DNA from: Myxococcus fulvus
Lineage (GTDB): Bacteria > Myxococcota > Myxococcia > Myxococcales > Myxococcaceae
NCBI RefSeq assembly: GCF_900111765.1
Contig: NZ_FOIB01000001.1
Span: forward strand, 1,674,001 to 1,738,000
DNA length: 64,000 nt
Reading direction: 5' to 3'
This document shows, one piece after another, positions 1 through 64,000 of the stretch. Under the pieces are notes generated by a model. That model was not told where the DNA came from. It did no database searches and worked only from the letters and a program-made list of their open reading frames with translations. Position numbers and translations under genes: made by a program. Each line of letters begins with the position of its first letter. Positions within the stretch are counted from its first letter, which is position 1.

Positions 1-717
1 GAGGAGCTGCGCCGCTTCTCGCCGGATGTCTGCGTGGTGACGGCCTACGGCCGCATCCTCCCCAAGGACATCCTGGAGCTGCCGCCCAAGGGCTGCGTCA
101 ACGTGCACGGCTCGCTGCTCCCGCGCTTCCGGGGCGCCGCGCCCATCCAGTGGTCCATCGCGCACGGGGACACGGAGACGGGCGTGTCGCTGATGGTGAT
201 GGACGAGGGCCTGGACACCGGCCCCGTGCTCGCGATGAAGCGCCTGCCCATCGGCCCCGAGGACACGAGCGCGACCATGTACCCGAAGCTGGCCGCGCTG
301 GGCGGCGAGGTGCTGCGCGAGTTCCTGCCGGCGTACCTGAGCGGGGCGCTGAAGCCGGTGCCCCAGCCCTCGGAGGGCGTGGTGCTGGCGCCCATCATCG
401 AGAAGGAGGAGGGGAAGCTGGACTTCACCCGTCCCGCCATCGCGCTGGAGCGCAGGCTGCGTGCCTTCACGCCGTGGCCCGGGGCGTTCACGTCGATGGG
501 CGGCAAGCTGGTGAAGGTGCACCGCGTGAAGGTGGCGCAAGGGAAGGGTGCGCCGGGAACGGTGTTGTCCGCGGGCGCGGAGGGCATCGAGGTGGCGTGC
601 GGCGAGGGCTCGCTCGTGCTGCTGGACATCCAGTTGGAAGGCAAGCGGGTGATGAAGGCGGCGGAGTTCCTCACGGGCCACAAGCTGGCCGTGGGCAGCC
701 AGCCGTTCGGCACCTAG
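1..717 (+). CDS. fmt: Methionyl-tRNA formyltransferase, 5'-truncated by window
   Basis: Fmt formylates the initiator Met-tRNA in the cytoplasm using 10-formyltetrahydrofolate. The frame is open from base 1, so 238 C-terminal codons are present and roughly the first 70-80 residues lie outside the window. The active-site segment NVHGSLLPRFRGAAP carries the family's catalytic Asn and His, and LDTGPVL carries the catalytic Asp. The C-terminal tRNA-binding OB-like domain follows, with the typical AFTPWPGAFT segment. It is followed 41 bases later by a dehydroquinase-like gene and then rsmB. The fmt-rsmB neighbourhood is common in bacteria, but here another gene is inserted between them. The peptide deformylase partner (def) is about 47 kb away rather than adjacent. 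Confidence 0.95.
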   Translation, partial: EELRRFSPDVCVVTAYGRILPKDILELPPKGCVNVHGSLLPRFRGAAPIQWSIAHGDTETGVSLMVMDEGLDTGPVLAMKRLPIGPEDTSATMYPKLAALGGEVLREFLPAYLSGALKPVPQPSEGVVLAPIIEKEEGKLDFTRPAIALERRLRAFTPWPGAFTSMGGKLVKVHRVKVAQGKGAPGTVLSAGAEGIEVACGEGSLVLLDIQLEGKRVMKAAEFLTGHKLAVGSQPFGT

Positions 718-758
718 TCGATGGCCACGACGAGACGGACTCTTTCGAGTACAGGCGC

Positions 759-1619
759 ATGGGTATGAGACTGCTGGTGTTGCACGGGCCGAACTTGAAC
801 CTGCTCGGTGTCCGCGAGGGCGGGCGCGGGCTGTCGGACCTGGATGCCGCGCTGAAGGCGCGCGCGAAGTCGCTGGGGATGGAGCTGACCGTCCTCCAGT
901 CCAACCACGAGGGCGTGCTGCTGGACGCGCTCGCCGCCCATCGCGAGAAGGTGGACGGCGTCCTCGTCAATCCGGCGGGCCTGTTCGGCTCGTACGCGCT
1001 CAAGGAGGGGTTGGAGTTGGTCGGACTGCCCGCCATCGAGGTCATGCTGCGGCCGCCCGCGCGCGAGTCCGTGGTGGCCGAGGCGTGTGTCCTCCAGGTG
1101 CACGGGGCCGGCGGCTTCGAGCCGTACCTGGAGGCGCTGGAGACCTTCGCCAGTGGCGTCTTCACGCCCGGGAGCGCGAGCAAGACGCTCGACGGTGACG
1201 ACGACGATGACATCGTCCAGTCCCCGAGGAAGTCGAAATCGAAGAGCACGCCCGAGCCCAAGGGCGGCAAGACGCTGGGCCGCAAGCCGTCCCCCGCGAA
1301 GGAGGCCGCGCCCGAGTCGAAGGGCGGCAAGACGCTGGGGCGGGGGACGAAGTCCGCCTCGGTGACGACGGACCTGCTCACGCGGGCGCTCGTGCACCAG
1401 AAGATCTCCGACCGGCTCGCGGGCCGGCTCACCGCCGCGGAGCTGGCCTCCTGGGCGCGCTCCCGCTATGAGGCCCTCCAGCGCGGACTGCCCGCGGAGC
1501 AGGGCCAGCGGGCCGTGCTCGAGGAGCAGCTCCAGCGCCTCACGCTGTCCCACCTTCCCTCGACGCGGCTCTCCGATGAGCAGCTCGTGGACCTGATGAC
1601 CCGGCTCGACGAAGGATGA
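759..1619 (+). CDS. Degenerate type II dehydroquinase-like protein with extra C-terminal domain
   Basis: 286 residues. The first ~140 resemble type II 3-dehydroquinate dehydratase (AroQ): HGPNLNLLG at the start, then a QSNHEG segment. Compared with the known active site, the Arg after LLG, the Asn of VNPAGL and the Arg of PARES are kept. The catalytic Tyr of the PxxYG loop, the His of the THTS segment and the His of the EVHxS segment are missing; the last reads IEVML. It is therefore probably not an active dehydratase. After an acidic run (GDDDDD) come two copies of KGGKTLGR in a basic linker, then a helical domain (about residues 200-286) that I do not recognise. The start is ATG 759 or ATG 765. 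Its stop overlaps the rsmB start (ATGA), so translational coupling is likely. A regulatory or scaffold role is an inference. Confidence 0.8.
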   Translation: MGMRLLVLHGPNLNLLGVREGGRGLSDLDAALKARAKSLGMELTVLQSNHEGVLLDALAAHREKVDGVLVNPAGLFGSYALKEGLELVGLPAIEVMLRPPARESVVAEACVLQVHGAGGFEPYLEALETFASGVFTPGSASKTLDGDDDDDIVQSPRKSKSKSTPEPKGGKTLGRKPSPAKEAAPESKGGKTLGRGTKSASVTTDLLTRALVHQKISDRLAGRLTAAELASWARSRYEALQRGLPAEQGQRAVLEEQLQRLTLSHLPSTRLSDEQLVDLMTRLDEG

Positions 1620-2932
1620 ATCCCCGCGCACTCGCCATCCTCGTGCTGGCGCGCGTCCGCGCAACGGACGCCTACCTCAACGTGGTGCTGGACACGATGC
1701 TGTCCGAGTCACCCCCCAAGGACCCGCGCGACGCGGGCCTCGCCACGGAGCTGACCTACGGCGCCACCCGCCGGCAGCTCGCGCTCGACTACGCCATCAC
1801 CCGCTTCGCCGACCGCAAGCTGGACGCCATGGAGGACCGCGTGCTCGCGGCCCTGCGCATCGGCGCGTACCAAATCTTCCACACCCGCGTGCCCGCGCGC
1901 GCCGCGGTGGCGGAGACGGTGCAGGCGCTCAAGGAGGTCGGCCTCACCCGCGCGGCGGGCTTCACCAACGCCATCCTGCGCAAGCTCGCGGAGCTGCCCT
2001 CGCCGCCCCTGCCGTCGGCGTCCGACGTGGCCCACCACCTGTCCGTGCGCGAGAGTCATCCGCAGTGGCTGGTGGAGCGCTGGCTGCGCCAGTTCGGCCG
2101 CGAGCGCGCCGAGGCCATGCTGGTGGCCGACAACCAGTCCCCGCCCGTCGTCATCCGCGCCAACACCTCCAAGGTGACGCGCGACGCGCTGCTCGCCCAG
2201 CTCCAGGAGGTGGGCGTCGAGGCGAAGGCCGCCACCGTGTCGCCCGTGGGCATCATCCTGCCGCCGGTGGGCCGCGTGGAGGACGTCTACGGCTACTCGG
2301 AGGGGCTGTGGCAGGTGCAGGACGAGGCCGCCCAGCTCGTCGGCGTGTACGGCGCCATCCCCGCGTCCGCGCGGGTGCTGGACGCGTGCGCGGCCCCGGG
2401 TGGCAAGTCCTGTCACCTGGCGCAGGAGCACGACGTCGTCGCGGTGGACCTGCACGCCCACAAGCTGCGCAAGATTGACGGCGAGGCGAAGCGCCTGGGC
2501 CTCACGTCGCGCTTGAAGGCCTACGCGCACGACGCCGCGGAGCCGTTCCCGGAGGCGTGGGGCGAGTTCCACGCGATGCTGGTGGACGCGCCGTGCTCGG
2601 GGCTGGGCACGCTGCGCCGTCACCCGGAGCTGCGCTACCGCCGCAAGGAGGAGGACCTCTCGCGGCTGGCCACGCTGCAGCGGCGCATCCTGGAGAACTG
2701 CCAGGAGTCGGTGCCGGCGGGCGGGCTGCTCGTCTACGCGGTGTGCACCATGGAGCCGCAGGAGGGGCAGGACCAGGTGGAGATGTTCCTGCGCAGCCAC
2801 CCGGAGTGGACGGCGGAGCCGCCCGTGTTGCCGGGCCTCAAGCTGCCGCTCACCCAGGCCTACTTGAGGACGCTGCCGGGTCCGGAGGGCTTCGACGGGT
2901 TCTTCGCCGCGCGCCTCCGGAAGCTCTACTGA
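1616..2932 (+). CDS. rsmB: 16S rRNA m5C967 methyltransferase RsmB
   Basis: 438 residues, close to E. coli RsmB (429). It methylates C967 of 16S rRNA with S-adenosylmethionine. An N-terminal NusB-like helical domain (about 1-140) is followed by the methyltransferase fold: DACAAPGGKSCHLA binds SAM, DAPCSGLGTLRRHPE is motif IV with one catalytic Cys, and YAVCTMEPQEG is motif VI with the second Cys. The start ATG overlaps the stop codon of the upstream dehydroquinase-like gene, so it is the last gene of the fmt operon. It ends 7 bases from the convergent LysR gene. Confidence 0.95.
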   Translation: MNPRALAILVLARVRATDAYLNVVLDTMLSESPPKDPRDAGLATELTYGATRRQLALDYAITRFADRKLDAMEDRVLAALRIGAYQIFHTRVPARAAVAETVQALKEVGLTRAAGFTNAILRKLAELPSPPLPSASDVAHHLSVRESHPQWLVERWLRQFGRERAEAMLVADNQSPPVVIRANTSKVTRDALLAQLQEVGVEAKAATVSPVGIILPPVGRVEDVYGYSEGLWQVQDEAAQLVGVYGAIPASARVLDACAAPGGKSCHLAQEHDVVAVDLHAHKLRKIDGEAKRLGLTSRLKAYAHDAAEPFPEAWGEFHAMLVDAPCSGLGTLRRHPELRYRRKEEDLSRLATLQRRILENCQESVPAGGLLVYAVCTMEPQEGQDQVEMFLRSHPEWTAEPPVLPGLKLPLTQAYLRTLPGPEGFDGFFAARLRKLY

Positions 2933-2939
2933 AGAACGC

Positions 2940-3845
2940 TCAGGCCTCCTCGGTGGCGGGCAGGTTCGCCGCCGCCTTGAAGGCCTCCAGCACCGCCGCC
3001 GAGGCGCGGTCCAGGTACTTGCCCTTGCGGATGAGCAGGCCGATGGGCCGCGACACGGGCCCCTCCGCGAAGGGCTTGGCCACCAGCGAGCCGCCCTTCA
3101 CCTCGCCCTGCGCGGTGGACACCGGGAGGATGGCCACGCCCAGGCCCATTTCCACCGCCCGCTTGATGGTCTCCACGTTGTCCATCTCCATCACCGGGTT
3201 GATGTCGATGTTCTTCTCGCGGAAGAGCCTGTCCAACGCCTTGCGCGTGGGCGCCTCGCGGTCGAACGCGATGAAGGGCACGCCCGACAGCGCCGTGAGG
3301 CTCACCTTCGCCTTGGAGGCGAACGCGTGGCCCGGCGCGCACACGACGGCCAGCTTGTCGTCGCGGAAGGGCAGGATGTCCACGCCCGCGCGCGGCTGCG
3401 GATACGCCACGATTCCAATCTCCGCCGCGCCCAGAATCACGTCGTCGTAGACTTGGTCGTTGCGGCGGTAGTTCAGCCGCATGTTGACCTTGGGGTGCGC
3501 CTTGAGCAGCTGCTTCTGCACCGCGTTGAGCTCGTGCAGACCCACCGAGTAGATGGTGGACACGGTGCTCGTGCCGGCCACCTCCGTCGCCTGCTCGCGA
3601 ATCTCCTGCTCCACCTCCGCGAAGCGGGCCAGAATCTCCTTGCAGCCGCGGAACAGCCGCTCACCCGCCGGCGTCGGCGTCACCTGCCGGGCGCTGCGCG
3701 ACAAGAGCTTCTGCTCGTAGCGGTTCTCCAGCGCGCGAATCTGCTGGCTCACCGCCGACTGCGTGACGTGGTTGAGCTGCGCGGCTCGCGAGAAGGAGCC
3801 GGTCTCCACCACATCACAGAACATTTTCAGGGACTCGAGCTGCAT
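2940..3845 (-). CDS. LysR-family transcriptional regulator
   Basis: 301 residues, normal LysR length. The N-terminal winged helix-turn-helix runs over residues 1-60, with FSRAAQLNHVTQSAVSQQIR as the recognition region. The C-terminal periplasmic-binding-like effector domain covers about 90-295. It resembles the CysL/CbbR branch, but the effector and target cannot be told from sequence. The start has a GGGAG ribosome site ahead of ATG. The AT-rich upstream stretch carries an imperfect palindrome that could be an autoregulatory site. The next gene upstream is a small same-strand membrane protein, so no obvious divergent target is adjacent. Confidence 0.9.
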   Translation of the reverse strand: MQLESLKMFCDVVETGSFSRAAQLNHVTQSAVSQQIRALENRYEQKLLSRSARQVTPTPAGERLFRGCKEILARFAEVEQEIREQATEVAGTSTVSTIYSVGLHELNAVQKQLLKAHPKVNMRLNYRRNDQVYDDVILGAAEIGIVAYPQPRAGVDILPFRDDKLAVVCAPGHAFASKAKVSLTALSGVPFIAFDREAPTRKALDRLFREKNIDINPVMEMDNVETIKRAVEMGLGVAILPVSTAQGEVKGGSLVAKPFAEGPVSRPIGLLIRKGKYLDRASAAVLEAFKAAANLPATEEA

Positions 3846-3867
3846 GGCCGCTCCCTACTCCCGAACC

Positions 3868-3887
3868 TAATGGCCTGGCCACTATTA
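3868..3887. promoter_or_regulatory. Possible LysR autoregulatory site
   Basis: The sequence contains an imperfect palindrome with arms AATGGCC and GGCCACT separated by one base, followed by ATTAATTAGT. It lies 23-42 bases upstream of the LysR start codon in one of the few AT-rich patches of the window. LysR regulators often bind T-N11-A palindromes near their own promoter; assignment here is inference from position. Confidence 0.35.
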
Positions 3888-3982
3888 ATTAGTCAGCCTA
3901 CGTCACACCGCCAAATGAGCTAACCCTTCAAGTCGGCCGGCTGTCGGGCGAAAGAAGGACGAGGGCCCCGGAGGGCTGGTGC

Positions 3983-4276
3983 TCACGGCGCTTCGGGCGG
4001 GACGGGCGGGCGACGACGCACCAGGACGAACAGGGCGCTGCCCAGGGCGACGAGGGCGCCGCCCGCGAGGCTCTGGAAGCGGCCCAGCTCGTGCGTGGCC
4101 TGCTGGAGCAGCTCGCACTCGGGTCCGGACAGCCCCGTGCACTCCAGCGTCCCGAACAGCCCCCGCAGGCCCGCGGCGAAGAGGCCCAGGCCCCCGAGGA
4201 GCAGACCTCCGGCCAGGCCCAAGGCGGCGGCGCGCGGCAGCGAGGGCTTGGGGGGCGGCGGCGGAGCGGAGGGCAT
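3983..4276 (-). CDS. Small membrane protein, function unknown
   Basis: 97 residues from the ATG at 4276 (MPSAPPPPPKPSLPR). A Pro-rich N-terminus is followed by two hydrophobic helices: residues about 17-38, rich in Gly/Leu/Ala, and about 68-85. Two cysteines (LECTG and PECELL) sit in the loop between the helices, and the C-terminus is Arg/Pro-rich. No family was recognised. A longer frame reading back to 4354 overlaps the divergent glycosyltransferase start and is less likely. Start codons of the two divergent genes are 76 bases apart. Confidence 0.6.
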   Translation of the reverse strand: MPSAPPPPPKPSLPRAAALGLAGGLLLGGLGLFAAGLRGLFGTLECTGLSGPECELLQQATHELGRFQSLAGGALVALGSALFVLVRRRPPVPPEAP

Positions 4277-4338
4277 GGTGGGTGGGTAGCTATAGCCGTG
4301 AGCGGCGGGCGGGCTCAACGGGCGAGGGGCAGGCCGCG

Positions 4339-4344
4339 TATGCT
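4339..4344 (+). promoter_or_regulatory. Putative -10 element, leaderless start of glycosyltransferase
   Basis: TATGCT ends 8 bases before the ATG at 4353 and there is no purine-rich ribosome site in between. A transcript from this box would begin at or within a few bases of the start codon. No strong -35 is visible at 16-18 bases. Confidence 0.35.
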
Positions 4345-4352
4345 CGCGCACC

Positions 4353-5450
4353 ATGCGAATCCTCTACGGTGTCGTCGGCGAAGGCATGGGCCATGCGACG
4401 CGCTCGCGCGTGCTCCTCGAGGAGCTCACGAAGAAGCACGAGGTCCACATCGTCGTCTCCGGGCGGGCCCAGGACTACCTGGCCAAGCGCTTCCAGAACG
4501 TGCACGGCATCTGGGGGCTGACCCTGGCGTACGAGGGCAACTCGGTGAAGAAGTGGCAGACGGTGTTGCAGAACCTCACCGGCGCGGTGAAGGGCTGGCC
4601 GCAGAACGTGCGCCAGTACTTCGAGCTGGTGGACGACTTCAAGCCGGACGTCGTCGTCAGTGACTTCGAGTCCTTCAGCTACCTGTTCGCGCGCACGCAC
4701 CGGTTGCCCGTCATCAGCGTGGACAACATGCAGGTCATCAACCGCTGTCAGCACGAGCCGTCGCTCCTGGCCGGGTACGAGGACAGCTTCGAGACCTCGC
4801 GCGCCATCGTGAAGGCGAAGCTGCCGGGCGCCTTCCACTACCTGGTGACGACGTTCTTCTACCCGCCGACGCGCAAGCGTCGCACCACGCTGGCCCCGTC
4901 GATTCTCCGGCCCGAAATCATCGAGGCGAAGTCGGAGCCCGGTGAGCACCTGCTCGTGTACCAGACGTCCACCACCAACACCGCGCTGCCGGACATCCTC
5001 AAGGCCGCGGGCATCCCCTGCCGGGTGTACGGGCTGCGTCGGGATATCACCGAGGACCTGGTGGACGGCAACCTCACGTACCGGCCCTTCAGCGAGAAGG
5101 GCTTCATCGACGACTTGCGCACCTCCCGCGGCGTGGTCGCCAGCGGCGGCTTCACGCTGATGAGCGAGGCCGTCTACCTGCATAAGCCCGTGCTGAGCAT
5201 CCCGCTGGAGGGCCAGTTCGAGCAGATCATCAACGCCTTGTACCTGGAGAAGCTGGGGTACGGGATGTACGTGAAGACGCTGACGGTGGACGCGCTCAAG
5301 GAGTTCCTGTCGCGCGTGCCGCGCTGCCAGCAGGCGCTCCAGGGCTACGAGCAGGAGGGCAACACGAAGATGCTCACCGCGCTCGAGGAGCAGCTCGCCC
5401 TGGCGTACGAGCACCGGGGCCACTGGGCCATGGAGATGGCCCAGGACTGA
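4353..5450 (+). CDS. MJ1255/VC2487-family glycosyltransferase
   Basis: 365 residues with a GT-B fold. The N-terminus MRILYGVVGEGMGHATRS has the Gly-rich acceptor loop with the GMGH motif typical of the family. The C-terminal half has VASGGFTLMSEAVYLHKPVL, the donor-nucleotide loop in which the His/Gly-Glu region reads SGGFTLMSEA, followed by IPLEGQFEQIINA. Members are cytoplasmic or membrane-associated and use nucleotide sugars. The acceptor (lipid or surface polymer) cannot be deduced. There is no Shine-Dalgarno; a -10-like hexamer sits 8 bases before the ATG. It converges on a short-chain dehydrogenase gene with a 20-base gap. Confidence 0.85.
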   Translation: MRILYGVVGEGMGHATRSRVLLEELTKKHEVHIVVSGRAQDYLAKRFQNVHGIWGLTLAYEGNSVKKWQTVLQNLTGAVKGWPQNVRQYFELVDDFKPDVVVSDFESFSYLFARTHRLPVISVDNMQVINRCQHEPSLLAGYEDSFETSRAIVKAKLPGAFHYLVTTFFYPPTRKRRTTLAPSILRPEIIEAKSEPGEHLLVYQTSTTNTALPDILKAAGIPCRVYGLRRDITEDLVDGNLTYRPFSEKGFIDDLRTSRGVVASGGFTLMSEAVYLHKPVLSIPLEGQFEQIINALYLEKLGYGMYVKTLTVDALKEFLSRVPRCQQALQGYEQEGNTKMLTALEEQLALAYEHRGHWAMEMAQD

Positions 5451-5470
5451 CGCCCGGCGCGCCCCTCGGG

Positions 5471-6520
5471 TCAGTGCAGGGGCACGTCGTGGTTGTTGTT
5501 GCGCTCCGCGGCCCTGCGCGACAGCTCGGTGAGCCAGGAGCGGGTGAGGGGCGTCTCGCTGTCGACGCCCCGGTGGGCATCCTGGCTGCTGCTCTGCGGG
5601 AGCAGCCGGTTGGCCCAGGCGAGCAGGGCCGCGGTGAGCCCGGGCGCGAGCGCTCGGCCCACCGCGCCCAGCTTCGCGGCCGCGCCCACCACCACCTCCG
5701 CGTCGCCCCGCCGGCAGCCGTCCAGGATGAGGCGCGCGGAGCGCTCGGCGCTGACGGAGAGGCCTGGCAGCGAGTCGCTGATGGAGAACCACGCGTACTC
5801 CGCCTCGTGCTGGCCCTTGAAGCGCGCGTTGAGCGGGCTGCCGGTGCGCATGAGCCCCGGGCACACGGTGGTGACCAGGATGCCGTCCTGGCGCAGCTCC
5901 GCGCGCAGTCCATCCGACAGGCCCACCAGCGCGAACTTGCTCGCGGAGTAGGGCAACAGGTGCGGCACGCTGATCTTGCCGCCCACGGAGGCGATGTTGA
6001 CGATGCGCCCCTCGCGCCGCTGCTTCATCGCGGGCAGCACGGCGAGCGTCGTGTACAGGGGACCCCACAGGTGCGTGTCCACCGCGTCCTCGAAGTCCTC
6101 CACCGTCATGGACTCCATCGGCCCCACCTGGATGGTGCCCGCGTTGTTGATGAGCACGTCCACCGCGCCCCAGTGCTCCAGCACCGCGCTCACCATCGCC
6201 TCCACCTGCACGGAGTCCCGCACGTCGCACGGCAGCGCGAGCACCTCGCCGCCCTCGCGCTCCAGCTCCTCGAGCGCCCGCTCCAGCGACTGCGTGTCCC
6301 GACCGCACAGCGCCACGCGCGCGCCCTCGCGCACCAGCTGGCGACAGAGCACCAGCCCCAGCCCGCGCGAGCCTCCGGTGACGAGCACCGTGCGCCCCTC
6401 GAATGAATAGCGCGGGCGTTTGAGGAGCCCGCGCAGCCCCAGCGCCGCGCCGATGCCGGCCGCCGCCAGCGTGCCGGGGGTGAAGCGCGCCGCCGTCCTC
6501 TTCTTGCGCCAGTCCGCCAT
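5471..6520 (-). CDS. Short-chain dehydrogenase/reductase, membrane-associated
   Basis: 349 residues from ATG 6520, preceded by a good GGAGGT ribosome site. A basic N-terminus and a hydrophobic stretch (about residues 13-30) precede the Rossmann fold. GGSRGLG is the NAD(P)-binding loop (about 47-53), followed by NNAG and the catalytic YSASK, with Ser in the IASVGG segment. The C-terminal ~100 residues include a second hydrophobic segment and are longer than in classical SDRs. Substrate unknown. It lies 17 bases downstream of the redoxin-like gene on the same strand, so the two probably form an operon. Confidence 0.88.
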   Translation of the reverse strand: MADWRKKRTAARFTPGTLAAAGIGAALGLRGLLKRPRYSFEGRTVLVTGGSRGLGLVLCRQLVREGARVALCGRDTQSLERALEELEREGGEVLALPCDVRDSVQVEAMVSAVLEHWGAVDVLINNAGTIQVGPMESMTVEDFEDAVDTHLWGPLYTTLAVLPAMKQRREGRIVNIASVGGKISVPHLLPYSASKFALVGLSDGLRAELRQDGILVTTVCPGLMRTGSPLNARFKGQHEAEYAWFSISDSLPGLSVSAERSARLILDGCRRGDAEVVVGAAAKLGAVGRALAPGLTAALLAWANRLLPQSSSQDAHRGVDSETPLTRSWLTELSRRAAERNNNHDVPLH

Positions 6521-6537
6521 GAGGTGACCTCCAGGAG

Positions 6538-7008
6538 TCAGGGCGCGGGAGCCGCGGCCGAGGTGTCGTACTGGGTGAAGCGCTCGAGCAGCGGGCGCAC
6601 GCGCCGGGCCGCGCCCTGGCCGCACAGGTGGTGGCGCAGCCGTCCGTCCGCGTCGAAGACGAGCCACGCGGGCGTCTGCTTCACGCCGTACGCGCGGGCC
6701 ATGGAGCCGTCATCCACGGCGATGGGGTAGACGAGCCCGTGCTCACGCGCGAAGGCCTCCACCGCGTTGGTGTCGCGCAGCTCGCGGGCGGAGTGGGTGA
6801 CGTCCACGCCGATGACCTTCAGCCCGCGTGGACCGAACTCCGCGAGGAAGCGCTGGAGGGAGGCGAAGTCGTTGGCGTCCGCGTCCTCGGCCAGGGAGAA
6901 GAAGTGGAGGAGCACCGGCAGCTCGTCCAGCTCCGAGACGTGGACGGGCGCGTTGATCCACCCGCCATCCGGGTCCAACAGGGTGAGGGGAATGTCATGC
7001 GTGGGCAT
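6538..7008 (-). CDS. Redoxin/thioredoxin-fold protein lacking the CxxC motif
   Basis: 156 residues from ATG 7008. The strand-helix order and the TPAWLVFDADGRLR segment (cis-Pro loop and following strand) match AhpC/TSA or TlpA-type redoxins. At the usual catalytic position the sequence reads LLHFFSLAEDADANDF, with no cysteine. The only Cys is near the C-terminus (HHLCGQG). It therefore cannot act as a standard thiol oxidoreductase and may have a chaperone-like or binding role (inference). No secretion signal is visible. It is the first gene of a pair with the SDR and is divergent from the aminotransferase. Confidence 0.75.
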   Translation of the reverse strand: MPTHDIPLTLLDPDGGWINAPVHVSELDELPVLLHFFSLAEDADANDFASLQRFLAEFGPRGLKVIGVDVTHSARELRDTNAVEAFAREHGLVYPIAVDDGSMARAYGVKQTPAWLVFDADGRLRHHLCGQGAARRVRPLLERFTQYDTSAAAPAP

Positions 7009-7170
7009 ACGGGCTCCCGCGAAAGGGGCTGGGACTCCAGGGACGCTCCTCAAGCTATGCATCCGTCAACGCCCGCCCGGACCCGGGTACCGGCCGCCTG
7101 CCCGGAGCAGAACGTCCGGAGCGGCTGTCGCTGGACGGCAGGCCCCCCGAGAGGGCAGACAGTCGCTCTC

Positions 7171-8289
7171 ATGCGCATCCCCGATTTCAAGCTGGAGCGG
7201 TACTTCGCGCGCTGGGAGTTCGCCGCGCCCTACACGCTGTGCTCCTCCGACATCGAGGGCTGGAGGATGAAGGAGCTGCTGGCGCTCGCCGATCCGGACG
7301 CGCTGGGGCGCTGGGAGGCGCTCACGCTCGGCTACACGGAGGCCCCGGGGCTGCCCGCGCTGCGCGACGAAATCGCCAGGCTCTACCCGGGCCTGTCGCC
7401 GGACGAGGTGCTCACATTCGCGGGCGCCGAGGAGGCGGTGTTCATCCTGATGAACGTGCTCCTGGGCGCAGGCGACCACGCCGTCGTCACCTGGCCGGGC
7501 TACCAGTCGTTGTACGAGGTGGCGCGCGCCACCGGCGCCGACGTGACGCTGCTGCCCTTGCGCGAGGAGGACGGCTGGGCGTTCGATGTGGAGGCGCTTC
7601 GCCGCGCGCTCACGCCGAGCACGAAGCTGGTGGTGGTGAACTTCCCCCACAACCCCACCGGCGCGCTGCCGGACCGGGCCACGTTCCAGGCGCTGTGCGC
7701 GCTGTGCGACGAGCGCGGCATCCACCTGCTCTCCGACGAGGTGTACCGGCTCCTGGAGCACGACGCGTCGGCACTGCTGCCCGCCGCCGTGTCGCTGTCG
7801 CCGCGCGCCTTCAGCCTGGGCGTCATGTCCAAGGCCTTCGGCCTCGCCGGGCTGCGGGTGGGGTGGCTCGCCTGCCGCGACGTGGACGTGCTGCGCCGGT
7901 GCATGGCGTACAAGGACTACACGACCATCTGCAACAGCGCCCCCAGCGAGGTGCTCTCCCTCATCGCCCTGCGCGCGAAGGAGCGCGTGCTGGCGCGGAG
8001 CCGCGCGCTGCTCGCCTCGAACCTGGCCCTGCTGGACGCCTTCTTCGCGCGCCACGCGGACACGTTCCACTGGGTGCGTCCGCGCGCCGGCAGCGTCGCC
8101 TTCCCACGGCTGCTGCGCGAGGAGCCCGTGGCCCGCTTCACCGACGCGCTCGTCCAGCGCGAGGGCGTGCTGCTGCTCCCCGGTGACGTCTATGACTTCC
8201 CAGGCAATCACTTTCGCCTGGGCCTGGGCCGCACCAGCCTGCCCGAAGCCTTGTCACGCCTGGAGCGCTTCGTCTCCGACACCCGGTGA
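7171..8289 (+). CDS. PLP-dependent class I/II aminotransferase
   Basis: 372 residues with fold-type I features: NFPHNPTGALP (substrate and PLP contact), LSDEVYRLLEH (Asp and Tyr contacting the cofactor), and LGVMSKAFGLAGLRVGW with the PLP-binding Lys. The Arg that binds the substrate carboxylate is in FRLGLGR near the C-terminus. It resembles aspartate/alanine aminotransferase-like and cysteine-lyase-like relatives, but specificity is not decidable. The start ATG 7171 has no clear ribosome site, and 162 bases separate it from the divergent redoxin gene. Confidence 0.88.
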   Translation: MRIPDFKLERYFARWEFAAPYTLCSSDIEGWRMKELLALADPDALGRWEALTLGYTEAPGLPALRDEIARLYPGLSPDEVLTFAGAEEAVFILMNVLLGAGDHAVVTWPGYQSLYEVARATGADVTLLPLREEDGWAFDVEALRRALTPSTKLVVVNFPHNPTGALPDRATFQALCALCDERGIHLLSDEVYRLLEHDASALLPAAVSLSPRAFSLGVMSKAFGLAGLRVGWLACRDVDVLRRCMAYKDYTTICNSAPSEVLSLIALRAKERVLARSRALLASNLALLDAFFARHADTFHWVRPRAGSVAFPRLLREEPVARFTDALVQREGVLLLPGDVYDFPGNHFRLGLGRTSLPEALSRLERFVSDTR

Positions 8290-8457
8290 GACACCACACG
8301 TGTGACAGAGGGCGACGCGTTGCGTCAGGTTTTGCGTCGGGTTCACGGTTTCCGTGTTCTCGACCTTTTACACCCTGAGACTCTAGAGTGGACGCTCCCC
8401 TGTCCGGTCCCCCACCCGACGGGCAGCTCCCCCACTCCGAGCCGGAGGCGTTCCACG

Positions 8458-9342
8458 ATGAAGAAGCTGATGGGTACGGCGGTTGCCGCAGCAACGCTGT
8501 TGTTCGGTACGCAGGCCTTCGCGACCGACTACACGCTGTGGATTCACGGACGCAACGGTGGAACCACGCAGGCGGGCAACTACGCCGACTTCAGCTACTG
8601 GGGGCCGGCCAACACCGCGGCGGGCGTGAACAAGAAGGCGGTGAACTGGAACGGCAAGGAGCGCATCGGCGGGCAGAACGCGCGCATCCGCGACGCGCTC
8701 GACTGCTTCTGCACGGGTGACAACTGGTGCTACATCGCCGTGCACAGCGCGGGTGATTTGCAGATTGGCTATGCGCTCGCCATGTATGGGACGAGCCAGC
8801 GCACCAAGAAGAACGCGTCGCCCAACGCGAGCGGCGTGTGTGGCAACAAGGATGGCACCACCCAGTCGGGCTGGAACATCCGCTCGGTGCGCGTGGCGTC
8901 CGGCGCCGGCGGCGGCAGCGAGCTGGCGGACCTGGGTGAGTGGGCGGTGAGCGAGCCGCTGGTGAGCGACCTGGTCACCACCACGGCGCGCACGATGTAC
9001 AACCACAACGTCACGGCGGACGTGAAGTTCTACATGTACGCGGCGTCCAAGGGCACGCTGTACTCGGGGCTCCTGCCGGGCCAGGACGACGAGGCGGTGG
9101 CGTACCACTCGACGGGCGGCGTGTCGGGCAACGCCGGCAGCTCGCTGTGCAACCCCGGTGACTGGTTCTGCGGCGGCACGCTGACCACGGGCACGGGGAA
9201 GACGAGCAACGGCCTGGCCAAGTGGCTCAACCACGACGTGAAGCTGCGGGACGACGGCGAGTCGTTCAATCACTACGCCAACGGGAGCTGGGGCGGCATC
9301 GTCGCCAAGGTTCGCGAGGCCGTCGTGGCGGAAGCGAAGTAG
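8458..9342 (+). CDS. Secreted alpha/beta-hydrolase-like protein
   Basis: 294 residues. MKKLMGTAVAAATLLFGTQA is a clean Sec signal peptide with cleavage near AFA. The mature protein opens with YTLWIHGRNGG, similar to the oxyanion-hole HG segment of alpha/beta hydrolases. A serine follows in YIAVHSAGDLQ, a variant nucleophile elbow (H-S-A-G instead of G-x-S-x-G). Six cysteines, including CFCTGDNWC and CNPGDWFC, suggest extracytoplasmic disulfides. Candidate His and Asp are in KWLNHDVKLRDD. I infer an extracellular esterase or lipase; the elbow is atypical. It is followed 22 bases later by a membrane-anchored partner gene, probably co-transcribed. Confidence 0.65.
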   Translation: MKKLMGTAVAAATLLFGTQAFATDYTLWIHGRNGGTTQAGNYADFSYWGPANTAAGVNKKAVNWNGKERIGGQNARIRDALDCFCTGDNWCYIAVHSAGDLQIGYALAMYGTSQRTKKNASPNASGVCGNKDGTTQSGWNIRSVRVASGAGGGSELADLGEWAVSEPLVSDLVTTTARTMYNHNVTADVKFYMYAASKGTLYSGLLPGQDDEAVAYHSTGGVSGNAGSSLCNPGDWFCGGTLTTGTGKTSNGLAKWLNHDVKLRDDGESFNHYANGSWGGIVAKVREAVVAEAK

Positions 9343-9364
9343 GGCCGGCTGCCGCGAAGCACGC

Positions 9365-10669
9365 ATGATGCCCGCCCGCCCTGAGTCCGCTCGTGTCTCC
9401 CTCCCGCGCCGTCTGGGGTGGGGCTTCGTGGTGATTGCGTTGGCCCTCGGGGGCGCGGCGTGGTGGCGATGGAGCGTGAGGTCCGGCCAGGGGGACGCGG
9501 GCGTGGCGTCCGCCTCCTCGCAAGCCGCCTGGAGGGGCTCGCCGGCCGGCCCTGGGGCCAGGATGGAGCGCATCGGTGACGGCGTGGGGTTGGCGCAGGG
9601 GCCGTCGCCGAATGCCCAGGGCACGCACGTGTCGGTGGTGAACCTGGAGCAGCGCGAGCGCCTGGCCCGGCGGGAGATGTGGGCCGAGCGACTGGCGCGG
9701 GCGAAGGAGACGCTGGAGTCGTACGTGGCCTCCACGCGTTATCCGCCGCAGTCCCGCTCCATCCGCGACCATCCGGATCAGGTGGTGCTCGCCGAGCCGG
9801 AGCGCACGCGTCCGCTGAGCCGTGAGCACACCGACGTGCAGCTGCGGCTCAAGCAGGACCGGGTGTTCGTGGTGGGCGACGAGGTGGTGCTCTTCTCCGT
9901 CTCGTGCGAGGACGCGCACCGCGCGCCGAGGCCGTGCGAGGTGCTGTCCGCCACCGCGCGCGAGGCCGACCACATGCCGGGCGCGGGGGGCATGCCCGCG
10001 GTGCCGGTGGCCTTCACGGATGACGGCGCGGCGGGTGACGCGCTCGCGGGGGATGGCGTCTTCACGGGGCGCTTCCAGCCGTCGAAGCAGGGCTTCCCGC
10101 TGTACTCGGGCACGCTGCGCGTGGACGCGCAGGTGCGCTCGGGGCGCGCGGAGGGGTCGGCGTTCCTGGACATCCTCTACACGCCGACGCCGCCCGCGGT
10201 GCTCACGGGCAAGGTGCGCGAGGTGGTGGAGGATGGCTCGCTGTCGCTGTATCTGGGCATCGAGGTGCGCAAGGCGGGGCGGTACGTCGTCGCGGGTCGT
10301 CTGGACGACGAGCGCGGCGAGCCCTTCGCGCACGTGTCCTTCAACGAGGAGCTGAAGGAGGGCGCGCGGGAGGTGAAGCTGAGCGTCTTCGGCAAGCTCG
10401 TGCTCGACGACGCGCCCACGTTCCCGCTGCAGCTGCGCGACGTGGAGGGCTTCCTGCTCAAGGAGTCCGGAGACCCGGACCGCGAGCTGATGGCCACGCA
10501 GCGCGGCTATCTGCACACCACCCAGGTGTATCCGTCGTCCGTGTTCTCTCCCTCGGAATGGCAGGGTGAGCAGCGCCTGCGCTACATCGACGAGTACCAG
10601 CGCCAGGTGGACGAGGCCCAGCGGCAGTACGACTCCACCTTCGAGGGGCCGAGCGAGAAGCGGCCTTGA
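9365..10669 (+). CDS. Membrane-anchored extracellular protein, anchor-X-like domain
   Basis: 434 residues. A basic N-terminus and one transmembrane segment (about residues 18-36, GFVVIALALGGAAWWRW) anchor a large exported domain. The segment VPVAFTDDGAAGDALAGDG fits the DDG-x-x-GD-x-x-GDG pattern of the choice-of-anchor X/calcium-binding-like domain, followed by beta-rich sequence. The C-terminal 30 residues are charged and helical (YIDEYQRQVDEAQRQYD). No catalytic motif is recognised. It lies directly downstream of the secreted hydrolase-like gene, so it may hold or regulate that protein at the surface (inference). The start is ATG 9365 or the next ATG. Confidence 0.6.
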   Translation: MMPARPESARVSLPRRLGWGFVVIALALGGAAWWRWSVRSGQGDAGVASASSQAAWRGSPAGPGARMERIGDGVGLAQGPSPNAQGTHVSVVNLEQRERLARREMWAERLARAKETLESYVASTRYPPQSRSIRDHPDQVVLAEPERTRPLSREHTDVQLRLKQDRVFVVGDEVVLFSVSCEDAHRAPRPCEVLSATAREADHMPGAGGMPAVPVAFTDDGAAGDALAGDGVFTGRFQPSKQGFPLYSGTLRVDAQVRSGRAEGSAFLDILYTPTPPAVLTGKVREVVEDGSLSLYLGIEVRKAGRYVVAGRLDDERGEPFAHVSFNEELKEGAREVKLSVFGKLVLDDAPTFPLQLRDVEGFLLKESGDPDRELMATQRGYLHTTQVYPSSVFSPSEWQGEQRLRYIDEYQRQVDEAQRQYDSTFEGPSEKRP

Positions 10670-10720
10670 GGTAGGGACGGGCCCGCCGCGCGCGGGCAGG
10701 CGTCGCCAGCGGCCCGGCTT

Positions 10721-10755
10721 GCTCGCGACCGCGCGTGATGCGCCGGTTCGCGAGC
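10721..10755. terminator. Bidirectional terminator-like hairpin
   Basis: Perfect 8-bp arms GCTCGCGA and TCGCGAGC enclose a loop that itself contains a GCGC/GCGC pairing. It sits between convergent genes, ending two bases before the stop of the minus-strand gene. There is no U-tract, as is usual in very high-GC genomes. Confidence 0.5.
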
Positions 10756-10756
10756 G

Positions 10757-11839
10757 TCAGGTCGAGGTCGTCTCCGGGGCGCGCTCGGAGGCGGAAGGCT
10801 CGCCCGGGAGGTCAGCCTGGGCCACCGCGGGCTCGACGAAGACCGACGGCTCCGTGAGCGACGCCACCTGCTGGGAGAGCGCCTCGGCCGAGGCCTCGGT
10901 GACGACGCCCGGCGAGGAGAACGAATCGAGCGACGTCGCCGTGTCGACGGGCTGCGCGTCCGGCTGGAGCTCCACCGACTCCGCCACCACGTCCACGCCC
11001 TGCGCGCTCATCGCCGCGCTGACGGGCACGCTGGCCGCCGCCGGGTTCGCCGCGAGCGAGCCCATGACGCTCGCGAGCGCCGCGTCCCCCGGGCCGATGT
11101 CCTCCGGCACCATGTCGCCCAGGTCATCCAGGTCCGCGAGGAACTCGTTCGGCCCCGCCGGACGCACCGACGCGTCCATCCACTCCGCGGCCGCGTACTG
11201 CGCCGAGGACGGGCCGTCCAACGCGCGCCCCGCATCCAGGCCGTCCGCGCCGCCCACCGCGTCCTCGAACGCGTCCATGTGCAGGTCGAGCGCCGGGTGC
11301 ACAGGTCCCCACGCGTTGCCCGGCGGGTCCAGCATGGAGAGCAGATCCTCCGGCGCATCCACGCTGGGCGAGGACGTGTCCAGGTTCTGCAGCTCCCACG
11401 CGGCCTCGTCCGGCGACAGGATGTCCGAGGCGTCCGGCACGCTCGCGCCCCCACGACGGGACGACGGCCCCACCGCGTTCCCGGAGTCGCGAGGCGCGCC
11501 CAGCGAGGAGGGAAGCTGCGAGCCCAGGCGCTGCGCGTAGCGGGGCGCGGCGGACTCGAAGGAGCTCTCCCCGGAGAAGACGCGCAGGGCGGCGTGGTCA
11601 AGCTCGCGCGCGTCGCCGGAATCCACGTCGTCGGCGCCCAGCGAGGCGAGGAGCGCGTCGGCGCCGTCCGCGCCGTCCACCTGGAAGTCGCTCTCGTCGG
11701 AGAACCCCCGGCGCACCTTCTCCACGGCCTCGAGCGACTCGCTGGGCCTGGTGGGCCCCACGGAGCCCACGTCCGCGTCCAGCGACGTGCGCCGCAGGGA
11801 CGACAGGATGCTCGAGGACAGTCGGCGGATGGATGTCAT
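10757..11839 (-). CDS. Acidic Ser/Ala-rich hypothetical protein
   Basis: 360 residues from an ATG preceded by a strong GGAGGTGA ribosome site. The N-terminus is basic and Ser-rich (MTSIRRLSSSILSSLRR). The rest is very acidic and low in complexity, with recurring D/E-A-L/V clusters such as LADLDDLGDMVPEDIG. No signal peptide, transmembrane helix or known domain is seen, so it is likely largely disordered and cytoplasmic. It diverges from the PP2C phosphatase gene across 303 bases. The Ser/Thr-rich N-terminus would be a plausible phosphorylation substrate, but that link is speculation. Confidence 0.6.
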   Translation of the reverse strand: MTSIRRLSSSILSSLRRTSLDADVGSVGPTRPSESLEAVEKVRRGFSDESDFQVDGADGADALLASLGADDVDSGDARELDHAALRVFSGESSFESAAPRYAQRLGSQLPSSLGAPRDSGNAVGPSSRRGGASVPDASDILSPDEAAWELQNLDTSSPSVDAPEDLLSMLDPPGNAWGPVHPALDLHMDAFEDAVGGADGLDAGRALDGPSSAQYAAAEWMDASVRPAGPNEFLADLDDLGDMVPEDIGPGDAALASVMGSLAANPAAASVPVSAAMSAQGVDVVAESVELQPDAQPVDTATSLDSFSSPGVVTEASAEALSQQVASLTEPSVFVEPAVAQADLPGEPSASERAPETTST

Positions 11840-12142
11840 CTGTCACCTCCCGGGACGCACGACGGGCTGCATCCGTATTGTCGGTTCTCCCACGGAGAAG
11901 TTGCCAGGGGACGGGGGGAGGGCCCCCATCACCTGTGGGGTACACCCCCCTGGGGCTGGTCAACAATCGCGAGCCTCGGGCGCTTGCAACGTCCGCCAGC
12001 GAACGAGTGCGGGGCGCGTGCCGAGGTCCCCTGGCACTCGGGTCCCAGCCGTCACACAAAGAGAGATATCCGTAGTGGGTGCCCACCTGGGGATGGGCGC
12101 TGGCCTCCCGCTTGCTGGGGGAGGGCCCGAGGAGGCGGTGTC
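11840..12142. other. Divergent intergenic region
   Basis: 303 bases between the acidic hypothetical protein and the PP2C gene. It should hold promoters in both directions. A possible plus-strand -10 lies in GATATCCGTAGT about 70 bases before the phosphatase. No open frame, repeat or recognisable RNA was seen, and a TGGCAC on the plus strand lacks the matching TTGC of a sigma-54 promoter. Confidence 0.5.
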
Positions 12143-12889
12143 ATGCTGCGTTTCGAGAGCGCGGGACAGACCCATATCGGTCGCCGGCCCCACAACGAGG
12201 ACTCCTACTGTGTCCTGCCGGAGCTGGGGTTGTACGTCGTGGCGGACGGGCTGGGTGGGCAGGAAGGTGGCGAGGTCGCCAGTCGCTGTGTGGTGGATAC
12301 CTTCGCGGGCCTGGGCCAGCGATGGGAGCGGGAGCACGAGGCGGCGTGGCCGGAGGTGGCCGACCCCCGGCGCACGCGCGAGGAGAACCTGTTGGCGGCG
12401 TGCTCACAGCTCGCCCAGGCCAACCTGCGGGCTCAGCGCGTGGGCCGCCTGGCGGAGATGGCCTCCACGGTGGTGGCGCTCGCGGTGGGGCGGGACGGCG
12501 CGGCGGTGGTGCACGTCGGCGACAGCCGCCTGTACCGCTTGCGGGGGGGGCAGCTGGAGCCGCTCACCCGGGACCACTCGTTCATCGAGGAGCTGCGCGA
12601 CGTGGGCATGGAGCCCCCGGGCGGCGCCTCCAACTGGCGGCACCTCATCACCCGGGCGCTGGGCACCGACAACGCGGAGCCCACGCTCCAGCGGCTCCAC
12701 GCCCAGTCCGGAGACGTCTTCCTCCTGTGCTCGGATGGTCTCTACGAGCCGCTGGGCCTGGAGGGGCTGACTCGCAGGCTGTGTCTGTCCTCGGCCCGTG
12801 AGGTCTGCGACGCACTGGTGGCGGATGCCTTCGAGGCGGGGGGCAAGGACAACATCACCGCCGTCGTCCTGCGGGTCGCCGACGCGTGA
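12143..12889 (+). CDS. PP2C-family serine/threonine protein phosphatase (Stp-type)
   Basis: 248 residues, compact bacterial PP2C length. All metal-binding motifs are present: RPHNEDSY near residue 16, VADGLGGQEGGEVAS around 35, VGDSRLYRLRGG around 130, CSDGLYEPL, and GGKDNITAVVLRV at the end. It dephosphorylates phospho-Ser/Thr proteins in the cytosol, commonly opposing Hanks-type kinases, which are abundant in myxobacteria. The start ATG follows a GAGGAGG site. No kinase is encoded next to it in this window. Confidence 0.93.
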   Translation: MLRFESAGQTHIGRRPHNEDSYCVLPELGLYVVADGLGGQEGGEVASRCVVDTFAGLGQRWEREHEAAWPEVADPRRTREENLLAACSQLAQANLRAQRVGRLAEMASTVVALAVGRDGAAVVHVGDSRLYRLRGGQLEPLTRDHSFIEELRDVGMEPPGGASNWRHLITRALGTDNAEPTLQRLHAQSGDVFLLCSDGLYEPLGLEGLTRRLCLSSAREVCDALVADAFEAGGKDNITAVVLRVADA

Positions 12890-13037
12890 GAACACGTCAG
12901 TGAAGGTGGGAGGGTCAACCGGGGGCTCCCGGGTCATCCTCGCCTTACTGCGAAATCCCCGGATGTTGCGGTAGGGTGGGCCCTCCCGGTGGTGCTCCCA
13001 TCCGGGGCCTTCCCCCTCTCGTCCGACATCGCAGCGC

Positions 13038-14867
13038 ATGACGCACAGCCTCGCCGCTCGTCTGACCGCCGCCATCACGCTGGTCATCCTGGTCCTCACC
13101 GCGCTGTGCGTGACGTTCACGGGCGTCGTGCTGCGCTCCCGGATGGACACGGAGCTGGCGCATTCCCTCACCCAGGACGAGTCCGCCTGGAGCCGGCTGG
13201 TGGCCCAGGAGGGCCGCACGCTGCGGGTCCTGCTGCGCAGCGCCGCGGCGAACGCCCGGCTGCGGGAGTTGTTGTCCGGGCCCACGTTGGATGCCGCCGC
13301 GCTCCAGGCCTTCGCCAAGGAGCAGCAGGCGCTGGTGTCGGTGGAGCTCCTGCTCATCACCCGGCCCGAGGGTGAGCTGGTCGCGGGCTCGTACGCGGGC
13401 GCGCTGCCCGCGCTCGCGGGGATGGTGAAGTCCGGCACGCCGGGCGTGCTCTTCGTGGGCGAGACGCCGTACTGGGCGGTGTCCCGGCCGGTGGAGGTGG
13501 ACGGACGCGGCGTGGGGCACCTGGTGCTCGGCAGCCGGTTCGACGACGCGCCGCTGAAGGACTTGCGCAACCAGCGGGGCGTGGAGCTGGTGCTGCATGC
13601 GGGCACGCGGTTGGTGGCGCGCTCCGTCGACACGGTGTCGCCGGAGGCGTTGCTGGCGGCGGTGGACGCGGCGGCGGAGGGGGAGGGGCGGGTGGAGGTG
13701 GAGGACGTGAGCTTCCGCGTGGCGCGTCAGCCGGTGGGCGCGGGGCTGGAGTTGGTGCTCGCGCGGGACGAGAGCACGGAGGCGTCGCGCTTCACCACGG
13801 CGGTGGTGCTCATCGTCGGGTTGGGGTTGTTCACGGCGCTGGCGGCTGGCGGCATCATCTTCCTGTTGGTGCGGCGGATGACGGGCCCCTTGAGGGAGCT
13901 GACGGCGGCGGCGGCGCGGGTGGTGGCGGAGGGCGACTTCCGGGGCACGCTGGAGGTGCACTCGCGGGATGAGATTGGACAGCTGGCGTCGTCCTTCGCG
14001 GAGATGATGGTGCAGCTGCGCTCGTTGCTGATGGCGCTGAAGGGCTCGGCGGAGCAGCTGGAGTCCGCGGCGTCGCAGCTCACCGAGTCCGCGACGGTGC
14101 AGAACGAGGCGGTGTCCCAGCAGGCGGTGGCGCTGCACGAGACGCAGCTGGCGGCGCAGCAGCTCCAGGAGAGCTCGCGCGCGGCGGCGAAGCGGGTGGA
14201 GACGATTCAGCGCGAGGCGGAGAAGGCGAGCGGCTTCGGTCAGGCGGGCGAGGCGGCGGTGTCCGGCAGCGTGGGCGGGCTCACGCACATCCGCTCGCAC
14301 GTGGAGCAGATTGGCCGCACCATCTCCGAGCTGCATCAGCGCACGCGGCTGGTGGGCGACATCACCCGCACGGTGAAGGACCTGGCGGACCAGTCCAACG
14401 TGCTGGCGCTCAACGCGTCCATCGAGGCGGCGCGCAGCGGGGACCAGGGTCGGGCGTTCTCGGTGGTGGCTCGCAACATGCGTTCGCTGGCGGACCAGTC
14501 TGCGGGCGCGACGACGCGCGTGCAGGGCATCCTGGGCGACATCGGTCGGGCCATCTCGGACGCGGTGCGCATCAGCGAGGGCGGGGCGCGCGAGGTGGAG
14601 GGCGGCCTGGAGCAGGTGCGCGCGGCGGGAGAGAGCCTGCGCTCGCTGGCGGGCATCATCCAGAGCAATGGTCAGACGGTGAAGAGCATCTCGGACGCCG
14701 TGCGCCAGCAGGACGCGGGCATCGCGGAGTTGTTCGCCGCGCTGAGCTCCATGGCGGACGTGGCGGACCAGATTGTCGACCGCATGGCGGAGAGTGAGCA
14801 GGCCGCCATCCAGCTCTCCGCTGCTTCGGGCGAGCTGTCCGCCATCGTCGGCCGCTACCAGATTTGA
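13038..14867 (+). CDS. Methyl-accepting chemotaxis protein
   Basis: 609 residues. TM1 is at about 10-33, a periplasmic Cache-like sensor domain at 34-250, TM2 at about 256-278 (VVLIVGLGLFTALAAGG), and HAMP at 280-332. A long helical signalling domain follows, whose hairpin tip reads DLADQSNVLALNASIEAARS, the CheA/CheW-contact region. Gln/Glu pairs in the flanking helices could be methylation sites. No CheB/CheR-binding pentapeptide is seen at the C-terminus (ends VGRYQI). It is an isolated receptor, with no che genes nearby. It ends at a strong hairpin before a convergent SDR. Confidence 0.93.
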   Translation: MTHSLAARLTAAITLVILVLTALCVTFTGVVLRSRMDTELAHSLTQDESAWSRLVAQEGRTLRVLLRSAAANARLRELLSGPTLDAAALQAFAKEQQALVSVELLLITRPEGELVAGSYAGALPALAGMVKSGTPGVLFVGETPYWAVSRPVEVDGRGVGHLVLGSRFDDAPLKDLRNQRGVELVLHAGTRLVARSVDTVSPEALLAAVDAAAEGEGRVEVEDVSFRVARQPVGAGLELVLARDESTEASRFTTAVVLIVGLGLFTALAAGGIIFLLVRRMTGPLRELTAAAARVVAEGDFRGTLEVHSRDEIGQLASSFAEMMVQLRSLLMALKGSAEQLESAASQLTESATVQNEAVSQQAVALHETQLAAQQLQESSRAAAKRVETIQREAEKASGFGQAGEAAVSGSVGGLTHIRSHVEQIGRTISELHQRTRLVGDITRTVKDLADQSNVLALNASIEAARSGDQGRAFSVVARNMRSLADQSAGATTRVQGILGDIGRAISDAVRISEGGAREVEGGLEQVRAAGESLRSLAGIIQSNGQTVKSISDAVRQQDAGIAELFAALSSMADVADQIVDRMAESEQAAIQLSAASGELSAIVGRYQI

Positions 14868-14882
14868 GCGGCCCGTTGGGTG

Positions 14883-14908
14883 GGCCCCTCGTGAGTGGAC
14901 GAGGGGCC
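14883..14908. terminator. Strong bidirectional hairpin terminator
   Basis: Perfect 10-bp arms GGCCCCTCGT and ACGAGGGGCC with a 6-base loop, midway between convergent stop codons of the chemoreceptor and the SDR. Confidence 0.7.
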
Positions 14909-14922
14909 GAGGCGCGGGCGCT

Positions 14923-15684
14923 TCAGCCCAGCTCGCCGCCGTCGATGGCGTGCGCGGCGCCGGTGATGGCTCCCGCGGCGTCCGAGGCGAGGAACAGGCA
15001 CAGCGCGGCCACCTCCTCCGGCTGGACGATGCGGCCCATGGCGTTCATCGACGCGAGCGCCTCGCGCGCCTGCTCCCCGCTGCGGCCCGTCGTCTGCGTA
15101 ATCGCCGCCGTGGCGTTGGAGAACATGTCCGTCTCCACCCAGCCCGGGTTCACCGCGTTCACGGTGATGTTCTTCTTGGCGTACTCCACCGCGAGCGCGC
15201 GCGTCAGGCCCAGGAGGGCGTGCTTGGAGGCGCAGTACGCGGACGTGTACTTCATGCCCCGCACCGCGGCCATGGAGCCGATGTTGATGACGCGGCCGCC
15301 GCCCTCCTTGGCCATCGCGGGCATCAGCTCCCGACAGAGGATGAAGGGCGCCGTCACGTTGATGGCCATCACCTTCGCCAAATCCTCCGTGCGCGTCTTG
15401 GTGAGCGGCGCGGACACGGTGATGCCCGCGTTGTTCACCAGCACCCGGGGCGTGCCCTCCGCGAGGATGGTCTTCGTCGCGGCCATCAGCGCCTCCTCGC
15501 TCGCCACGTCCACGACGAGCGGCCGGACGCCCTCTCCGCCCTCCTTCGCGAGCGCCTCGAGTGCGTCCGCCGCGCGGGCCAGGGCCCAGACGCGATAGCC
15601 CTCGCGAGCGAAGGACAGCGCCACGGCGCGGCCGATGCCCCGGCTCGCACCCGTCACCACCACGGTCTTCTGGGTCGTCGTCAT
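14923..15684 (-). CDS. FabG-like short-chain dehydrogenase/reductase
   Basis: 253 residues, classical SDR length. GASRGIG is the cofactor loop (about 12-18), NNAG follows, then the IGSMAAVRG Ser, the YCASK catalytic pair, and NPGWVETDM near the substrate loop. The C-terminus FLASDAAGAITGAAHAIDGG is typical of FabG/3-hydroxyacyl dehydrogenase relatives. Its start diverges from a glutaryl-CoA dehydrogenase gene 126 bases away, and an acyl-CoA or hydroxyacyl substrate is plausible but not shown. I chose the start at ATG 15684 because a TAGGCT box lies 8 bases upstream and the longer frame has no family similarity. Confidence 0.9.
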   Translation of the reverse strand: MTTTQKTVVVTGASRGIGRAVALSFAREGYRVWALARAADALEALAKEGGEGVRPLVVDVASEEALMAATKTILAEGTPRVLVNNAGITVSAPLTKTRTEDLAKVMAINVTAPFILCRELMPAMAKEGGGRVINIGSMAAVRGMKYTSAYCASKHALLGLTRALAVEYAKKNITVNAVNPGWVETDMFSNATAAITQTTGRSGEQAREALASMNAMGRIVQPEEVAALCLFLASDAAGAITGAAHAIDGGELG

Positions 15685-15692
15685 GGCGCGCG

Positions 15693-15698
15693 AGCCTA
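15693..15698 (-). promoter_or_regulatory. Putative -10 element, leaderless start of SDR
   Basis: On the minus strand TAGGCT ends 8 bases before the SDR start codon, with no Shine-Dalgarno between them. Confidence 0.35.
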
Positions 15699-15775
15699 GC
15701 GCCCCAGCGTCGACAAGGGGGCACGTCTTCACCTCCGTTTCGCAGCCCGTCAGTGCCAACAAGCCCGCCGCCCGT

Positions 15776-15804
15776 TTGACGCTCCCCGAGGCGGGCACTA
15801 GGAC
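15776..15804 (+). promoter_or_regulatory. Sigma-70-like promoter of acyl-CoA dehydrogenase, leaderless
   Basis: TTGACG at 15776-15781 and TAGGAC at 15799-15804 are separated by 17 bases. The -10 ends 6 bases before the ATG at 15811, so transcription should begin at about the start codon. This is one of the best-supported leaderless candidates in the window. Confidence 0.55.
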
Positions 15805-15810
15805 GGCGCC

Positions 15811-16992
15811 ATGGCACGTGCGGACATCACGGACTTGTTCCGGCTCGACGACCTGCTGTCCCCCGAGGAGAAGGCCGCGCGCGACACCGTGGCCGCCTTC
15901 GTGGACCGCGAGGTGCTCCCCATCATCGGCGGACACTTCCGCGACGGCACCTTCCCCCTCCACCTCATCCCCCAGCTCGCGGAGATGGGCGTGCTGGGAG
16001 CGAGTCTGCACGGCCACGGCTGCGCGGGGATGAACACCGTCAGCTACGGCCTCATCCTCCAGGAGCTGGAGCGCGGCGACTCGGGGCTGCGCTCCTTCGC
16101 GTCCGTGCAGGGCTCGCTGTGCATGTTCCCCATCCACGCGTACGGCAGCGACGAGCAGAAGGAGCGCTTCCTGCCGGCCATGGCGCGAGGCCAGGCCATC
16201 GGCTGCTTCGGCCTCACGGAGCCCGACTTCGGCTCCAACCCGGGCGGCATGCGCACCCGCGCGCGCAAGGACGGCGACGACTACGTCCTCAACGGCACCA
16301 AGACGTGGATTACCAACGGCGCCATCGCCGACGTGGCCATCGTCTGGGCGAAGACGGACGACGGCGGCCCCGAGTCCGTCCGCGGCTTCCTCGTGGAGAA
16401 GGGCATGCCGGGCTTCAGCGCGCGGGACATCCCCGGCAAGTTCTCCCTGCGCGCGTCGATTACCAGCGAGCTGTCCTTCCAGGACGTGCGAGTCCCCGCG
16501 CGCAACGTGCTGCCCGGTGTGGTGGGCCTGCGCGGTCCGCTGTCGTGTCTCAACAACGCGCGGCTGGGCATCGCCTTCGCCGTCACCGGGGCGGCCATTG
16601 CCTGCTTCGAGGGGGCTCGCGAGTACGCGCTGTCACGCGCGTCGTTCCACGGCAAGCCGGTGGCCGGCTACCAGCTCACGCAGGAGAAGCTGGCGGACAT
16701 GCTCCAGGACATCGTCAAGGCGCAGCTGGTGGGCCTGCGCGTGGCGCGGCTCAAGGACGAGGGCAAGGTGACGCCCGTCATGGTGAGCCTGGCCAAGCGC
16801 AACAACGTGAAGAGCGCGCTGGAGATTGCCCGCGTCGCGCGGAGCATCTACGGCGCCAATGGCATCACCGACGCGTACCCGCCCGTGCGCCACATGCTGA
16901 ATCTCGAATCAGTGTTCACCTACGAGGGCACCCACGAGGTGCACACGCTGGTGCTGGGCAAGGCCATCACCGGCCTCGACGCGTTCGACTGA
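15811..16992 (+). CDS. gcdH: Glutaryl-CoA dehydrogenase
   Basis: 393 residues. This flavoprotein oxidatively decarboxylates glutaryl-CoA to crotonyl-CoA in lysine/tryptophan catabolism. The sequence matches the GcdH subgroup rather than generic acyl-CoA dehydrogenases: FASVQGSLCMFPIHAYGS carries the preceding Arg that binds the glutaryl carboxylate, followed by IGCFGLTEPDFGSNPGGM, LNGTKTWITNG (FAD contact), GKFSLRAS, and the catalytic Glu in TYEGTHEVH. The C-terminus LGKAITGLDAF is also subgroup-typical. No electron-transfer flavoprotein or other lysine-degradation gene is adjacent. It ends at a hairpin before a convergent gene. Confidence 0.9.
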   Translation: MARADITDLFRLDDLLSPEEKAARDTVAAFVDREVLPIIGGHFRDGTFPLHLIPQLAEMGVLGASLHGHGCAGMNTVSYGLILQELERGDSGLRSFASVQGSLCMFPIHAYGSDEQKERFLPAMARGQAIGCFGLTEPDFGSNPGGMRTRARKDGDDYVLNGTKTWITNGAIADVAIVWAKTDDGGPESVRGFLVEKGMPGFSARDIPGKFSLRASITSELSFQDVRVPARNVLPGVVGLRGPLSCLNNARLGIAFAVTGAAIACFEGAREYALSRASFHGKPVAGYQLTQEKLADMLQDIVKAQLVGLRVARLKDEGKVTPVMVSLAKRNNVKSALEIARVARSIYGANGITDAYPPVRHMLNLESVFTYEGTHEVHTLVLGKAITGLDAFD

Positions 16993-17011
16993 AAGGCCTC
17001 CGCGCCGGGCG

Positions 17012-17041
17012 CCTCCCCTCGACCGTTGGGAAGAGGGGAGG
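17012..17041. terminator. Bidirectional hairpin terminator
   Basis: Perfect 9-bp arms CCTCCCCTC and GAGGGGAGG with a 12-base loop, between the convergent gcdH and DUF2058 genes. Confidence 0.65.
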
Positions 17042-17069
17042 GCCTCGTGCGCTTCGCAGGGGCCTGACG

Positions 17070-17978
17070 TCAGCCCTGGTTCTCGCCGCCCTCGGGCTTG
17101 GGCGTCTCGGCGGACGCCTCGGCGGGGGCAACCTCGGTGGAAGCCTCGGCCTCGGAGCCGCCCTCGGTCTCGGACTCGTCGGAGACCTCGGGCGCGGTGC
17201 CAGCGGCCTCCGCCGCCTGCTGCGCCTTGAGCTCCTCGTCGTTCATGAAGCCGATGGGGCTGTCCTTCCGGTTGAGGAAGCGCACCGCCTTCTTCGAGAG
17301 CGCGAACATCTGCTCGGCCGCCGCGGCCGGCACCAGCGCGTGCTCGATTTGAGCGGGGTCCGGACGCTCCACCACGCCGAGCTCGCCGTCCTCCAGCCGC
17401 TTGGCCTGCTCCGGCGTCAGCTCCATCCGGCGCAGCTTGCCCTTGCGGGTCATGAAGTAGAACGCCGTCTCGCCCGGCTCCTGCGCCACCTGCGAGCCCA
17501 TCACCAGCTCGCGCAGCGCCTTGTCCAGCTCCACCTGGCGCTTGGACTCCGCGCGCTGGTAGGCCTTGGAGCCCGGCATGGGGGGCAGCTTCGGGATGGG
17601 CCGCTCGGGCGGAGCGGAGGAGGCCGGACGGCCGTGCTGGGGCGCGCCGCCGCCGCTCGGACGGAACGCGCCACCGCCGCCACCGCCGCTGGGACGGAAC
17701 GAGCCGCCGCCACCGGGACGACCGCCACCCGGCCTGCCACCGCCGCCACCGGGACGACCGCCACCCTCGCGGGGAGGCCGCTCCTCACTCCGCGCCGGAG
17801 GACCACCGGATGTCCGGTTGTCATCACGTCGGGGTGGGGGACGGTTTCCGCCTGGACGTCCGCCGTCCTGGGACGAGGGCCTCCGGGCTTCCGCCTGGCT
17901 GGCCGCCGTATCAGCCTTCTTGGACTGTTCCTCGGTGACGAGGCCCGCCTTCAACAACTTGTCGCGCAGGTTCTGCAT
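17070..17978 (-). CDS. DUF2058 (YaiL-like) protein with Gly/Arg/Pro-rich insert
   Basis: 302 residues versus about 180 for E. coli YaiL. The N-terminus LRDKLLKAGLVTEEQ matches the family, and so does the C-terminal core: FYFMTRKGKLRRMELTPEQ, then HALVPAAAAEQMFAL. Between them (about residues 40-120) is a disordered Gly/Pro/Arg insert with repeated GGRPGGG, FRPSGGG and similar RGG-like elements. The last 50 residues are acidic, rich in Glu/Ala. DUF2058 proteins have been annotated as polynucleotide-associated; an RGG-type insert would fit RNA binding or condensate formation, which is inference. The start is supported by a TAGAAC box 9 bases upstream. Confidence 0.85.
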   Translation of the reverse strand: MQNLRDKLLKAGLVTEEQSKKADTAASQAEARRPSSQDGGRPGGNRPPPRRDDNRTSGGPPARSEERPPREGGGRPGGGGGRPGGGRPGGGGSFRPSGGGGGGAFRPSGGGAPQHGRPASSAPPERPIPKLPPMPGSKAYQRAESKRQVELDKALRELVMGSQVAQEPGETAFYFMTRKGKLRRMELTPEQAKRLEDGELGVVERPDPAQIEHALVPAAAAEQMFALSKKAVRFLNRKDSPIGFMNDEELKAQQAAEAAGTAPEVSDESETEGGSEAEASTEVAPAEASAETPKPEGGENQG

Positions 17979-17987
17979 GAGATGGGC

Positions 17988-18015
17988 GTTCTATCCCTTG
18001 CACGGCCGCACGCAA
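17988..18015 (-). promoter_or_regulatory. Sigma-70-like promoter of DUF2058 gene, leaderless
   Basis: Minus strand: TTGCGT (18015-18010), 16-base spacer, TAGAAC (17993-17988). The -10 ends 9 bases before the start codon at 17978. Confidence 0.5.
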
Positions 18016-18084
18016 GCCGCAGCTTGCCGCTCCTGTACGCGCCACGTAACTTGCCGCCCCCGTGGTACCCCCTCCGGAGGAGTC

Positions 18085-19122
18085 GTGAGCCGTTCCAAGA
18101 AGTCCGCCTTCATCCTCGCCGTGGCACTGGCGGCCTCGGGCTGCTCGGACCCGGTCGACAAGGCGGCCAAGGCCCGCATCTTCTCCCCCGAGGACCCGCC
18201 CAAGGTGGTGGCCTCGGCCCAGCAGAAGCTGCCCCCGGAGGATGTCGCGGACAACCCGCAGGTGGCGCGCCGCATCCTCGGTATGGACGCCGCCGAGGTG
18301 ACCGAGCGGCTGGGGCCCCACCGCTACCAGGCCACCCTCGGCTACGAGTGGACCTCCGCCGAGTCCAACCCGGTGAAGCTCACCGAGACGCGCACCTTCC
18401 GCGCGGGCCCGGGCGGGGTCAGCGGGGACTTCCACGGCGTGCTGGAGAACTCCAGGGACCAGGGCCTGGAGGTGATGCGCATCGCGGGGCAGGTGTTCGC
18501 CCGCAACCGGTATGGCCCGTTCCGCCAGCGTCTGCGCGACCGCGGCATGGCCGAGCGCACCCGCGCGGAGCTGACCGGCGCCATCCGCGACTTCGACAGC
18601 CTGTTCCAGGGGCGGCTCAAGCTGTCGCCCCAGGGCACCGTCACCTATGAGGGGCGCACGGCGTGGCGCTACCAGGTGACGCTGGCCCCGGCCTCGGAAG
18701 GGGATGCGTCCCGGCCGCTGCCGGCGCTCCTGCAGCCCAAGAACGGGGCGGACGAGACGACGCGCCGCCGGGGGAACTTCTTCGCCCACCGGCTGCCGCG
18801 CTCGCTGGACGGCGAGGTGCTGGTGGACGCGGCCACCTCGGTGGTGCTCAAGGCGCGGCTGGACGGGCGCATCGGCGTGCCGTCGGACAAGACGCCCGAG
18901 GCGGCGGAGCTGCGCATGACGCTGGAGGCGGCCCTGTCCGAGGTGGGCAAGGACCAGAAGCTGGCGCCGCCCGAGAGCTTCCTGCCCGACGCGGACAAGC
19001 CGCAGGGTATCGCCGACGCGTTGGACCGCTTCGGCATCGAGCGCGCCAAGCCCGAGGGCGCCAAGGGGTCGACGGCCGGTGAGGCTCCGCCGGAGCCCGA
19101 GGACGAGGGCGGCGGCGAGTAG
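18085..19122 (+). CDS. Lipoprotein, function unknown
   Basis: 345 residues from a GTG preceded by a CGGAGGAG ribosome site. A type II signal peptide ends in the lipobox LAASGC, so the mature protein is lipidated. The remainder is soluble, with the segment RILGMDAAEVTERLGPHRYQ, an unusually ordered alpha/beta core, and an acidic C-terminal tail (PPEPEDEGGGE). No family is recognised. It starts 106 bases from the divergent DUF2058 gene and is followed by a strong hairpin, so it is probably monocistronic. Confidence 0.75.
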   Translation: MSRSKKSAFILAVALAASGCSDPVDKAAKARIFSPEDPPKVVASAQQKLPPEDVADNPQVARRILGMDAAEVTERLGPHRYQATLGYEWTSAESNPVKLTETRTFRAGPGGVSGDFHGVLENSRDQGLEVMRIAGQVFARNRYGPFRQRLRDRGMAERTRAELTGAIRDFDSLFQGRLKLSPQGTVTYEGRTAWRYQVTLAPASEGDASRPLPALLQPKNGADETTRRRGNFFAHRLPRSLDGEVLVDAATSVVLKARLDGRIGVPSDKTPEAAELRMTLEAALSEVGKDQKLAPPESFLPDADKPQGIADALDRFGIERAKPEGAKGSTAGEAPPEPEDEGGGE

Positions 19123-19157
19123 GCCGGTGCGGGGCGTCCCCGTGGCGCCCGTGGGAT

Positions 19158-19196
19158 GGCCCAGGCGTGGAGGCGGGTGACGTCTCCGCCTGGGCC
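19158..19196 (+). terminator. Hairpin terminator after lipoprotein gene
   Basis: Perfect 10-bp arms GGCCCAGGCG and CGCCTGGGCC, extended inward by GGAG/CTCC, 35 bases after the lipoprotein stop codon. Confidence 0.6.
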
Positions 19197-19384
19197 CGGT
19201 TCGAGGGGCGCGACGCGCCCGGACAATCGCGTCATGGGCCCCCTCGTCCCAACGGTCTCGACGTCCGCCCGCCTGCCCTGACGGCCTCGCCCGGACGCCC
19301 GCGTCAGGACGACTCGGAAGGACCTCAACCCCCTGTTTTCACACGGGGTCCCCCGTGGCGTGTGGCTTGCTCTCCCGCACGGCC

Positions 19385-19912
19385 ATGCGTCGTCTCCACC
19401 CCCTCCTGGCCTGTCTCTGCGGGCTGCTCGCGTCCCGCGTCCAGGCGCAGCCCCCCGCGCGGAGCCTGGGCGTCACCGTGTTCCCGGTGGGGGCGTACGT
19501 CCTGTCGGACACGGAGGGCGGCCGCGAGGCGGGCTACAGCGCGGGACTGGCCTGGAGCTATCGCCGGGAGGCGTCCCTGCTGGAGGTGGGCGGCCACGTG
19601 GCCTCCAGCCGCCAGCTCACCGAGGCGACGCCCATGTCCCTGCGAATCACGCCCCCGGGGCCCCGCCGGGTCCGTCCCTACCTGGGCCTGGGGCTGAGCC
19701 TGATGGTGGCCCACGCGCTCAGAGAGGAGGGGGCGACGCGCTCCCTCCAACTGGGGGCCGAGCTGTGCGGGGGCTTCGACGTGGAGCTGGGCGGCGGGCT
19801 CTTCCTCTCCGCCGAGGCCCGCTACCAGAACTTCTCCGCCACCGGGTCCCCCTTCGCTGGGGAGCGACAGGCGCTCTCGTCCGGATTCCTGGGGCTGGGA
19901 ATGCACCTGTAG
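19385..19912 (+). CDS. Predicted outer-membrane beta-barrel protein
   Basis: 175 residues from ATG 19385. The signal peptide MRRLHPLLACLCGLLASRVQA is followed by amphipathic strands with alternating residues (for example YRREASLLEVGGHVASS and VRPYLGLGLSLMVAH) and a C-terminal LSSGFLGLGMHL typical of small OmpA/OmpW-like barrels. There is no known substrate. A slightly longer frame from 19355 would add ten residues ahead of the signal peptide and is less likely. Confidence 0.65.
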   Translation: MRRLHPLLACLCGLLASRVQAQPPARSLGVTVFPVGAYVLSDTEGGREAGYSAGLAWSYRREASLLEVGGHVASSRQLTEATPMSLRITPPGPRRVRPYLGLGLSLMVAHALREEGATRSLQLGAELCGGFDVELGGGLFLSAEARYQNFSATGSPFAGERQALSSGFLGLGMHL

Positions 19913-20055
19913 CACCCGTGCGCTACAGGGCGGGCCCAACCTGTTGGAAGAAAATTTGCGCCAACTCTTGCGTCCTCTACAATCCTCGTCGGTTGCGGCC
20001 CAGACGCGTCCGACATGCTCGGAAGTTCAGTGGGCTGTACAGCAAGGGAGCGGAG

Positions 20056-20400
20056 ATGGAGCGCAAGGTCGGGAGTAGTACGGTGACGGCCAAGGAGGTC
20101 AAGGCGGCGTTGGAGAAGACGCGCACGCTGTCGGCCGAGGAGGAGAAGGTGCTGCGCATGCGGCACGGCGCTGACGCTTCCAGCACGCGGGCCCCGCTGC
20201 CGCGCGCCGCCGGGGACAACGAGGAGCTGGGCGACGAGCTGCTCTTCATCGAGATGCAGCTGATGAAGGCCATGCGCGCTCGCGCCGCGGCCAAGACGCC
20301 CGCCACGAAGGCGGCGGCGCCCGCCGCGCCCCGTGCTCGCGAGACGGCCGCCAACCCGACGAAGGACAAGATTGTCCGGGCGCTGCGCAAGAAGAAGTAG
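20056..20400 (+). CDS. Small protein with a sigma-region-4-like helix
   Basis: 114 residues from an ATG with an AAGGGAG ribosome site. Residues 24-39 read TLSAEEEKVLRMRHGA, closely resembling the first helix of sigma-70 region 4 (E. coli RpoD has LTAREAKVLRMRFG at that point). The DNA-binding helix-turn-helix that follows in a sigma factor is absent. Instead there is an acidic segment (EELGDELLFIEMQLMKAM) and an Ala/Lys-rich basic tail ending in RALRKKK. It could imitate the part of sigma that contacts the RNA polymerase beta flap, or bind an anti-sigma factor. That role is inference; the family was not recognised. Confidence 0.7.
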   Translation: MERKVGSSTVTAKEVKAALEKTRTLSAEEEKVLRMRHGADASSTRAPLPRAAGDNEELGDELLFIEMQLMKAMRARAAAKTPATKAAAPAAPRARETAANPTKDKIVRALRKKK

Positions 20401-20418
20401 TCGCCCGAGCAGTCACCA

Positions 20419-21933
20419 CTACCGGTTGAGGATGGCCACGAGGCGCTCTCCCGCCTCGGGCAGCGCCAGCGGCGTGCCCGAGATTTCCGTGGCCAGTCCC
20501 TCCGCGTCATCGGTTCCACCCCGCGCGTACAGCCCCTTGAGCCAGGCGGCGGCGGGCGGGTTCCTCCAGAAGTCCTCGTTGAAGCGCTCGGTGAGCCGCG
20601 CGGTGAGCCGGGCCTCCAGCGCCCACGCTCGCAGGTAGTGCGCCACGTAGAGCTGCGGGTCCACGTCGGCCAGGAAGAAGCCGGGATGGGGCTCGGCGAA
20701 GAGGGCGCGGCGCTGGCCGTCGGCGTACTCGTCCGCGCGCTCGGTGGACGCGCCCTTGCGGCTCAGGGACAGCTCGTAGGACAGCTTCGCGCAGTGGCGC
20801 CGCAGCACGGCCAGGGCCTGGAAGGCGGCCAGCCTCGCGGTGTCGCGCGCGAGCACCGGGCCCAGGCCCAGGTAGCGCTTGAGCCACTCGGGGGACAAGA
20901 GCAGTCGCTCGAACACGGCGGCGTGGGCCTCCGTGATTCCCGCGTCGCCCAGGCGGCGCAGCTCCATGGGCAGCGTCGCGGACACGTGCGCGCGGTGCTG
21001 CGCGTGGCCCAGCTCGTGGAGCAGGCTGCCCAGCGCGTCCAGTCCGCCGCGCGGCTGGAGCACCAGGCGGATGTCGTCCGGCACGCGCACGGTGACGACG
21101 AAGGGGCGCGAGGACTTGCCGGGGCGGTCCTCCTCGTCCAGCCGGATGCGGCCGTCCGCGTGCGGCGTGAAGCCCCACTCCATCAGCCAGCGCACCACGG
21201 CGGGCCACGCGTCCTCGCGGCGCAGGTGCTCGTCCATCCAGGGCGCCAGGAGCGCGGCCTGCACGTCGTGTCGGCGCGCGTCGCCACCGGGCAGGGGCCT
21301 GAGCAGCGGGTCCACCTTCTTGAGCACGTACGCGAGCACGTCGCGGTACGCGTCCTCGGTGCGCCGGAGCGTCTCGTCCGCGGCCTTGGCGAGGTCGGCG
21401 TAGGGGATGCCGGTGACGTCCTGGCGCAGCGCGGGGTAGTCGGTGGCGCCCAGGCGCTCGGCGGCGTGGAGGGCGGCCTCGCGGCGGTCTGCGTAGGCGC
21501 CGCGCTGCTCCCAGAGGAAGTTGCCCACGGCGCGCTCCAGGCCGGCGCGGCGCGCGCGGCGGGGCTCACGGGGGAGGCGGCCGAGGGCCTCCGCGAAGCC
21601 GTACATCTGGTCGTCGACGGTGAGCACCGTCTTGCCCTCCAGGTCGGCCATGGCCCGGGCGGCGCGGGCGGCGAGCGACTCCTCGACGTGGGTGGCCACC
21701 AGCTCACGCAACAGCTGGATGCGGCGCACCGCGAGGGGGTCCTCCTTGGCACGGGCCTTGGCGAGCGCCTCGTTGGCGGCGATGAAGGTGTCCGGCGAGG
21801 ACAGCTCGGGGAAGGATGCGTGGAGGCTGGGAGGCTCGGAGGAGAGCCCCGCGCCGTGGCGATACTGAAGCGTGGCCAGCTCGGCGAGGAAGTCGTCCAG
21901 CCGCGTACGCACCGAGTGAAGGGGGCGATCCAT
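20419..21933 (-). CDS. M3-like zinc metallopeptidase
   Basis: 504 residues from ATG 21933. LLHELGHAQH is the HExxH zinc motif, at about residue 315, and the third ligand is probably the Glu in GITEAHAAVFE, as in M3/oligopeptidase F relatives. Upstream, SSRPFVVTVRVPDDIRLVLQ resembles the strand preceding the zinc helix in M3. It is all-helical otherwise, with no signal peptide, so it is likely a cytosolic oligopeptidase. The start is chosen because a TAGCTT box lies 10 bases upstream and the extended reading frame is low-complexity. Confidence 0.8.
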   Translation of the reverse strand: MDRPLHSVRTRLDDFLAELATLQYRHGAGLSSEPPSLHASFPELSSPDTFIAANEALAKARAKEDPLAVRRIQLLRELVATHVEESLAARAARAMADLEGKTVLTVDDQMYGFAEALGRLPREPRRARRAGLERAVGNFLWEQRGAYADRREAALHAAERLGATDYPALRQDVTGIPYADLAKAADETLRRTEDAYRDVLAYVLKKVDPLLRPLPGGDARRHDVQAALLAPWMDEHLRREDAWPAVVRWLMEWGFTPHADGRIRLDEEDRPGKSSRPFVVTVRVPDDIRLVLQPRGGLDALGSLLHELGHAQHRAHVSATLPMELRRLGDAGITEAHAAVFERLLLSPEWLKRYLGLGPVLARDTARLAAFQALAVLRRHCAKLSYELSLSRKGASTERADEYADGQRRALFAEPHPGFFLADVDPQLYVAHYLRAWALEARLTARLTERFNEDFWRNPPAAAWLKGLYARGGTDDAEGLATEISGTPLALPEAGERLVAILNR

Positions 21934-21943
21934 GGGGCCGCGC

Positions 21944-21949
21944 AAGCTA
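21944..21949 (-). promoter_or_regulatory. Putative -10 element, leaderless start of peptidase
   Basis: Minus-strand TAGCTT ends 10 bases before the start codon at 21933; no ribosome-binding site is visible. Confidence 0.3.
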
Positions 21950-22063
21950 CCAGGGGACGTGCTCGCCCGGGGGAACAGGTGAGGGACCCTGGTCGCTCGT
22001 GGACCCAACGGGTGGGCCTTGTGGCGGGGCGCGCCTTTCTGTAGCGAGCGGAAGGGAAGTGAG

Positions 22064-22996
22064 GTGCCGCGAGTGAAGCGTCGGACATTCCGGGTGGAGG
22101 GCGCGGGGCGCGCCGTGGCGGAGGCGGTGGCTGGGGAGCTGGGGCTGCCCGAGGAGCAGGCGAGGGCACTGGTGGACGTGGGCGCCGTGTACGTGGGCGG
22201 CAAGCGCTGCCGCGACGCGAAGCTGCGGCTGACGTCCGGGCAGGTGGTGGCGGTGGTGCTGGAGGAGGGCGGGACGAGCTCGCTGGCCCAGGCGCCGGAG
22301 GCCCCGACGTTCCGGGTGCTGCACGAGGACGCGGAGGTGCTCGCGGTGGACAAGCCGGCGGGGCTCCCCGCGCAGCCCACGGAGGCGCGCGTGGGGGGCA
22401 ACCTGGTGGACCAGGTGAGCCGGTACCTGGGACGCGAGGCGGGGCTGGTGCACCGGCTGGACCGCGAGACGTCGGGCGTGACGGTGTTCGGCAAGTCGAC
22501 GCGGGCGACGTCCGCGCTGGCGGCGGAGTTTCGCGAGGGGCGCGCGCGCAAGCGCTACGTGGCGGCCACGGGGCCGGGCCTGCCCGAGTCGGGGAAGGTG
22601 GACCTGCCGTTGTCGAAGGACCCGTCGCGTCCGGGGCGGTGGCGGGCGAGCCGGGCCGCCAATGGGGTGCCCGCGCTGACGTACTTCCGCACGCTGTACG
22701 CCGGGCCGGAGTTCTGCGTGGTGGAGCTGCTGCCGCACACGGGTCGCACGCATCAACTTCGCGCGCACCTGACGGCGCTGGGGGCGCCGATTCTGGGGGA
22801 CTCGCGCTATGGCGGCGCGGCGAGGGCGGCGGGGACGGAGGCGGCGCGCTGTCTGTTGCATGCGCACGCGCTGGAGCTGGCTCATCCGGACACGGGGCGG
22901 ACGCTCGCGGTGGAGGCGCCGGTGCCCGAGGACCTGCTGCGCTTCTTCACCCTCGCGGGCGTCGCGGTGCCGAGCGGCGCGGTGCCCGAGAAGTAG
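22064..22996 (+). CDS. RluA-family pseudouridine synthase
   Basis: 310 residues from GTG 22064; GTG 22073 has a well-spaced GAGGTG and is an alternative. An N-terminal S4-like RNA-binding region (about 10-70, LPEEQARALVDVGAVYVGGK) precedes the catalytic domain. GLVHRLDRETSGV holds the catalytic Asp, and LLPHTGRTHQLRAHL and GDSRYGG are the other conserved motifs. It isomerises uridine in rRNA or tRNA; the exact site cannot be assigned between the RluC and RluD types. It converges with the GT2 gene across a 6-base gap. Confidence 0.92.
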   Translation: MPRVKRRTFRVEGAGRAVAEAVAGELGLPEEQARALVDVGAVYVGGKRCRDAKLRLTSGQVVAVVLEEGGTSSLAQAPEAPTFRVLHEDAEVLAVDKPAGLPAQPTEARVGGNLVDQVSRYLGREAGLVHRLDRETSGVTVFGKSTRATSALAAEFREGRARKRYVAATGPGLPESGKVDLPLSKDPSRPGRWRASRAANGVPALTYFRTLYAGPEFCVVELLPHTGRTHQLRAHLTALGAPILGDSRYGGAARAAGTEAARCLLHAHALELAHPDTGRTLAVEAPVPEDLLRFFTLAGVAVPSGAVPEK

Positions 22997-23002
22997 CGCG
23001 CT

Positions 23003-24022
23003 TCAGGCCACGCAGGTGAAGTCCCGGCCCTCGACCCAGCCCAGGTGGGCCAGGTCCTGACGGAGCTCCTCGCGGGCCCAGCGCACGCCGACGCAGACGA
23101 GGAGCGGCTCCTGTCCCGGAGGCCCCAGCTCCTCGGGGCCCACGACGGGAATCCCGTTGAGCCGGGTGCCCTTCTTGCGCGGATGCACATCGATGTAGCG
23201 CCGCACCTCCACGCCGTGCTCACGGAGGAGGCGCGTCATCAGCTTGCCGCTCGGGCCCGAGCCCCAGAGCGTGCAGGCGCGGGCCTTCGCGAGGGGGCCG
23301 CGGCGGGCCACCAGGTAGCGGGCCTTGGTCCACATCAGCCTCTCGAGGCCATAGCGCGGGTCCGTCCGCGTCAGCCGCGCGTCGCTGTCGCGCCAGCGCA
23401 GGAGGACCTCGGGCAGGTTCTTGAGGGCGTGCCCCTGCTCGAGCAGCTCCAGCCAGAGGGCGTAGTCCTCGGGGAAGTCCCCGTCCCGCCAGGCGCCGGT
23501 GGACGTCAGCGCCTCGCGGCGCAGGCAGACGGACGGGTGGCACAGGGGGCTCTCGATGAAGCGGGCGTGGAAGAGCTGCTCGGGGGAGGTCAGGCTGTTG
23601 ATCCACCGCGCATAGGACTGGAGGGAGGGGCTCACGGGGTGGTCGTCCCGGAACAGCTCCACGGCGGTGCCCACGCCGGCGAGCCCGGGCTCCGCCTCCA
23701 GGGCGTGGATGCTGACCTCGAGGCGACGGGGCAGGGCCTCGTCGTCGGCGTCCATCCGGGCGACGTAGGGAGAGGTGGCTTGCTGGAGGGCCAGGTGGAG
23801 CGCGGAGACGAGGCCCCGGCCCTGTCCGGTGAGGACCTCCACGCGCGAGTCCCGGGCGGCCAGGGCCTCCAGGACGGCGCGGGTGGCGTCGGTGGAGCCG
23901 TCGTCGATGGCCAACAGCCGGAGGTCCTGGAGGGTGCCGTCGAGCAGGCTCCGGGCGGCGCGGGCCACGGTGGCCTCGGCATTTCGAGCGGGAAGAAGGA
24001 CGGTGACAACCGGGATGGCCAT
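23003..24022 (-). CDS. GT2 glycosyltransferase with extra C-terminal Rossmann-like domain
   Basis: 339 residues. The N-terminal GT-A domain has VTVLLPARNAEATV, LAIDDGSTDATRAVL, the DxD-type metal site ARMDADDEALP, and FPEDYALWLEL in the acceptor loop, all usual for family 2. The last ~95 residues hold a second domain: LWGSGPSGKLMTRLL (nucleotide-type Gly loop), then YIDVHPRKKGTRLNGIPVVG, similar to the small Rossmann domain found in PglD/NeuD-like and some methyltransferase proteins. The acceptor is unknown. The start is only 22 bases from the divergent TPR gene, so one of the two starts may be further inside. Confidence 0.82.
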   Translation of the reverse strand: MAIPVVTVLLPARNAEATVARAARSLLDGTLQDLRLLAIDDGSTDATRAVLEALAARDSRVEVLTGQGRGLVSALHLALQQATSPYVARMDADDEALPRRLEVSIHALEAEPGLAGVGTAVELFRDDHPVSPSLQSYARWINSLTSPEQLFHARFIESPLCHPSVCLRREALTSTGAWRDGDFPEDYALWLELLEQGHALKNLPEVLLRWRDSDARLTRTDPRYGLERLMWTKARYLVARRGPLAKARACTLWGSGPSGKLMTRLLREHGVEVRRYIDVHPRKKGTRLNGIPVVGPEELGPPGQEPLLVCVGVRWAREELRQDLAHLGWVEGRDFTCVA

Positions 24023-24044
24023 CGTTGTGTAGACTGCCGCACCC

Positions 24045-27000
24045 ATGGGTGGCGTGAGAAACGGCAAGGGCACCGGAACGCCGGAGCCCGCGGCCGTCCG
24101 ACAGGAGGTGCCGCGAGCCGGCACGCTCGCCGTCGGGTCGACGGATGATGCGGCGGAAGGGGTGGCTCGCCACTTCCGGGCCGCCGCGCGCTGGCTGCGC
24201 GAGGGCTCCGCCGCCCGTGCGTTCGAGGAGCTGGCGACCGCCCGCCGCACCCTGCCGATGACGCCGCGTCTGGCCGCCGCGCTGGTGCGCTTCGGGCGAC
24301 TGGCGGGGGCTGAGACTGTTGCCATCGGGTTGCTGGAGGCCGTGCCGCCCACCGAGTCCGCCGAGGTCCGGCTCGCCGTGCGCCGACAGCTCGCGCGACT
24401 GTTGCGCAAGACGGGGCAGGGGACTCGCGCGGTGGCGGTGCTCGATGCGCTGACGTGGGAGTTCCCGGACGAGCGCCGTGCGCGGCGGGTCCTGGAGGCG
24501 CTCCGCGCGAAGAGCACGAAGCCGGCCGCCGCGCCCGTGGGGAGCGTGCTGGAGAAGCTGCCGACGAAGAAGTCGGGCGCGCAGGGCGTGTCCATCTGGG
24601 AGGAGGACGAGGTCGACTACCACGCGGCGACGGTGGTCGACACCTCGGGCGTGGCTCCGAAGGTGACGCCGGTGGCGCCGCCGCGCTCGCTCACGATGGA
24701 GTTGTCGCGGGTGGAGTTCCAGGTGGAGGGACCGCCCCTGGGATTGGAGACGTCCGTGGCTCCGACCACGGTGGAGACCGGGGCCGCTCGGCTGCCGGAC
24801 GTCGAGCCTCGCGGCAGTACGTCTTCGTCCGTGGGTGATGGTTCCGTGCCGTGGGATGTGACTCCGATGGATTCGGAGGCGCACGCGCGGGTCTCGGCGG
24901 AGGTCGAGGGTGGGTCGCGTGAGGGGACGGAGCGCGAGCGGGCTTCGGAGGGAGAGGACGCGACGACTCGTGAGCTGACGGATGTGGCGGCCACGCCGCT
25001 CGCCACCACGGAACCGAGTGTGAGCCGGACCGATGCGCTGGCCCTGCCGCTTGGCGATGAAGCTCGCGAGGAGTTGAGCGCGAGCGTCGAGGTGAGCGCG
25101 ACCTCGGAGCCCGGGAGCGCGACGCAGGACCGCCAGGTGGATGCGGCTCCCGGTGATTCGGCGAGTGCGACCTCCCTGGTCGGCGGCGTGACGGCCGCTG
25201 ATGGCATGGATACGCCGCTCGGTGACGCGTCGACGGGTGCAAGCGCGACGACCGCTGACAGCGCGGACGCGGCCCCCAGGAACACGACTGCCGCCGATGA
25301 GGTGAGGGCTGACGCTGCTGATTCGAGTGTGGCGGGCAGCGAGCGAACGGACGCGTCCTCTGGTGGTTTGTCGGGGGCGACTGTCGCGAGTGGGCAGGAC
25401 GTTGGCCGAGCGGTGACACCTGTCGATGACTCGTCGTCCGCGGTTTCGACGGTCGGGACCGAGGCGAACACCCGCCGCGCGAGTGACACCTCTGGAGATG
25501 TGCCGAGGGCTTCTTCCTCGGACGGACGTGAGGTCGTCGCTGGCGGAGCGGATGTGCCTGCCAGCGGTTCGTCGAGCGCGGCCCCTGCTGCCCCGCGGAC
25601 CTCCCCCTCGGCCGAGAATCCGACGGAGCTGCTTCGCGAGCGGGGTTCCCACGGGGCGTCAGGTTCGAGGTCTCTCGACCCGAACGCTCCTGCCGTCATC
25701 GGTGGGGACTGGTCTCAGGATGACTCCTCGACGGATGCCGCCGAGGGTGCCGCGCGTCCCTTGCTGGAGGTTCCACCCTCCGAGACGGACCTGCCCGCGA
25801 AGACCCTGGTCGAGATGCCAGCGGTCCGCCTGGGCGACCTGTCGGTTCCGTGGAACGACGCTCCCTCGGAGCGAGCATTGCTTCCCCGGTCCCTGGCTCC
25901 GGGCAGGCCCACGCCGTCGAAGGGAAGCCCGGCGGTGTCGGCGCCTCCCGTCCTGCAGCCCGTGGGGACGGAGTCCTCTTCGAGGAGCGCTGGCCCCACT
26001 CGAATCGAGGACGCTCCGCGTTCGGAGACGACGGAGGTTCCGCTCGCGGACCTGCTGGCGGCACTCGGGCGCGCATCCGCGGGCGGCGAGAGCGCGGGGC
26101 GAGCCGCGCCTGCTCCGGTGGGAAACAGCGGTCCCACGGCGCCGCCGCGCTCGGGACGCCCTGGCTCGGGTGAGCACGTCCACGGAGAGGACACGGAGGA
26201 GTGGGCGCACTCCCAGAAGCTGGAGGCCCAGTTCATCGCGCGTCGTGCGTGGAAGGAGCTGGCCCAGCTGTACCTGAAGCGAGCGGACCGGGCGAAGGAC
26301 CCGGCGATGCGCGCGGAGGCGCTGACGCGACTCGCGGAGGTGATGGAGACCGAGCTCCAGGACCCCGCGGGCGCCGCGCGCATGTACGGGGAGATCGTCG
26401 AGCTGACGGGGGACCGCGTCGCGCTTCGTGAGCAGGTGCGGCTGTTGGCCTCTCGTGATGATGCCTCGCTGGTCCGGCGCGCGCTCGACGAGGCCATCCA
26501 GCGAGCGCGAACCGGGCGGGCGCGTGCGACGGCGCTGCTGACGCGAGGCGAGCGCTGGCTCCACATGGGCGAGCTCCAGAAGGCCCGCGCGGACTTCGAG
26601 GCGGCGGAGGCGCTGGTGCCGGGGATGGTGCCCGCGCTGGCGGGGCTGCTGCTCTGTGTCGAGGGCGAGGAGCGACTCTCGCTGGCGTCCCGGCTGCGGA
26701 CGGTGCTCGCGGGATTGCAGCGTCGGACGCCCGACCGGGCCGAGGCGCTGCGGGTGCTCGCGCGCACCGCCGAGGAGCAGTTGCTTGATTCGCAGCTGGC
26801 GCAGTGGGCGTGGAGTGAAGTGCTCGCCGAGAACCCCGAGAGCGAGCAGGCTCGGGAGCGGCTCTTGTGGCTCGCGCGCGAGTTGGGAGACTCGGCGTCC
26901 CTGGGGCAGCTCCTGCGCGCGCAGATTGCTCGGGAGTCACGAGGCCCCGCGGCGCGACAGGCGCGGCTCGAACTGGTGGCCACGTTGGAGGCCGCCGGGG

Positions 27001-30000
27001 ACATGGAGGCCGCGCTGGGGGAGCTTCGCCAGGCGGTGCGCTTCGAGCCGGGGCACAAGGAGGCGTGGCTCCTGCTCGTGGAGCGGTTGTGGGCGCGTGG
27101 CAACCAGGGCGAGGCGGCCTGGGCGCTGGAGCATGCGGCCACCGCGACGGAGGACGAACTCGAGCGCGAGCAGACGTGGGACCGGTTGGCGCGTTTGTGG
27201 CGCGAGTCGCTCGGCAATGCGGAGCGGGCGCAGGTCTATGCGCGGCGCGCGGAAGGGTTGAGGCTGGCGCGTGAGGAGCGGGAAGCGGCGCTGCCGCCGC
27301 CCGAGCCGCCTCGCAGCGCGACGCCTCGTCGCGAGTCCAGTGGGCCGAGGTCTCCCTTGGCTCCCTCTCCGGCGAAGTCGACGGCGCTCGTGGCGGCGGG
27401 CGGAGACCTGTCCGAGGAGATCACCTCGAGCTCCGACCCCAATGTCCCTGCGGGACCGGGGGGCGTCGAGGCGACGAGCACCGCGCCTCTTCGCGGTGAC
27501 AGGGCGACGGGTCCATCGGCGAGTGGTGTGTCTGGGGCCTCCGCTTCGCGCGCCGAGCCGCATGCGGGCGCACAGGGTCTGCGAGGAGAGAGGTCCGCAC
27601 TTCCCCCGGGGGCGAGCAGCCCGAGTGCCAGGGAGGAGAAGGGCGCACCAGGCAATGTCGCGACGCCGTCGAGTGCGAACAGCCCGGGCCCGCGAGCTGG
27701 GAAGGCCGCGCCGCCCGCCGACGCTTCATCTCCGCGCACGGAGCGGGCTCCTCCGGCCACCAGCGCGCCTCGTACGGAGAAAGCTCCTTCATCCGCGGGT
27801 GCCGCGCCCAGCAACGCGCCTCGTGCGGAGAAGCCCGTTGCGTCCGCGGAAGTCGCGCCCGGCAACGCCTCGGCTCCTCGTGCGGAGAGGGCTCTTCCAC
27901 CCAGCAGTGGTGTGCCCGCCAGCGCGTCTCGTACGGAGAAGGGTTCAGCACCCGGCAATGCATCTCGCCCGGAGAAGCCTGTTCCCTCCGCGGGTGCAGT
28001 ACCCGGCGGAGCGCCTCGCAATGAGAGGTCCGTTCCATCTACAGGCGCCGCGCCCGGCAATGCATCGCGCGCGGAGAAGCCCGCGTCCTCAGCAGGTTCC
28101 GCACCCGGTAATGCATCGCGCGCGGAGAAGCCCGCTGCGTCTACGGGGGCCGTACCCGGCAACGCACCTCGCACGGAGAATCCTGCTGCGTCTACGGGAG
28201 CCGTACCTGGTAACGCATCCCGCGCGGAGAAGCCTGCTGCATCCGCAGGTGCATCAGCCGGCAATGCACCTCGTCCGGAGAAGCCTGCTGCGTCAGTAGA
28301 TGCAGCACCCGGCAACGCAGCTCGTGCGGAGAAGCCTGCTGCGTCCGCAGGCGCAGCACCCGGTAATGCATCTCGCGCGGACAAGCCTGCTGCGTCCGCA
28401 GGTGCAGTACCGGGTAATGCATCTCGCGCGGAAAGGCCTGCTGCGTTCGCGGGTGCAGCAGCCGGCAATGCACCTCGCGCGGAGAAGCCGGCCGCGTCCG
28501 CAGGTGCAGCACCCGGCAACGCACCTCGCACGGAGAAGCCCGCGCCCGCCGTCCTCGACGCGCCCGGCAACGCATCTCGCGGAGAGAACCCCGCGCCCCG
28601 CGCAGTGAAGCCCGCGCCCCCCGGCGCACGCACCGAGAAGCCCTCGCCCCCAGTCCTCGCTCGCGTGGACAAGCCCGCGCACCGTGAGGACAGTCTCGCC
28701 GCGCTCGGTCCGGAGCTGGAGCGTCCCGCTCCCTCGGGCTCCACGGTCGTCTTCGGCGAGAACGCCCCCGCGCCTCGCGCGGACCCACCGCCCCGCGCCC
28801 CCCGAGGCGAGAAGCCGCGTCCTCCGAGCCCCGCGCGTCCCCCGGAGCCCCAGCCGCGAGGTGGCAAGGCCATCGACCTCATGACCGGCGGCGCCATGGA
28901 CCTCGACGCCCCGGCCGTGCCGGAGACACGCATCATCTCCTGGGAAGCCCCGCCGGGCCGCATGGACCCCGTGCGTCGCGTCCACCGCCCCAACCGCCCC
29001 GAGGGCACCGCCGCCGGCCCCGCGCCGGGCCGCACCTTCATCGCGAAGCCCCCCCCGCCCGCCGCCCCGCTCGTCGGCGCCGCCGAGACGCGCGAGAACC
29101 CCATCGTCGTCCCCGTGCCCGCCCCCGCCTCGGACACCGAGCCCGAGGTCTTCCGCCAGCTCCGCGAGCGCCCGCTCGACACCGCCACCTACGAGCAGCT
29201 CGCCGACTTCTTCGACACCCGAGGCGACGCCCCGCGCGCCGTCCTCATGCGCGAAATCGTCGAGGCCCTCGCCGGTCGCGAAACGCCCGCGCCCCGCCTC
29301 CAGCGCCCACCCCTCACCGGCGACGAGCGCGCGGGCCTGCGCCACCCGGGCCTGCGCACCACCTCGGGCGAGCTGCTCGCCTGCGCCGGTATCGCCCTGT
29401 GCCGCCTGTTCCCCGCACAGGGGCGCGCCGCGGACGCCTCCGAGCCCCTGCGCGCCGTCGCCGGTCCCGGCGCGCCCGCCGTCCTCGACGCGCTCCACAC
29501 CTCCGCGCGCATCCTCGCGATGAACCTGCCGGAGCTCGTGCTCGCCGACGACGACGGCCCGCCCTTCACCGCTGTCCACACCGACAAGCCGCGTCTGCTC
29601 GTGGGCCGCGCCGCCATCCGCCAGCCCCTGCCCGCCGCGGAGCTGCGCTTCCACGCCGGCCGCGCCCTCCTGTCCCTCTCCCCGGACCTGCTCGCCCTGC
29701 GCGCGCTCAAGGGCGCCCAGCTCCTGCGCGCCCTCGCCCTGCTCTCCACCGTCCTCAAGGACCCCAAGGACTCCAGCGCCGACGCGCGGCTCGTGCGCGA
29801 CTCGCTGTCCCCGCGCGCCCTGGAGCGCACCCTGGAGCTGCTCGAGCCCGGCACCCGCGACTTCAACGCCTCCGCCCTCGCGGACGCCGCGCGCGACTCC
29901 GCCAACCGCGCGGGCCTGGTGGCCTGCGGCGGCGTGGGCCCCGCCGTCACGGTGATTCGCTCCCGCCGCTCCCAGGACTCGGAGCTGGTGGAGCTGCTGC

Positions 30001-30050
30001 GCTTCGCCGCGTCCGAGCGCTACCTCGCGCTGCGCGACGCCTCGCGCTGA
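24045..30050 (+). CDS. 2001-residue TPR protein with tandem-repeat linker
   Basis: The N-terminal ~160 residues form TPR-like helices (FRAAARWLREGSAARAFEEL). An acidic, Ser/Thr/Ala-rich disordered region runs to about 720. A second TPR block covers about 720-1075 (LYLKRADRAKDPAMRAEAL, then WAWSEVLAENPES). A Pro/Ala/Lys linker at about 1080-1690 contains twelve exact-length 17-residue repeats. The C-terminal domain (about 1690-2001) is compact and predicted helical, ending LLRFAASERYLALRDA, with no catalytic motif that I recognise. There is no signal peptide or membrane segment. Its size and architecture suggest a cytoplasmic scaffold (inference). A TAGACT box lies 9 bases before the ATG. Confidence 0.82.
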   Translation: MGGVRNGKGTGTPEPAAVRQEVPRAGTLAVGSTDDAAEGVARHFRAAARWLREGSAARAFEELATARRTLPMTPRLAAALVRFGRLAGAETVAIGLLEAVPPTESAEVRLAVRRQLARLLRKTGQGTRAVAVLDALTWEFPDERRARRVLEALRAKSTKPAAAPVGSVLEKLPTKKSGAQGVSIWEEDEVDYHAATVVDTSGVAPKVTPVAPPRSLTMELSRVEFQVEGPPLGLETSVAPTTVETGAARLPDVEPRGSTSSSVGDGSVPWDVTPMDSEAHARVSAEVEGGSREGTERERASEGEDATTRELTDVAATPLATTEPSVSRTDALALPLGDEAREELSASVEVSATSEPGSATQDRQVDAAPGDSASATSLVGGVTAADGMDTPLGDASTGASATTADSADAAPRNTTAADEVRADAADSSVAGSERTDASSGGLSGATVASGQDVGRAVTPVDDSSSAVSTVGTEANTRRASDTSGDVPRASSSDGREVVAGGADVPASGSSSAAPAAPRTSPSAENPTELLRERGSHGASGSRSLDPNAPAVIGGDWSQDDSSTDAAEGAARPLLEVPPSETDLPAKTLVEMPAVRLGDLSVPWNDAPSERALLPRSLAPGRPTPSKGSPAVSAPPVLQPVGTESSSRSAGPTRIEDAPRSETTEVPLADLLAALGRASAGGESAGRAAPAPVGNSGPTAPPRSGRPGSGEHVHGEDTEEWAHSQKLEAQFIARRAWKELAQLYLKRADRAKDPAMRAEALTRLAEVMETELQDPAGAARMYGEIVELTGDRVALREQVRLLASRDDASLVRRALDEAIQRARTGRARATALLTRGERWLHMGELQKARADFEAAEALVPGMVPALAGLLLCVEGEERLSLASRLRTVLAGLQRRTPDRAEALRVLARTAEEQLLDSQLAQWAWSEVLAENPESEQARERLLWLARELGDSASLGQLLRAQIARESRGPAARQARLELVATLEAAGDMEAALGELRQAVRFEPGHKEAWLLLVERLWARGNQGEAAWALEHAATATEDELEREQTWDRLARLWRESLGNAERAQVYARRAEGLRLAREEREAALPPPEPPRSATPRRESSGPRSPLAPSPAKSTALVAAGGDLSEEITSSSDPNVPAGPGGVEATSTAPLRGDRATGPSASGVSGASASRAEPHAGAQGLRGERSALPPGASSPSAREEKGAPGNVATPSSANSPGPRAGKAAPPADASSPRTERAPPATSAPRTEKAPSSAGAAPSNAPRAEKPVASAEVAPGNASAPRAERALPPSSGVPASASRTEKGSAPGNASRPEKPVPSAGAVPGGAPRNERSVPSTGAAPGNASRAEKPASSAGSAPGNASRAEKPAASTGAVPGNAPRTENPAASTGAVPGNASRAEKPAASAGASAGNAPRPEKPAASVDAAPGNAARAEKPAASAGAAPGNASRADKPAASAGAVPGNASRAERPAAFAGAAAGNAPRAEKPAASAGAAPGNAPRTEKPAPAVLDAPGNASRGENPAPRAVKPAPPGARTEKPSPPVLARVDKPAHREDSLAALGPELERPAPSGSTVVFGENAPAPRADPPPRAPRGEKPRPPSPARPPEPQPRGGKAIDLMTGGAMDLDAPAVPETRIISWEAPPGRMDPVRRVHRPNRPEGTAAGPAPGRTFIAKPPPPAAPLVGAAETRENPIVVPVPAPASDTEPEVFRQLRERPLDTATYEQLADFFDTRGDAPRAVLMREIVEALAGRETPAPRLQRPPLTGDERAGLRHPGLRTTSGELLACAGIALCRLFPAQGRAADASEPLRAVAGPGAPAVLDALHTSARILAMNLPELVLADDDGPPFTAVHTDKPRLLVGRAAIRQPLPAAELRFHAGRALLSLSPDLLALRALKGAQLLRALALLSTVLKDPKDSSADARLVRDSLSPRALERTLELLEPGTRDFNASALADAARDSANRAGLVACGGVGPAVTVIRSRRSQDSELVELLRFAASERYLALRDASR
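27963..28574 (+). repeat. 51-bp coding minisatellite, 12 units
   Basis: Twelve consecutive 51-bp units (612 bases exactly) inside the TPR protein, each encoding a 17-residue motif of the type SRAEKPAASAGAAPGNA. Differences among units are mostly in the second half (AGAV, STGA, SVDA). Degenerate units of similar length extend upstream to about 27780 and one downstream. Because the period is a multiple of three, copy-number change would preserve the frame and only alter linker length. Confidence 0.9.
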
Positions 30051-30054
30051 AGCC

Positions 30055-30906
30055 TCAGTTCACCTGCAGGCGGATGGTGAGCGCCAGCATCCGGCTCTTC
30101 TCCCCACCCAGCTCGTGCCGGTACGCGATGTCCAGCCCGCCGCCCTGCTCGGTCATGAAGCCCAGGCCCGTGCTCAGCCGCGACGTGCGCGTGAAGCCGT
30201 CATACGAATAGCCGGCACGAATCGGCACCTGCATCCCCATCAGGTACTCCAACCCGCCCGCGTACGTGAGCGTCGTCTTGTCGTCCGTCTCGAAGTCCGC
30301 GCGCACGTCACCGGCCAGCGTCAACATCCCCGACATGATGCCGATGTGGCCCGTGTAGTAGCGCGACAGCTCCACGTTGTCGGTGTTGATGAGGTTGTGC
30401 CCCGACACGCCGGCCACGAACGACTGCGACAGCCGCATCAGCACGCCCGTGTCCACTGTCACCGAGTTGGCATATCGCCCCATGCCGCTCATGCGCAGGT
30501 AGCGCGCCACGCCACCAATCAGGATGCCCGGGGTCAGCGGGAACCCCACGCCCAGCGAGCTCAGATGCGCGCTGGTGCGAGCGCCGCCCCGGCCCAGGCT
30601 GACCCAGTGGTAGTCCACCCCCATGGCCAGCTTGCTGGTGGCCCCGTCGATGACGGAGATGCCGAGCATGCCCTCCTTGAGCGCCGTGTCCCACGCGCCC
30701 GTGCCCTCGAAGCGGTAGGCCGGAAACAGCGCCATGGCGGCGGGGTTGCCCAACACCGCCTCCGTGCCCAACCCCAAGGCCCGGTACGCGCCCCCCATGC
30801 CATAGGCGCGCGCGCTCATGATGTCCCTCAGGTCCTCGGAGGGCTGGGCGGAAGCGGCGGTGGAGACACACACGGCCCACAACAGGACGACGGAACGGAG
30901 CGACAT
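30055..30906 (-). CDS. PorV/UPF0164-like outer-membrane beta-barrel
   Basis: 283 residues. Signal peptide MSLRSVVLLWAVCVSTAASA. The mature N-terminus MSARAYGMGGAYRALGLGT followed by LGNPAAMAL is the hallmark of PorV/PorQ/UPF0164 barrels, followed by regularly alternating beta-strands and a terminal strand LALTIRLQVN. Such proteins sit in the outer membrane, and some serve as export or motility-related shuttles. The role here is unknown. It is divergent from galU. A TAGGAT box lies 9 bases before the start. Confidence 0.8.
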   Translation of the reverse strand: MSLRSVVLLWAVCVSTAASAQPSEDLRDIMSARAYGMGGAYRALGLGTEAVLGNPAAMALFPAYRFEGTGAWDTALKEGMLGISVIDGATSKLAMGVDYHWVSLGRGGARTSAHLSSLGVGFPLTPGILIGGVARYLRMSGMGRYANSVTVDTGVLMRLSQSFVAGVSGHNLINTDNVELSRYYTGHIGIMSGMLTLAGDVRADFETDDKTTLTYAGGLEYLMGMQVPIRAGYSYDGFTRTSRLSTGLGFMTEQGGGLDIAYRHELGGEKSRMLALTIRLQVN

Positions 30907-30915
30907 GGGATGGCC

Positions 30916-30921
30916 ATCCTA
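30916..30921 (-). promoter_or_regulatory. Putative -10 element, leaderless start of barrel gene
   Basis: Minus-strand TAGGAT ends 9 bases before the start codon at 30906; no Shine-Dalgarno. Confidence 0.35.
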
Positions 30922-30927
30922 ACCAGC

Positions 30928-30956
30928 TTGATGGGGGGGAAGGGCGCCAATAGATT
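30928..30956 (+). promoter_or_regulatory. Sigma-70-like promoter of galU, leaderless
   Basis: TTGATG (30928-30933), 17-base spacer, TAGATT (30951-30956). The -10 ends 10 bases before the galU ATG at 30967, and no ribosome-binding site lies between them. Confidence 0.55.
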
Positions 30957-30966
30957 CGCTGCCCTC

Positions 30967-31869
30967 ATGTCCGCCAACACACCGAAGGCAGAGTCCCTCA
31001 TCCGCAAGTGTGTCATCCCGGCAGCCGGGCTGGGCACGCGTTTCCTGCCGGCCACCAAGTCGGTGCCCAAGGAGATGCTCCCCATCGTCGACACGCCCAC
31101 CCTCCAGTACATCGTGGAGGAGGCCGTGTCCGCCGGCATCGAGGATGTCGTCCTCATCAATGGCCGAGGCAAGGGCGCCATCGAGGACCACTTCGACATC
31201 GGCTTCGAGCTGGAGACCACCCTGCGCGCCCGCGGCAAGACGGCGGACGCCGACAAGCTGCGCGCCATCGCGGAGCTGGTGCGCGTGGTCAGCATCCGCC
31301 AGAAGGAGCCCAAGGGCCTGGGCCACGCGGTGCTCTGCGCCAAGAGCGCCATCGGCGATGAGCCCTTCGGCGTCCTCCTGGGCGACGACATGATTGACGC
31401 CGAGGAGCCGGGCATCCGCCAGCTCGCCCGCGTGTTCCGCAAGTACAACCAGGCCGTCATCGCGCTGATGGAAGTGCCCGACGACGAGACGCACATGTAC
31501 GGCATCGCCGCGGGCACCGACCTGGGCGACGGCGTCATCCGCATCGACCGCGTGGTGGAGAAGCCCAAGAAGGGCACCGCCCCCTCCAACCTCGCCGTCA
31601 TCGGCCGCTATGTCCTGCCGCCGGAGATCTTCCCCATCCTGGAGAAGCAGACTCCCGGGGTCGGCGGGGAAATCCAGCTCACCGACGGACTCGCCACGCT
31701 GCAGCAGTCGCACGGTCTCTTGGGCTACAAATTCAAGGGTCAGCGCTATGACGCGGGCGACAAGGTGGGGTACCTCAAGGCGAACATCGCCTACGCGCTC
31801 AAGCGCCCCGAGCTCCGGGGCGGGCTGCTCGAGTACATGCGTGAGGTCGTGAAGACGGAGAAGCCGTGA
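30967..31869 (+). CDS. galU: UTP-glucose-1-phosphate uridylyltransferase
   Basis: 300 residues. It makes UDP-glucose from UTP and glucose-1-phosphate for polysaccharide and LPS synthesis. IPAAGLGTRFLPATKSVPKE is the nucleotide-binding signature; VEEAVSAGIEDV, LLGDDMID and VEKPKKGTAPSNLAVIGRY are all GalU-typical, and the catalytic Lys of the PKE segment is present. The start is ATG 30967, set by the promoter geometry; a longer frame opening upstream overlaps the divergent barrel promoter. It overlaps the following gene by four bases, so the two are co-transcribed. Confidence 0.95.
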   Translation: MSANTPKAESLIRKCVIPAAGLGTRFLPATKSVPKEMLPIVDTPTLQYIVEEAVSAGIEDVVLINGRGKGAIEDHFDIGFELETTLRARGKTADADKLRAIAELVRVVSIRQKEPKGLGHAVLCAKSAIGDEPFGVLLGDDMIDAEEPGIRQLARVFRKYNQAVIALMEVPDDETHMYGIAAGTDLGDGVIRIDRVVEKPKKGTAPSNLAVIGRYVLPPEIFPILEKQTPGVGGEIQLTDGLATLQQSHGLLGYKFKGQRYDAGDKVGYLKANIAYALKRPELRGGLLEYMREVVKTEKP

Positions 31870-32621
31870 AGCGCATCGTCGCACTCGTCGCAGTCCTGCT
31901 GTCCTTCACCGCTTTCGCCTACGTGCTGCCCGGGGGCTCCATCCTCCGGCGCATGGTGACCGAGCGCGACGAACTCAAGCTGTCCGGGCTGCGCGTGGAG
32001 GGCTCCTTGACCTTCCATGGTCCCGCGGTGAAGGAGGCCGGCTCCGCGCTGGGCGCGGCGACGGACCGTCCCGACGTGCAGGGGGACGGCGTGCTGTACC
32101 TGCGCATGCCGGGGCGCTGCCGCTTCGAGGCGTCCGTGCCGGACGGCAACTCGCGCTCCACCGTGGTGCAGGTGGCGGGGCGTCGCCGGCTGGAGGGCAA
32201 CGAGATTGCGTCCCTGTCGGTGCTCGTCGCGCAGGTGTGCCCGCTGTTCGCCGCGGGCGGCGGCCCGGTGCAGCAGCTCAAGGAGTCGGTGCAGCAGTAC
32301 CTGCAGGGGCTGGGCGTCGACACGACGCGCACGGGCCTGGCGCGCTTCAGCGGCGAAGTGACGTACGTGCTCGGCGAGCAGGGCGAGAACCGTCCCCAGT
32401 TCTGGGTGTACAAGGACTCGTTCCGCCCCGCGCGGCTGCGCTACACGGACGCGGCGAAGGTGGCGTGGGACGTGCGCTTCCTCGACTACAACTCGCCCGC
32501 GGTGGGTGAGGCCATGCCGCGCACCATCGAGGTGTGGCGTGGAGACCAGCGCGCCGTGCGCTTCACCGCGTTGAAGGGCGACACCCGGGCCACCGTGCCC
32601 GACAAGCTCTTCACGCCCTGA
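31866..32621 (+). CDS. Secreted protein of unknown function, LolA-like
   Basis: 251 residues. The signal peptide MKRIVALVAVLLSFTAFA is followed by a beta-rich protein with a long mid-region helix (QQLKESVQQYLQGLG). The strand pattern, with PQFWVYKDSFRPARLRY and a terminal VRFTALKGDTRATVPDKLF, is reminiscent of the LolA/LolB-like lipoprotein-carrier fold, but no diagnostic motif confirms it. Its start codon overlaps the galU stop (ATGA), so an envelope role linked to galU expression is likely. Moderate confidence as a gene, low as to function. Confidence 0.7.
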   Translation: MKRIVALVAVLLSFTAFAYVLPGGSILRRMVTERDELKLSGLRVEGSLTFHGPAVKEAGSALGAATDRPDVQGDGVLYLRMPGRCRFEASVPDGNSRSTVVQVAGRRRLEGNEIASLSVLVAQVCPLFAAGGGPVQQLKESVQQYLQGLGVDTTRTGLARFSGEVTYVLGEQGENRPQFWVYKDSFRPARLRYTDAAKVAWDVRFLDYNSPAVGEAMPRTIEVWRGDQRAVRFTALKGDTRATVPDKLFTP

Positions 32622-32894
32622 ACCCGGCGTCGTGATGCTCGAAGGGCCTCGCCCGAGACGGGAGGCCTGCCGCACCGGACGTGGGCGGCACCACCGCGTC
32701 GCTCGGCGGGTGGGCCGCGGCTTCGGCGGCTGCTTCACCCGCTTCGCACCGCGTGCCGGACTTCGCGGTGAACCTCCTCTCGAGACGGGACGCGTCGGGA
32801 CATTCCCGGCCCTCGCTCCTCGACGAGGCCATGTGGCTCATTGCGTCAGGAGCAAGGCACGGTCATTGCTGTGTTTCAGGGGCAGGAGGCTGCC

Positions 32895-33644
32895 ATGAGA
32901 CCACTCCGCCGCACCTGCTTCGCGCTGGGAATCTCATTCGTCGTCAGCGGCTGTGCCACCACGCTGTACAAACCCAATCAAGTCAGCGCGCCGCTCTTGA
33001 GGGAAGAGGGGGAGCTGAAAGGGACGCTCGGCAACAACAACCTCCAGGTGGCCTGGTCCCCGCGCGCGGGCGTGGGCTTGCTGGCCCAGGGCTATTACGA
33101 GCGGTACGCGGAAGGGGAGCGCCGCGCGAGCGGCGTGCTCGGTGAAGTGGGCGGCGGCCTCTACGGCACCTTCCTGGGCAACGCCGTGTGGGAAGCCTAC
33201 GGCGGTCTGGGCTATGGCCAGTCCACCGCGAGCGACCGGGTGGACGCGAACAGCGCCCCGCCCCGCGACGTCGGCTTCACGGCCCGCGCCGTGCGCGCCT
33301 TCATCCAACCGAACCTGGGCTACGTCACGCCCTACTTCGAGCTCGCGGGCTCGGTGCGCATGTCCGCGCTGAAGTACGTCTCGCTCGACGCGAACGGCTA
33401 CACCGCGGAGGAGCGCACGCGCGAGTTCCTCGTGGCCGACGACGTGACGGGACCCGTGTGGCTCTTCGCCGAGCCCGCCCTGACGGTGAAGGGCGGCTAC
33501 AAGTGGGTGAAGCTCTACGCCCAGCGCACGTGGGCGCTGAAGCTGGGCGGCGAGCCGCTTCCGCATGAGCGGGACAGCACGGTGGTGGGGCTCAGCGTGA
33601 ACGTGGCCCATTGGTACGACGACTTCCAGTGGGGCTCCCGCTGA
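32895..33644 (+). CDS. Outer-membrane lipoprotein, beta-barrel-like
   Basis: 249 residues from ATG 32895, preceded by CAGGAGG. The lipobox is FVVSGC after a 20-residue signal sequence. The mature protein has repeated amphipathic strands with aromatic girdle residues (VGLLAQGYYERYA, WEAYGGLGYGQS, VWLFAEPALTVKGGY), suggesting a barrel or jelly-roll surface protein. No enzymatic motif. The 273 bases upstream hold no other gene that I can support, so it probably has its own promoter. A strong hairpin follows it. Confidence 0.7.
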   Translation: MRPLRRTCFALGISFVVSGCATTLYKPNQVSAPLLREEGELKGTLGNNNLQVAWSPRAGVGLLAQGYYERYAEGERRASGVLGEVGGGLYGTFLGNAVWEAYGGLGYGQSTASDRVDANSAPPRDVGFTARAVRAFIQPNLGYVTPYFELAGSVRMSALKYVSLDANGYTAEERTREFLVADDVTGPVWLFAEPALTVKGGYKWVKLYAQRTWALKLGGEPLPHERDSTVVGLSVNVAHWYDDFQWGSR

Positions 33645-33649
33645 GCAGG

Positions 33650-33682
33650 AGCCCCGCGGCGCCACGGGGGCACCGCGGGGCT
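33650..33682 (+). terminator. Strong hairpin terminator
   Basis: Perfect 10-bp arms AGCCCCGCGG and CCGCGGGGCT, six bases after the stop codon of the lipoprotein gene. Confidence 0.7.
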
Positions 33683-33830
33683 TGCTGTCCCTCCCAGGGA
33701 TGACGCGTCACTGCGCGGCGCGAGGGCGGGGCCGGGTGTTGCTCCCGACTCGCTTGCGACGTCCGGTGGCGCGTTGAAGAGTTGCGCCCGTCCGGTCGCA
33801 GTCCGCCGGCCCACCGACGGAGGAACGCAC

Positions 33831-34460
33831 ATGAAGGTCTATGGCCATCCGCTGAGCACCTGTACTCGCACGGTCCTCGCCACGCTGGCGGAGAAGGGGC
33901 ATGAGGCGGAGCTCGTGCTCGTCGACCTGACGAAGGGCGAGCACAAGTCGCCGGCGCATTTCGCGCGGCATCCGTTCGGCGTCATCCCGTCGTTCGAGGA
34001 CGATGACGGCTTCGTGCTCTACGAGTCGCGCGCCATCATCCGCTACCTGGACCGTCAGCTGTCGGGCCCGTCGCTCACGCCCGCGGCGCCGAAGGCCTAC
34101 GGGTTGATGGAGCAGTACCTCAGCGTGGAGCAGTGCTACTTCTCGCCCGCGGCCTTCAAGGTGTCGTGGGAGCGGCTCTTCAAGCCGCACATGGGCGGCG
34201 GCCCGGTGGACGAGGCCCGCGTGGTGGAGGGGCGTCAGGGCGTGGCGAAGGTGTTCGCCATCCTCGACCCGGTGCTGGCGAAGCAGCCGTTCCTCGCGGG
34301 TGACAGCTTCTCGCTCGCGGAGGTGGCGTGGCTGCCGCATCTGACGTTCTTCCTCACCTTCGACGAGGAGAAGGCCCTGCTGGCCGAGCACAAGCACGTG
34401 GCCGCATGGTGGGAGCGCATCAGTGGCCGCCCCGCGTGGCGCAAGGTGACCGGCGCGTAG
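33831..34460 (+). CDS. Glutathione S-transferase family protein
   Basis: 209 residues from ATG 33831, with GGAGG seven bases upstream. The thioredoxin-like N-domain starts KVYGHPLSTCTRTVLATLAE, with a Ser/Thr-Cys catalytic region of the phi/theta type, then the cis-Pro in PFGVIPSFED and the ESRAIIRYLD glutathione-binding segment. The C-terminal helical domain contains AGDSFSLAEVAWLPHL and ends WWERISGRPAWRKV. The bases encoding its last residues resemble the 70-bp repeat units that follow immediately. Confidence 0.9.
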   Translation: MKVYGHPLSTCTRTVLATLAEKGHEAELVLVDLTKGEHKSPAHFARHPFGVIPSFEDDDGFVLYESRAIIRYLDRQLSGPSLTPAAPKAYGLMEQYLSVEQCYFSPAAFKVSWERLFKPHMGGGPVDEARVVEGRQGVAKVFAILDPVLAKQPFLAGDSFSLAEVAWLPHLTFFLTFDEEKALLAEHKHVAAWWERISGRPAWRKVTGA

Positions 34461-34766
34461 CGAGCGGCCTCGGTGGGCGTGCTCGCACGTGAGCGCGGCC
34501 CCGTGTGCCTCGCGCGGTGAGGTGCCGCGCGCGGCTCTGCATCGATCTCCACCACCGTGGACGGATGCGCGTCGCGCCAGGTGCCTCGCGCGTGGTGGTG
34601 GGGCGTTGGCGGGAGACCGCCACCTCGTGGACGGATGCGCGTCGCGCCAGGTGCCTCGCGCGTGGTGGTGGGGCGTTGGCGGGAGACCGCCACCTCGCGC
34701 GGGCGAGGTCCCACGCTCGACACGAGCATCGTGCTGGGCGTGGTGTTGATGGGAGACCACGACCTC
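34461..34766. repeat. 70-bp tandem repeat array after GST
   Basis: Units 34557-34626 and 34627-34696 are identical 70-base copies. A degenerate third copy of exactly 70 bases follows (34697-34766, ending GGGAGACCACGACCTC versus GGGAGACCGCCACCTC). A degenerate copy precedes them from about 34480, sharing GTGCCTCGCGCG. Within each perfect unit, 25 bases (34571-34595 and 34641-34665) match the last 25 bases of the GST gene at 19 positions. The rest of the gap to the GNAT stop codon holds no gene. Confidence 0.85.
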
Positions 34767-34780
34767 TCGGGTTCAGCCTG

Positions 34781-35452
34781 CTACGCACCCGAGGTGCGCT
34801 GGGCGACCTCGGAGTCATCTCGGGGCGCCTCGTCCGCGGGCGCGGGACGCCACATGAACCACTGCGGCGGGCCGCCGTCGAAGCAGGGCTCGGTGCGCTG
34901 CAGGTCGAAGCCGAAGCCCTGGTACCAGTCGCGATTGGAGGCCTTGGCCGTCTCCAGGAAGCACGGGGCGCGGGTCTCCTCCGCCAGCGCCAGCCCCGCG
35001 CGCATCAGCCGCGCGCCCACGCCCTTGCCCTGGTGCGCCGGGTCCACGGCGATGGTGGCCAGGTACCAGTGGGGCGGCGTGTGCGGGTGGTATCGCTCCA
35101 GCCTCGCCAGCGCCTGGAGGGCCAGCCGCGCGCGTCGCGGGAAGAACCGCAGTCCGGCCCAGACCGTGGGCAGGAAGACGGCCTGCCGCCCGAGTGACTG
35201 GGGGAAGCCGCCCGGCCTCAACCACGCCGCCACGCCCGTGAGCTGCCCGTCCTCGACGGTGGCATGCACCACGCCGTGCGCGAGGCAGTCCTCCACGGTA
35301 GCCCGATAGAACTCGGCTGACACCCGCGCCCGGCGCTCGGAGGGCCCGGGGAAGAGCTCCGCGAGGAACGGGTAGTCATCGAAGGCGCGCGCGCACATCG
35401 GGCCCACCTGTCCCAACAGCTCCGGCCTCAGGCTCTCGATGCTCACGCTCAT
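34781..35452 (-). CDS. GNAT-family N-acetyltransferase
   Basis: 223 residues. Motif A reads LATIAVDPAHQGKGVGARLM (acetyl-CoA pyrophosphate loop, Q-x-x-G-x-G/A), followed by the motif B region CFLETAKASNRDWYQGFGF. The substrate is unknown. The start is ATG 35452 with a TACAGT box 9 bases upstream and no ribosome site. It converges on the GST gene across the 70-bp repeat array and diverges from the propeller kinase. Confidence 0.88.
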   Translation of the reverse strand: MSVSIESLRPELLGQVGPMCARAFDDYPFLAELFPGPSERRARVSAEFYRATVEDCLAHGVVHATVEDGQLTGVAAWLRPGGFPQSLGRQAVFLPTVWAGLRFFPRRARLALQALARLERYHPHTPPHWYLATIAVDPAHQGKGVGARLMRAGLALAEETRAPCFLETAKASNRDWYQGFGFDLQRTEPCFDGGPPQWFMWRPAPADEAPRDDSEVAQRTSGA

Positions 35453-35712
35453 GCGTCAGGAACTGTAGTCCGGGCTCACCATGCGCGGGTCCGTCATCCC
35501 GCTCGTGCCGTCCGCCTGCTCTCGACCGAGGCGCCTCCGCGGTGCGCCGTCCCTGGAGCAAGCCTCACCACCCAGGGTCTCAGCCGAGCACCAGGTGTCA
35601 CGCTCGCCTTCATGCCAGCCAGGTCGCGGGCAAACCGACCGGGCTTCACGTCCAAGCCCTCGCGTCATGTGTGCCATGGCTGGGGCGGAGAGTCGTTCTA
35701 TGGTGCAACCCG

Positions 35713-38700
35713 ATGGGTGTTCGACCACGGTATGACGGGGGCCAGCCCACCCCCGGGTCGGTGCGATGCAGTGAGAGAGGCGGACGACTCCGTGGGCTGG
35801 CGCTCGCGCTCGTCCTGACGTCGTCGACGGCGTGGGCCCAGGCGCCTCGGAGCGCCACCCTCCGGGAGTTCCATCACACGTCGTGGACCCAGAAGGACGG
35901 CGCGCCCGCCGGAGTCTGGGTCATGGCGCAGACGCGCGATGGCTGGCTGTGGTTGGGGACGGCGTCGGGGCTGTATCGCTTCGACGGTGTCCACTTCGAG
36001 CGCCATGACCTCCTGCCCGCCGGGAGCATCGCGTCGCGCTCCGTGGGTGTGCTGCGCGCCATGCGCAACGGTGACCTCTGGGTCGGCTACTCCTTCGGCG
36101 GCGCGAGTGTCCTCGATGCCCGCGGTGAGGTGCGCCACTTCTCCCCGGGCGGGCTGCCCGAGGGCAAGCCCGTGGAGTCCTTCGACGAGGATGGCGAGGG
36201 GCGTCCCTGGGCCATCACGCCCCAGGGCGTTCATGTCTTCGAGCAAGGCGTCTGGTCGAGCGTGGACGCTCGCTGGGGGCTGCCCGAGGACGAATGGTCC
36301 GACAGCCTCCTGGACGTGAGCGGCGCGTTGTGGATGGTGGGCTCGAGCAGCGTGTATGTGCTGCGCCCGGGGACCCGTCGCTTCGAGCGCGTGGAGTTCG
36401 ACGGTCCTCCCGTGCTGGCCTTGTTCGAGGGCCACGATGGGAGTCTCTGGCGGTACGACGAGCGGGGCGCCAGTCCTCTTCGGGGCCCTGGGTTTCCGGT
36501 CCCCTCTCCCCGGGGGCCGGCCGATGCGTGGAGCGGCCACTCGTTGATTTCGCTCTTCGACAGGGATGGCTCCTGCTGGATGGTCGGGTGTCCGCAAGGC
36601 GGTGTCTGCCGGGTCGCGAAGCCCTTCGAAGAGGGGCGGTTCCTCCGGCGCACCGATACGACCGACGTCTTCGGCGCCCGCGAGGGGCTCTCGTCGGACG
36701 CGGCCATGACGCTGTTCCAGGACCGCGAGGGCACCATCTGGGTCGGCACCCAGCTCGGGTTGGACCGCTTCCGGCGCAATGACGTCGCCACCCTGCGCTT
36801 CCCCACGCTGACGAGCTACTTCGCGCTCGTGGCGGACCGTCAGGGCCGGATGTGGTCGGGGTCCGCGACGCGAGCGGGGAACAACGACTTCTGGTGGCGG
36901 TTGGGGGAGGCCCCGGTCCGTGTTCCGGGCATCGAAGGGGAGATGACCGCCACCTTCCTGGATTCGGACGGGCGCCTCCTCTTGGGCGGCTCGGCGGGCT
37001 TCTGGCGCTTCGACCCGGAGACCGGTCGGGTGGAGACGCTCTCGCGTCCCGAGCAGGAGCAGGGGCAGCGCATCCAGGCCATCGTGCGCGACGCGGAGGG
37101 CCGGCTGTGGGTGTCCTTCCGCGCCTCGACGGTGTACCGCCTGGATGGGGACACCTGGACGCCGAAGGGGGGCCTCGCCGCGCTGCCGGACCTGCCGCCC
37201 GCGCGCGCGGTGCTGGATGCTCGGGGCCACCTGTGGTTCGGCTACAGCACCAACCAGGTGTTCATCCTCGAGGGTGCGCACGTGCGCGCCTTCAACGAGG
37301 AGCACGGCCTGCGCACCGGAACCGTGACGGCCATCCTCCCCGGAGAGCCCGCGCTGGTGGGCGGCGCGCTGGGGCTGGCCGCGTTCGACGGCGCGCGCTT
37401 CCGGATGCTGAAGGCGACGCACGCCGAGGTGCTGACGGGCCTCACCGGCTTGTTGAAGACGGAGGACGGGGCGCTGTGGCTCAACGGCCATGCGGGCGGT
37501 GCGCGCATCGCCGCGGAGGACCTGCGCCGGGCGCTGGCGGAGCCGGACTTCGTGATGCCCGTCGAGCGCTTCGACATGAACGACGGCATGCCCGGCGGCG
37601 CGCAGCAGATACGTCCGTTGCCCACGCTGGTGCGGGGAGGAGACGGGCGGCTCTGGTTCGCCGCCGTCAACGGGCTGGGCTGGATGGACCCGAGCCGCAT
37701 CGAGCGCAACGCCCTGCCCCCGCCCGTCATGATTCGCTCCGTGTCCTCCGGCGAGACGTCGTACGCGGGCACGACGCGATTGGAGCTGCCGCCCCGCACG
37801 CGCGAGCTGCGCATCGCCTACACGGCGCTGAGCCTGGGGATGCCGGAGCGGGTCACCTTCCGCTACCGGCTCGAAGGCGTGGATGACGGCTGGAAGGACG
37901 CGGGCCCCCGGCGCGAGGCGACGTACACCAACCTGGGGCCGGGCCACTATCGCTTCCAGGTGATGGCGGCCAACGAGGACGGCGTCTGGAACGAGCAGGG
38001 CGCGTCGCTCGAGCTCGACCTCGCGCCGACCTTCTTCCAGACGCGCGCGTTCACCGTGCTGTGTGTCGTCGGGGGGCTGGGGCTCGCGTGGCTCCTGTAC
38101 GCGCTGCGGATGTGGCGGGTGACGCAGCGGCTGCGATTGCGTCTGGAGGAACGCCACGCGGAGCGCGAGCGCATCGCCCGGGAGCTGCACGACACGCTGC
38201 TGCAGGGCATCCAGGGGCTCGTGCTCAACGTGCACGTGGTGACGTCGAGCCTGCCGGACGGGGAGGCTCGGCTCGGGCTCGAGTCCGCGTTGGACCGCGC
38301 GGACTCCGTGCTGACGGAGGGGAGAGACCGGGTGAGCTCCCTGCGGGACACCTCCGCGAGCAAGGACGACCTGGCCCAAGCCTTCACGTCCCTGGCGCGG
38401 GAGCTCGACCAGCGGGACGGACCTCGGCTGCGCATGGTGGTGCGGGGCGAGGCGCGCACGCTGGAACCCCTGGTCGCGGACGAGCTCTATCGCATCGGCC
38501 GCGAGGCCATCGGCAACGCGTTCGTGCACTCCCGCGCGCGCGAGGTCGAGGTCAGCCTGCTGTTCGAGCACCCCGAGCTGCGGCTGTGTGTGCGCGACGA
38601 CGGCCGAGGTATCGACGTGGCCACGCTGGAGCGGGGCGGGCGCGCCGGGCACTGGGGCTTGCGCGGCATGCGCGAGCGCGCCGAGAAGGTCGGCGGACGG

Positions 38701-38826
38701 CTCGACATCATCAGCGGCGAGGGACGCGGGACCGAGGTCCATGTCGTGGTGCAGGCCCAGCGCGCCTATCTGCGCCGGCCGCTGGAGGGTCTGCGGCGGC
38801 TGGTGCCTCGGCTCGGTCGGCGCTGA
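35713..38826 (+). CDS. Propeller-type hybrid sensor histidine kinase (HisKA_3)
   Basis: 1037 residues from ATG 35713; GTG 35761 is an alternative start nearer the signal peptide (LRGLALALVLTSSTAWA). The periplasmic part has two-component-regulator beta-propeller blades with the repeated pattern DGWLWLGTASGLYRFDG, GTIWVGTQLGLDRF and GRLWFAAVNGLGWMD. A Y_Y_Y domain follows (YRLEGVDDGWKDAGP, GHYRFQVMAANEDG). One transmembrane helix at about 785-805 leads to a HisKA_3 dimerisation helix with ERIARELHDTLLQGIQGL (phospho-acceptor His) and an HATPase with DDGRGID and GLRGMRERAEKVGG. There is no receiver domain and no NarL-type regulator next to it, so it is an orphan kinase, perhaps sensing a polysaccharide (inference). 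Confidence 0.92.
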   Translation: MGVRPRYDGGQPTPGSVRCSERGGRLRGLALALVLTSSTAWAQAPRSATLREFHHTSWTQKDGAPAGVWVMAQTRDGWLWLGTASGLYRFDGVHFERHDLLPAGSIASRSVGVLRAMRNGDLWVGYSFGGASVLDARGEVRHFSPGGLPEGKPVESFDEDGEGRPWAITPQGVHVFEQGVWSSVDARWGLPEDEWSDSLLDVSGALWMVGSSSVYVLRPGTRRFERVEFDGPPVLALFEGHDGSLWRYDERGASPLRGPGFPVPSPRGPADAWSGHSLISLFDRDGSCWMVGCPQGGVCRVAKPFEEGRFLRRTDTTDVFGAREGLSSDAAMTLFQDREGTIWVGTQLGLDRFRRNDVATLRFPTLTSYFALVADRQGRMWSGSATRAGNNDFWWRLGEAPVRVPGIEGEMTATFLDSDGRLLLGGSAGFWRFDPETGRVETLSRPEQEQGQRIQAIVRDAEGRLWVSFRASTVYRLDGDTWTPKGGLAALPDLPPARAVLDARGHLWFGYSTNQVFILEGAHVRAFNEEHGLRTGTVTAILPGEPALVGGALGLAAFDGARFRMLKATHAEVLTGLTGLLKTEDGALWLNGHAGGARIAAEDLRRALAEPDFVMPVERFDMNDGMPGGAQQIRPLPTLVRGGDGRLWFAAVNGLGWMDPSRIERNALPPPVMIRSVSSGETSYAGTTRLELPPRTRELRIAYTALSLGMPERVTFRYRLEGVDDGWKDAGPRREATYTNLGPGHYRFQVMAANEDGVWNEQGASLELDLAPTFFQTRAFTVLCVVGGLGLAWLLYALRMWRVTQRLRLRLEERHAERERIARELHDTLLQGIQGLVLNVHVVTSSLPDGEARLGLESALDRADSVLTEGRDRVSSLRDTSASKDDLAQAFTSLARELDQRDGPRLRMVVRGEARTLEPLVADELYRIGREAIGNAFVHSRAREVEVSLLFEHPELRLCVRDDGRGIDVATLERGGRAGHWGLRGMRERAEKVGGRLDIISGEGRGTEVHVVVQAQRAYLRRPLEGLRRLVPRLGRR

Positions 38827-38996
38827 GGTCTCCTGGCTGGAGTCGGACGGCTCGCACGCCCGGACGGGTGGTGGGCGAGCACGCGCCGTCTCCGGACGGA
38901 CCACGTCCCTCGGGACGCCCATGTCAGACAGCCCTGGCACTGTGGACCCCGGTAGCAGGACGGATGGGGCAGGGGCGGTGGGTCGAAGGGAGCGCC

Positions 38997-41390
38997 ATGG
39001 AACAGCGACCGTTGTGGGACGAGCCGACGGCGGACGACGCGGAGGAAGCCTCCACCAGGGGTTCCATCCCGTTGCGTACCTTGGGTGCGAGACGTCGCCG
39101 GGAACTGTCCCAACCGGAACAGGCCGCTACAGTGGCGTTCGCAGTGAGCGAGCACCCTCCCGTCCTGGCCTCCGTCGCCGTGGCCCGCCCCGTCCGGGGT
39201 GAATTCACCTACTCCGTGCCGGAGGCCCTCCTGGGGAACCTGGCCCCGGGGCAGCGCGTGCTCGTGCCCTTCGGCCGAGGCACTGCGCTCGGCTTCTACC
39301 TGGGCCCCTCCACCGTGACGCTGGGCGAGAAGGTCCGGCTCAAGCCCATCCAGCGCGTGCTGGAGGACTCGCCGTCCCTGCCCAAGGACCTCATCGCGCT
39401 CTTGCGCTTCGCGGCCGAGCACTACCGCTACCCGCTGGGCGAGGTCATCCGCGGCGCGCTGCCTCCGGGGTTGTCCAAGCCCGTGGACGGCAAGGAGGCC
39501 CAGCCGGATGTGCAGCAATTCGCGGTGGCGCTCGTCAACGAGGTGCCCGCGGCGCTCGCGCGCGCGCATGCCCAGTCCGCCGCGCTCGCGTACCTCCTGG
39601 CCGTGGGCGGCAGCGCCCCGCTGGAGGAGGTGAGCCACGCGATTCCCGGCGCGCGCGCGCACCTCAAGAGCCTGGCCACCAAGGGCCTGGTGCGCATCGA
39701 GGAGAAGAAGCTGGAGGCGGGCGTGAAGGAGGGGCTGATTCAAGGCCGCCCCGACCGCCTCACGCCCGAGCAGGCCGCCGCCGGAGAGCAGCTGCGCGGA
39801 GCCCTGGACGCAGGCGCGTTCCAGCCCTTCCTCCTGCACGGCGTGACGGGCAGCGGCAAGACGGAGGTGTACCTGCGCGCGGCCGAGCACGCGCTGTCCC
39901 TGGGCAAGAGCAGCCTCATCCTCGTGCCCGAAATCGCGCTGACGCCGCAGCTGGTGGGCCGCTTCCGCAGCCGCTTCGGCGCGGAGGTGGCGGTGCTGCA
40001 CTCGGCGCTGAAGGACCGCGAGCGGCTGTTCCACTGGCAGGCCCTGCGTCGGGGTGAGGTGAAGATTGCCGTGGGTGTGCGCTCGGCGGTGTTCGCCCCG
40101 GTGGAGAACCTGGGGCTCATCGTCGTGGACGAGGAGCACGACCCGTCCTTCAAGCAGGACGACAGCCTGCGCTACCAGGCGCGCGATTTGGCCGTCGTGC
40201 GAGGCAAGCAGGCCAGCGCGGTGGTGGTGTTGGGCTCGGCCACGCCGGCGCTGGAGACGCTGGAGAACGTCAAGCGCGGACGCTATCGGCTGCTCGAGCT
40301 GAAGCGGCGGGTGGATGACCGGCCCATGCCCACCATCGAGCTGGTGGACCTGCGTCAGGAGCGCCCCCGCGAGGGCATCGTGACGGAGGAGGCGCCCATC
40401 CTGAGCCCGCCGCTGTTGCAGGCCATGGAGGAGACGCTCGCGAAGGGCCAGCAGGTCATCCTGTTCCTGAACCGCCGGGGCCACAGCACGGTGCTCCTGT
40501 GCGAGGTGTGCGGCCTGTCGCTCAAGTGCACCTCGTGCGACGTGTGCCTGACGCACCACCGCTCGCAGAACCGGGTGGTGTGCCACTACTGCGGGCTGAC
40601 GATGCCCGTGCCCGAGCGGTGCCTGGAGTGCACGGGCCCCATCCTGAAGCTGGGCATCGGCACGGAGCGGGTGGAGGCGGAGGTCGTCGAGCGCATCCCG
40701 AACGCGCGGGTGGCGCGGTTGGACCGGGACTCGGCGACCAGCGCGGAGCGACTGACAGAGCTGCTCGCCTCGTTCGCCCGCCGGGAGCTGGACGTGCTGG
40801 TGGGCACGCAGATGGTGGCCAAGGGGCACGACTTCCCGGGCGTGACGCTGGTGTGTGTCGTCATGGCGGACACCTCCCTGGCCATTCCTGATTTCCGAGC
40901 CGCCGAGCGGACCTTCCACCTGTTGACCCAGGTGGCGGGGCGGGCGGGGCGGGGCAAGGACCCGGGGCGGGTGCTGGTGCAGACCTACAACCCGGACGCG
41001 GAGCCGGTGAAGCGGGTGCTGGCGCACGACTTCGACGGGTTCGCCCAGCAGGAGCTGGAGTGGCGCAAGGCGTTGGCGTACCCGCCCTTCGCGCGGATGG
41101 CCTCGATTCGACTGGAGGGGGAGCACCCGGAGCAGGTGGCCAGCGTGGCCCGGCACCTGGGGAACCTCGTCTCCCGGAACATGCCCCCGGCCTCGGCGGG
41201 GGTGCGGCTGTTGGGGCCGGCGGTGGCGCCCATCGCCAAAATCCGGGGGAAGACGCGCTGGCAGCTGCTCTTGAAGGGGCCGACACATGTGGCGCTCGCC
41301 CCGCTGCTCGCCAGGGTGGAGACGGCCCTGGCCGACGTTCCTTCGGCGGTGAAGGTCGTCCTCGACGTGGATCCGGGGGCCATGCTGTAG
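38997..41390 (+). CDS. priA: Primosomal protein N' (replication restart helicase)
   Basis: 797 residues. PriA reloads the replisome at stalled forks. After the N-terminal 3'-DNA-binding domain (SVAVARPVRGEFTYSVPEAL) comes the helicase core: Walker A GVTGSGKTEVYL, DEEH box IVVDEEHDPSFKQDD, LGSATPALETL, and QVAGRAGRG of motif VI. Zinc-binding cysteines lie in CEVCGLSLKCTSC, CHYCG and CLEC. ATG 38997 has a GAAGGGAG ribosome site and adds 49 non-conserved residues. GTG 39144 lies 10 bases after a TACAGT box and matches where the family homology begins, so it may be the true or a second start. Confidence 0.93.
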   Translation: MEQRPLWDEPTADDAEEASTRGSIPLRTLGARRRRELSQPEQAATVAFAVSEHPPVLASVAVARPVRGEFTYSVPEALLGNLAPGQRVLVPFGRGTALGFYLGPSTVTLGEKVRLKPIQRVLEDSPSLPKDLIALLRFAAEHYRYPLGEVIRGALPPGLSKPVDGKEAQPDVQQFAVALVNEVPAALARAHAQSAALAYLLAVGGSAPLEEVSHAIPGARAHLKSLATKGLVRIEEKKLEAGVKEGLIQGRPDRLTPEQAAAGEQLRGALDAGAFQPFLLHGVTGSGKTEVYLRAAEHALSLGKSSLILVPEIALTPQLVGRFRSRFGAEVAVLHSALKDRERLFHWQALRRGEVKIAVGVRSAVFAPVENLGLIVVDEEHDPSFKQDDSLRYQARDLAVVRGKQASAVVVLGSATPALETLENVKRGRYRLLELKRRVDDRPMPTIELVDLRQERPREGIVTEEAPILSPPLLQAMEETLAKGQQVILFLNRRGHSTVLLCEVCGLSLKCTSCDVCLTHHRSQNRVVCHYCGLTMPVPERCLECTGPILKLGIGTERVEAEVVERIPNARVARLDRDSATSAERLTELLASFARRELDVLVGTQMVAKGHDFPGVTLVCVVMADTSLAIPDFRAAERTFHLLTQVAGRAGRGKDPGRVLVQTYNPDAEPVKRVLAHDFDGFAQQELEWRKALAYPPFARMASIRLEGEHPEQVASVARHLGNLVSRNMPPASAGVRLLGPAVAPIAKIRGKTRWQLLLKGPTHVALAPLLARVETALADVPSAVKVVLDVDPGAML

Positions 41391-41405
41391 ACTCGGTGCC
41401 CCCCC

Positions 41406-44400
41406 ATGGGCGCACCGGTCCTCCTCGTCCACGACGACATCGCCACCATCGCCGCAGTGCGGCGTCTGCTCACCCGTGAGGGGCACGAGGTCATCCTCGC
41501 GACCTCCGCCGCGGATGCGCTCATCGCCTACGGGCATCACCTGCCGGCGCTCATCGTGCTGGCTCCCGGCGTGGAGAGCGGCCGGGGGCGGTTGGTGCTG
41601 GAGGAGTTGCTCCAGCATCCGGACGGCAAGGTGGCCCGGGTGCTGCTCTTGGGCGAGCCCATCGCGGGGTTCAGTGCGCCGGTGGCGCCGCTGCCGCTGG
41701 ATGGGACGAGCTTCGTGGAGTTGGTGGATTCGCTCATCCGCGCGCCGTCGGCGGCGGACGCGTGGCATGTCCTGGAGAACCGGAGCCTGCCGGGCATGCC
41801 CGAGGCGACGGGGGCCGAGGACGCGGAGACGTGGCACGCCACGGCGCCCGGGTCGGCGGTGGGTGGGGACCCGACGCTGGCGAACGCCCTGTTCGGAGAC
41901 CTGGCGCCGCTGCACCAGACGGACTGGGAGCTGGCGGCGATGACGCGCGAGGAGCGCAGCGAGCACGAGGAGCAATCCCGGCGCGCGCCGCTCGATGTGC
42001 AGTCGACGCTGGAGAAGGTGCAGCAAGAGGAGGAGGCCGCGGTGCTGGCCTCGGCGCAGACCGCGTTGGCGGGAGGCGGCGAGGACTGGGGCGCGGCGGT
42101 GGCGGGGGAGGGAGCGTTCGACGAGAGCGCGCTGCCCGCGGACGAGGTGTTCCGAGGCGAGGGGGAGTCCGTGGGCCCGGGCGATGGCGCGGCGGGACCC
42201 GAGGCGGCTGCACGGGCGTGGGAGGGCGAGGCGCCGGAGACCGAGAGCGCCGCGTGGGCCGAGCAGGGGACGGAGGGTGGGTACGGCGACGGCGCATGGT
42301 CGGACGGTGGCGGCGAGCCAGGCGCCGAGGCGACGGGTGGGCACGGCGCGAGGGCGGACGAGGGCAGCGAACCGAGCAGCAACGCCTGGGCCGAGCAAGG
42401 CGCCGACGCCGCTGGTGAGCACGACGCTGCGTGGTCGGAGGGTGGCAACGAGCCGGGTTCCGAAGCGACGGGCGAGCAGACCAACGCCGCAGGGTCGGAC
42501 GGCATCAGCGAGCACGGGACGGCAACCGAGCCCGGTGACGCCGCCGCATGGACCGAGCAGGAAACGGCATCCGCTGCGAATCCGGAGGACGCCCACGGTC
42601 CGCAGACCTGGTTCGACGACGCGGCGGAACAGGGCACGCCTTCGGGCGCGGACGCCTATGGTGGCGATGCACTGCCGGGTGGTGCCCCGGAACACGGGTC
42701 CGCACGGGGCCTGGACTCCGCGAGCACGAACGACGGCACGGATTGGACGGGTGTCGCCCCCGAGCAAGGTGAGGCGTCGGATGCCTACGGCGCCGATGCG
42801 TGGGGTGCACCGCCGACCGACCCGACAGCAGGCGCGGCTCGTGCCGGAAGAGATACCAGCGTGTACGGCGCCGCACCGTGGACGGGAGCCGTCACCGACG
42901 AGCGCGGTGACCTCCTGGGCGAGGACGCTGACGATGCGTCCATCGGCGACGAGTGGACGAGCGAACCCCCTGAACAGGGTGCGTTCGATGCCACGTCACC
43001 CCAGTCCGCGGATGCCAGCTTCACGGACGCCACGACGACGCCCACTGACGCGCAAGCGGATGACGGGCAACACCCCTACGGCGCGGATGCGCCTCCGTCG
43101 GAGGGAACTGACACGGCCTACGGCGTGTCTCCGGGCTCCGACGCGATGGTGCAGGGCGCGGTGGACGACACGTTCTCCGAAGGCTTCGCGCCCCCCGCGC
43201 CAGACGCCGGGAACACGAGCGGCGCCGCAGGCGGTCCCGCGACCGTGCTGTATGGCGTGAGTGTGCCTGACCCGGGGGCCGTATCCGCGGAGTGGTCCGC
43301 CGAGTCCTCGGGTGGTGACGAAGCCCCATTGCCGGTGGGCAAGCTCGCCTGGACGGAGGAGCCCGTCTCCGCTGCCGCCAGGTCGACGCAACTCGGTGAA
43401 GAAGGCTTCTTCGACGTCGACGCTCCCGCGCCACAAGGCGATGCGCTCTCGGCGGCCGAGGCGGAACTGGCCGCGATGCGCGACGCCGAGCAACGCGTAC
43501 CCGAGCCGGTCGACGCGGCTGCCTGGACCGAACTGCCGCCCGACCCCGAGGTCGAGAACGCCGCGAAGGGCTTCACGACGTCGGATGAACCGACCCTGCC
43601 CGCCCACGTCGACGCGAGCGTGGACGCACCTTCCACCGAGGCCTCCTCCGAGGAACCTGGCGAAGAAGAGCGCTTGCCCGCTTCGCCGTGGGATGTGTTG
43701 GAGGCGGACCTCCAAGCCAAGGTCCGAGCCGAGGACGAAGACCCCACGAGCTCGCCCCCCGAGTCCTCCAACCGCCAGGTGGGCGAGGACTGGTTCGACT
43801 CCGAGTCTGACGAGAAGCAGTCGCCTCCGGCGGCCACGGCATCGAGCGGCAGCGACCTCGAGGCGTCCGCGCCCGACGCTCGAGCGGGCACGACGGAGGC
43901 AGTGCACCCGGAGACGCCCGGTGATGCGCCGGAGTCGGCCGAGTCCACGAATTCCTCCTCTGTTCCGGGAGCCGACCTCGGAGACCCGGAGCCCGGGAAC
44001 GACGACGATTGGACCAGTGCCAGGGCGGACGCCCCGGCATCCGGCGCGGCGGTGAGCTGGGGGACGGCGGGAGCCAACGCCGACACCTCGATGGCGGACG
44101 TCGCCGCGGGCTGGGCAGACACGGCCGAGTCCTCCGACCCCACCGCGCCAGCCGTCGAGTCACCCGAAGAGCCCGAGGCTTCCTCCGGCTGGTTCGACGC
44201 GGAGCCCGAGCTGCCTGCTTCGACGCGGCCCTCCGCGAGCGAAGGGTGGTTCGACGCCGACACGGAGTCCCCGGATGCGACCGCGAGGACCACCTCGCTC
44301 GACGAATCCGCGCCGAGCGAGCCCTCCGTCGGAACAGCGCCGGAGCAGACCACGGAAGCGGTGTCGGCGAGCATCGTGGACGACCCGACGCTGCGCGCGC

Positions 44401-47400
44401 GCTGGGAGGAGTTCGAGCGCCAGTTGGAGGAAGCGCACGAGCGGGTCCACGCGCTGAAGGCGGCGTTGGATGAGGAGACCGCGCTTCGCCAGGAGACCGA
44501 ACGACAGGCCCAGGAGGCCCGCGAGCTGAGCGAGTCCCTGCGCACCATCCTGGACCGCGAAGCCGCGCTGCGCGTGGAGGCGGAGGCCGCGCGAGACCGA
44601 CAGACGGAGCAGCTCCAGTCGCTCCAGACGCGGCTCGAGGTCCTCGAGGAGGAGCACTCCCGGGACGCGACGTTGCTGGCGGAGGTGGACCAGCAGTTCC
44701 AGGAAGCCCGAGCGAGAGAAGACGAGAACGCGGCGGCGCTCGCGCGGGAGGAGCGTGCGCGGAGAGAACTCGAGGCCGAGCTGGAGATGGCTCGCCAGCG
44801 TGAGTCCGAGCAGGGCGTGCGCAGTGGCTCGGAGGTGGAGACCCTGCGCACGGAGCTCGCGAAGCTCCAGGCGCGACTGGTGGAGGCGGAGGCGCTCGCG
44901 GAAGCCGAGACGCGCGCACGGGCCTCCGTGGACGAGGCCGCGAAGGCGACGCTCGGACGCATCGAGTCGCGAGAGCAGGACTTCGTCGAGCTGCGCGCGT
45001 TGTTGGAGACCTCGACGTCGGAGGCGCGCGAGCAGGCGAAGCAGTCGGCCGAGGCCCTGTCGCGCGCGGAGGCGGAGGTCCGCGAGGCGCTCATCGCGCG
45101 GGACGATGCGCAGGAGCGCGCCGACCGTGAGTCGCTCGACCGAGCGGAGACGCAGGCCCGGCTCGCGGAGCTGGAGGCGAAGCTCGCGGAGTCTGAAACG
45201 CGAGAGGCCGCGTCGGCGCAGGCGATGAGGGAGATCGAGCTCCGCATCGAGGACGAGGCCGCGGGTCGGGTCGACGCGGAGGTGCGAGCCGAGGCGGAGG
45301 TCCGCGCGAGGCAGGCGCTCGAAGCGCGAGTGAAGGCCGCGGAAGTGGCGCTCGTCGAAGCGGAGGCGAGGGCGGGCGCGGAGGCCCTGGCCCGTGCGGA
45401 GGCAGAGGCCCGAGCGGAAGCGGCGGACGCGGCCCGGCTCGAATCGGATTCTCGAGCGAGGGCGGAGTCGCGAGCTCGCGCGGAAGCGGAAGCCCAGGCG
45501 GAGCTGGAGTCGCGGGCGCGGAGCGAAGCCGAGGCGCGAGCGGAGGCGGAGACCAAGGCACGCGAGGAGGCGGAGGCTCGCGCCAGGGCCGAGGTCCAGG
45601 CGCTCACCCAACTGGAGACCCAGGCCTCGTCCGAGGCGCGGGAGCGCTTCGCGCAGGAGGCCCAGGCGCGCGAGGAGGCGGAAGCCCGAGCAGAGGCCCA
45701 GGAGCAAGCTCTCGCCGAGGCCGAAGCGAAGGCCGAGGCCGAGACGAAGCTTCGTGAAGAGGCCGAAGCCAGAGCCGAGGCGGAAGCCAAGGCGCGAGAG
45801 GAAGCCGAGGCGCGAGCGGAGTTCGAGGAGAAGCAGCGCGAGGAAGCCGCCGCACGCGCCGAGTCCGAGGCGAAGCTCCGCGAACAGGCGGAAGCGAGAG
45901 CCGAGTCCGAAGCGAAGCAGCGCAAGGACCTCGAGGCCCGAGCGAAGGCCGAGGAGAAGCAGCGCAAGGAACTCGAAGCGCGCGCGAAGACCGAGGAGAA
46001 GCAGCGCAAGGAACTCGAAGCGCGCGCGAAGGCCGAGGAGAAACAGCGCAAGGAACTCGAAGCCCGAGTGAAGGCCGAGGAAGCACAGCGCAAGGAACTC
46101 GAAGCCCGAACAAAGGCCGAGGAAGCACAGCGCAAGGAACTCGAAGCCCGAGTGAAGGCCGAGGAAGCACAGCGCAAGGAGCTCGAGGCCCGAGCGAAGG
46201 CCGAGGAATCACAGCGCAAGGAACTCGAGGCCCGAGCGAAGGTCGAGGAATCACAGCGCAAGGAGGCCGAGGCCCGCGCGGAGATAGAGGAGTCGCAGCG
46301 CAAGGACGCGGAGGCGCGAGCCGAGTCCGAAGCGAAGCAGCGCCAGGACGCCGAAGCGCGAGCGGAAGCCGAGGCAAGACAGCGCGCGGAACTCGAGGCC
46401 CGAATCGAAGCCGAGGTGAAGCGGCGAGAGGACGCCGAAGCCGAGGCCGCGTTCGAGGTGGAGCTGCGCGAGGAGGCCGAGGCCCGTATCGAAGCCGAGG
46501 CGAAGCATCGCGAGCAAACCGAAGCCGAGACGAAGCAGGCCCAGGCGCTCGCCGAGTCGGAGGCCCGTCTGCGCGCCGAAGCCGAGGCCCGGGCGGACAC
46601 GGACGCGAAGCAGCGAGTCGTCGCGGAGACGCGCGCGGAAGCAGAAGCCCGGCAGCGAGCGGAGGCGGACGCGCGAGCCGCCGCCGAGGCCGAGGTCCGC
46701 GCGGACGCCGAGGCCCGCGCCCGAAAGGCGGAGCAGGCCCTGGTCGACGCGGAAGCGCGAGCCAAGACAGAAGGCCGTCACCGCACCGCCCTGGAAGTGC
46801 GCCTGGAGGCGGAAGCCCGTCAGCGCGCCGCCGTGGAGACGCGCATCGAGGAGCAGGCCCAGGCGTTGAGCGCGGCCGAGGCCCGCTCCGCCCAGCTCCA
46901 GGGGCAGCTCGAGCAGACGGACGCGGAGCTCGCCCGACTGCGCACGGATCACGAGGAGGCCCGCGCGGCCCTGGAGTCGCTGCGCGAGGAGAAGGCCCGC
47001 CTGGAGAAGGACTCCGCGGAGGAGCGCGCCCGCGCCGAGCGGGAGCGCCTGGAACTCGAGGAGCGGGGACGTCGCGAGGCCGAGGAGGCCGCCGCGCAGG
47101 CCAGAGCGGCGCTGCTCCCCCTGGAGGCACCTCCGGGACGTCCGGAGCTCGCGGTGTCACGCAGCGGCAGTGTCACGCAGGAAGGTCTCGCCCGACTGGT
47201 GCTCCGGCTCTGCGAGGCGCGCATGGAGGTGCGCCTGGAGCTGAAGGTGATGAACGCGCTGCGCGTGCTGTGGCTGCGAGATGGCCTGCTCGTGGGCGCC
47301 GTCTCGTCGGCTCCTGGTGAGTCGCTCATCGACCGCGCCCGAGCGGATGGCCTCATCGACGCGCGGCAGGAAGGCGAGCTGCGGCTGGTGCGCAGCGCCA

Positions 47401-48167
47401 CCACCGGCGCGCTGCTCGACGCGCTCCGGGGACGTGGCTACCTGCGCGAGTCCGAGTCCGTGCCCCTGGTCCAGCGCTACACGGAGCAGGTCTTCCTCGA
47501 CGCCCTCTCCGAGCCCTCCACGCTGTACCGCCTGGTCCAGGAGCCGGTGCCACACGAGGTGGCGCTCGCCGCCGCCACCCGGCCGCCCCTGTTCCTCCTG
47601 GCCGAGTCCCTGCGCAACACGCTGACCGCCGAGTCCCTGCTCGAGGCCGCCGGCAGCCTGCGCGCCCGCGTCACCCGCGGCGACCTGCACCTCGCGCCCG
47701 ACGACTTCGGCCTGCCCGCCAGGGACTTGCAGCTGCTCTCCCAGGTGGACGGCGAGCACACGCTGGAGGCGCTGCTGCTCGGTGCGGGGCTTCCCCAGGA
47801 CTCGGCGCTCAAGGCCCTCTCGGTGGCGAGGACGCTGGGCCTCATCACCCTCCAGCCCGCGAACACGGAGGACTCGGACGAGCTGCCTCCCGAACTGGAC
47901 GTGCGTCGGCTGGAGTCCAAGTTCGAGGAGATCCAGGACGCGGACTACTTCACCGTGCTGGGGCTGGCGCGCACGGCGGGCGGCGAGGAGGTCAAGCGGG
48001 CCTTCGAGCTGCTCACCGCCGAGTTCCACCCCCTGCGTTTCGCGGGTCATCCGGACCCGGCGCTCCAGCACCGCGCGCAGCAGATTCGCAGCGTGTTGTC
48101 CGAGGCGGCCCAGGCCCTGGGGGATGACCGACTGCGCGCCGAGTACGCACGGAGCCTGCTCGACTGA
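41406..48167 (+). CDS. 2253-residue pseudo-receiver/coiled-coil/PATAN/J-like protein
   Basis: Domain order: residues 1-115 look like a response-regulator receiver ([18 protein letters not shown]), but the phospho-acceptor Asp is Ala53 in LIVLAPGVE. Residues about 160-990 are acidic and disordered with recurrent WFD motifs. About 995-1900 is a continuous Glu/Ala/Arg coiled coil, including 14-residue (two-heptad) repeats. About 1915-2150 resembles a PATAN/DUF4388 domain ([17 protein letters not shown]). About 2175-2253 is J-like ([20 protein letters not shown]), with HPL at 2208-2210 in place of HPD. Myxobacterial AglZ and FrzS share receiver-plus-coiled-coil architecture and act in motility and polarity; similarity of role is inference. 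It starts 15 bases after priA. Confidence 0.85.
45942..46277 (+). repeat. 42-bp coding repeats in coiled coil, 8 units
   Basis: Eight consecutive 42-bp units encode 14-residue motifs such as [14 protein letters not shown], then [14 protein letters not shown] and [14 protein letters not shown]. Three more degenerate units follow. Fourteen residues are two coiled-coil heptads, so unit gain or loss would keep the helix register. Confidence 0.9.
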
Positions 48168-48218
48168 CGTGGGGTGGACGTCCCTGTCAGGGGCGGGCGG
48201 GCGGTGGCCGGAGCGGGG

Positions 48219-48247
48219 TTGCCCGTCCGCGCGGGGGGCGTTAAGAC
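48219..48247 (+). promoter_or_regulatory. Sigma-70-like promoter of def, leaderless
   Basis: TTGCCC (48219-48224), 17-base spacer, TAAGAC (48242-48247). The -10 ends 7 bases before the ATG at 48255 and no ribosome-binding site is present. Confidence 0.45.
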
Positions 48248-48254
48248 GGCCTGC

Positions 48255-48782
48255 ATGGTTCGTGAAATCCTCATCTGGCCCGACCCCATCCTGAAGCAGA
48301 AGGCCAAGCCGGTGACGAAGGTGGACGACTCGGTCCGCGCGCTGGTGAAGGACATGTTCGAGACGATGTACGCCGCTGACGGCGTGGGGCTCGCCGCGCC
48401 GCAGGTGGGCGTGCTCCAGCGCGTCATCGTCCTGGACACCACGCCCCGCCAGCCCGAGTCCAAGCCCCTGGCGATGATCAACCCCGAAATCGTCACCCTG
48501 GAGGGCGAGACGACCTACACCGAGGGTTGCCTCTCCATCCCCGGCGAGTCGGAGGACGTGGACCGCGCCGCCGTCGTCACGGTGAAGTACCTGGACGTGG
48601 ACGGCAACGAGCAGACGCTGCGCTGTGACGAGCTGCTCGCCATCGCCGTGCAGCACGAGACGGACCACCTGAACGGCACGGTGTTCGTGGACCACGTCTC
48701 CACGCTGAAGCGCGAGTTCATCCGCAAGCGGATGAAGCGCCTCAAGGCTTCGCGCGAGAACGAGCTGGGCGCTTCGCGGTAG
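48255..48782 (+). CDS. def: Peptide deformylase
   Basis: 175 residues. It removes the N-formyl group from nascent peptides. All three family motifs are present: GVGLAAPQVG (motif I), EGCLSIPG with the metal-binding Cys (motif II), and QHETDHLNG with the HExxH ligands (motif III). It is the functional partner of the fmt gene at the start of the window but is not linked to it. The last 41 bases overlap the end of the convergent nth gene. Confidence 0.96.
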   Translation: MVREILIWPDPILKQKAKPVTKVDDSVRALVKDMFETMYAADGVGLAAPQVGVLQRVIVLDTTPRQPESKPLAMINPEIVTLEGETTYTEGCLSIPGESEDVDRAAVVTVKYLDVDGNEQTLRCDELLAIAVQHETDHLNGTVFVDHVSTLKREFIRKRMKRLKASRENELGASR

Positions 48783-49488
48783 CCGTCTTCTTCACGCGAG
48801 CCGGGGCCGGGGACTTCTCCGGCTCGGCCACGCGCGCATCGACGCCCTTCTTCGGGCACAGCTCCGCCACGACGCAGCGAGCGCACTCGGGCGAGCGGGC
48901 GAAGCACGTGCGTCGTCCGTGCCACACCAGGAGCTGGTGACCCATCATCCAGCGCTCCGGAGGCAGGACGGCCTGCATGTCGGCCTCCACCTTGTCGGGG
49001 TCCTCCTGGGGGGTGAAGCCGAGGCGGTAGGCGAGCCGCTTGACGTGCGTGTCCACGGGGAAGGCGTTGTCGCCGCCCAGGTGGATGCACACCACGCCCG
49101 CCGTCTTGCGGCCCACGCCGGGGAGCTCCGCCAGCGTGTCACGTTCGAGTGGCACCTTGCCGCCGTGTTTCTCGGCGAGGATTTTCGCCGCCGCGACGAT
49201 GTTCTTCGCCTTGGCGCGGTACAGGCCGCAGGTGCGGATGAACGGCTCCACGTCGGTCGGTTTGGCCTGGGCGTACGCCTGGGTGTCGGGGAAGTGTTGG
49301 AAGAGGGCGGGCGTCACCATGTTGACGCGCTTGTCGGTGCATTGGGCGGAGAGCATCACCGCCACGAGCAACTGCAGGGGGGATTGGTAGTCCAGTTCGA
49401 TGCGAGCGTCGGGCATGGAGGCTTCCAGTCGCTCCATGACCTTCACCGCGCGCTCGCGCTTCGCCGCCGCTGTCTCACGTCCGGGCAC
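48742..49488 (-). CDS. nth: Endonuclease III
   Basis: 248 residues from GTG 49488. It is a DNA glycosylase/AP lyase for oxidised pyrimidines. Helix-hairpin-helix [11 protein letters not shown] carries the catalytic Lys, [14 protein letters not shown] carries the catalytic Asp, and the iron-sulfur cluster cysteines follow C-x6-C-x2-C-x5-C ([17 protein letters not shown]). The last 30 residues are a basic Ala/Lys/Arg tail not found in E. coli Nth; part of it lies over the def gene. The start is chosen because a TACAAC box lies 6 bases upstream and the frame beyond is not conserved; an alternative start lies at 49542. Confidence 0.93.
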
Positions 49489-49553
49489 GCGGCCGTTGTA
49501 TGTCACCCTTGCCGGACCCCCAAGCACCGGCTGTGTCCACACTCGGGAGAACC

Positions 49554-50579
<1,026 letters not shown>

Positions 50580-51390
50580 CGCGGGAGCGCCACGCCCGGA
50601 GGCGCGAGATGAACCGTGGAGGGCGACACCGCGGAATGCATCCGCCACGGGCATCGACAAGCGCATGGCGCGTGTGCGTCGCGCGCTGAAGTAGCGTGGG
50701 ATCGCCGCGCCCGGCGGCGCGAGATGAACCGTGGAGGGCGACACCTTCGAACGTGTTCGCCACGGGCATCGACAAGCGCATGGCGCGAGCGCACGCCACG
50801 CGCTGAAGTGGAGCGTGAGTGGTGCGCCCGGAGGCGCGAGATGAACCGTGGAGGGCGACACCTCGGAACGCACCCGCCACGGGCATCGAGGCACGGCCAT
50901 GGCGCGAGCGCACGTCACGCGCTGAAGTGGAGCGTGAGTGGTGCGCCCGGCGGCACGAGACGAACCGCGGAGGGCGACAGCTCGGAACGCATCCGCCACG
51001 GGCCTCGATTGGGTCATGGCGCGGGCGCACGTCGCGCGCTGAAGTGGAGCATGAGGGGTGCGATCGGCGGTGCGAGATGAACCGTGGAGGGTGACACCAC
51101 GAACTCGTCCGCCACGGGCATTGAGACACGGCCATGGCGCGAGCGCACGTCGCGCGCTGAAGTAGAACGTGAATGGTGCGCCCGGAGGCGCGAGATGAAC
51201 CGCGGAGGGCGACACCTCGAACTCGTCCGCCACGGGCATCGAGTCAAGGTCATGGCGTGCGTGCGTCGCACGCTGAAGTATCGCGTGAGCGCCTGGCAGC
51301 ACGAGATGTGCCGTGAGGGTGACACCGCGGAGCACGTCCGCCACCGGCATCGACAAGGCGATTGCCTACGTCCACCGCGCGCCGAGATCA
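50580..51390. repeat. ~117-bp tandem array derived from the ltaE 3' end
   Basis: Seven units of 115-119 bases. The anchor CTGAAGT recurs at 50571 (in ltaE), 50686, 50803, 50922, 51039, 51157 and 51273, with a decayed copy near 51381. The 51 bases 50644-50694 match the last 51 bases of ltaE (50529-50579) at 42 positions, including the terminal codons and TAG. Each unit also has a conserved core GAGATGAACCGTGGAGGG, a short GCGCC-N4-GGCGC hairpin, and CCGTGG/CCACGG inverted repeats about 25 bases apart. Later copies lose the ltaE frame, so the array is non-coding. Confidence 0.9.
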
Positions 51391-51710
51391 TGCCCATCTC
51401 GTTTCACTTCGATGCGACGGGTTGCCGTCATCGTGGATACGGCAACGGCGCCCCCGTGCCGGCAGGCGCCGCCGGGCAGCCTGGGCGTTCAAGTCGGGAG
51501 CACGTCGCGCGGTGCCCGCGGGACGCAGTGCCAGGGAGCAGGGCCCTCGACGACGTCTCCCCGGCAACGCCTCGTGTGTGCCCGGGAGCGCAACGCGGAT
51601 GCGGGCTCAGCGCCAGCGGAGGGAGCCCCTCGGGCAAGCTCCCTTGCCTGCTCCACCGGGGGGCGGGGTGGGCATGCCGCACGGCAGGGGCGTGGTACGC
51701 TCGCCGGGCC
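51391..51710. other. Intergenic region between array and M23 gene
   Basis: 320 bases without a supported gene. It begins with the decayed end of the tandem array, contains a terminator-like hairpin, and ends in a TACGCT box (51696-51701) 9 bases before the GTG of the M23 lipoprotein, with no ribosome site. Confidence 0.5.
51421..51446 (+). terminator. Hairpin terminator after ltaE array
   Basis: Perfect 8-bp arms GTTGCCGT and ACGGCAAC with a 10-base loop, just past the last array unit. It may end transcripts running from ltaE through the array. Confidence 0.5.
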
Positions 51711-52688
51711 GTGCGTCGACTCCCCCTCCTCGCCTTCGTCGGTCTCTGCGCCTGCTCCTCGACCCGGTCGGAGCAGAAGATGAGCTTTGACGAGGTCTAC
51801 GACACCTCGGAGTACGTCGACACCGAGCCCTCGCCCGTGGTCCCCCGCGAGCCCCAGCCCGCCCCCGCGCGGACGCTCTCGCGCGTGGCCTCGCCGGAGC
51901 CCTCGGAGGAACTGCAGGGCGCCCTCAACACGTTCGCGCAGCGGGCCCGAGCCCACCGGCGCCAGGTGGCCCGGGGTGGCCCGATGCCGCTGGGACAGGT
52001 GCAGGGCTGGGAGGTGATGAACGGCGTCCTCGACGCCTTCCTGGAGCGCGCCCTGGAGCGCACGGACGCCCGCGACGTGGCGAAGGCCCGCGGCGTCCTG
52101 GAGACCGAGCTGGAGCAGGACGGCAGGACGTACGGCGACATGCCGGGCGCGCTGGCGGAGGCGGTGGTGCTGAGGGTGGGGCGGCTCGCGGTCCGCATGG
52201 CGGAGCTGCGTCGACTCGAGCATCCGGAGAACGCGGATGGCCTGCCCCGGCTGGCCTGGCCCGTGGACCCGGTCACCATCACCAGCGTCTTCGGTCAGCG
52301 CTGGCACCCCATCCGGGGCGAGCAGCGCCGACACCTTGGCGTGGACCTGGCGGCGAAGCAGGGACAGATCATCTACACCGCCGCGAAGGGCGTGGTGCTG
52401 CGCGCGGGCTGGAACGGCGACCATGGCCTCCAGGTGGAGGTCCAGCATGAGGGCCGCTGGCTCACCCGCTACAGCCACCTGTCCCGCGTGCTGGTGGAGC
52501 CCGGCGAGATATTGGATCCAGGCCACGCCGTGGGGCTCGCCGGTGAGACGGGGCTCGCCACGGGCGTGCACCTGCACTTCGAGCTGTGGAAGGACGGCGA
52601 GGTGGTGGACCCGCTGGATGCGCTCGAGGACGCGGGTGACGAGCGCCCTCGCGCGCCGCCCATGGCACGCGGCGCGACGGGCTCTTGA
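51711..52688 (+). CDS. M23-family (LytM-like) peptidase lipoprotein
   Basis: 325 residues from GTG 51711. The lipobox is VGLCAC in an 18-residue signal sequence. After a Pro-rich linker and a helical region (about 70-175), the LytM domain has VFGQRWHPIRGEQRRHLGVD with H-x3-D metal ligands and TGVHLHFELWKDG with the second His pair. Both ligand sets are intact, so it may be an active endopeptidase on peptidoglycan; some lipidated relatives (NlpD-like) are amidase activators instead. The start is set by the lipobox and a TACGCT box 9 bases upstream. Confidence 0.88.
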   Translation: MRRLPLLAFVGLCACSSTRSEQKMSFDEVYDTSEYVDTEPSPVVPREPQPAPARTLSRVASPEPSEELQGALNTFAQRARAHRRQVARGGPMPLGQVQGWEVMNGVLDAFLERALERTDARDVAKARGVLETELEQDGRTYGDMPGALAEAVVLRVGRLAVRMAELRRLEHPENADGLPRLAWPVDPVTITSVFGQRWHPIRGEQRRHLGVDLAAKQGQIIYTAAKGVVLRAGWNGDHGLQVEVQHEGRWLTRYSHLSRVLVEPGEILDPGHAVGLAGETGLATGVHLHFELWKDGEVVDPLDALEDAGDERPRAPPMARGATGS

Positions 52689-52701
52689 GGCCCGCAACGC
52701 A

Positions 52702-52735
52702 TCAGGGGCGCCACCCACGAAGGTAGCGCCCCTGA
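52702..52735. terminator. Bidirectional hairpin terminator
   Basis: Perfect 10-bp arms TCAGGGGCGC and GCGCCCCTGA with a 14-base loop between the convergent M23 and HU genes. Confidence 0.65.
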
Positions 52736-52748
52736 GGAGGAGCCCGGC

Positions 52749-52780
52749 CCAGCGCGAGTCCCGGGGACTCCGCGGGCTGG
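52749..52780. terminator. Second hairpin before HU stop
   Basis: Nested arms CCAGC/GCTGG, GCG/CGC and AGTCC/GGACT form a long stem. It would serve the minus-strand HU transcript, giving two hairpins in the 109-base convergent gap. Confidence 0.5.
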
Positions 52781-52797
52781 ACCGGGGTGGAGTCGGC

Positions 52798-53067
52798 TCA
52801 CAGCGAGTTCTTGAGCTCCTTGGCCGGGCGGAAGCCGATGGTCTTCGACGCCTTGAGCTTCATCATCTCGTTCGTCTGGGGGTTGCGAATCTTGCGCGCC
52901 TTGCGGGAGCGCACGGACCACGTGCCGAATCCGGGGTAGCTGAAGCGCGCATCCTTCTTCACGGCCTTGCCGATGTTCGTGAAGACGATGTCGAGGATCT
53001 GCGCCGCCGACTTCTTGGTGAGACGTGTCTGCGCCGCCACCACCTCGACGAGCTCTGCCTTGGTCAT
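52798..53067 (-). CDS. hup: HU-family DNA-binding protein
   Basis: 89 residues, full HU length, with a GGAGG ribosome site. MTKAELVEVVAAQTRLTKKSAAQ forms the dimerisation helices, GFGTWSVRSRKARKIRNPQT leads into the DNA-binding beta arm, and KTIGFRPAKELKNSL is the C-terminus. HU bends and compacts DNA; IHF and HU are hard to separate here, but the arm (RNPQTNEM) fits HU. The gene has the strongest promoter-like sequence in the window. Confidence 0.93.
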   Translation of the reverse strand: MTKAELVEVVAAQTRLTKKSAAQILDIVFTNIGKAVKKDARFSYPGFGTWSVRSRKARKIRNPQTNEMMKLKASKTIGFRPAKELKNSL

Positions 53068-53118
53068 TACGCCCCTCCGTCCTGCGTTGTCTGGCCTTGA
53101 ATGCGCGAAAGCCAACCG

Positions 53119-53148
53119 GTGGTAACAAATCGTTCTTTTCCCTGTCAA
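53119..53148 (-). promoter_or_regulatory. HU promoter
   Basis: Minus-strand TTGACA at 53148-53143 is a perfect -35. TACCAC (53124-53119) at 18-base spacing is the best -10 match. The 5' leader would be about 45 bases, including the GGAGG ribosome site. The spacer is A-rich. Confidence 0.6.
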
Positions 53149-53160
53149 TGCTGACCGCGT

Positions 53161-53187
53161 TCCGAGGCCGGAAAATCGGCCTCCGGA
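53161..53187. promoter_or_regulatory. Palindrome upstream of HU promoter
   Basis: GAGGCCG-GAAAAT-CGGCCTC, extended by TCC and GGA on the outside with one unpaired base, lies 12 bases upstream of the HU -35. It is placed like an operator or activator site; no regulator is identified. Confidence 0.4.
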
Positions 53188-53394
53188 CGAAAAGTTGGCT
53201 CGATGAAACACCGGGCGTAGACAGAGTGGGGAATCCACGTCGGAGACACCGACACACCCCGTGGAAATCACATGCCAGAAGCATCCTGGCTGATCGTGAT
53301 TGGAAGAAAGTCTTTGAGATTCCGATCGTTTGGCGTGTGTGGCTGATCGCGTCCGGGCGGGGTGGGCGGGAATGCGGTAGGCTGTCGCCCTCTC

Positions 53395-55005
53395 GTGCGT
53401 TTCCGAACGTTTCCGACCGTCGTGATCCTGGCGCTGGGCGCCTGCCGGAGTCCGGGCCCCTCGGCCCAGGCCCCCGCCGTCGTCTCCAGGCTGGAGACGG
53501 GCCGGACGGAGGTCTGGGTGGACGACACGGCCCCAGAAGCAGGGGACGGCACGCGTGGGAAACCGTGGTCCTCCCTGGCCGAGGCCCTGGGGCGGCCAGG
53601 GGTGCTGACGGTGCACCTGGCGGCGGGGGAGTACCGGGGGAGCTTCACCTTGCCCGAAGGCGTCCGGCTGGAGGGCGAGGGGCCCGCCACTGTGCTGGTG
53701 GCGGAGGGCTCGGAGGCCGTGGTGCTGCGCGCCGATGGATCCGAGGAGCAGGTCCAGCCCCCGGTCCTCGTCACGTCGAGCCCGAAATCACGAAGCGCCT
53801 CGGGCGCTGATCATCCCCTCGTCCCCGAGCAGGGCGTGGCACTCCTTCGCAACCTGTCCATCCGAGGAGGTGCCTGGGGCGTGGAGGTGTCGCGTGGCCG
53901 GCAGGTGCGCGCGGAGAAGGTGTCCTTCGCCGGGCAACGTCGAGGCGGCGTCCAGGTCCGCGCCGGCCGATTCGACGCGGAGTCCTCACGCTTCGAGGCG
54001 AGCGTGCCGGAGACCGTGGGCGTGGTGCTGGAGGCCCCGCCGGAAGCCTCGGTGGCTCCCGTGTCGCCGAGGACCACGCGCCTCCGGGACATCCATTTCA
54101 CGGGGCCCTTCCGCCGGGCCGTGCGTGTTCGCGGCGCGGAGGCCTCCGCCATGTTGGAGGAGGTCGTCATCTCGGGCGCGGTATCGGCCCTGGGGATGGA
54201 TGGCGGTCACGCGGAGGTGCGGCGCTCGTCGGCCCAGGCGGGAACAGGCGCGGCGTTCTCGGTGGTGGAGGGGACCCTGGTGCTGCGGGAGGTGAGTGTG
54301 GCGGGCCACGAGCTCGCGCTCTCCGTCATGCATTCACCCCGGCTCGAGGTCCGCGGCTTCCAGTCCGTGGGCGCCGAGCGCGCGGGGCTCGCCGTGGTCG
54401 CCTCGCGAAACGTGCTGTTGGAGGACGTGGTGGTGCGCGGCAGCGGCAGCCACGGCGCGCTCCAGCTCACGGGCTCGCAGGTGGAGGTGCGGCGACTGCG
54501 TGTGGAGACCGCGGAGGAGTATGGGGTGCTCGCGGTGGGAGGTCGCCTGCGGCTGCGAGATGCCATCGTGTCGCGCGTGCACTCGTCAGACGGCATCACG
54601 GGGGATGCCCTGCACCTGCGCCAGGTCATCGCGGACGTGGAGGGAGTGGTGGTGCGGGGCGCCTCGGGCACCTGCGTGCTGGCGACGCAGAGCGCACGGG
54701 TGTCGCTGCGTGACGCGGACCTTGAACGCTGTGGTCAGACCGCGTTGCTCGCGGACACGCTCGCGACGCTCGATGCCCGGAGCGTGGAGGTCCGCGACAG
54801 CGCGCGGACGGCACTGTCGGCCACGGGCGACGGTGTCCTCCGAGTGGACGTCCTCCGCTCGACGAAGAGCCGTCAGGGCCTCGTCGGGGCCGAGTGCACC
54901 GGGTCCACGCGAATCCACCTGGGACGCGTGGACAGCGAAGACACGCGCGGCACCGAGCTGCCTTGCGTGAAGCGAACGGTCGAGCCCGCACCGGAACCGC
55001 GCTGA
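53395..55005 (+). CDS. Parallel beta-helix surface lipoprotein
   Basis: 536 residues from GTG 53395. The signal sequence ends in the lipobox LALGAC. The first domain (EVWVDDTAPEAGDGTRGKPW, then VHLAAGEYRGSFTLPEGV) is the DUF1565-type cap of pectate-lyase-like right-handed beta-helices. Many short strands with periodic V/L/R pattern follow, for example AERAGLAVVASRNVLLEDVV. Catalytic Asp clusters of pectate lyases are not evident, so a binding or structural role is as likely as an enzymatic one. It probably resides in the outer membrane. Confidence 0.82.
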   Translation: MRFRTFPTVVILALGACRSPGPSAQAPAVVSRLETGRTEVWVDDTAPEAGDGTRGKPWSSLAEALGRPGVLTVHLAAGEYRGSFTLPEGVRLEGEGPATVLVAEGSEAVVLRADGSEEQVQPPVLVTSSPKSRSASGADHPLVPEQGVALLRNLSIRGGAWGVEVSRGRQVRAEKVSFAGQRRGGVQVRAGRFDAESSRFEASVPETVGVVLEAPPEASVAPVSPRTTRLRDIHFTGPFRRAVRVRGAEASAMLEEVVISGAVSALGMDGGHAEVRRSSAQAGTGAAFSVVEGTLVLREVSVAGHELALSVMHSPRLEVRGFQSVGAERAGLAVVASRNVLLEDVVVRGSGSHGALQLTGSQVEVRRLRVETAEEYGVLAVGGRLRLRDAIVSRVHSSDGITGDALHLRQVIADVEGVVVRGASGTCVLATQSARVSLRDADLERCGQTALLADTLATLDARSVEVRDSARTALSATGDGVLRVDVLRSTKSRQGLVGAECTGSTRIHLGRVDSEDTRGTELPCVKRTVEPAPEPR

Positions 55006-55024
55006 GCCAAGGACACGCGGCGCC

Positions 55025-56146
55025 TCAGGCGGGAGGCGGAGGCTCGGCGGCGGAGCCGAGCGGCGTGGCATGCTTCTCGAGCCACTCGCGCATGACGGGA
55101 TAGACCTCCGTGGGCGCGCCCTTGCCGAACACGAGGTCTCCGTGGCCGTAGTCCATCGCGTCGCCGTGGTCCTTGCCGAACACGTGGAGGGTGCGGTCCG
55201 GAGCGGTGACGAGGGCGAACTGGCTCTCCACGTTCTCCGCGGTGGCGAGCCGGTCCGCGCTTCCGCCCATGACGAGGATGGGCAGCTGGAGCCCGGCGAT
55301 ACCCGCGCGCCAGTCGCGGGTGCGGTCGAACGAGCGGAACGCGTCGTGCTCGATCCAATCCTGGAACTGGAGCAGCACCTTGCGGCTCATCGACGACATC
55401 ATGTTGGCGTACACCTGCCGCTGGATGCGCGGAGGGATGTGCAGCGGATTCACCACCAGGTCGGACAGGGGCAGCGTCACGTAGCCCAGGAACGGCGCCA
55501 GGCTCGCACTCATCCACTCCTGCCGGAAGCGGGCCGGCCACGCGGCGCGCACGCCGAGCGAGATGAGCGTGCGCAGGAACGGCTCGGACTTGAAGTGCAC
55601 GGGCGCGCCCAGCGTGAGCAGCCCCGCGAGCTTCGCGCCCTCCGGCCCCTGGGCCAGCCCATAACCGACGAGCCCCCCCAGCGAGTGCCCCAACCAGAAC
55701 GCCCGCTTCGCGCCCGTCTCCTTCAGCGCCAGCTCCAGCAGCGCGGGCCCGTCCTGCAGGATGTGGTCGTCGATGGTGAAGTCGGTGTACCGCCGCCCTC
55801 GCGGTGGCAGGCGTGAGTGCCCGGTGCCCCGCCACTCCACGCTGAAGCAGTCGAAGCCCGCCTCGGCCAGGTAGTGGGCCACGGAGTAGGGGGGCTCGAA
55901 GTCGAACGTGAACCGGTTCGCCGCCAGCCCATGGCACAGGAGCACCGGCTCCTCGAAGCGCCTCACCGGCGCGCGCCGGACATGGACCGCCACCTCCCAC
56001 CCATCCGCGCACCGGGCCTTGAAGGCCTGGGGAAGGGGCGTCCGCAGACGGTACCACCGCCGGACCAGCGCCACCCAGAGGACATTGCCCAGCACCACGA
56101 CGAGGGCAGCGACCAGCACCCACACGACCCAGCGCCCGTCTGCCAT
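55025..56146 (-). CDS. Membrane-anchored alpha/beta hydrolase (PhaC-like subgroup)
   Basis: 373 residues with an AAGGAG ribosome site. An N-terminal transmembrane helix (about 7-29) precedes the hydrolase fold. CHGLAANRFTFDFEP is the oxyanion HG segment, SVEWRGTGHSRLPP follows, and GHSLGGLVGYG holds the nucleophile Ser. VMGGSADRLAT carries the acid and DHGDAMDYGHGDLV a catalytic His. The CHGLxxNR...YxLA pattern resembles PHA synthase/depolymerase and lipase relatives. Localisation at the inner membrane is inferred. It converges on the beta-helix gene. Confidence 0.87.
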   Translation of the reverse strand: MADGRWVVWVLVAALVVVLGNVLWVALVRRWYRLRTPLPQAFKARCADGWEVAVHVRRAPVRRFEEPVLLCHGLAANRFTFDFEPPYSVAHYLAEAGFDCFSVEWRGTGHSRLPPRGRRYTDFTIDDHILQDGPALLELALKETGAKRAFWLGHSLGGLVGYGLAQGPEGAKLAGLLTLGAPVHFKSEPFLRTLISLGVRAAWPARFRQEWMSASLAPFLGYVTLPLSDLVVNPLHIPPRIQRQVYANMMSSMSRKVLLQFQDWIEHDAFRSFDRTRDWRAGIAGLQLPILVMGGSADRLATAENVESQFALVTAPDRTLHVFGKDHGDAMDYGHGDLVFGKGAPTEVYPVMREWLEKHATPLGSAAEPPPPA

Positions 56147-56269
56147 CGCGCCTGCTCTCCTTGCCGACCCCTGGGTCTGACGGTTCCTCGAATAAAACCC
56201 TGCTAAGGTTCGTTCTCCGGCCGTCCTGCTGCCAGGAACTCATGGGCATCAGAGGAAGTCGAGGGATCG

Positions 56270-57130
56270 ATGAAGTTACGGAAACTGATGTTCGTGCTGC
56301 CGAACCTCTTCACTGTCACGTCCATCTTCTGTGGCTTCTATGCCATCACGCTGTGCGCGGGCGAGGCGGAGCCGGTCCACCTCTACCAGGCCGCGTTGGC
56401 CATCTTCTTCGCGATGTTCTTCGACGGGTTCGACGGCCGCGTCGCCCGGCTGACGAAGACGCAGAGCGACTTCGGTGTCCAGCTGGACAGTCTGGCGGAC
56501 GTCGTCTCCTTCGGGGCGGCTCCCGCGCTGCTGGTCTACAAGTGGGCGCTGGCGCCCCTGGGCTTCGCGGGGCTGTTCATCTCGTTCGCGTTCGCCGCGT
56601 GCGGCGCGCTGCGGCTGGCGCGCTTCAACGTGCTGGCGGCGCGCAATCCTCACGGGGGTGGCGGGAGCTTCTTCGTGGGCCTGCCCATCCCGATTGCCGC
56701 GGGCATGCTCGTCTCGGTCATCATCTCCCATCACGTGGCCTCGCAGGGTGAGCCTCTTCGCGAGTCGGCCTACGTCCCGGTGGCGGTCGCGGTGGCGGGC
56801 CTGTCGCTGCTCATGGTGTCGACGGTGCGCTACCGCACCTTCAAGGACACCCGCCCCAACCGGAAGAGCGCGGCCGTGTTCATGCTGATGGTGGCGGCCG
56901 GTGTGGCCATCGCGACGCAGTATCATCCCGCCTGGTTGCTGGTGGCCTGCTGTGGCGCCTACCTCGCGCTCGGGTTGGTGGAGTCCGCGGTGCAGGTGCG
57001 CACGCACCTGGCCGCGCGCAAGCTCGCCGCGGGTTCCGCGGCCGTCGCTGGCGTCATCGATGACGAGGACGACGACGAGGAGTCCGAGGACGGCGAAGGT
57101 CCCCGCAACAACGGACCCGCCTTCCTCTGA
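56270..57130 (+). CDS. pssA: CDP-diacylglycerol-serine O-phosphatidyltransferase
   Basis: 286 residues with a GAGGGAT ribosome site. It makes phosphatidylserine, the precursor of phosphatidylethanolamine. The CDP-alcohol phosphotransferase motif D-G-x2-A-R-x8-G-x3-D-x3-D is intact from DGRVAR through GVQLDSLAD at about residues 51-75. Seven or so hydrophobic segments fit an integral inner-membrane enzyme. The C-terminal 30 residues are strongly acidic (DDEDDDEESEDGEG). Head group Ser rather than glycerol is inferred from the N-terminal PNLFTVTSIFCGF segment typical of PssA. No decarboxylase gene is next to it. Confidence 0.88.
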   Translation: MKLRKLMFVLPNLFTVTSIFCGFYAITLCAGEAEPVHLYQAALAIFFAMFFDGFDGRVARLTKTQSDFGVQLDSLADVVSFGAAPALLVYKWALAPLGFAGLFISFAFAACGALRLARFNVLAARNPHGGGGSFFVGLPIPIAAGMLVSVIISHHVASQGEPLRESAYVPVAVAVAGLSLLMVSTVRYRTFKDTRPNRKSAAVFMLMVAAGVAIATQYHPAWLLVACCGAYLALGLVESAVQVRTHLAARKLAAGSAAVAGVIDDEDDDEESEDGEGPRNNGPAFL

Positions 57131-57140
57131 GCTGAAGCCC

Positions 57141-57173
57141 CCAGGCCGTCGCCGGGCAGCACGCCCTGCCTGG
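57141..57173 (+). terminator. Hairpin between pssA and cinA
   Basis: CCAGGC/GCCTGG arms with an inner GGGCAG/CTGCC-type pairing start 11 bases after the pssA stop. No U-tract. Confidence 0.4.
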
Positions 57174-57304
57174 CCCGCCCGGAAACGTCCGGACCGCTCG
57201 CCAACCAGGGTCTGGGTGGAGTTGAGCCGACACCCGCCCGGCTTCCCGCCTGGAGGGCGGAGCCTGAAGACGCATCCGTCCGTGCCGAGGCCCTCGCGTG
57301 TCGC

Positions 57305-57310
57305 TAGGAT
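57305..57310 (+). promoter_or_regulatory. Putative -10 element, leaderless start of cinA
   Basis: TAGGAT ends 9 bases before the cinA ATG; no Shine-Dalgarno and no clear -35. Confidence 0.35.
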
Positions 57311-57319
57311 GCGCGCCCC

Positions 57320-58582
57320 ATGCGGGTCGAATTGCTGTGCACGGGTGACGAGCTGGTCACCGGCCTCATCACGGACACGAACAGCACCTACCTGGAGGCC
57401 CGGCTCTTCGACCTGGGCGTGAAGGTGGAGCGGGTGGTGCTCGTGGGGGACGTCCGGCCGGACATCACCCAGACGCTGCTCGAGGCCGCCGCGCGAGCGG
57501 ATGTCGTGGTGGTCTCCGGAGGGCTGGGCCCCACGGCGGACGACTTCACCCTGGAGTGCGCCGCGGCCGCCGCGGGTGTCCCGTTGGAGGAGGACGCCCG
57601 GGTCCTGGAGTGGCTGCGCGAGCGCTACGCGGCGCGTGGCGTTCCCATCAATCCCAGCGCGCTGCGCATGGCGCGAATCCCCCGTGGCTCCGAGCCGGTG
57701 CGCAATCCCGCCGGCTCCGCGCCGCTCGTCGTGCTCACACTGGGGCGCTGTCGCCTGTTCTTCCTGCCCGGGGTGCCGCGCGAGTACCGCGCCCTGCTGG
57801 ACAACGAGGTGCTGCCGCGCATCCGCGCCGAGCTGGAGTCGAGGCCGGGCCGTCTGTTCCGGGCCTTCCGGCTGCTTCGCACCGTGGGCATCCCCGAGTC
57901 CGAGCTGGACCTGGCCGTGGCGCCGCTGGCGCCCAGCCACCCCCGGGTGGTGTTCGGCTTCCGCACGCATGCGCCGGAGAATCACCTCAAGCTGATGGCG
58001 GAGGCGCCCACTCAGGCCGAGGCCGACCAGGCCCTGGCCGCGGTGGAGGCCGAGTGTCGTCGCGTGCTGGGGCGACATGTCTTCGCCGCGGACGGTGAGG
58101 AGTACGCGCCCGCGCTGCTGTCGGCGCTGGGGCGTGCCGGGGCCACGCTGGCCACGGCGGAGAGCTGCACGGGAGGACTCATCGCCCAGCGGCTGACGGC
58201 GGTGCCGGGTTCGAGCACCGTCTTCATCGGAGGCGCGGTGGTCTACTCGGAGAAGATGAAGACCGCCTGGGTGGGTGTCCCCACCGAAGTGCTCGAGCGT
58301 CATACCGCGGTCTCCACTCCGACGGCCGTGGCCATGGCCGAGGGCGTGCGTGCCGCCTGCGGCGCCACATACGGCCTGGCGGTGACGGGGTACGCGGGGC
58401 CCGGAGGAGGGACTCCCGAAGACCCGGTGGGCACCGTGTATTGCGCGCTCGCGGGACCGGGGTTCGCCACGCGGTGTGAGCGCATGTCCTTTTCTGGAGA
58501 CAGGGAGCGCGTGCGCCTCTTCGCTGCCTCCCACACCCTGGAGATGCTGCGGCAGCACCTGCTGACCGCCGCCCAATCATGA
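57320..58582 (+). CDS. cinA: CinA-family protein (COG1058 plus NMN deamidase domain)
   Basis: 420 residues, full two-domain CinA. The N-terminal MoaB-like domain (MRVELLCTGDELVTGLITDT, then VVVSGGLGPTADDFT) has pyrophosphatase-like features. The C-terminal CinA domain (about 260-415) has ATAESCTGGLIAQRLTAVPG and TGYAGPGGGTPEDPVGTV, which hold the Ser/Thr-rich active site of NMN deamidase. Together they act in NAD recycling, and the gene is often linked to recA, as it roughly is here (2 kb). The start is preceded by a TAGGAT box 9 bases away and no ribosome site. It overlaps the next gene by four bases. Confidence 0.92.
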   Translation: MRVELLCTGDELVTGLITDTNSTYLEARLFDLGVKVERVVLVGDVRPDITQTLLEAAARADVVVVSGGLGPTADDFTLECAAAAAGVPLEEDARVLEWLRERYAARGVPINPSALRMARIPRGSEPVRNPAGSAPLVVLTLGRCRLFFLPGVPREYRALLDNEVLPRIRAELESRPGRLFRAFRLLRTVGIPESELDLAVAPLAPSHPRVVFGFRTHAPENHLKLMAEAPTQAEADQALAAVEAECRRVLGRHVFAADGEEYAPALLSALGRAGATLATAESCTGGLIAQRLTAVPGSSTVFIGGAVVYSEKMKTAWVGVPTEVLERHTAVSTPTAVAMAEGVRAACGATYGLAVTGYAGPGGGTPEDPVGTVYCALAGPGFATRCERMSFSGDRERVRLFAASHTLEMLRQHLLTAAQS

Positions 58583-60039
58583 GTCGCTCCAAGTCCAAGC
58601 GCCCCGCGCCGTCCACGCCCGAGCCCCAGGCTGCGCCTGGGATCGAGCCCGCCGCCACCGCGCCCGTGGAACCCGCCGCTCCCGCCGTCGCCGAAGGGAT
58701 GGTCGCGCCCGTGGGCAGTGGAAGCACGGTCGGCGCCGTCCTTCGCGTGTGGTTCGCGGCCTACCGGGTGGAGGTGCTGTTGTTCCTGGTGGCGTTCGTC
58801 GTGCTCGCCAGCTTCAGCTCGCAGCGCTTCCTGCGCCAGAGCGCCGCGCCGCACTTCATCTACCAGGCGCAGGGGTGGCTGGAGGGGCGGCTGGACGTGG
58901 ACCCCCAGGTGCTCCCGAACCTGGAGGACTGGGCCTGTGTGCGGCAGGTGAATGGCCAGAAGGTCCGCTGCGAGGGCCGGCCGCTGCCGGATGACCGCTG
59001 GTTCGTGAGCTTCCCGTCGTTCCCCGCCGTGGCGATGCTTCCCTTCGTCGCGCTGCACGGGTACCAGTTCAACGACACCTCCTTCGGCGTCATCGTCGGC
59101 GCGCTGGCGGTGGCGCTGTTCTACTCGTTGCTGCGCTTCCTCGCCCGGGAAGGGGAGACGGCGCGCACCCGCGATGAGAACGTCGTGCTCGCGCTGACGC
59201 TCGCCTTCGGGACGTTGTTCTTCTACTGCGCCATCCGTGGCGAGGTGTGGTTCAGCGCCGAGGTCATGGGCGTGGCCCTCACCTGTCTCTACGTGCGCAA
59301 TGCGCTGCGGGCCCGTCGTCCTGTCCTGGCGGGTGTGTTCTTCTCCATGGCGACGCTCACGCGCACGCCGTTGTTCTTCGCGGGGCTCTTCTTCGTGCTG
59401 GAGGCCCTGTGTCCGGGCCCCGAGCCTCGCTTGCAGCAGCTCAAGGAGCTGGGCCGCCACTGGAAGCAGGCCGCGAGGAAGGTGGGCCTGTTCGCCCTGG
59501 GGGCCGCGCCCCTGGGCCTGCTCGCCGCCGGCTACAACGTGTATCGCTTCGGCCGCTTGAGCGAGTTCGGCCACGCCTATCTCTTCAACAACCGCGTCAA
59601 CGTGGACATCGACCGGTGGGGCCTCTTCCACTGGGAATACCTGGGGCGCAACCTGGAGGCCGCCTTCCTCAAGTGGCCCTCCCTGTCGCTGTCGCCGCTC
59701 AAGCTCGGGTATGACCCGCGCGGGCTCACGCTGCTTCTGACGCTGCCGCTGCTCGTCTTCCTGCTGGTGCCGAAGCTGCGGCCTCGGCTGCACTGGCCCC
59801 TGTGGCTCACCGTGGCCGTGTGCGCGCTGCCCGGTCTGTTCTACCAGAACACGGGCTACATGCAGTTCGGCTTCCGCTTCAGCCTCGACTACACGCCCTA
59901 CCTCCTTTTGCTCTTCGCCATCGGTGGTTGGTCGCTCCGCCAGCGCGTGGTGATGGGCACGTTGGTGCTGGGCGTGCTGGTGAACTTCTGGGGCGCCGTG
60001 GCCTTCCGTGGCTACACGGAGCTTGTCCGGAACTGGTAG
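58579..60039 (+). CDS. Multi-pass membrane protein, GT-C-like
   Basis: 486 residues. A Pro/Ala-rich cytoplasmic N-terminus (about 55 residues) is followed by roughly ten transmembrane segments. A large early periplasmic loop with two Cys (WACVRQVNGQKVRC) and a charged loop before TM2 resemble lipid-linked-sugar (GT-C) transferases and dolichyl-phosphate-mannose mannosyltransferase-like proteins. No family-defining motif was confirmed. Its ATG overlaps the cinA stop codon, so it is translationally coupled to cinA. Confidence 0.72.
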   Translation: MSRSKSKRPAPSTPEPQAAPGIEPAATAPVEPAAPAVAEGMVAPVGSGSTVGAVLRVWFAAYRVEVLLFLVAFVVLASFSSQRFLRQSAAPHFIYQAQGWLEGRLDVDPQVLPNLEDWACVRQVNGQKVRCEGRPLPDDRWFVSFPSFPAVAMLPFVALHGYQFNDTSFGVIVGALAVALFYSLLRFLAREGETARTRDENVVLALTLAFGTLFFYCAIRGEVWFSAEVMGVALTCLYVRNALRARRPVLAGVFFSMATLTRTPLFFAGLFFVLEALCPGPEPRLQQLKELGRHWKQAARKVGLFALGAAPLGLLAAGYNVYRFGRLSEFGHAYLFNNRVNVDIDRWGLFHWEYLGRNLEAAFLKWPSLSLSPLKLGYDPRGLTLLLTLPLLVFLLVPKLRPRLHWPLWLTVAVCALPGLFYQNTGYMQFGFRFSLDYTPYLLLLFAIGGWSLRQRVVMGTLVLGVLVNFWGAVAFRGYTELVRNW

Positions 60040-60097
60040 GGCGTTGCCTCCCGAGGGGTTGAAACCCCCGGGGCGGGCGCGCAGATAGAGAAGAGCC

Positions 60098-60607
60098 ATG
60101 GAACCTCCCACCGGACAGCCCCCCGCCGGCAAGCGCTGGCACACTCGCGAGGACAGCGGCATCCGCCTCGATGCCGCCCTGCGCTGGTGGCATGACGACG
60201 AGCCCATCGAGCACCCGAAAATCATCGAACTCTTCAACGCCTCTCTCATCCTGGACGACGAGGGTCGCTACCAACTGCGCATCGGGCAGGACTGGTGCTA
60301 CGTGCAGGTCGAGGACGCCGCGTACGAGGTCCGGACCGTGGACGTCACGCCGGACGCGCGTGTGTCCATCCGCTTGAGTGACCGCACCGCCGAGGCCCTG
60401 GAGCTCGACTCGCTCCAGCTGGACGGCTTGGGCGTCCTGACGTGTCGGGTGAAGCAGGGGCGGGCCAAGGCGCGCTTCTCGCGAGATGGCCAGTACCAGT
60501 TCGGGGCGCTGTTGGAGCCCGGCCCGGACGGCGGGCTGGTGGTGCGCGCCGGAGAGCGCCAGCACCCGGTGGCGCTCTCCCTGGAGTCGTTGACCGGCTC
60601 CGTCTAG
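60098..60607 (+). CDS. DUF1285 protein
   Basis: 169 residues, typical DUF1285 length. [20 protein letters not shown] at the N-terminus (with DAALRW in the conserved W-rich helix), [30 protein letters not shown] in the middle, and the closing [18 protein letters not shown] match the family. Structures show a two-domain fold, but the function is unknown. The gene ends with a 4-base overlap with the convergent recA stop. Confidence 0.85.
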
Positions 60608-61632
60608 GCAGCGGCTTCCACGGCGGGCGAGGGGCAGGGGAGCGGCGGTGTCCCCGCGAGCTCCCGGGCCAACGCCTCCATCGTGTCGGAGTGCTCACGC
60701 AGCCACTCCGCGGCGCGCTCCCTTCCCTGGCCGATGCGCTCGCCTCGGAGGCTGAAGTGGCTGCCGGACTTATCGATGAGTCCCGTGGCCACGCCAAGGT
60801 CCAGCACCTCCCCGGCGCGGTGGATGCCGCTGCCGTACAACAGGTCGAACTCCGCCTCCTGGAAGGGCGGGGCCAGCTTGTTCTTCACCACCTTCACCCG
60901 GGCCCGCGAGCCCACCACGGCGTCTCCCTCCTTGAGGTTGCCCGTGCGCCGAATCTCCATGCGCACCGAGGAATAGAACTTCAGCGCGTTCCCTCCGGTG
61001 GTGGTCTCGGGGTTGCCGAACATCACGCCAATCTTCATCCGAATCTGGTTGATGAAGACGATGCAGCATCCCGAGCGGCTCACCGCGCCCGTGAGCTTGC
61101 GCAGGGCCTGGCTCATCAGCCGCGCCTGCACGCCCATGTGCGCGTCGCCCATCTCGCCCTCGATTTCCGCGCGAGGCACCAGCGCCGCCACCGAGTCCAC
61201 GACGATGAGGTCCACCGCTCCCGAGCGCACGAGCTGCTCGGTGATTTCCAGCGCCTGCTCACCAGTGTCCGGCTGGGACACCAGCAGCTCCTCCACCCGC
61301 ACCCCCAGCTTGCGCGCGTAGGAGATGTCGAGCGCATGCTCCGCGTCGATGAACGCCGCCACGCCGCCGGCGGCCTGGACCTGCGCAATCGCATGCAGCG
61401 TGAGCGTCGTCTTTCCGGACGACTCGTTGCCGAACACCTCCACCACGCGGCCCCGGGGATAGCCGCCCACGCCGAGCGCCCGGTCCAGCCCCACCGAACC
61501 GGACGGAATCACCGCGACCTTGTGCTCCTGCGTGTCCCCACCCAACGTCATCACCGAGCCACGTCCGAACTGCTTCTCGATGGACGCCACCGCCGCCGCC
61601 ACTGCCTTCAGCTTCTCCGTCAGCTTGCTCAT
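60604..61632 (-). CDS. recA: Recombinase A
   Basis: 342 residues. It promotes strand exchange and SOS co-protease activity. The N-terminal helix [20 protein letters not shown], Walker [34 protein letters not shown], loop L2 region [19 protein letters not shown], and the C-terminal ATP-binding core are all intact. The short C-terminal tail is Pro/Ala-rich ([15 protein letters not shown]) instead of acidic as in E. coli. The ribosome site is GAGGGAG. Myxococcus species carry two recA genes, so which copy this is cannot be settled from the window. Confidence 0.97.
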
Positions 61633-61932
61633 CGACTCCCTCGCCGCCCTGTCCTTGAGTCCGTGCTGCGCCCTGTCGCCCCGGAACGAGACGCCCGACG
61701 CATCGGTGCGGGGGGAGAGCAATGGGCGTGCCGCGAGGTACTCCCTGTGAACACATGAAGAGAGGCGTCCGTGAGGGACTGCGGGCGTCTCGCAGGGTGG
61801 AAGGTGAGCCCTCCTCAGGATTTCCGGGGTGAGCGAGGGGCTGTCCGGCTGCCTGGTGAATTCACGGCGCTTTGCGTTGAAGTTTGGAGGGGGCGGCATG
61901 ACCTTTCGCTCGTGAAAACCCAACGCGAAGAC
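61633..61932. other. Divergent region between recA and ndh
   Basis: 300 bases holding promoters for both genes. A LexA-like 17-mer is the only motif I could name. On the plus strand TTGCGTTGAAG (about 61872) may be the -35 area of the ndh promoter, but the matching -10 is poor. No small gene or RNA was recognised. Confidence 0.45.
61746..61762 (-). promoter_or_regulatory. Weak LexA-like site upstream of recA
   Basis: Read on the minus strand the 17-mer matches 13 positions of the Myxococcus LexA motif CTRHAMRYBYGTTCAGS, with GTTCA conserved and the last two positions differing. It lies about 115 bases upstream of the recA start codon. LexA control is therefore uncertain. Confidence 0.25.
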
Positions 61933-63294
61933 ATGCCCCATGTGGTCATCCTCGGCGGCGGGTTCGCCGGGCTTCGGGCCGCGCAGCAGCTCGCCAAGGC
62001 GCCGGTCCGTCTCACCCTGGTGGACCGGCACAACCACCACCTCTTCCAGCCGCTGCTGTACCAGGTGGCCACGGCGACGCTGAGCCCCAGCGAGATTGCC
62101 GCGCCGCTGCGGGCCCTGCTCGGACCCCAGGGCGTCGCGGTGGTGCTGGCGGACGTGACGGGCGTCGACACCGCGGGGAAGCGGGTGCTGCTCTCGGATG
62201 GAGAGCTGAAGTACGACTACCTCGTCATCGCGACGGGGGCGACACACTCGTACTTCGGCAATGACCAGTGGGCGCGCCATGCCCCGGGTCTGAAGTCCAT
62301 CGAGGACGCGGTGGAGATTCGACGTCGGGTCCTGCTGGCGTACGAGCTGGCCGAGCGTGAGACGGACCCTCGCATGCGCAAGGCCCTGCTCAACTTCGTC
62401 ATCATCGGCGCGGGACCCACGGGCGTGGAGATGGCGGGCTCGCTGGCGGAAATCAGCCGCAAGTCCCTGTCGGGTGACTTCAAGAACATCGACCCGCGGG
62501 ATGCGCGCATCATCCTCATCGAGGGCCTGGGCAAGGTCCTGCCCGTCTATCCGGACGACCTGACGGACAAGGCGCGGCGCACGCTGGAGAAGCTCGGCGT
62601 GGAGGTCCGCACGGGTGCCCGGGTGACGAACATCGACGAGACGGGCGTCTACATCGGCACGGAGTTCATCGCGGCCCGCACCGTGATTTGGGCCGCCGGT
62701 GTCGCCGCCTCGCCGGTGGCACGCTCGCTCGGCGTTCCGCTGGACCGCGCGGGGCGGGTACACGTGACGCCCCAGTTGACCGTCCCTGGTCTCGAGGACG
62801 TCTTCGTCGTGGGCGATCTGGCCTCGATCAACCAGGAGGACGGCACGCCCGTGCCGGGGCTCGCGCCCGCCGCGATGCAGGAGGGCAAGCACGCTGCGTC
62901 CAACATCCTTCGCCGCCTGCGCGGGGAGCCCATGGTGCCCTTCAAGTACTGGGACAGGGGCTCCTACGCGGTGATTGGCCGAGGCCACGCGGTGGGCATC
63001 GCCTTCCGGCGCTTCAAACAGACAGGGTTTCCCGCGTGGGGCGCCTGGCTGTTCATCCACCTGATGTTCCTCATCGGCTTCAGGAGCAAGCTGGCGGTGA
63101 TGCTCAACTGGGCCTACTCCTATCTGACCTTCGGCAAGTCGGCCCGAATCATCACCGGCCCCGCGCCCAGGTTGGATCAGCTCACGCTCGTGGCCTCGTC
63201 GCCGGACGGGAAGGGGGCTCCCACGGATGACACGGAGGGCGCGTCGCGCCTCGTCTCTTCCTCGAATGAGCTGGCTCCGCCGTCCCCCCACTGA
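61933..63294 (+). CDS. ndh: Type II NADH:quinone oxidoreductase
   Basis: 453 residues from ATG 61933; GTG 61912 would add seven residues. It transfers electrons from NADH to quinone at the cytoplasmic face of the membrane without proton pumping. [20 protein letters not shown] is the FAD loop, [18 protein letters not shown] the NADH loop, and [15 protein letters not shown] the second FAD contact. The quinone-site motif [13 protein letters not shown] is present. A hydrophobic C-terminal region ([18 protein letters not shown]) anchors it. It ends inside the antisense tail of the comM gene. Confidence 0.92.
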
Positions 63295-64000
63295 GGCGTG
63301 ACGCCTCGGCCACCGGGAAGAGGTCCGTCAGCGGGCGGTCTCCACCGCCCGCCCGTGCCTGAACGATGGGGAAGGGTGCCTCCCTGCGTGTTCGAGTGCA
63401 ACCAGCCTCGTCGGTCCAGCGCCCTGCAGTCGATGGCGAGCCGCATGTCCACGTCCTCGATGCGTCCGTGGTCCTCCAGGTCCGCGCGAGTCAGGGCGAG
63501 CTTCAGGAGCCGGTCATGGGCTCGCGCTGACAGCCCATGGCGTCGCACCGCCAGCTCCAGCATCCGCTCGGCGCCGGCGCTCAGGACGCAGTGGCGCCGC
63601 AGGAGGTGGGACGGGAGCTGCGCGTTGCAGTGCACGCTCGGCTCGTCCCGGTACCGCTCACGCTGACGTTGTCTCGCGGCCTCCACGCGCTCCCGATGGT
63701 GGCGACTGGAGGGCTCCTTCGTCTCCGCGCGCGCCAGGTGGTGGTACTCCACCGGCCGGGTCTGCAAGGTGATGTCGACGCGGTCCAACAGCGGGCCACT
63801 GACGCGGGCGTGGTAGTCGAACACGCGATGCTCCGGACACGTGCAGGTGTGTCCCGGCACGTTGAAGTAGCCGCAAGGGCAGGGGTTCATCGCCGCCACC
63901 AGCATCACCTGACACGGATAGCTGATGTTCTGGTTGGCGCGCGCCAGGTGGATGATTCCTTCCTCCAGTGGCTGTCGCAGCACTTCCAGCACGTTGCGGC
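63177..64000 (-). CDS. comM: ComM/YifB-family Mg-chelatase-like ATPase, 5' end outside window
   Basis: The 3' part of a minus-strand gene whose start lies beyond base 64000; about 274 codons are seen. [34 protein letters not shown] with the zinc-type Cys, and [15 protein letters not shown] are the sensor and arginine-finger region of ComM, and the C-terminal helical domain contains [21 protein letters not shown]. ComM is a branch-migration helicase in natural transformation. After the usual end of the family (near RALDRRGW) the frame continues about 60 Gly/Pro/Arg-rich residues, running antisense into ndh. Confidence 0.88.
63331..63352. terminator. Strong hairpin between ndh and comM core
   Basis: Perfect 9-bp arms GCGGGCGGT and ACCGCCCGC with a 4-base loop, 36 bases after the ndh stop and inside the C-terminal tail of the comM frame. 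GAGGCG-TGA-CGCCTC just upstream is a smaller hairpin. Confidence 0.6.

What the first reader, a model, noticed from the sequence alone, without database searches (positions are those of the whole stretch)
34436..34766. A second array, 70-bp units, also resembling the 3' end of the gene before it
Seen: two identical 70-base units, a third degenerate unit of exactly 70 bases, and a decayed leading copy fill the gap after the GST gene. A 25-base block in each perfect unit matches the last 25 bases of GST at 19 positions, and GGGAG and GTGG upstream of it are also shared. Together with the ltaE array this suggests one process that copies gene tails into the downstream gap. Two identical neighbours indicate recent activity.
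Basis: partly seen in the sequence, partly recalled or inferred. Interest (0 to 1): 0.7.

Follow-up and report, generated by a model that had tools for sequence, protein, structure and literature searches.

The report
Young two-copy repeat between convergent genes
A 70-base stretch of spacer DNA between two bacterial genes was recently doubled; it is an ordinary local tandem repeat, probably grown from the spacer itself rather than copied from the end of the neighbouring gene.

Summary
Two identical 70-bp units (34556-34625, 34626-34695) lie between a GST gene and a convergent GNAT gene, with a decayed copy on each side. The 19/25 match to the GST 3' end is exact and rare: its 22/28 core is reached by 0 of 2000 shuffles and 1 of 1166 other gene tails.

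The proposed origin is not the best one here. In the nearest relative (G058) the same gap holds a single element collinear with the unit. The tail-like block scores 28 against that gap and 27 against the GST tail, while G058's own GST tail does not resemble its gap. Gap length rises from five outgroups to G058 to this genome. The full unit occurs nowhere else in the genome. I read it as lineage-specific tandem duplication of spacer DNA.

The wider idea has support elsewhere: gene tails recur in their own downstream gaps in 14 of 339 cases against 0.45 expected, ltaE being clear. Ordinary tandem duplication, tolerated at 3' ends, suffices; stop-codon-overlapping repeats are published for Yersinia pestis.

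The parts
33831..34460 (+). glutathione S-transferase gene (GST_N, GST_C)
   Evidence: Pfam PF02798 7.9e-16, PF00043 2.6e-13; matches at E<=1e-60 in 48 of 96 family genomes
34433..34458 (+). GST tail stretch resembling the unit (21 of 26 positions, local score 27)
34490..34529 (+). decayed leading copy (40-nt core), orthologous to the G058 gap
   Evidence: 29/40 to the units; own leading gap aligns with the G058 gap, 0 of 1000 shuffles
34556..34625 (+). perfect 70-bp unit 1
34626..34695 (+). perfect 70-bp unit 2, identical to unit 1; collinear with the single element in G058
34568..34593 (+). GST-tail-like block in unit 1 (repeated at 34638-34663)
   Evidence: score 27 vs GST tail, 28 vs orthologous G058 gap
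34696..34765 (+). degenerate trailing copy, recognisable in its last ~27 bases
   Evidence: 30/70 ungapped; gapped score 45, 3 of 1000 shuffles
34781..35452 (-). convergent GNAT acetyltransferase gene
   Evidence: PF00583 2.5e-11
50525..51359 (+). the comparison array: 116-119-bp units beginning inside the ltaE 3' end and carrying its last codons

Best explanation
A spacer element of roughly 50-70 bp between two convergent genes was tandemly duplicated in this lineage after it split from its nearest sampled relative, by ordinary local duplication (replication slippage or unequal recombination). An older round left a decayed leading copy and probably a decayed trailing one; the last round left two identical units. 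The spacer is tolerant because it has no promoter of either neighbour and no reading frame to break. Shown: the copies, the single collinear element in G058, the longer gap here, the absence of the full unit elsewhere. Inferred: the direction (gain), slippage or recombination as the step, and neutrality. The likeness to the GST tail is then a coincidence or, less likely, a trace of a much older tail duplication.
For: Orthologous G058 gap: the GST stop and the GNAT end both align, own gap 144 bp longer, about two units. Unit vs G058 gap score 77, null maximum 67 of 1000; still 0 of 1000 after removing the right-hand anchor. Distance from GST stop to a conserved GNAT motif: 119, 126, 130, 137, 137 bp in five outgroups with the same neighbour, 246 in G058, 390 here, which favours gain. 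Full unit at one place in the own genome; 6 of 27 genus genomes, own included, give a match at E<=0.001, the other five only partial ones. Gap arrays are common: 20 of 325 orthologous gaps hold one in own or G058, 9 own only, 5 G058 only, 6 both; convergent 6/38, co-directional 13/203, divergent 1/84 (convergent vs divergent Fisher p 0.0037).
Against: The GST-tail match is rare for chance: 0 of 2000 shuffles, 1 of 1166 other tails. The left half of the block (CGCGTCGCGCCAG) fits the tail better than the leading copy (by eye). Testing only the leading 95 bp against the unit with gapped scoring is not significant (103 of 1000); the support there is the ungapped 29/40. One close relative only, so gain in own versus loss in G058 rests on five more distant outgroups. 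Draft assembly: copy number 2 is unverified.
Confidence: 0.75

Rival explanations
1. The array began as a tandem duplication of the GST 3' end (as at ltaE), since decayed; the two identical units are a later amplification of that decayed copy.
For: 22/28 to the GST tail, 0 of 2000 shuffles, 1 of 1166 other tails; tails recur in own gaps at 14 of 339 vs 0.45 expected; several clear cases exist (ltaE, C1:1481165, 1016623, 1429257).
Against: G058 GST tail vs its gap is at chance (768 of 1000); the block is at least as similar to the G058 gap (28 vs 27); the stop codon is not included; in the score range 26-29 the own-genome excess is only 5 observed vs about 2.2 expected.
Confidence: 0.17
2. The unit is a functional hairpin or terminator element amplified for transcription termination between convergent genes.
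For: Position between convergent genes; 50 bases of the unit fold to -24.5 kcal/mol.
Against: The fold is no better than shuffles (z -0.55; 55 of 200 fold as well); no terminator-like site found; no Rfam match in the window.
Confidence: 0.05
3. Assembly artefact duplicating one unit.
For: 42-contig draft; the two units are identical.
Against: Decayed copies on both sides point to a real older array; many comparable arrays in the same genome and in G058.
Confidence: 0.03

Closest known systems
Intergenic VNTRs/minisatellites, including the stop-codon-overlapping VNTRs of Yersinia pestis (PMC3689786, passages seen)
   Same: Tandem units in a gap or across a gene 3' end; that paper lists 10 VNTRs over stop codons against 6 over start codons and argues less effect at the 3' end
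   Different: Here a 70-bp unit with two exact copies; variation seen between species, not tested among strains; the GST array does not itself cross the stop codon
rnc-fpg1 tandem repeats of the Mycobacterium tuberculosis complex (PMC2734929, passages seen)
   Same: Short spacer in outgroups, long repeat-filled spacer in one lineage
   Different: Those repeats lie upstream of fpg1 and were linked to its expression; here both neighbours end at the array
MIRUs of mycobacteria (recalled; described in passages of PMC2734929)
   Same: 40-100 bp intergenic units, some in tandem
   Different: MIRUs are scattered over many loci; the 70-mer was found at one
ltaE array in the same window (50525-51359)
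   Same: Lineage-specific tandem array downstream of a gene
   Different: Its units clearly include the last codons and stop of ltaE

Membership tests
Intergenic tandem repeat (minisatellite) | Head-to-tail copies of a unit above ~10 bp | tested here: met
   2 exact 70-bp copies plus decayed flanking copies
VNTR | Copy number differs among strains | tested here: inconclusive
   Differs between species (own vs G058, +144 bp); no other strain of this species was available
MIRU-like dispersed repeat family | Same unit at many loci | tested here: not met
   One full match in own genome; next best 35 bp at E 0.0013, chance level by calibration
Gene-tail tandem array (ltaE type) | Unit carries the gene's last codons and stop | tested here: not met
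   Similarity limited to 26 bp ending before the stop; block equally similar to G058 gap
Intrinsic terminator | Stable hairpin followed by a T run | tested here: not met
   0 sites; fold z -0.55
CRISPR array | Repeats separated by unique spacers | tested here: not met
   Units abut with no spacer

The most novel reading that the evidence does not exclude
In this genus tandem duplication may be focused on gene 3' ends, copying stop codons and tails into the gap again and again, sometimes independently in sister species (C1:1481073 and its G058 orthologue use different unit boundaries), by an error-prone step, since ltaE copies differ by 11-29% while neutral divergence from the nearest species is about 10%. 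The GST array would be a decayed product of it.
Probability: 0.15. Interest if true: 0.55.

Novelty: new member of a known kind. Interest (0 to 1): 0.25.

Why it matters
By itself little: it is a young spacer repeat, possibly useful as a strain marker. The survey it prompted is more useful: tail-gap direct repeats are far above expectation, gene-start repeats much less so, and arrays are commonest between convergent genes. That separates a supposed gene-tail copying mechanism from plain duplication plus selection, and gives places (ltaE, C1:1481165, C1:1429257) where a 3'-end bias could be tested.

Tried and rejected
A dispersed element family: own-genome and genus searches gave only partial matches besides the array. 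The best foreign match, 76% over 71-75 bp in G063 and G068, lies antisense within an open reading frame; shuffled units would give a best hit this good with P about 0.04 over 300 Mb, and the reverse search of the own genome found only the array itself plus one weak partial hit, so I treat it as chance. The L002 match (40.1 bits) has P about 0.13 in a genome this size. Rfam: no match in the window. tRNA: none near. Hairpin/terminator: no better than shuffles. An exact 30-mer from the unit was not found in the species collection, which may leave out the own genome. Literature searches for gene-tail or gap arrays and for tandem repeats in Myxococcus or Myxococcales gave the two papers cited and no description of this array; most subscription papers are not in that library. 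PMC11069108 (passages seen) concerns short simple repeats in M. xanthus, not such arrays.

Weak points of my own work: genes were called with a home-made codon-score caller, so gene starts, and hence the gene-start control, are less certain than stops. The array threshold was set after seeing the shuffles. ownB and G058 are orthologous, so their counts are not independent. One search listed minus-strand loci in the wrong orientation and was redone. In one search the G058 stretch I folded covers only part of its element, so I draw nothing from it. Several tail matches in the 26-35 score range look like GC-rich or low-complexity matches; the clear tail cases are few.

Full report
WHAT IS THERE. 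The gap between a GST gene (33831-34460, +) and a GNAT gene (34781-35452, -), both confirmed by Pfam, is 320 bp. It holds two identical 70-bp units, 34556-34625 and 34626-34695. A 40-nt core of a decayed copy lies before them (34490-34529, 29/40, spacing 76), significant against 2000 shuffles and 451 real gap starts (0 reach it). After them, 34696-34765 keeps the last ~27 bases of a unit in register; 30/70 overall, gapped score reached by 3 of 1000 shuffles.

THE GST-TAIL MATCH. The 19/25 match is exact. The best 28-base stretch has 22 matches; 0 of 2000 tail shuffles and 1 of 1166 other real gene tails reach 22. With local scoring the GST tail scores 27 against its gap, equalled or exceeded by 0.46% of tail-gap pairs drawn from different genes; among 29 GST loci scored the own one is highest, 27 against 12-23 for the other 28. 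So it is not comfortably inside the random range, and I do not dismiss it on that ground.

WHY I STILL PREFER A SPACER ORIGIN. Of 96 family genomes, 48 have a GST match at E<=1e-60; loci came back for only part of them, and I read the downstream gap in 29 loci, own included (one partial locus, L055, was left out). The nearest, G058, has 92% GST protein identity. Its gap starts and ends with sequence orthologous to ours, is 144 bp shorter, and carries one element: GTGCCTCGCGCG, then a GGTGGTGG stretch, then CCGCCACCTCG. The unit is collinear with it (score 77; null maximum 67 in 1000), also after removing the right-hand anchor (0 of 1000). The tail-like block of the unit scores 28 against this G058 gap, 27 against the GST tail and 24 against the own leading gap. 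The G058 GST tail against the G058 gap is at chance (768 of 1000). If the block were a tail copy, its right half would have to have been in the gap before the two species split and to have lost its likeness to the tail in G058. Five outgroups with the same GNAT neighbour have 119-137 bp from the GST stop to a fixed GNAT motif, G058 246, this genome 390, which favours stepwise growth.

AGE. Four-fold sites differ by 10.1% between this genome and G058 (426 genes). Two copies made at the split would be expected to differ at about seven of 70 sites; they differ at none, so the last duplication, or a homogenisation, is recent (inference).

THE WIDER CLAIM. In 1.2 Mb of the own genome, 19 gap arrays with periods of 25 bp or more were found. 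Own tails against own downstream gaps, 339 genes: score 30 or more in 14, expected 0.45 from permuted gaps; reverse-complement control 0. Controls at the same threshold: gene starts against upstream gaps 4 of 490 (expected 0.65), gap blocks against the following gap 12 of 151 (0.05), coding against following coding 6 of 615 (1.76). Over four sets (own 400 kb and 800 kb, G058 800 kb, G059 400 kb) tails gave 4/131, 10/208, 9/216 and 2/108, starts 2/168, 2/322, 0/320 and 0/160. So tail copies are real, duplications are densest inside gaps, and gene starts are largely spared. Between own and G058, 325 of 358 gaps could be paired; 20 have an array in at least one: convergent 6/38, co-directional 13/203, divergent 1/84. 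In one search convergent gaps again lead, but co-directional and divergent do not differ: convergent 12 of 155, co-directional 11 of 675, divergent 6 of 290, sets partly orthologous. All this is roughly what ordinary tandem duplication gives when copies at 3' ends are harmless and copies at 5' ends are not, the same argument as made for Yersinia pestis VNTRs (PMC3689786, passages).

CLEAR TAIL CASES. ltaE (window 49554-50579): units of 116-119 bp start inside the gene and repeat its last codons; 1 of 27 genus genomes has this array, G058's gap being short and free of repeats. Own C1:1481073-1481297 repeats a gene tail with its stop, and G058 has a repeat of the same tail with different boundaries, so the two events look independent. 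Own C1:1428895-1429256 repeats the junction of two adjoining genes about four times; G058 has one.

VERDICT. Observation confirmed; interpretation partly supported; a new member of a known kind, low to moderate interest.

Noticed in passing
window 50525-51359: ltaE array copies differ from each other by 11-29% although only this genome of 27 in the genus has the array and 4-fold divergence from G058 is 10.1%. The copies look older than their distribution allows, or diverge unusually fast.
   Followed up: partly
G000:C1:1428895-1429256 (outside the window): A 122-bp unit spanning the end of one gene and the start of the next is repeated in exact 122-bp steps here and single in G058.
   Followed up: partly
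G000:C1:1481073-1481297 and its G058 orthologue (outside the window): The same gene tail, stop included, is duplicated in both species with different unit boundaries.
   Followed up: partly
window 27757-28620 and 45144-46720: Long repeats of 51 bp and of 18-126 bp, period mostly a multiple of three; not examined further.
   Followed up: no
G000:C1:1003033-1003595 (outside the window): 75-bp array of about four copies; G058's gap is 372 bp shorter and shows no array.
   Followed up: no

Follow-up and report, generated by a model that had tools for sequence, protein, structure and literature searches.

A Myxococcota protein family beside priA and def with a pseudo-receiver, a variable charged spacer and a degenerate J-like end

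A very large gene between priA and def

The window analysed here, a stretch of 64,000 nucleotides from the Myxococcus fulvus contig NZ_FOIB01000001.1, contains a very large open reading frame lying 15 bp from priA and 6 bp from def (Table 1). The GC content at its three codon positions (0.79/0.53/0.85), together with its orthologs, indicates a real gene, whose ATG start is pinned in most relatives by a stop five codons upstream. Its closest matches come from Myxococcus/Pyxidicoccus. The gene also stands, at 89% identity, on L019, a contig of 969 kb recorded as Comamonas sp. KCTC 72670 that is probably a Myxococcus under the wrong name. An Rfam scan of the entire 64-kb window returned no match, and a scan for promoters and terminators gave no signal above chance. 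Elsewhere in the window, a second very large reading frame (24045-30050, 2001 aa) shows weak TPR matches only. Our search of open-access texts found no paper naming or studying the gene flanked by priA and def, and none combining the domain names described below.

Table 1. Features of the gene and its immediate neighbours (positions within the window)
Feature	Coordinates	Strand	Basis
priA, upstream neighbour	38061..41390		PriA_3primeBD, DEAD, PriA_C domains
Whole gene, 2253 aa	41406..48167	+	ORF and orthologs; priA and def either side
Pseudo-receiver, residues 1-115	41406..41750	+	Pfam, profile, model, Foldseek, alignment
Acidic, low-complexity, probably disordered spacer, residues ~116-1040	41751..44525	+	composition
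Charged helix with hydrophobic heptad signal, coiled coil likely, residues ~1041-1260	44526..45185	+	sequence statistics
Ala/Glu/Arg/Lys helix, single-alpha-helix-like, residues ~1261-1870	45186..47015	+	i/i+4 salt-bridge spacing
42-bp tandem repeat, 17.5 copies, 14-residue protein unit	45799..46535	+	
DUF4388/PATAN domain, residues 1921-2070	47166..47615	+	Pfam, model; orthologs above cut-off
Winged-helix domain, residues ~2076-2152	47631..47861	+	model; NPRL2 winged helix match, Z 8.3
J-like domain, residues 2180-2247, HPL replaces HPD	47943..48146	+	Pfam, profile, alignment
def, downstream neighbour	48174..48782		Pep_deformylase, E 5e-52

Domains at the two ends and the spacer between them

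The N-terminal domain has the alpha/beta fold of receivers. In the window protein itself, the Pfam Response_reg family (PF00072) scores 20.2 bits at residues 5-75 (E 7e-4), below its cut-off of 30.2; a profile built from 13 orthologs and run against PDB sequences matched solved receivers at E 7e-6, and the predicted structure (mean pLDDT 80) adopts a receiver fold that gave 387 PDB matches in Foldseek at E <= 0.001. No helix alpha4 was seen in the predicted model between beta4 (79-82) and beta5. The top match was the pseudo-receiver of CikA (2j48, E 1.3e-7), which likewise keeps the fold while lacking the phospho-acceptor, although CikA is a cyanobacterial clock kinase with no architecture in common with the window protein. 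The phospho-acceptor Asp, the Thr/Ser and the Lys of the family are all absent here (Ala53, Gly83 and Leu96), and the acidic pair D10-D11 is retained. Losses of the same kind run through 32 aligned receivers of the order. None of them has the Asp (A 18, Q 6, S 6, G 2), 31 carry Gly in place of the Thr/Ser, 30 show Leu or Arg and then Pro at the position of the Lys, and the acidic pair mostly remains. Elsewhere in the phylum, the orthologs L103, L104 and L107 keep the receiver Asp ("VLDL") and have lost the acidic pair, which by sequence appears to be a separate route to a pseudo-receiver; the idea that the Asp was lost ancestrally was dropped because of these three.

At the other end of the protein stands a module of three domains. 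DUF4388 (PF14332), the PATAN domain, scores 20.7 bits in the window protein against a cut-off of 25, so that the PATAN-like domain of the first-pass annotation falls short in this sequence by itself and stands through orthologs that exceed the cut-off (L103, L081 and L108). The winged helix that follows had been overlooked in that annotation. It is seen in the C-terminal model, and the main match of a VIA-align search with this model was the winged helix of NPRL2 (GATOR1), the remaining helical rows being within chance range. A PATAN domain followed by a winged helix is reminiscent, in its order, of the longin-winged helix layout of NPRL2/NPRL3 in GATOR1, with the match itself confined to the winged helix; PATAN may conceivably be related to longin/roadblock folds.

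The last domain resembles the J domains of DnaJ proteins (PF00226) in sequence profile and length. With the last 355 residues as query it scores 29.2 bits (cut-off 27.8, E 1e-6), and with the whole protein as query 25.6 bits, below that cut-off; the profile matches E. coli DnaJ 1bqz at E 4e-6. The structural model is of low confidence in this part (pLDDT about 42-64), and a Foldseek search with the C-terminal structure found nothing at E <= 0.001; 1wjz, matching the J part alone, ranked low (probability 0.85). Unlike in DnaJ proteins, the HPD tripeptide is lost in 75 of 77 aligned copies and the other DnaJ regions are absent. The site reads HPL in 35 of these copies, DPL in 8, NPL in 4 and HPD in 2 (L077 and L081), the rest being others. 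A reading of the two HPD copies as the ancestral state was withdrawn once HPL/HPM/HPA appeared in other classes. A second family, with frames of ~770 aa in many of these genomes, has only the J-like end in common with the present one (for example G130:C620:9550-9804 and G132:C69:183396-183650, profile positions 259-343).

The identity of these domains is settled by orthology, since the syntenic ortholog L103, from another part of the phylum, lies above the Pfam cut-offs for receiver (39.5 bits), DUF4388 (54.3) and DnaJ (36.0) together. The earlier description of a receiver-like N-terminus without its phospho-Asp and of a J-like C-terminus with HPL for HPD holds, neither end falling outside the receiver family or the J fold, respectively.

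Between the ends, the stretch from residue 116 to 1040 is acidic and has few hydrophobic side chains. There are 25 Trp in residues 131-1040, recurring in acidic or small contexts (WFD, WTE and similar). Such Trp-rich acidic motifs (WFD, WTE, WAE) are repeated through 41830-44430, within the disordered stretch, and L012 has 27 matches of the W-x-D/E type; we do not claim them as conserved docking peptides, given that they are common in the genus and near relatives and fade in other genera. The charged rod that follows had been described as ~900 residues of coiled coil. Some 220 of them do carry a heptad signal (residues 1041-1260, z 2.7-3.1), whereas the ~610 of residues 1261-1870 are dominated by a salt-bridge pattern, with opposite-charge i/i+4 pairs far more frequent than in shuffled sequences (z up to 11.6), a depletion of like-charge pairs and only a slight heptad core. 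By these statistics, this second part looks more like a charged single alpha-helix than a coiled coil, although a weak coiled coil is possible. If the rod were one continuous helix, it would be about 125 nm long (830 residues x 0.15 nm). The tandem repeat within it is a plain route to changes in spacer length.

Conserved ends and a recurrent place in the genome

Within the genus, comparison with ortholog L095 gave 94% identity for the J-like part, 91% for PATAN and winged helix and 88% for the receiver, next to 88% for the neighbouring PriA and 77% for Def. As the best conserved module, the J-like end is being retained rather than decaying. In near relatives the ends are about 70-96% identical, and the middle 28-60% in best local alignments. 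Orthologs range in total length from 529 to >2300 aa, and the spacer measures anything between roughly 60 and 1800 aa, with the end domains still recognisable. Both ends are under strong purifying selection despite the loss of their catalytic or signalling residues, as binding modules on a scaffold would be.

HPD is required for a J domain to stimulate DnaK. The strong conservation of the J-like part, as well as the HPD in L077 and L081, could be read in favour of a chaperone-linked signalling protein, whose J-like end would still contact a DnaK paralog in a non-canonical manner. We hold this to be highly improbable, as the change goes beyond HPD: the residues aligned to K26 and R27 of E. coli DnaJ, which contact DnaK, are Glu and Leu in the window protein. 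With no HPD in the J-like end and the usual phosphorylation site gone from the receiver, both ends most likely act by binding.

The family was traced with a C-terminal profile, at thresholds of E <= 1e-5 for the order and E <= 1e-12 for a sample of the phylum. Matches were found in 141/145 genomes of the order, some of them J-only paralogs, and in 135/195 genomes of the phylum sample, a few of which (e.g. G089) are J-only. Orthologs occur across the order and in other classes of Myxococcota. The loci examined came from divergent members of the order (36) and from other parts of the phylum (20), and 54 of them had a readable ortholog once L111 (no frame) and L116 (not an ortholog) were left out. 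In 34 of the 54 the gene immediately follows priA, in 41 (42 counting L085) def comes next after it, and in 50 it adjoins one or both; the four loci with neither neighbour (L093, L105, L114 and L115) are on contigs with no upstream sequence. The gene is not invariably placed between priA and def, in view of exceptions that lack priA upstream (L066, L068, L069, L071, L072) or def within 2-4 kb downstream (L076, L087, L088, L092, L093, L100, L101, L105, L110, L114, L115). Conversely, priA and def are adjacent in 11 related genomes with no match to the gene (those in which priA was read), from which it follows that the gene was either inserted into the priA-def pair or lost from it. A shortened copy with a 493-aa frame (L149) is probably decaying. 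The gene is missing from some families of the order, and is thus not universally needed.

The genes on either side might instead hint at a part in replication restart or translation. The protein would then be a factor tied to priA and def, acting in replication restart or in a ribosome or nascent-chain function alongside peptide deformylase, as suggested by the short gaps to both genes and by the recurrence of one or both beside it across the phylum. However, both work without the gene in the many related genomes where they adjoin each other, a Pfam search of the protein gave no domain for binding the primosome or the ribosome (although nucleic acid might be bound by the winged helix), and the conserved placement may reflect expression level alone. 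We therefore regard such a role as unlikely.

A proposed two-headed scaffold and its possible kinship with FrzS and AglZ

The reading that we favour, with a probability of roughly 55%, is that of a scaffold or tether of Myxococcota that works through binding modules at its two ends, independently of phosphorylation and of DnaK. Its two protein-docking heads would be the pseudo-receiver on one side and the C-terminal PATAN-winged helix-J-like module on the other, and the acidic disordered stretch and the charged helical rod would form a spacer under loose constraint in both sequence and length. The analysis itself establishes the domains, their missing residues, the conserved ends, the changeable spacer and the siting by priA and def; the docking function, the state of the rod, any oligomerisation and the partners are what we infer.

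Known systems share parts of this plan. FrzS of M. xanthus and AglZ also have an N-terminal receiver or pseudo-receiver and a long charged helical region, whereas the window protein has a rod built for the most part on salt bridges and not on heptads and, unlike them, belongs to a family found phylum-wide beside priA/def. The PATAN response regulators PatA, PixE, PixG and LsiR, as well as three proteins encoded in the window's own genome (L002, L003 and L007), also combine a receiver and PATAN in one protein; unlike in those regulators, the receiver of the window protein is dead, hundreds of residues separate it from PATAN, and a J-like domain follows.

The likeness to FrzS and AglZ had led the first-pass annotation to propose a polar or filament-forming scaffold with inert binding ends. 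As a motility scaffold of this type, the protein would act via MglA-linked partners to control gliding or type IV pili. Its overall plan is like that of FrzS, which pairs a pseudo-receiver with a long coiled coil and whose receiver (2i6f) matches the predicted model at E 2.5e-6. That receiver is, however, one of many equal matches, no closer structurally than many ordinary receivers. Neither FrzS nor AglZ is known to have a PATAN, winged-helix or J-like end, which also speaks against such kinship. Moreover, genomes with priA next to def and without the gene nonetheless encode PilB and PilT above curated cut-offs (G024, G143, G144, G003, G005, G009, G010, G037), and one genome (G127, weak evidence as a 2.1-Mb draft) keeps the gene with no PilB or PilT above cut-offs, so that type IV pili neither require nor explain the gene.

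In the literature, FrzS docks onto SgmX through its pseudo-receiver and reaches the pole through its coiled coil (PMC11580455), cyanobacteria have PATAN response regulators that act on their pilus motors and PATAN proteins that affect their pili (PMC7690835), some genes for MglA-type GTPases lie near PATAN genes (PMC4316618), and SgmX co-occurs with two PATAN proteins of M. xanthus, not necessarily the product of this gene (PMC11580455). It is by analogy with the FrzS, cyanobacterial PATAN and MglA-neighbour cases that the gene would be linked to polarity, and a pilus-, polarity- or small-GTPase-related partner for PATAN is a reasonable guess drawn from other PATAN proteins, no more. Altogether, we find a FrzS/AglZ-type role rather doubtful; the earlier proposal is supported in its inert binding ends, given the lost residues and the strong purifying selection, and finds no specific support for FrzS/AglZ kinship or for a true coiled coil over most of the rod.

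Each domain was already known, as was the plan of a pseudo-receiver and a rod. In the open-access papers searched, we found neither this combination of domains nor its locus across the phylum, nor a degenerate J end that has been retained. A bolder form of the scaffold reading, which at present we would not expect to hold, is that of a core family specific to Myxococcota, in which inactivated ancient heads are joined by an evolvable rod, a ruler or tether tuned in each lineage, its siting beside priA/def linking cell organisation to growth. The same housekeeping neighbours across the phylum, and dead domains conserved above Def within the genus, make it likely that the protein has an important role in myxobacterial cells, and its natural series of spacer lengths offers material for comparing a ruler with a simple linker.
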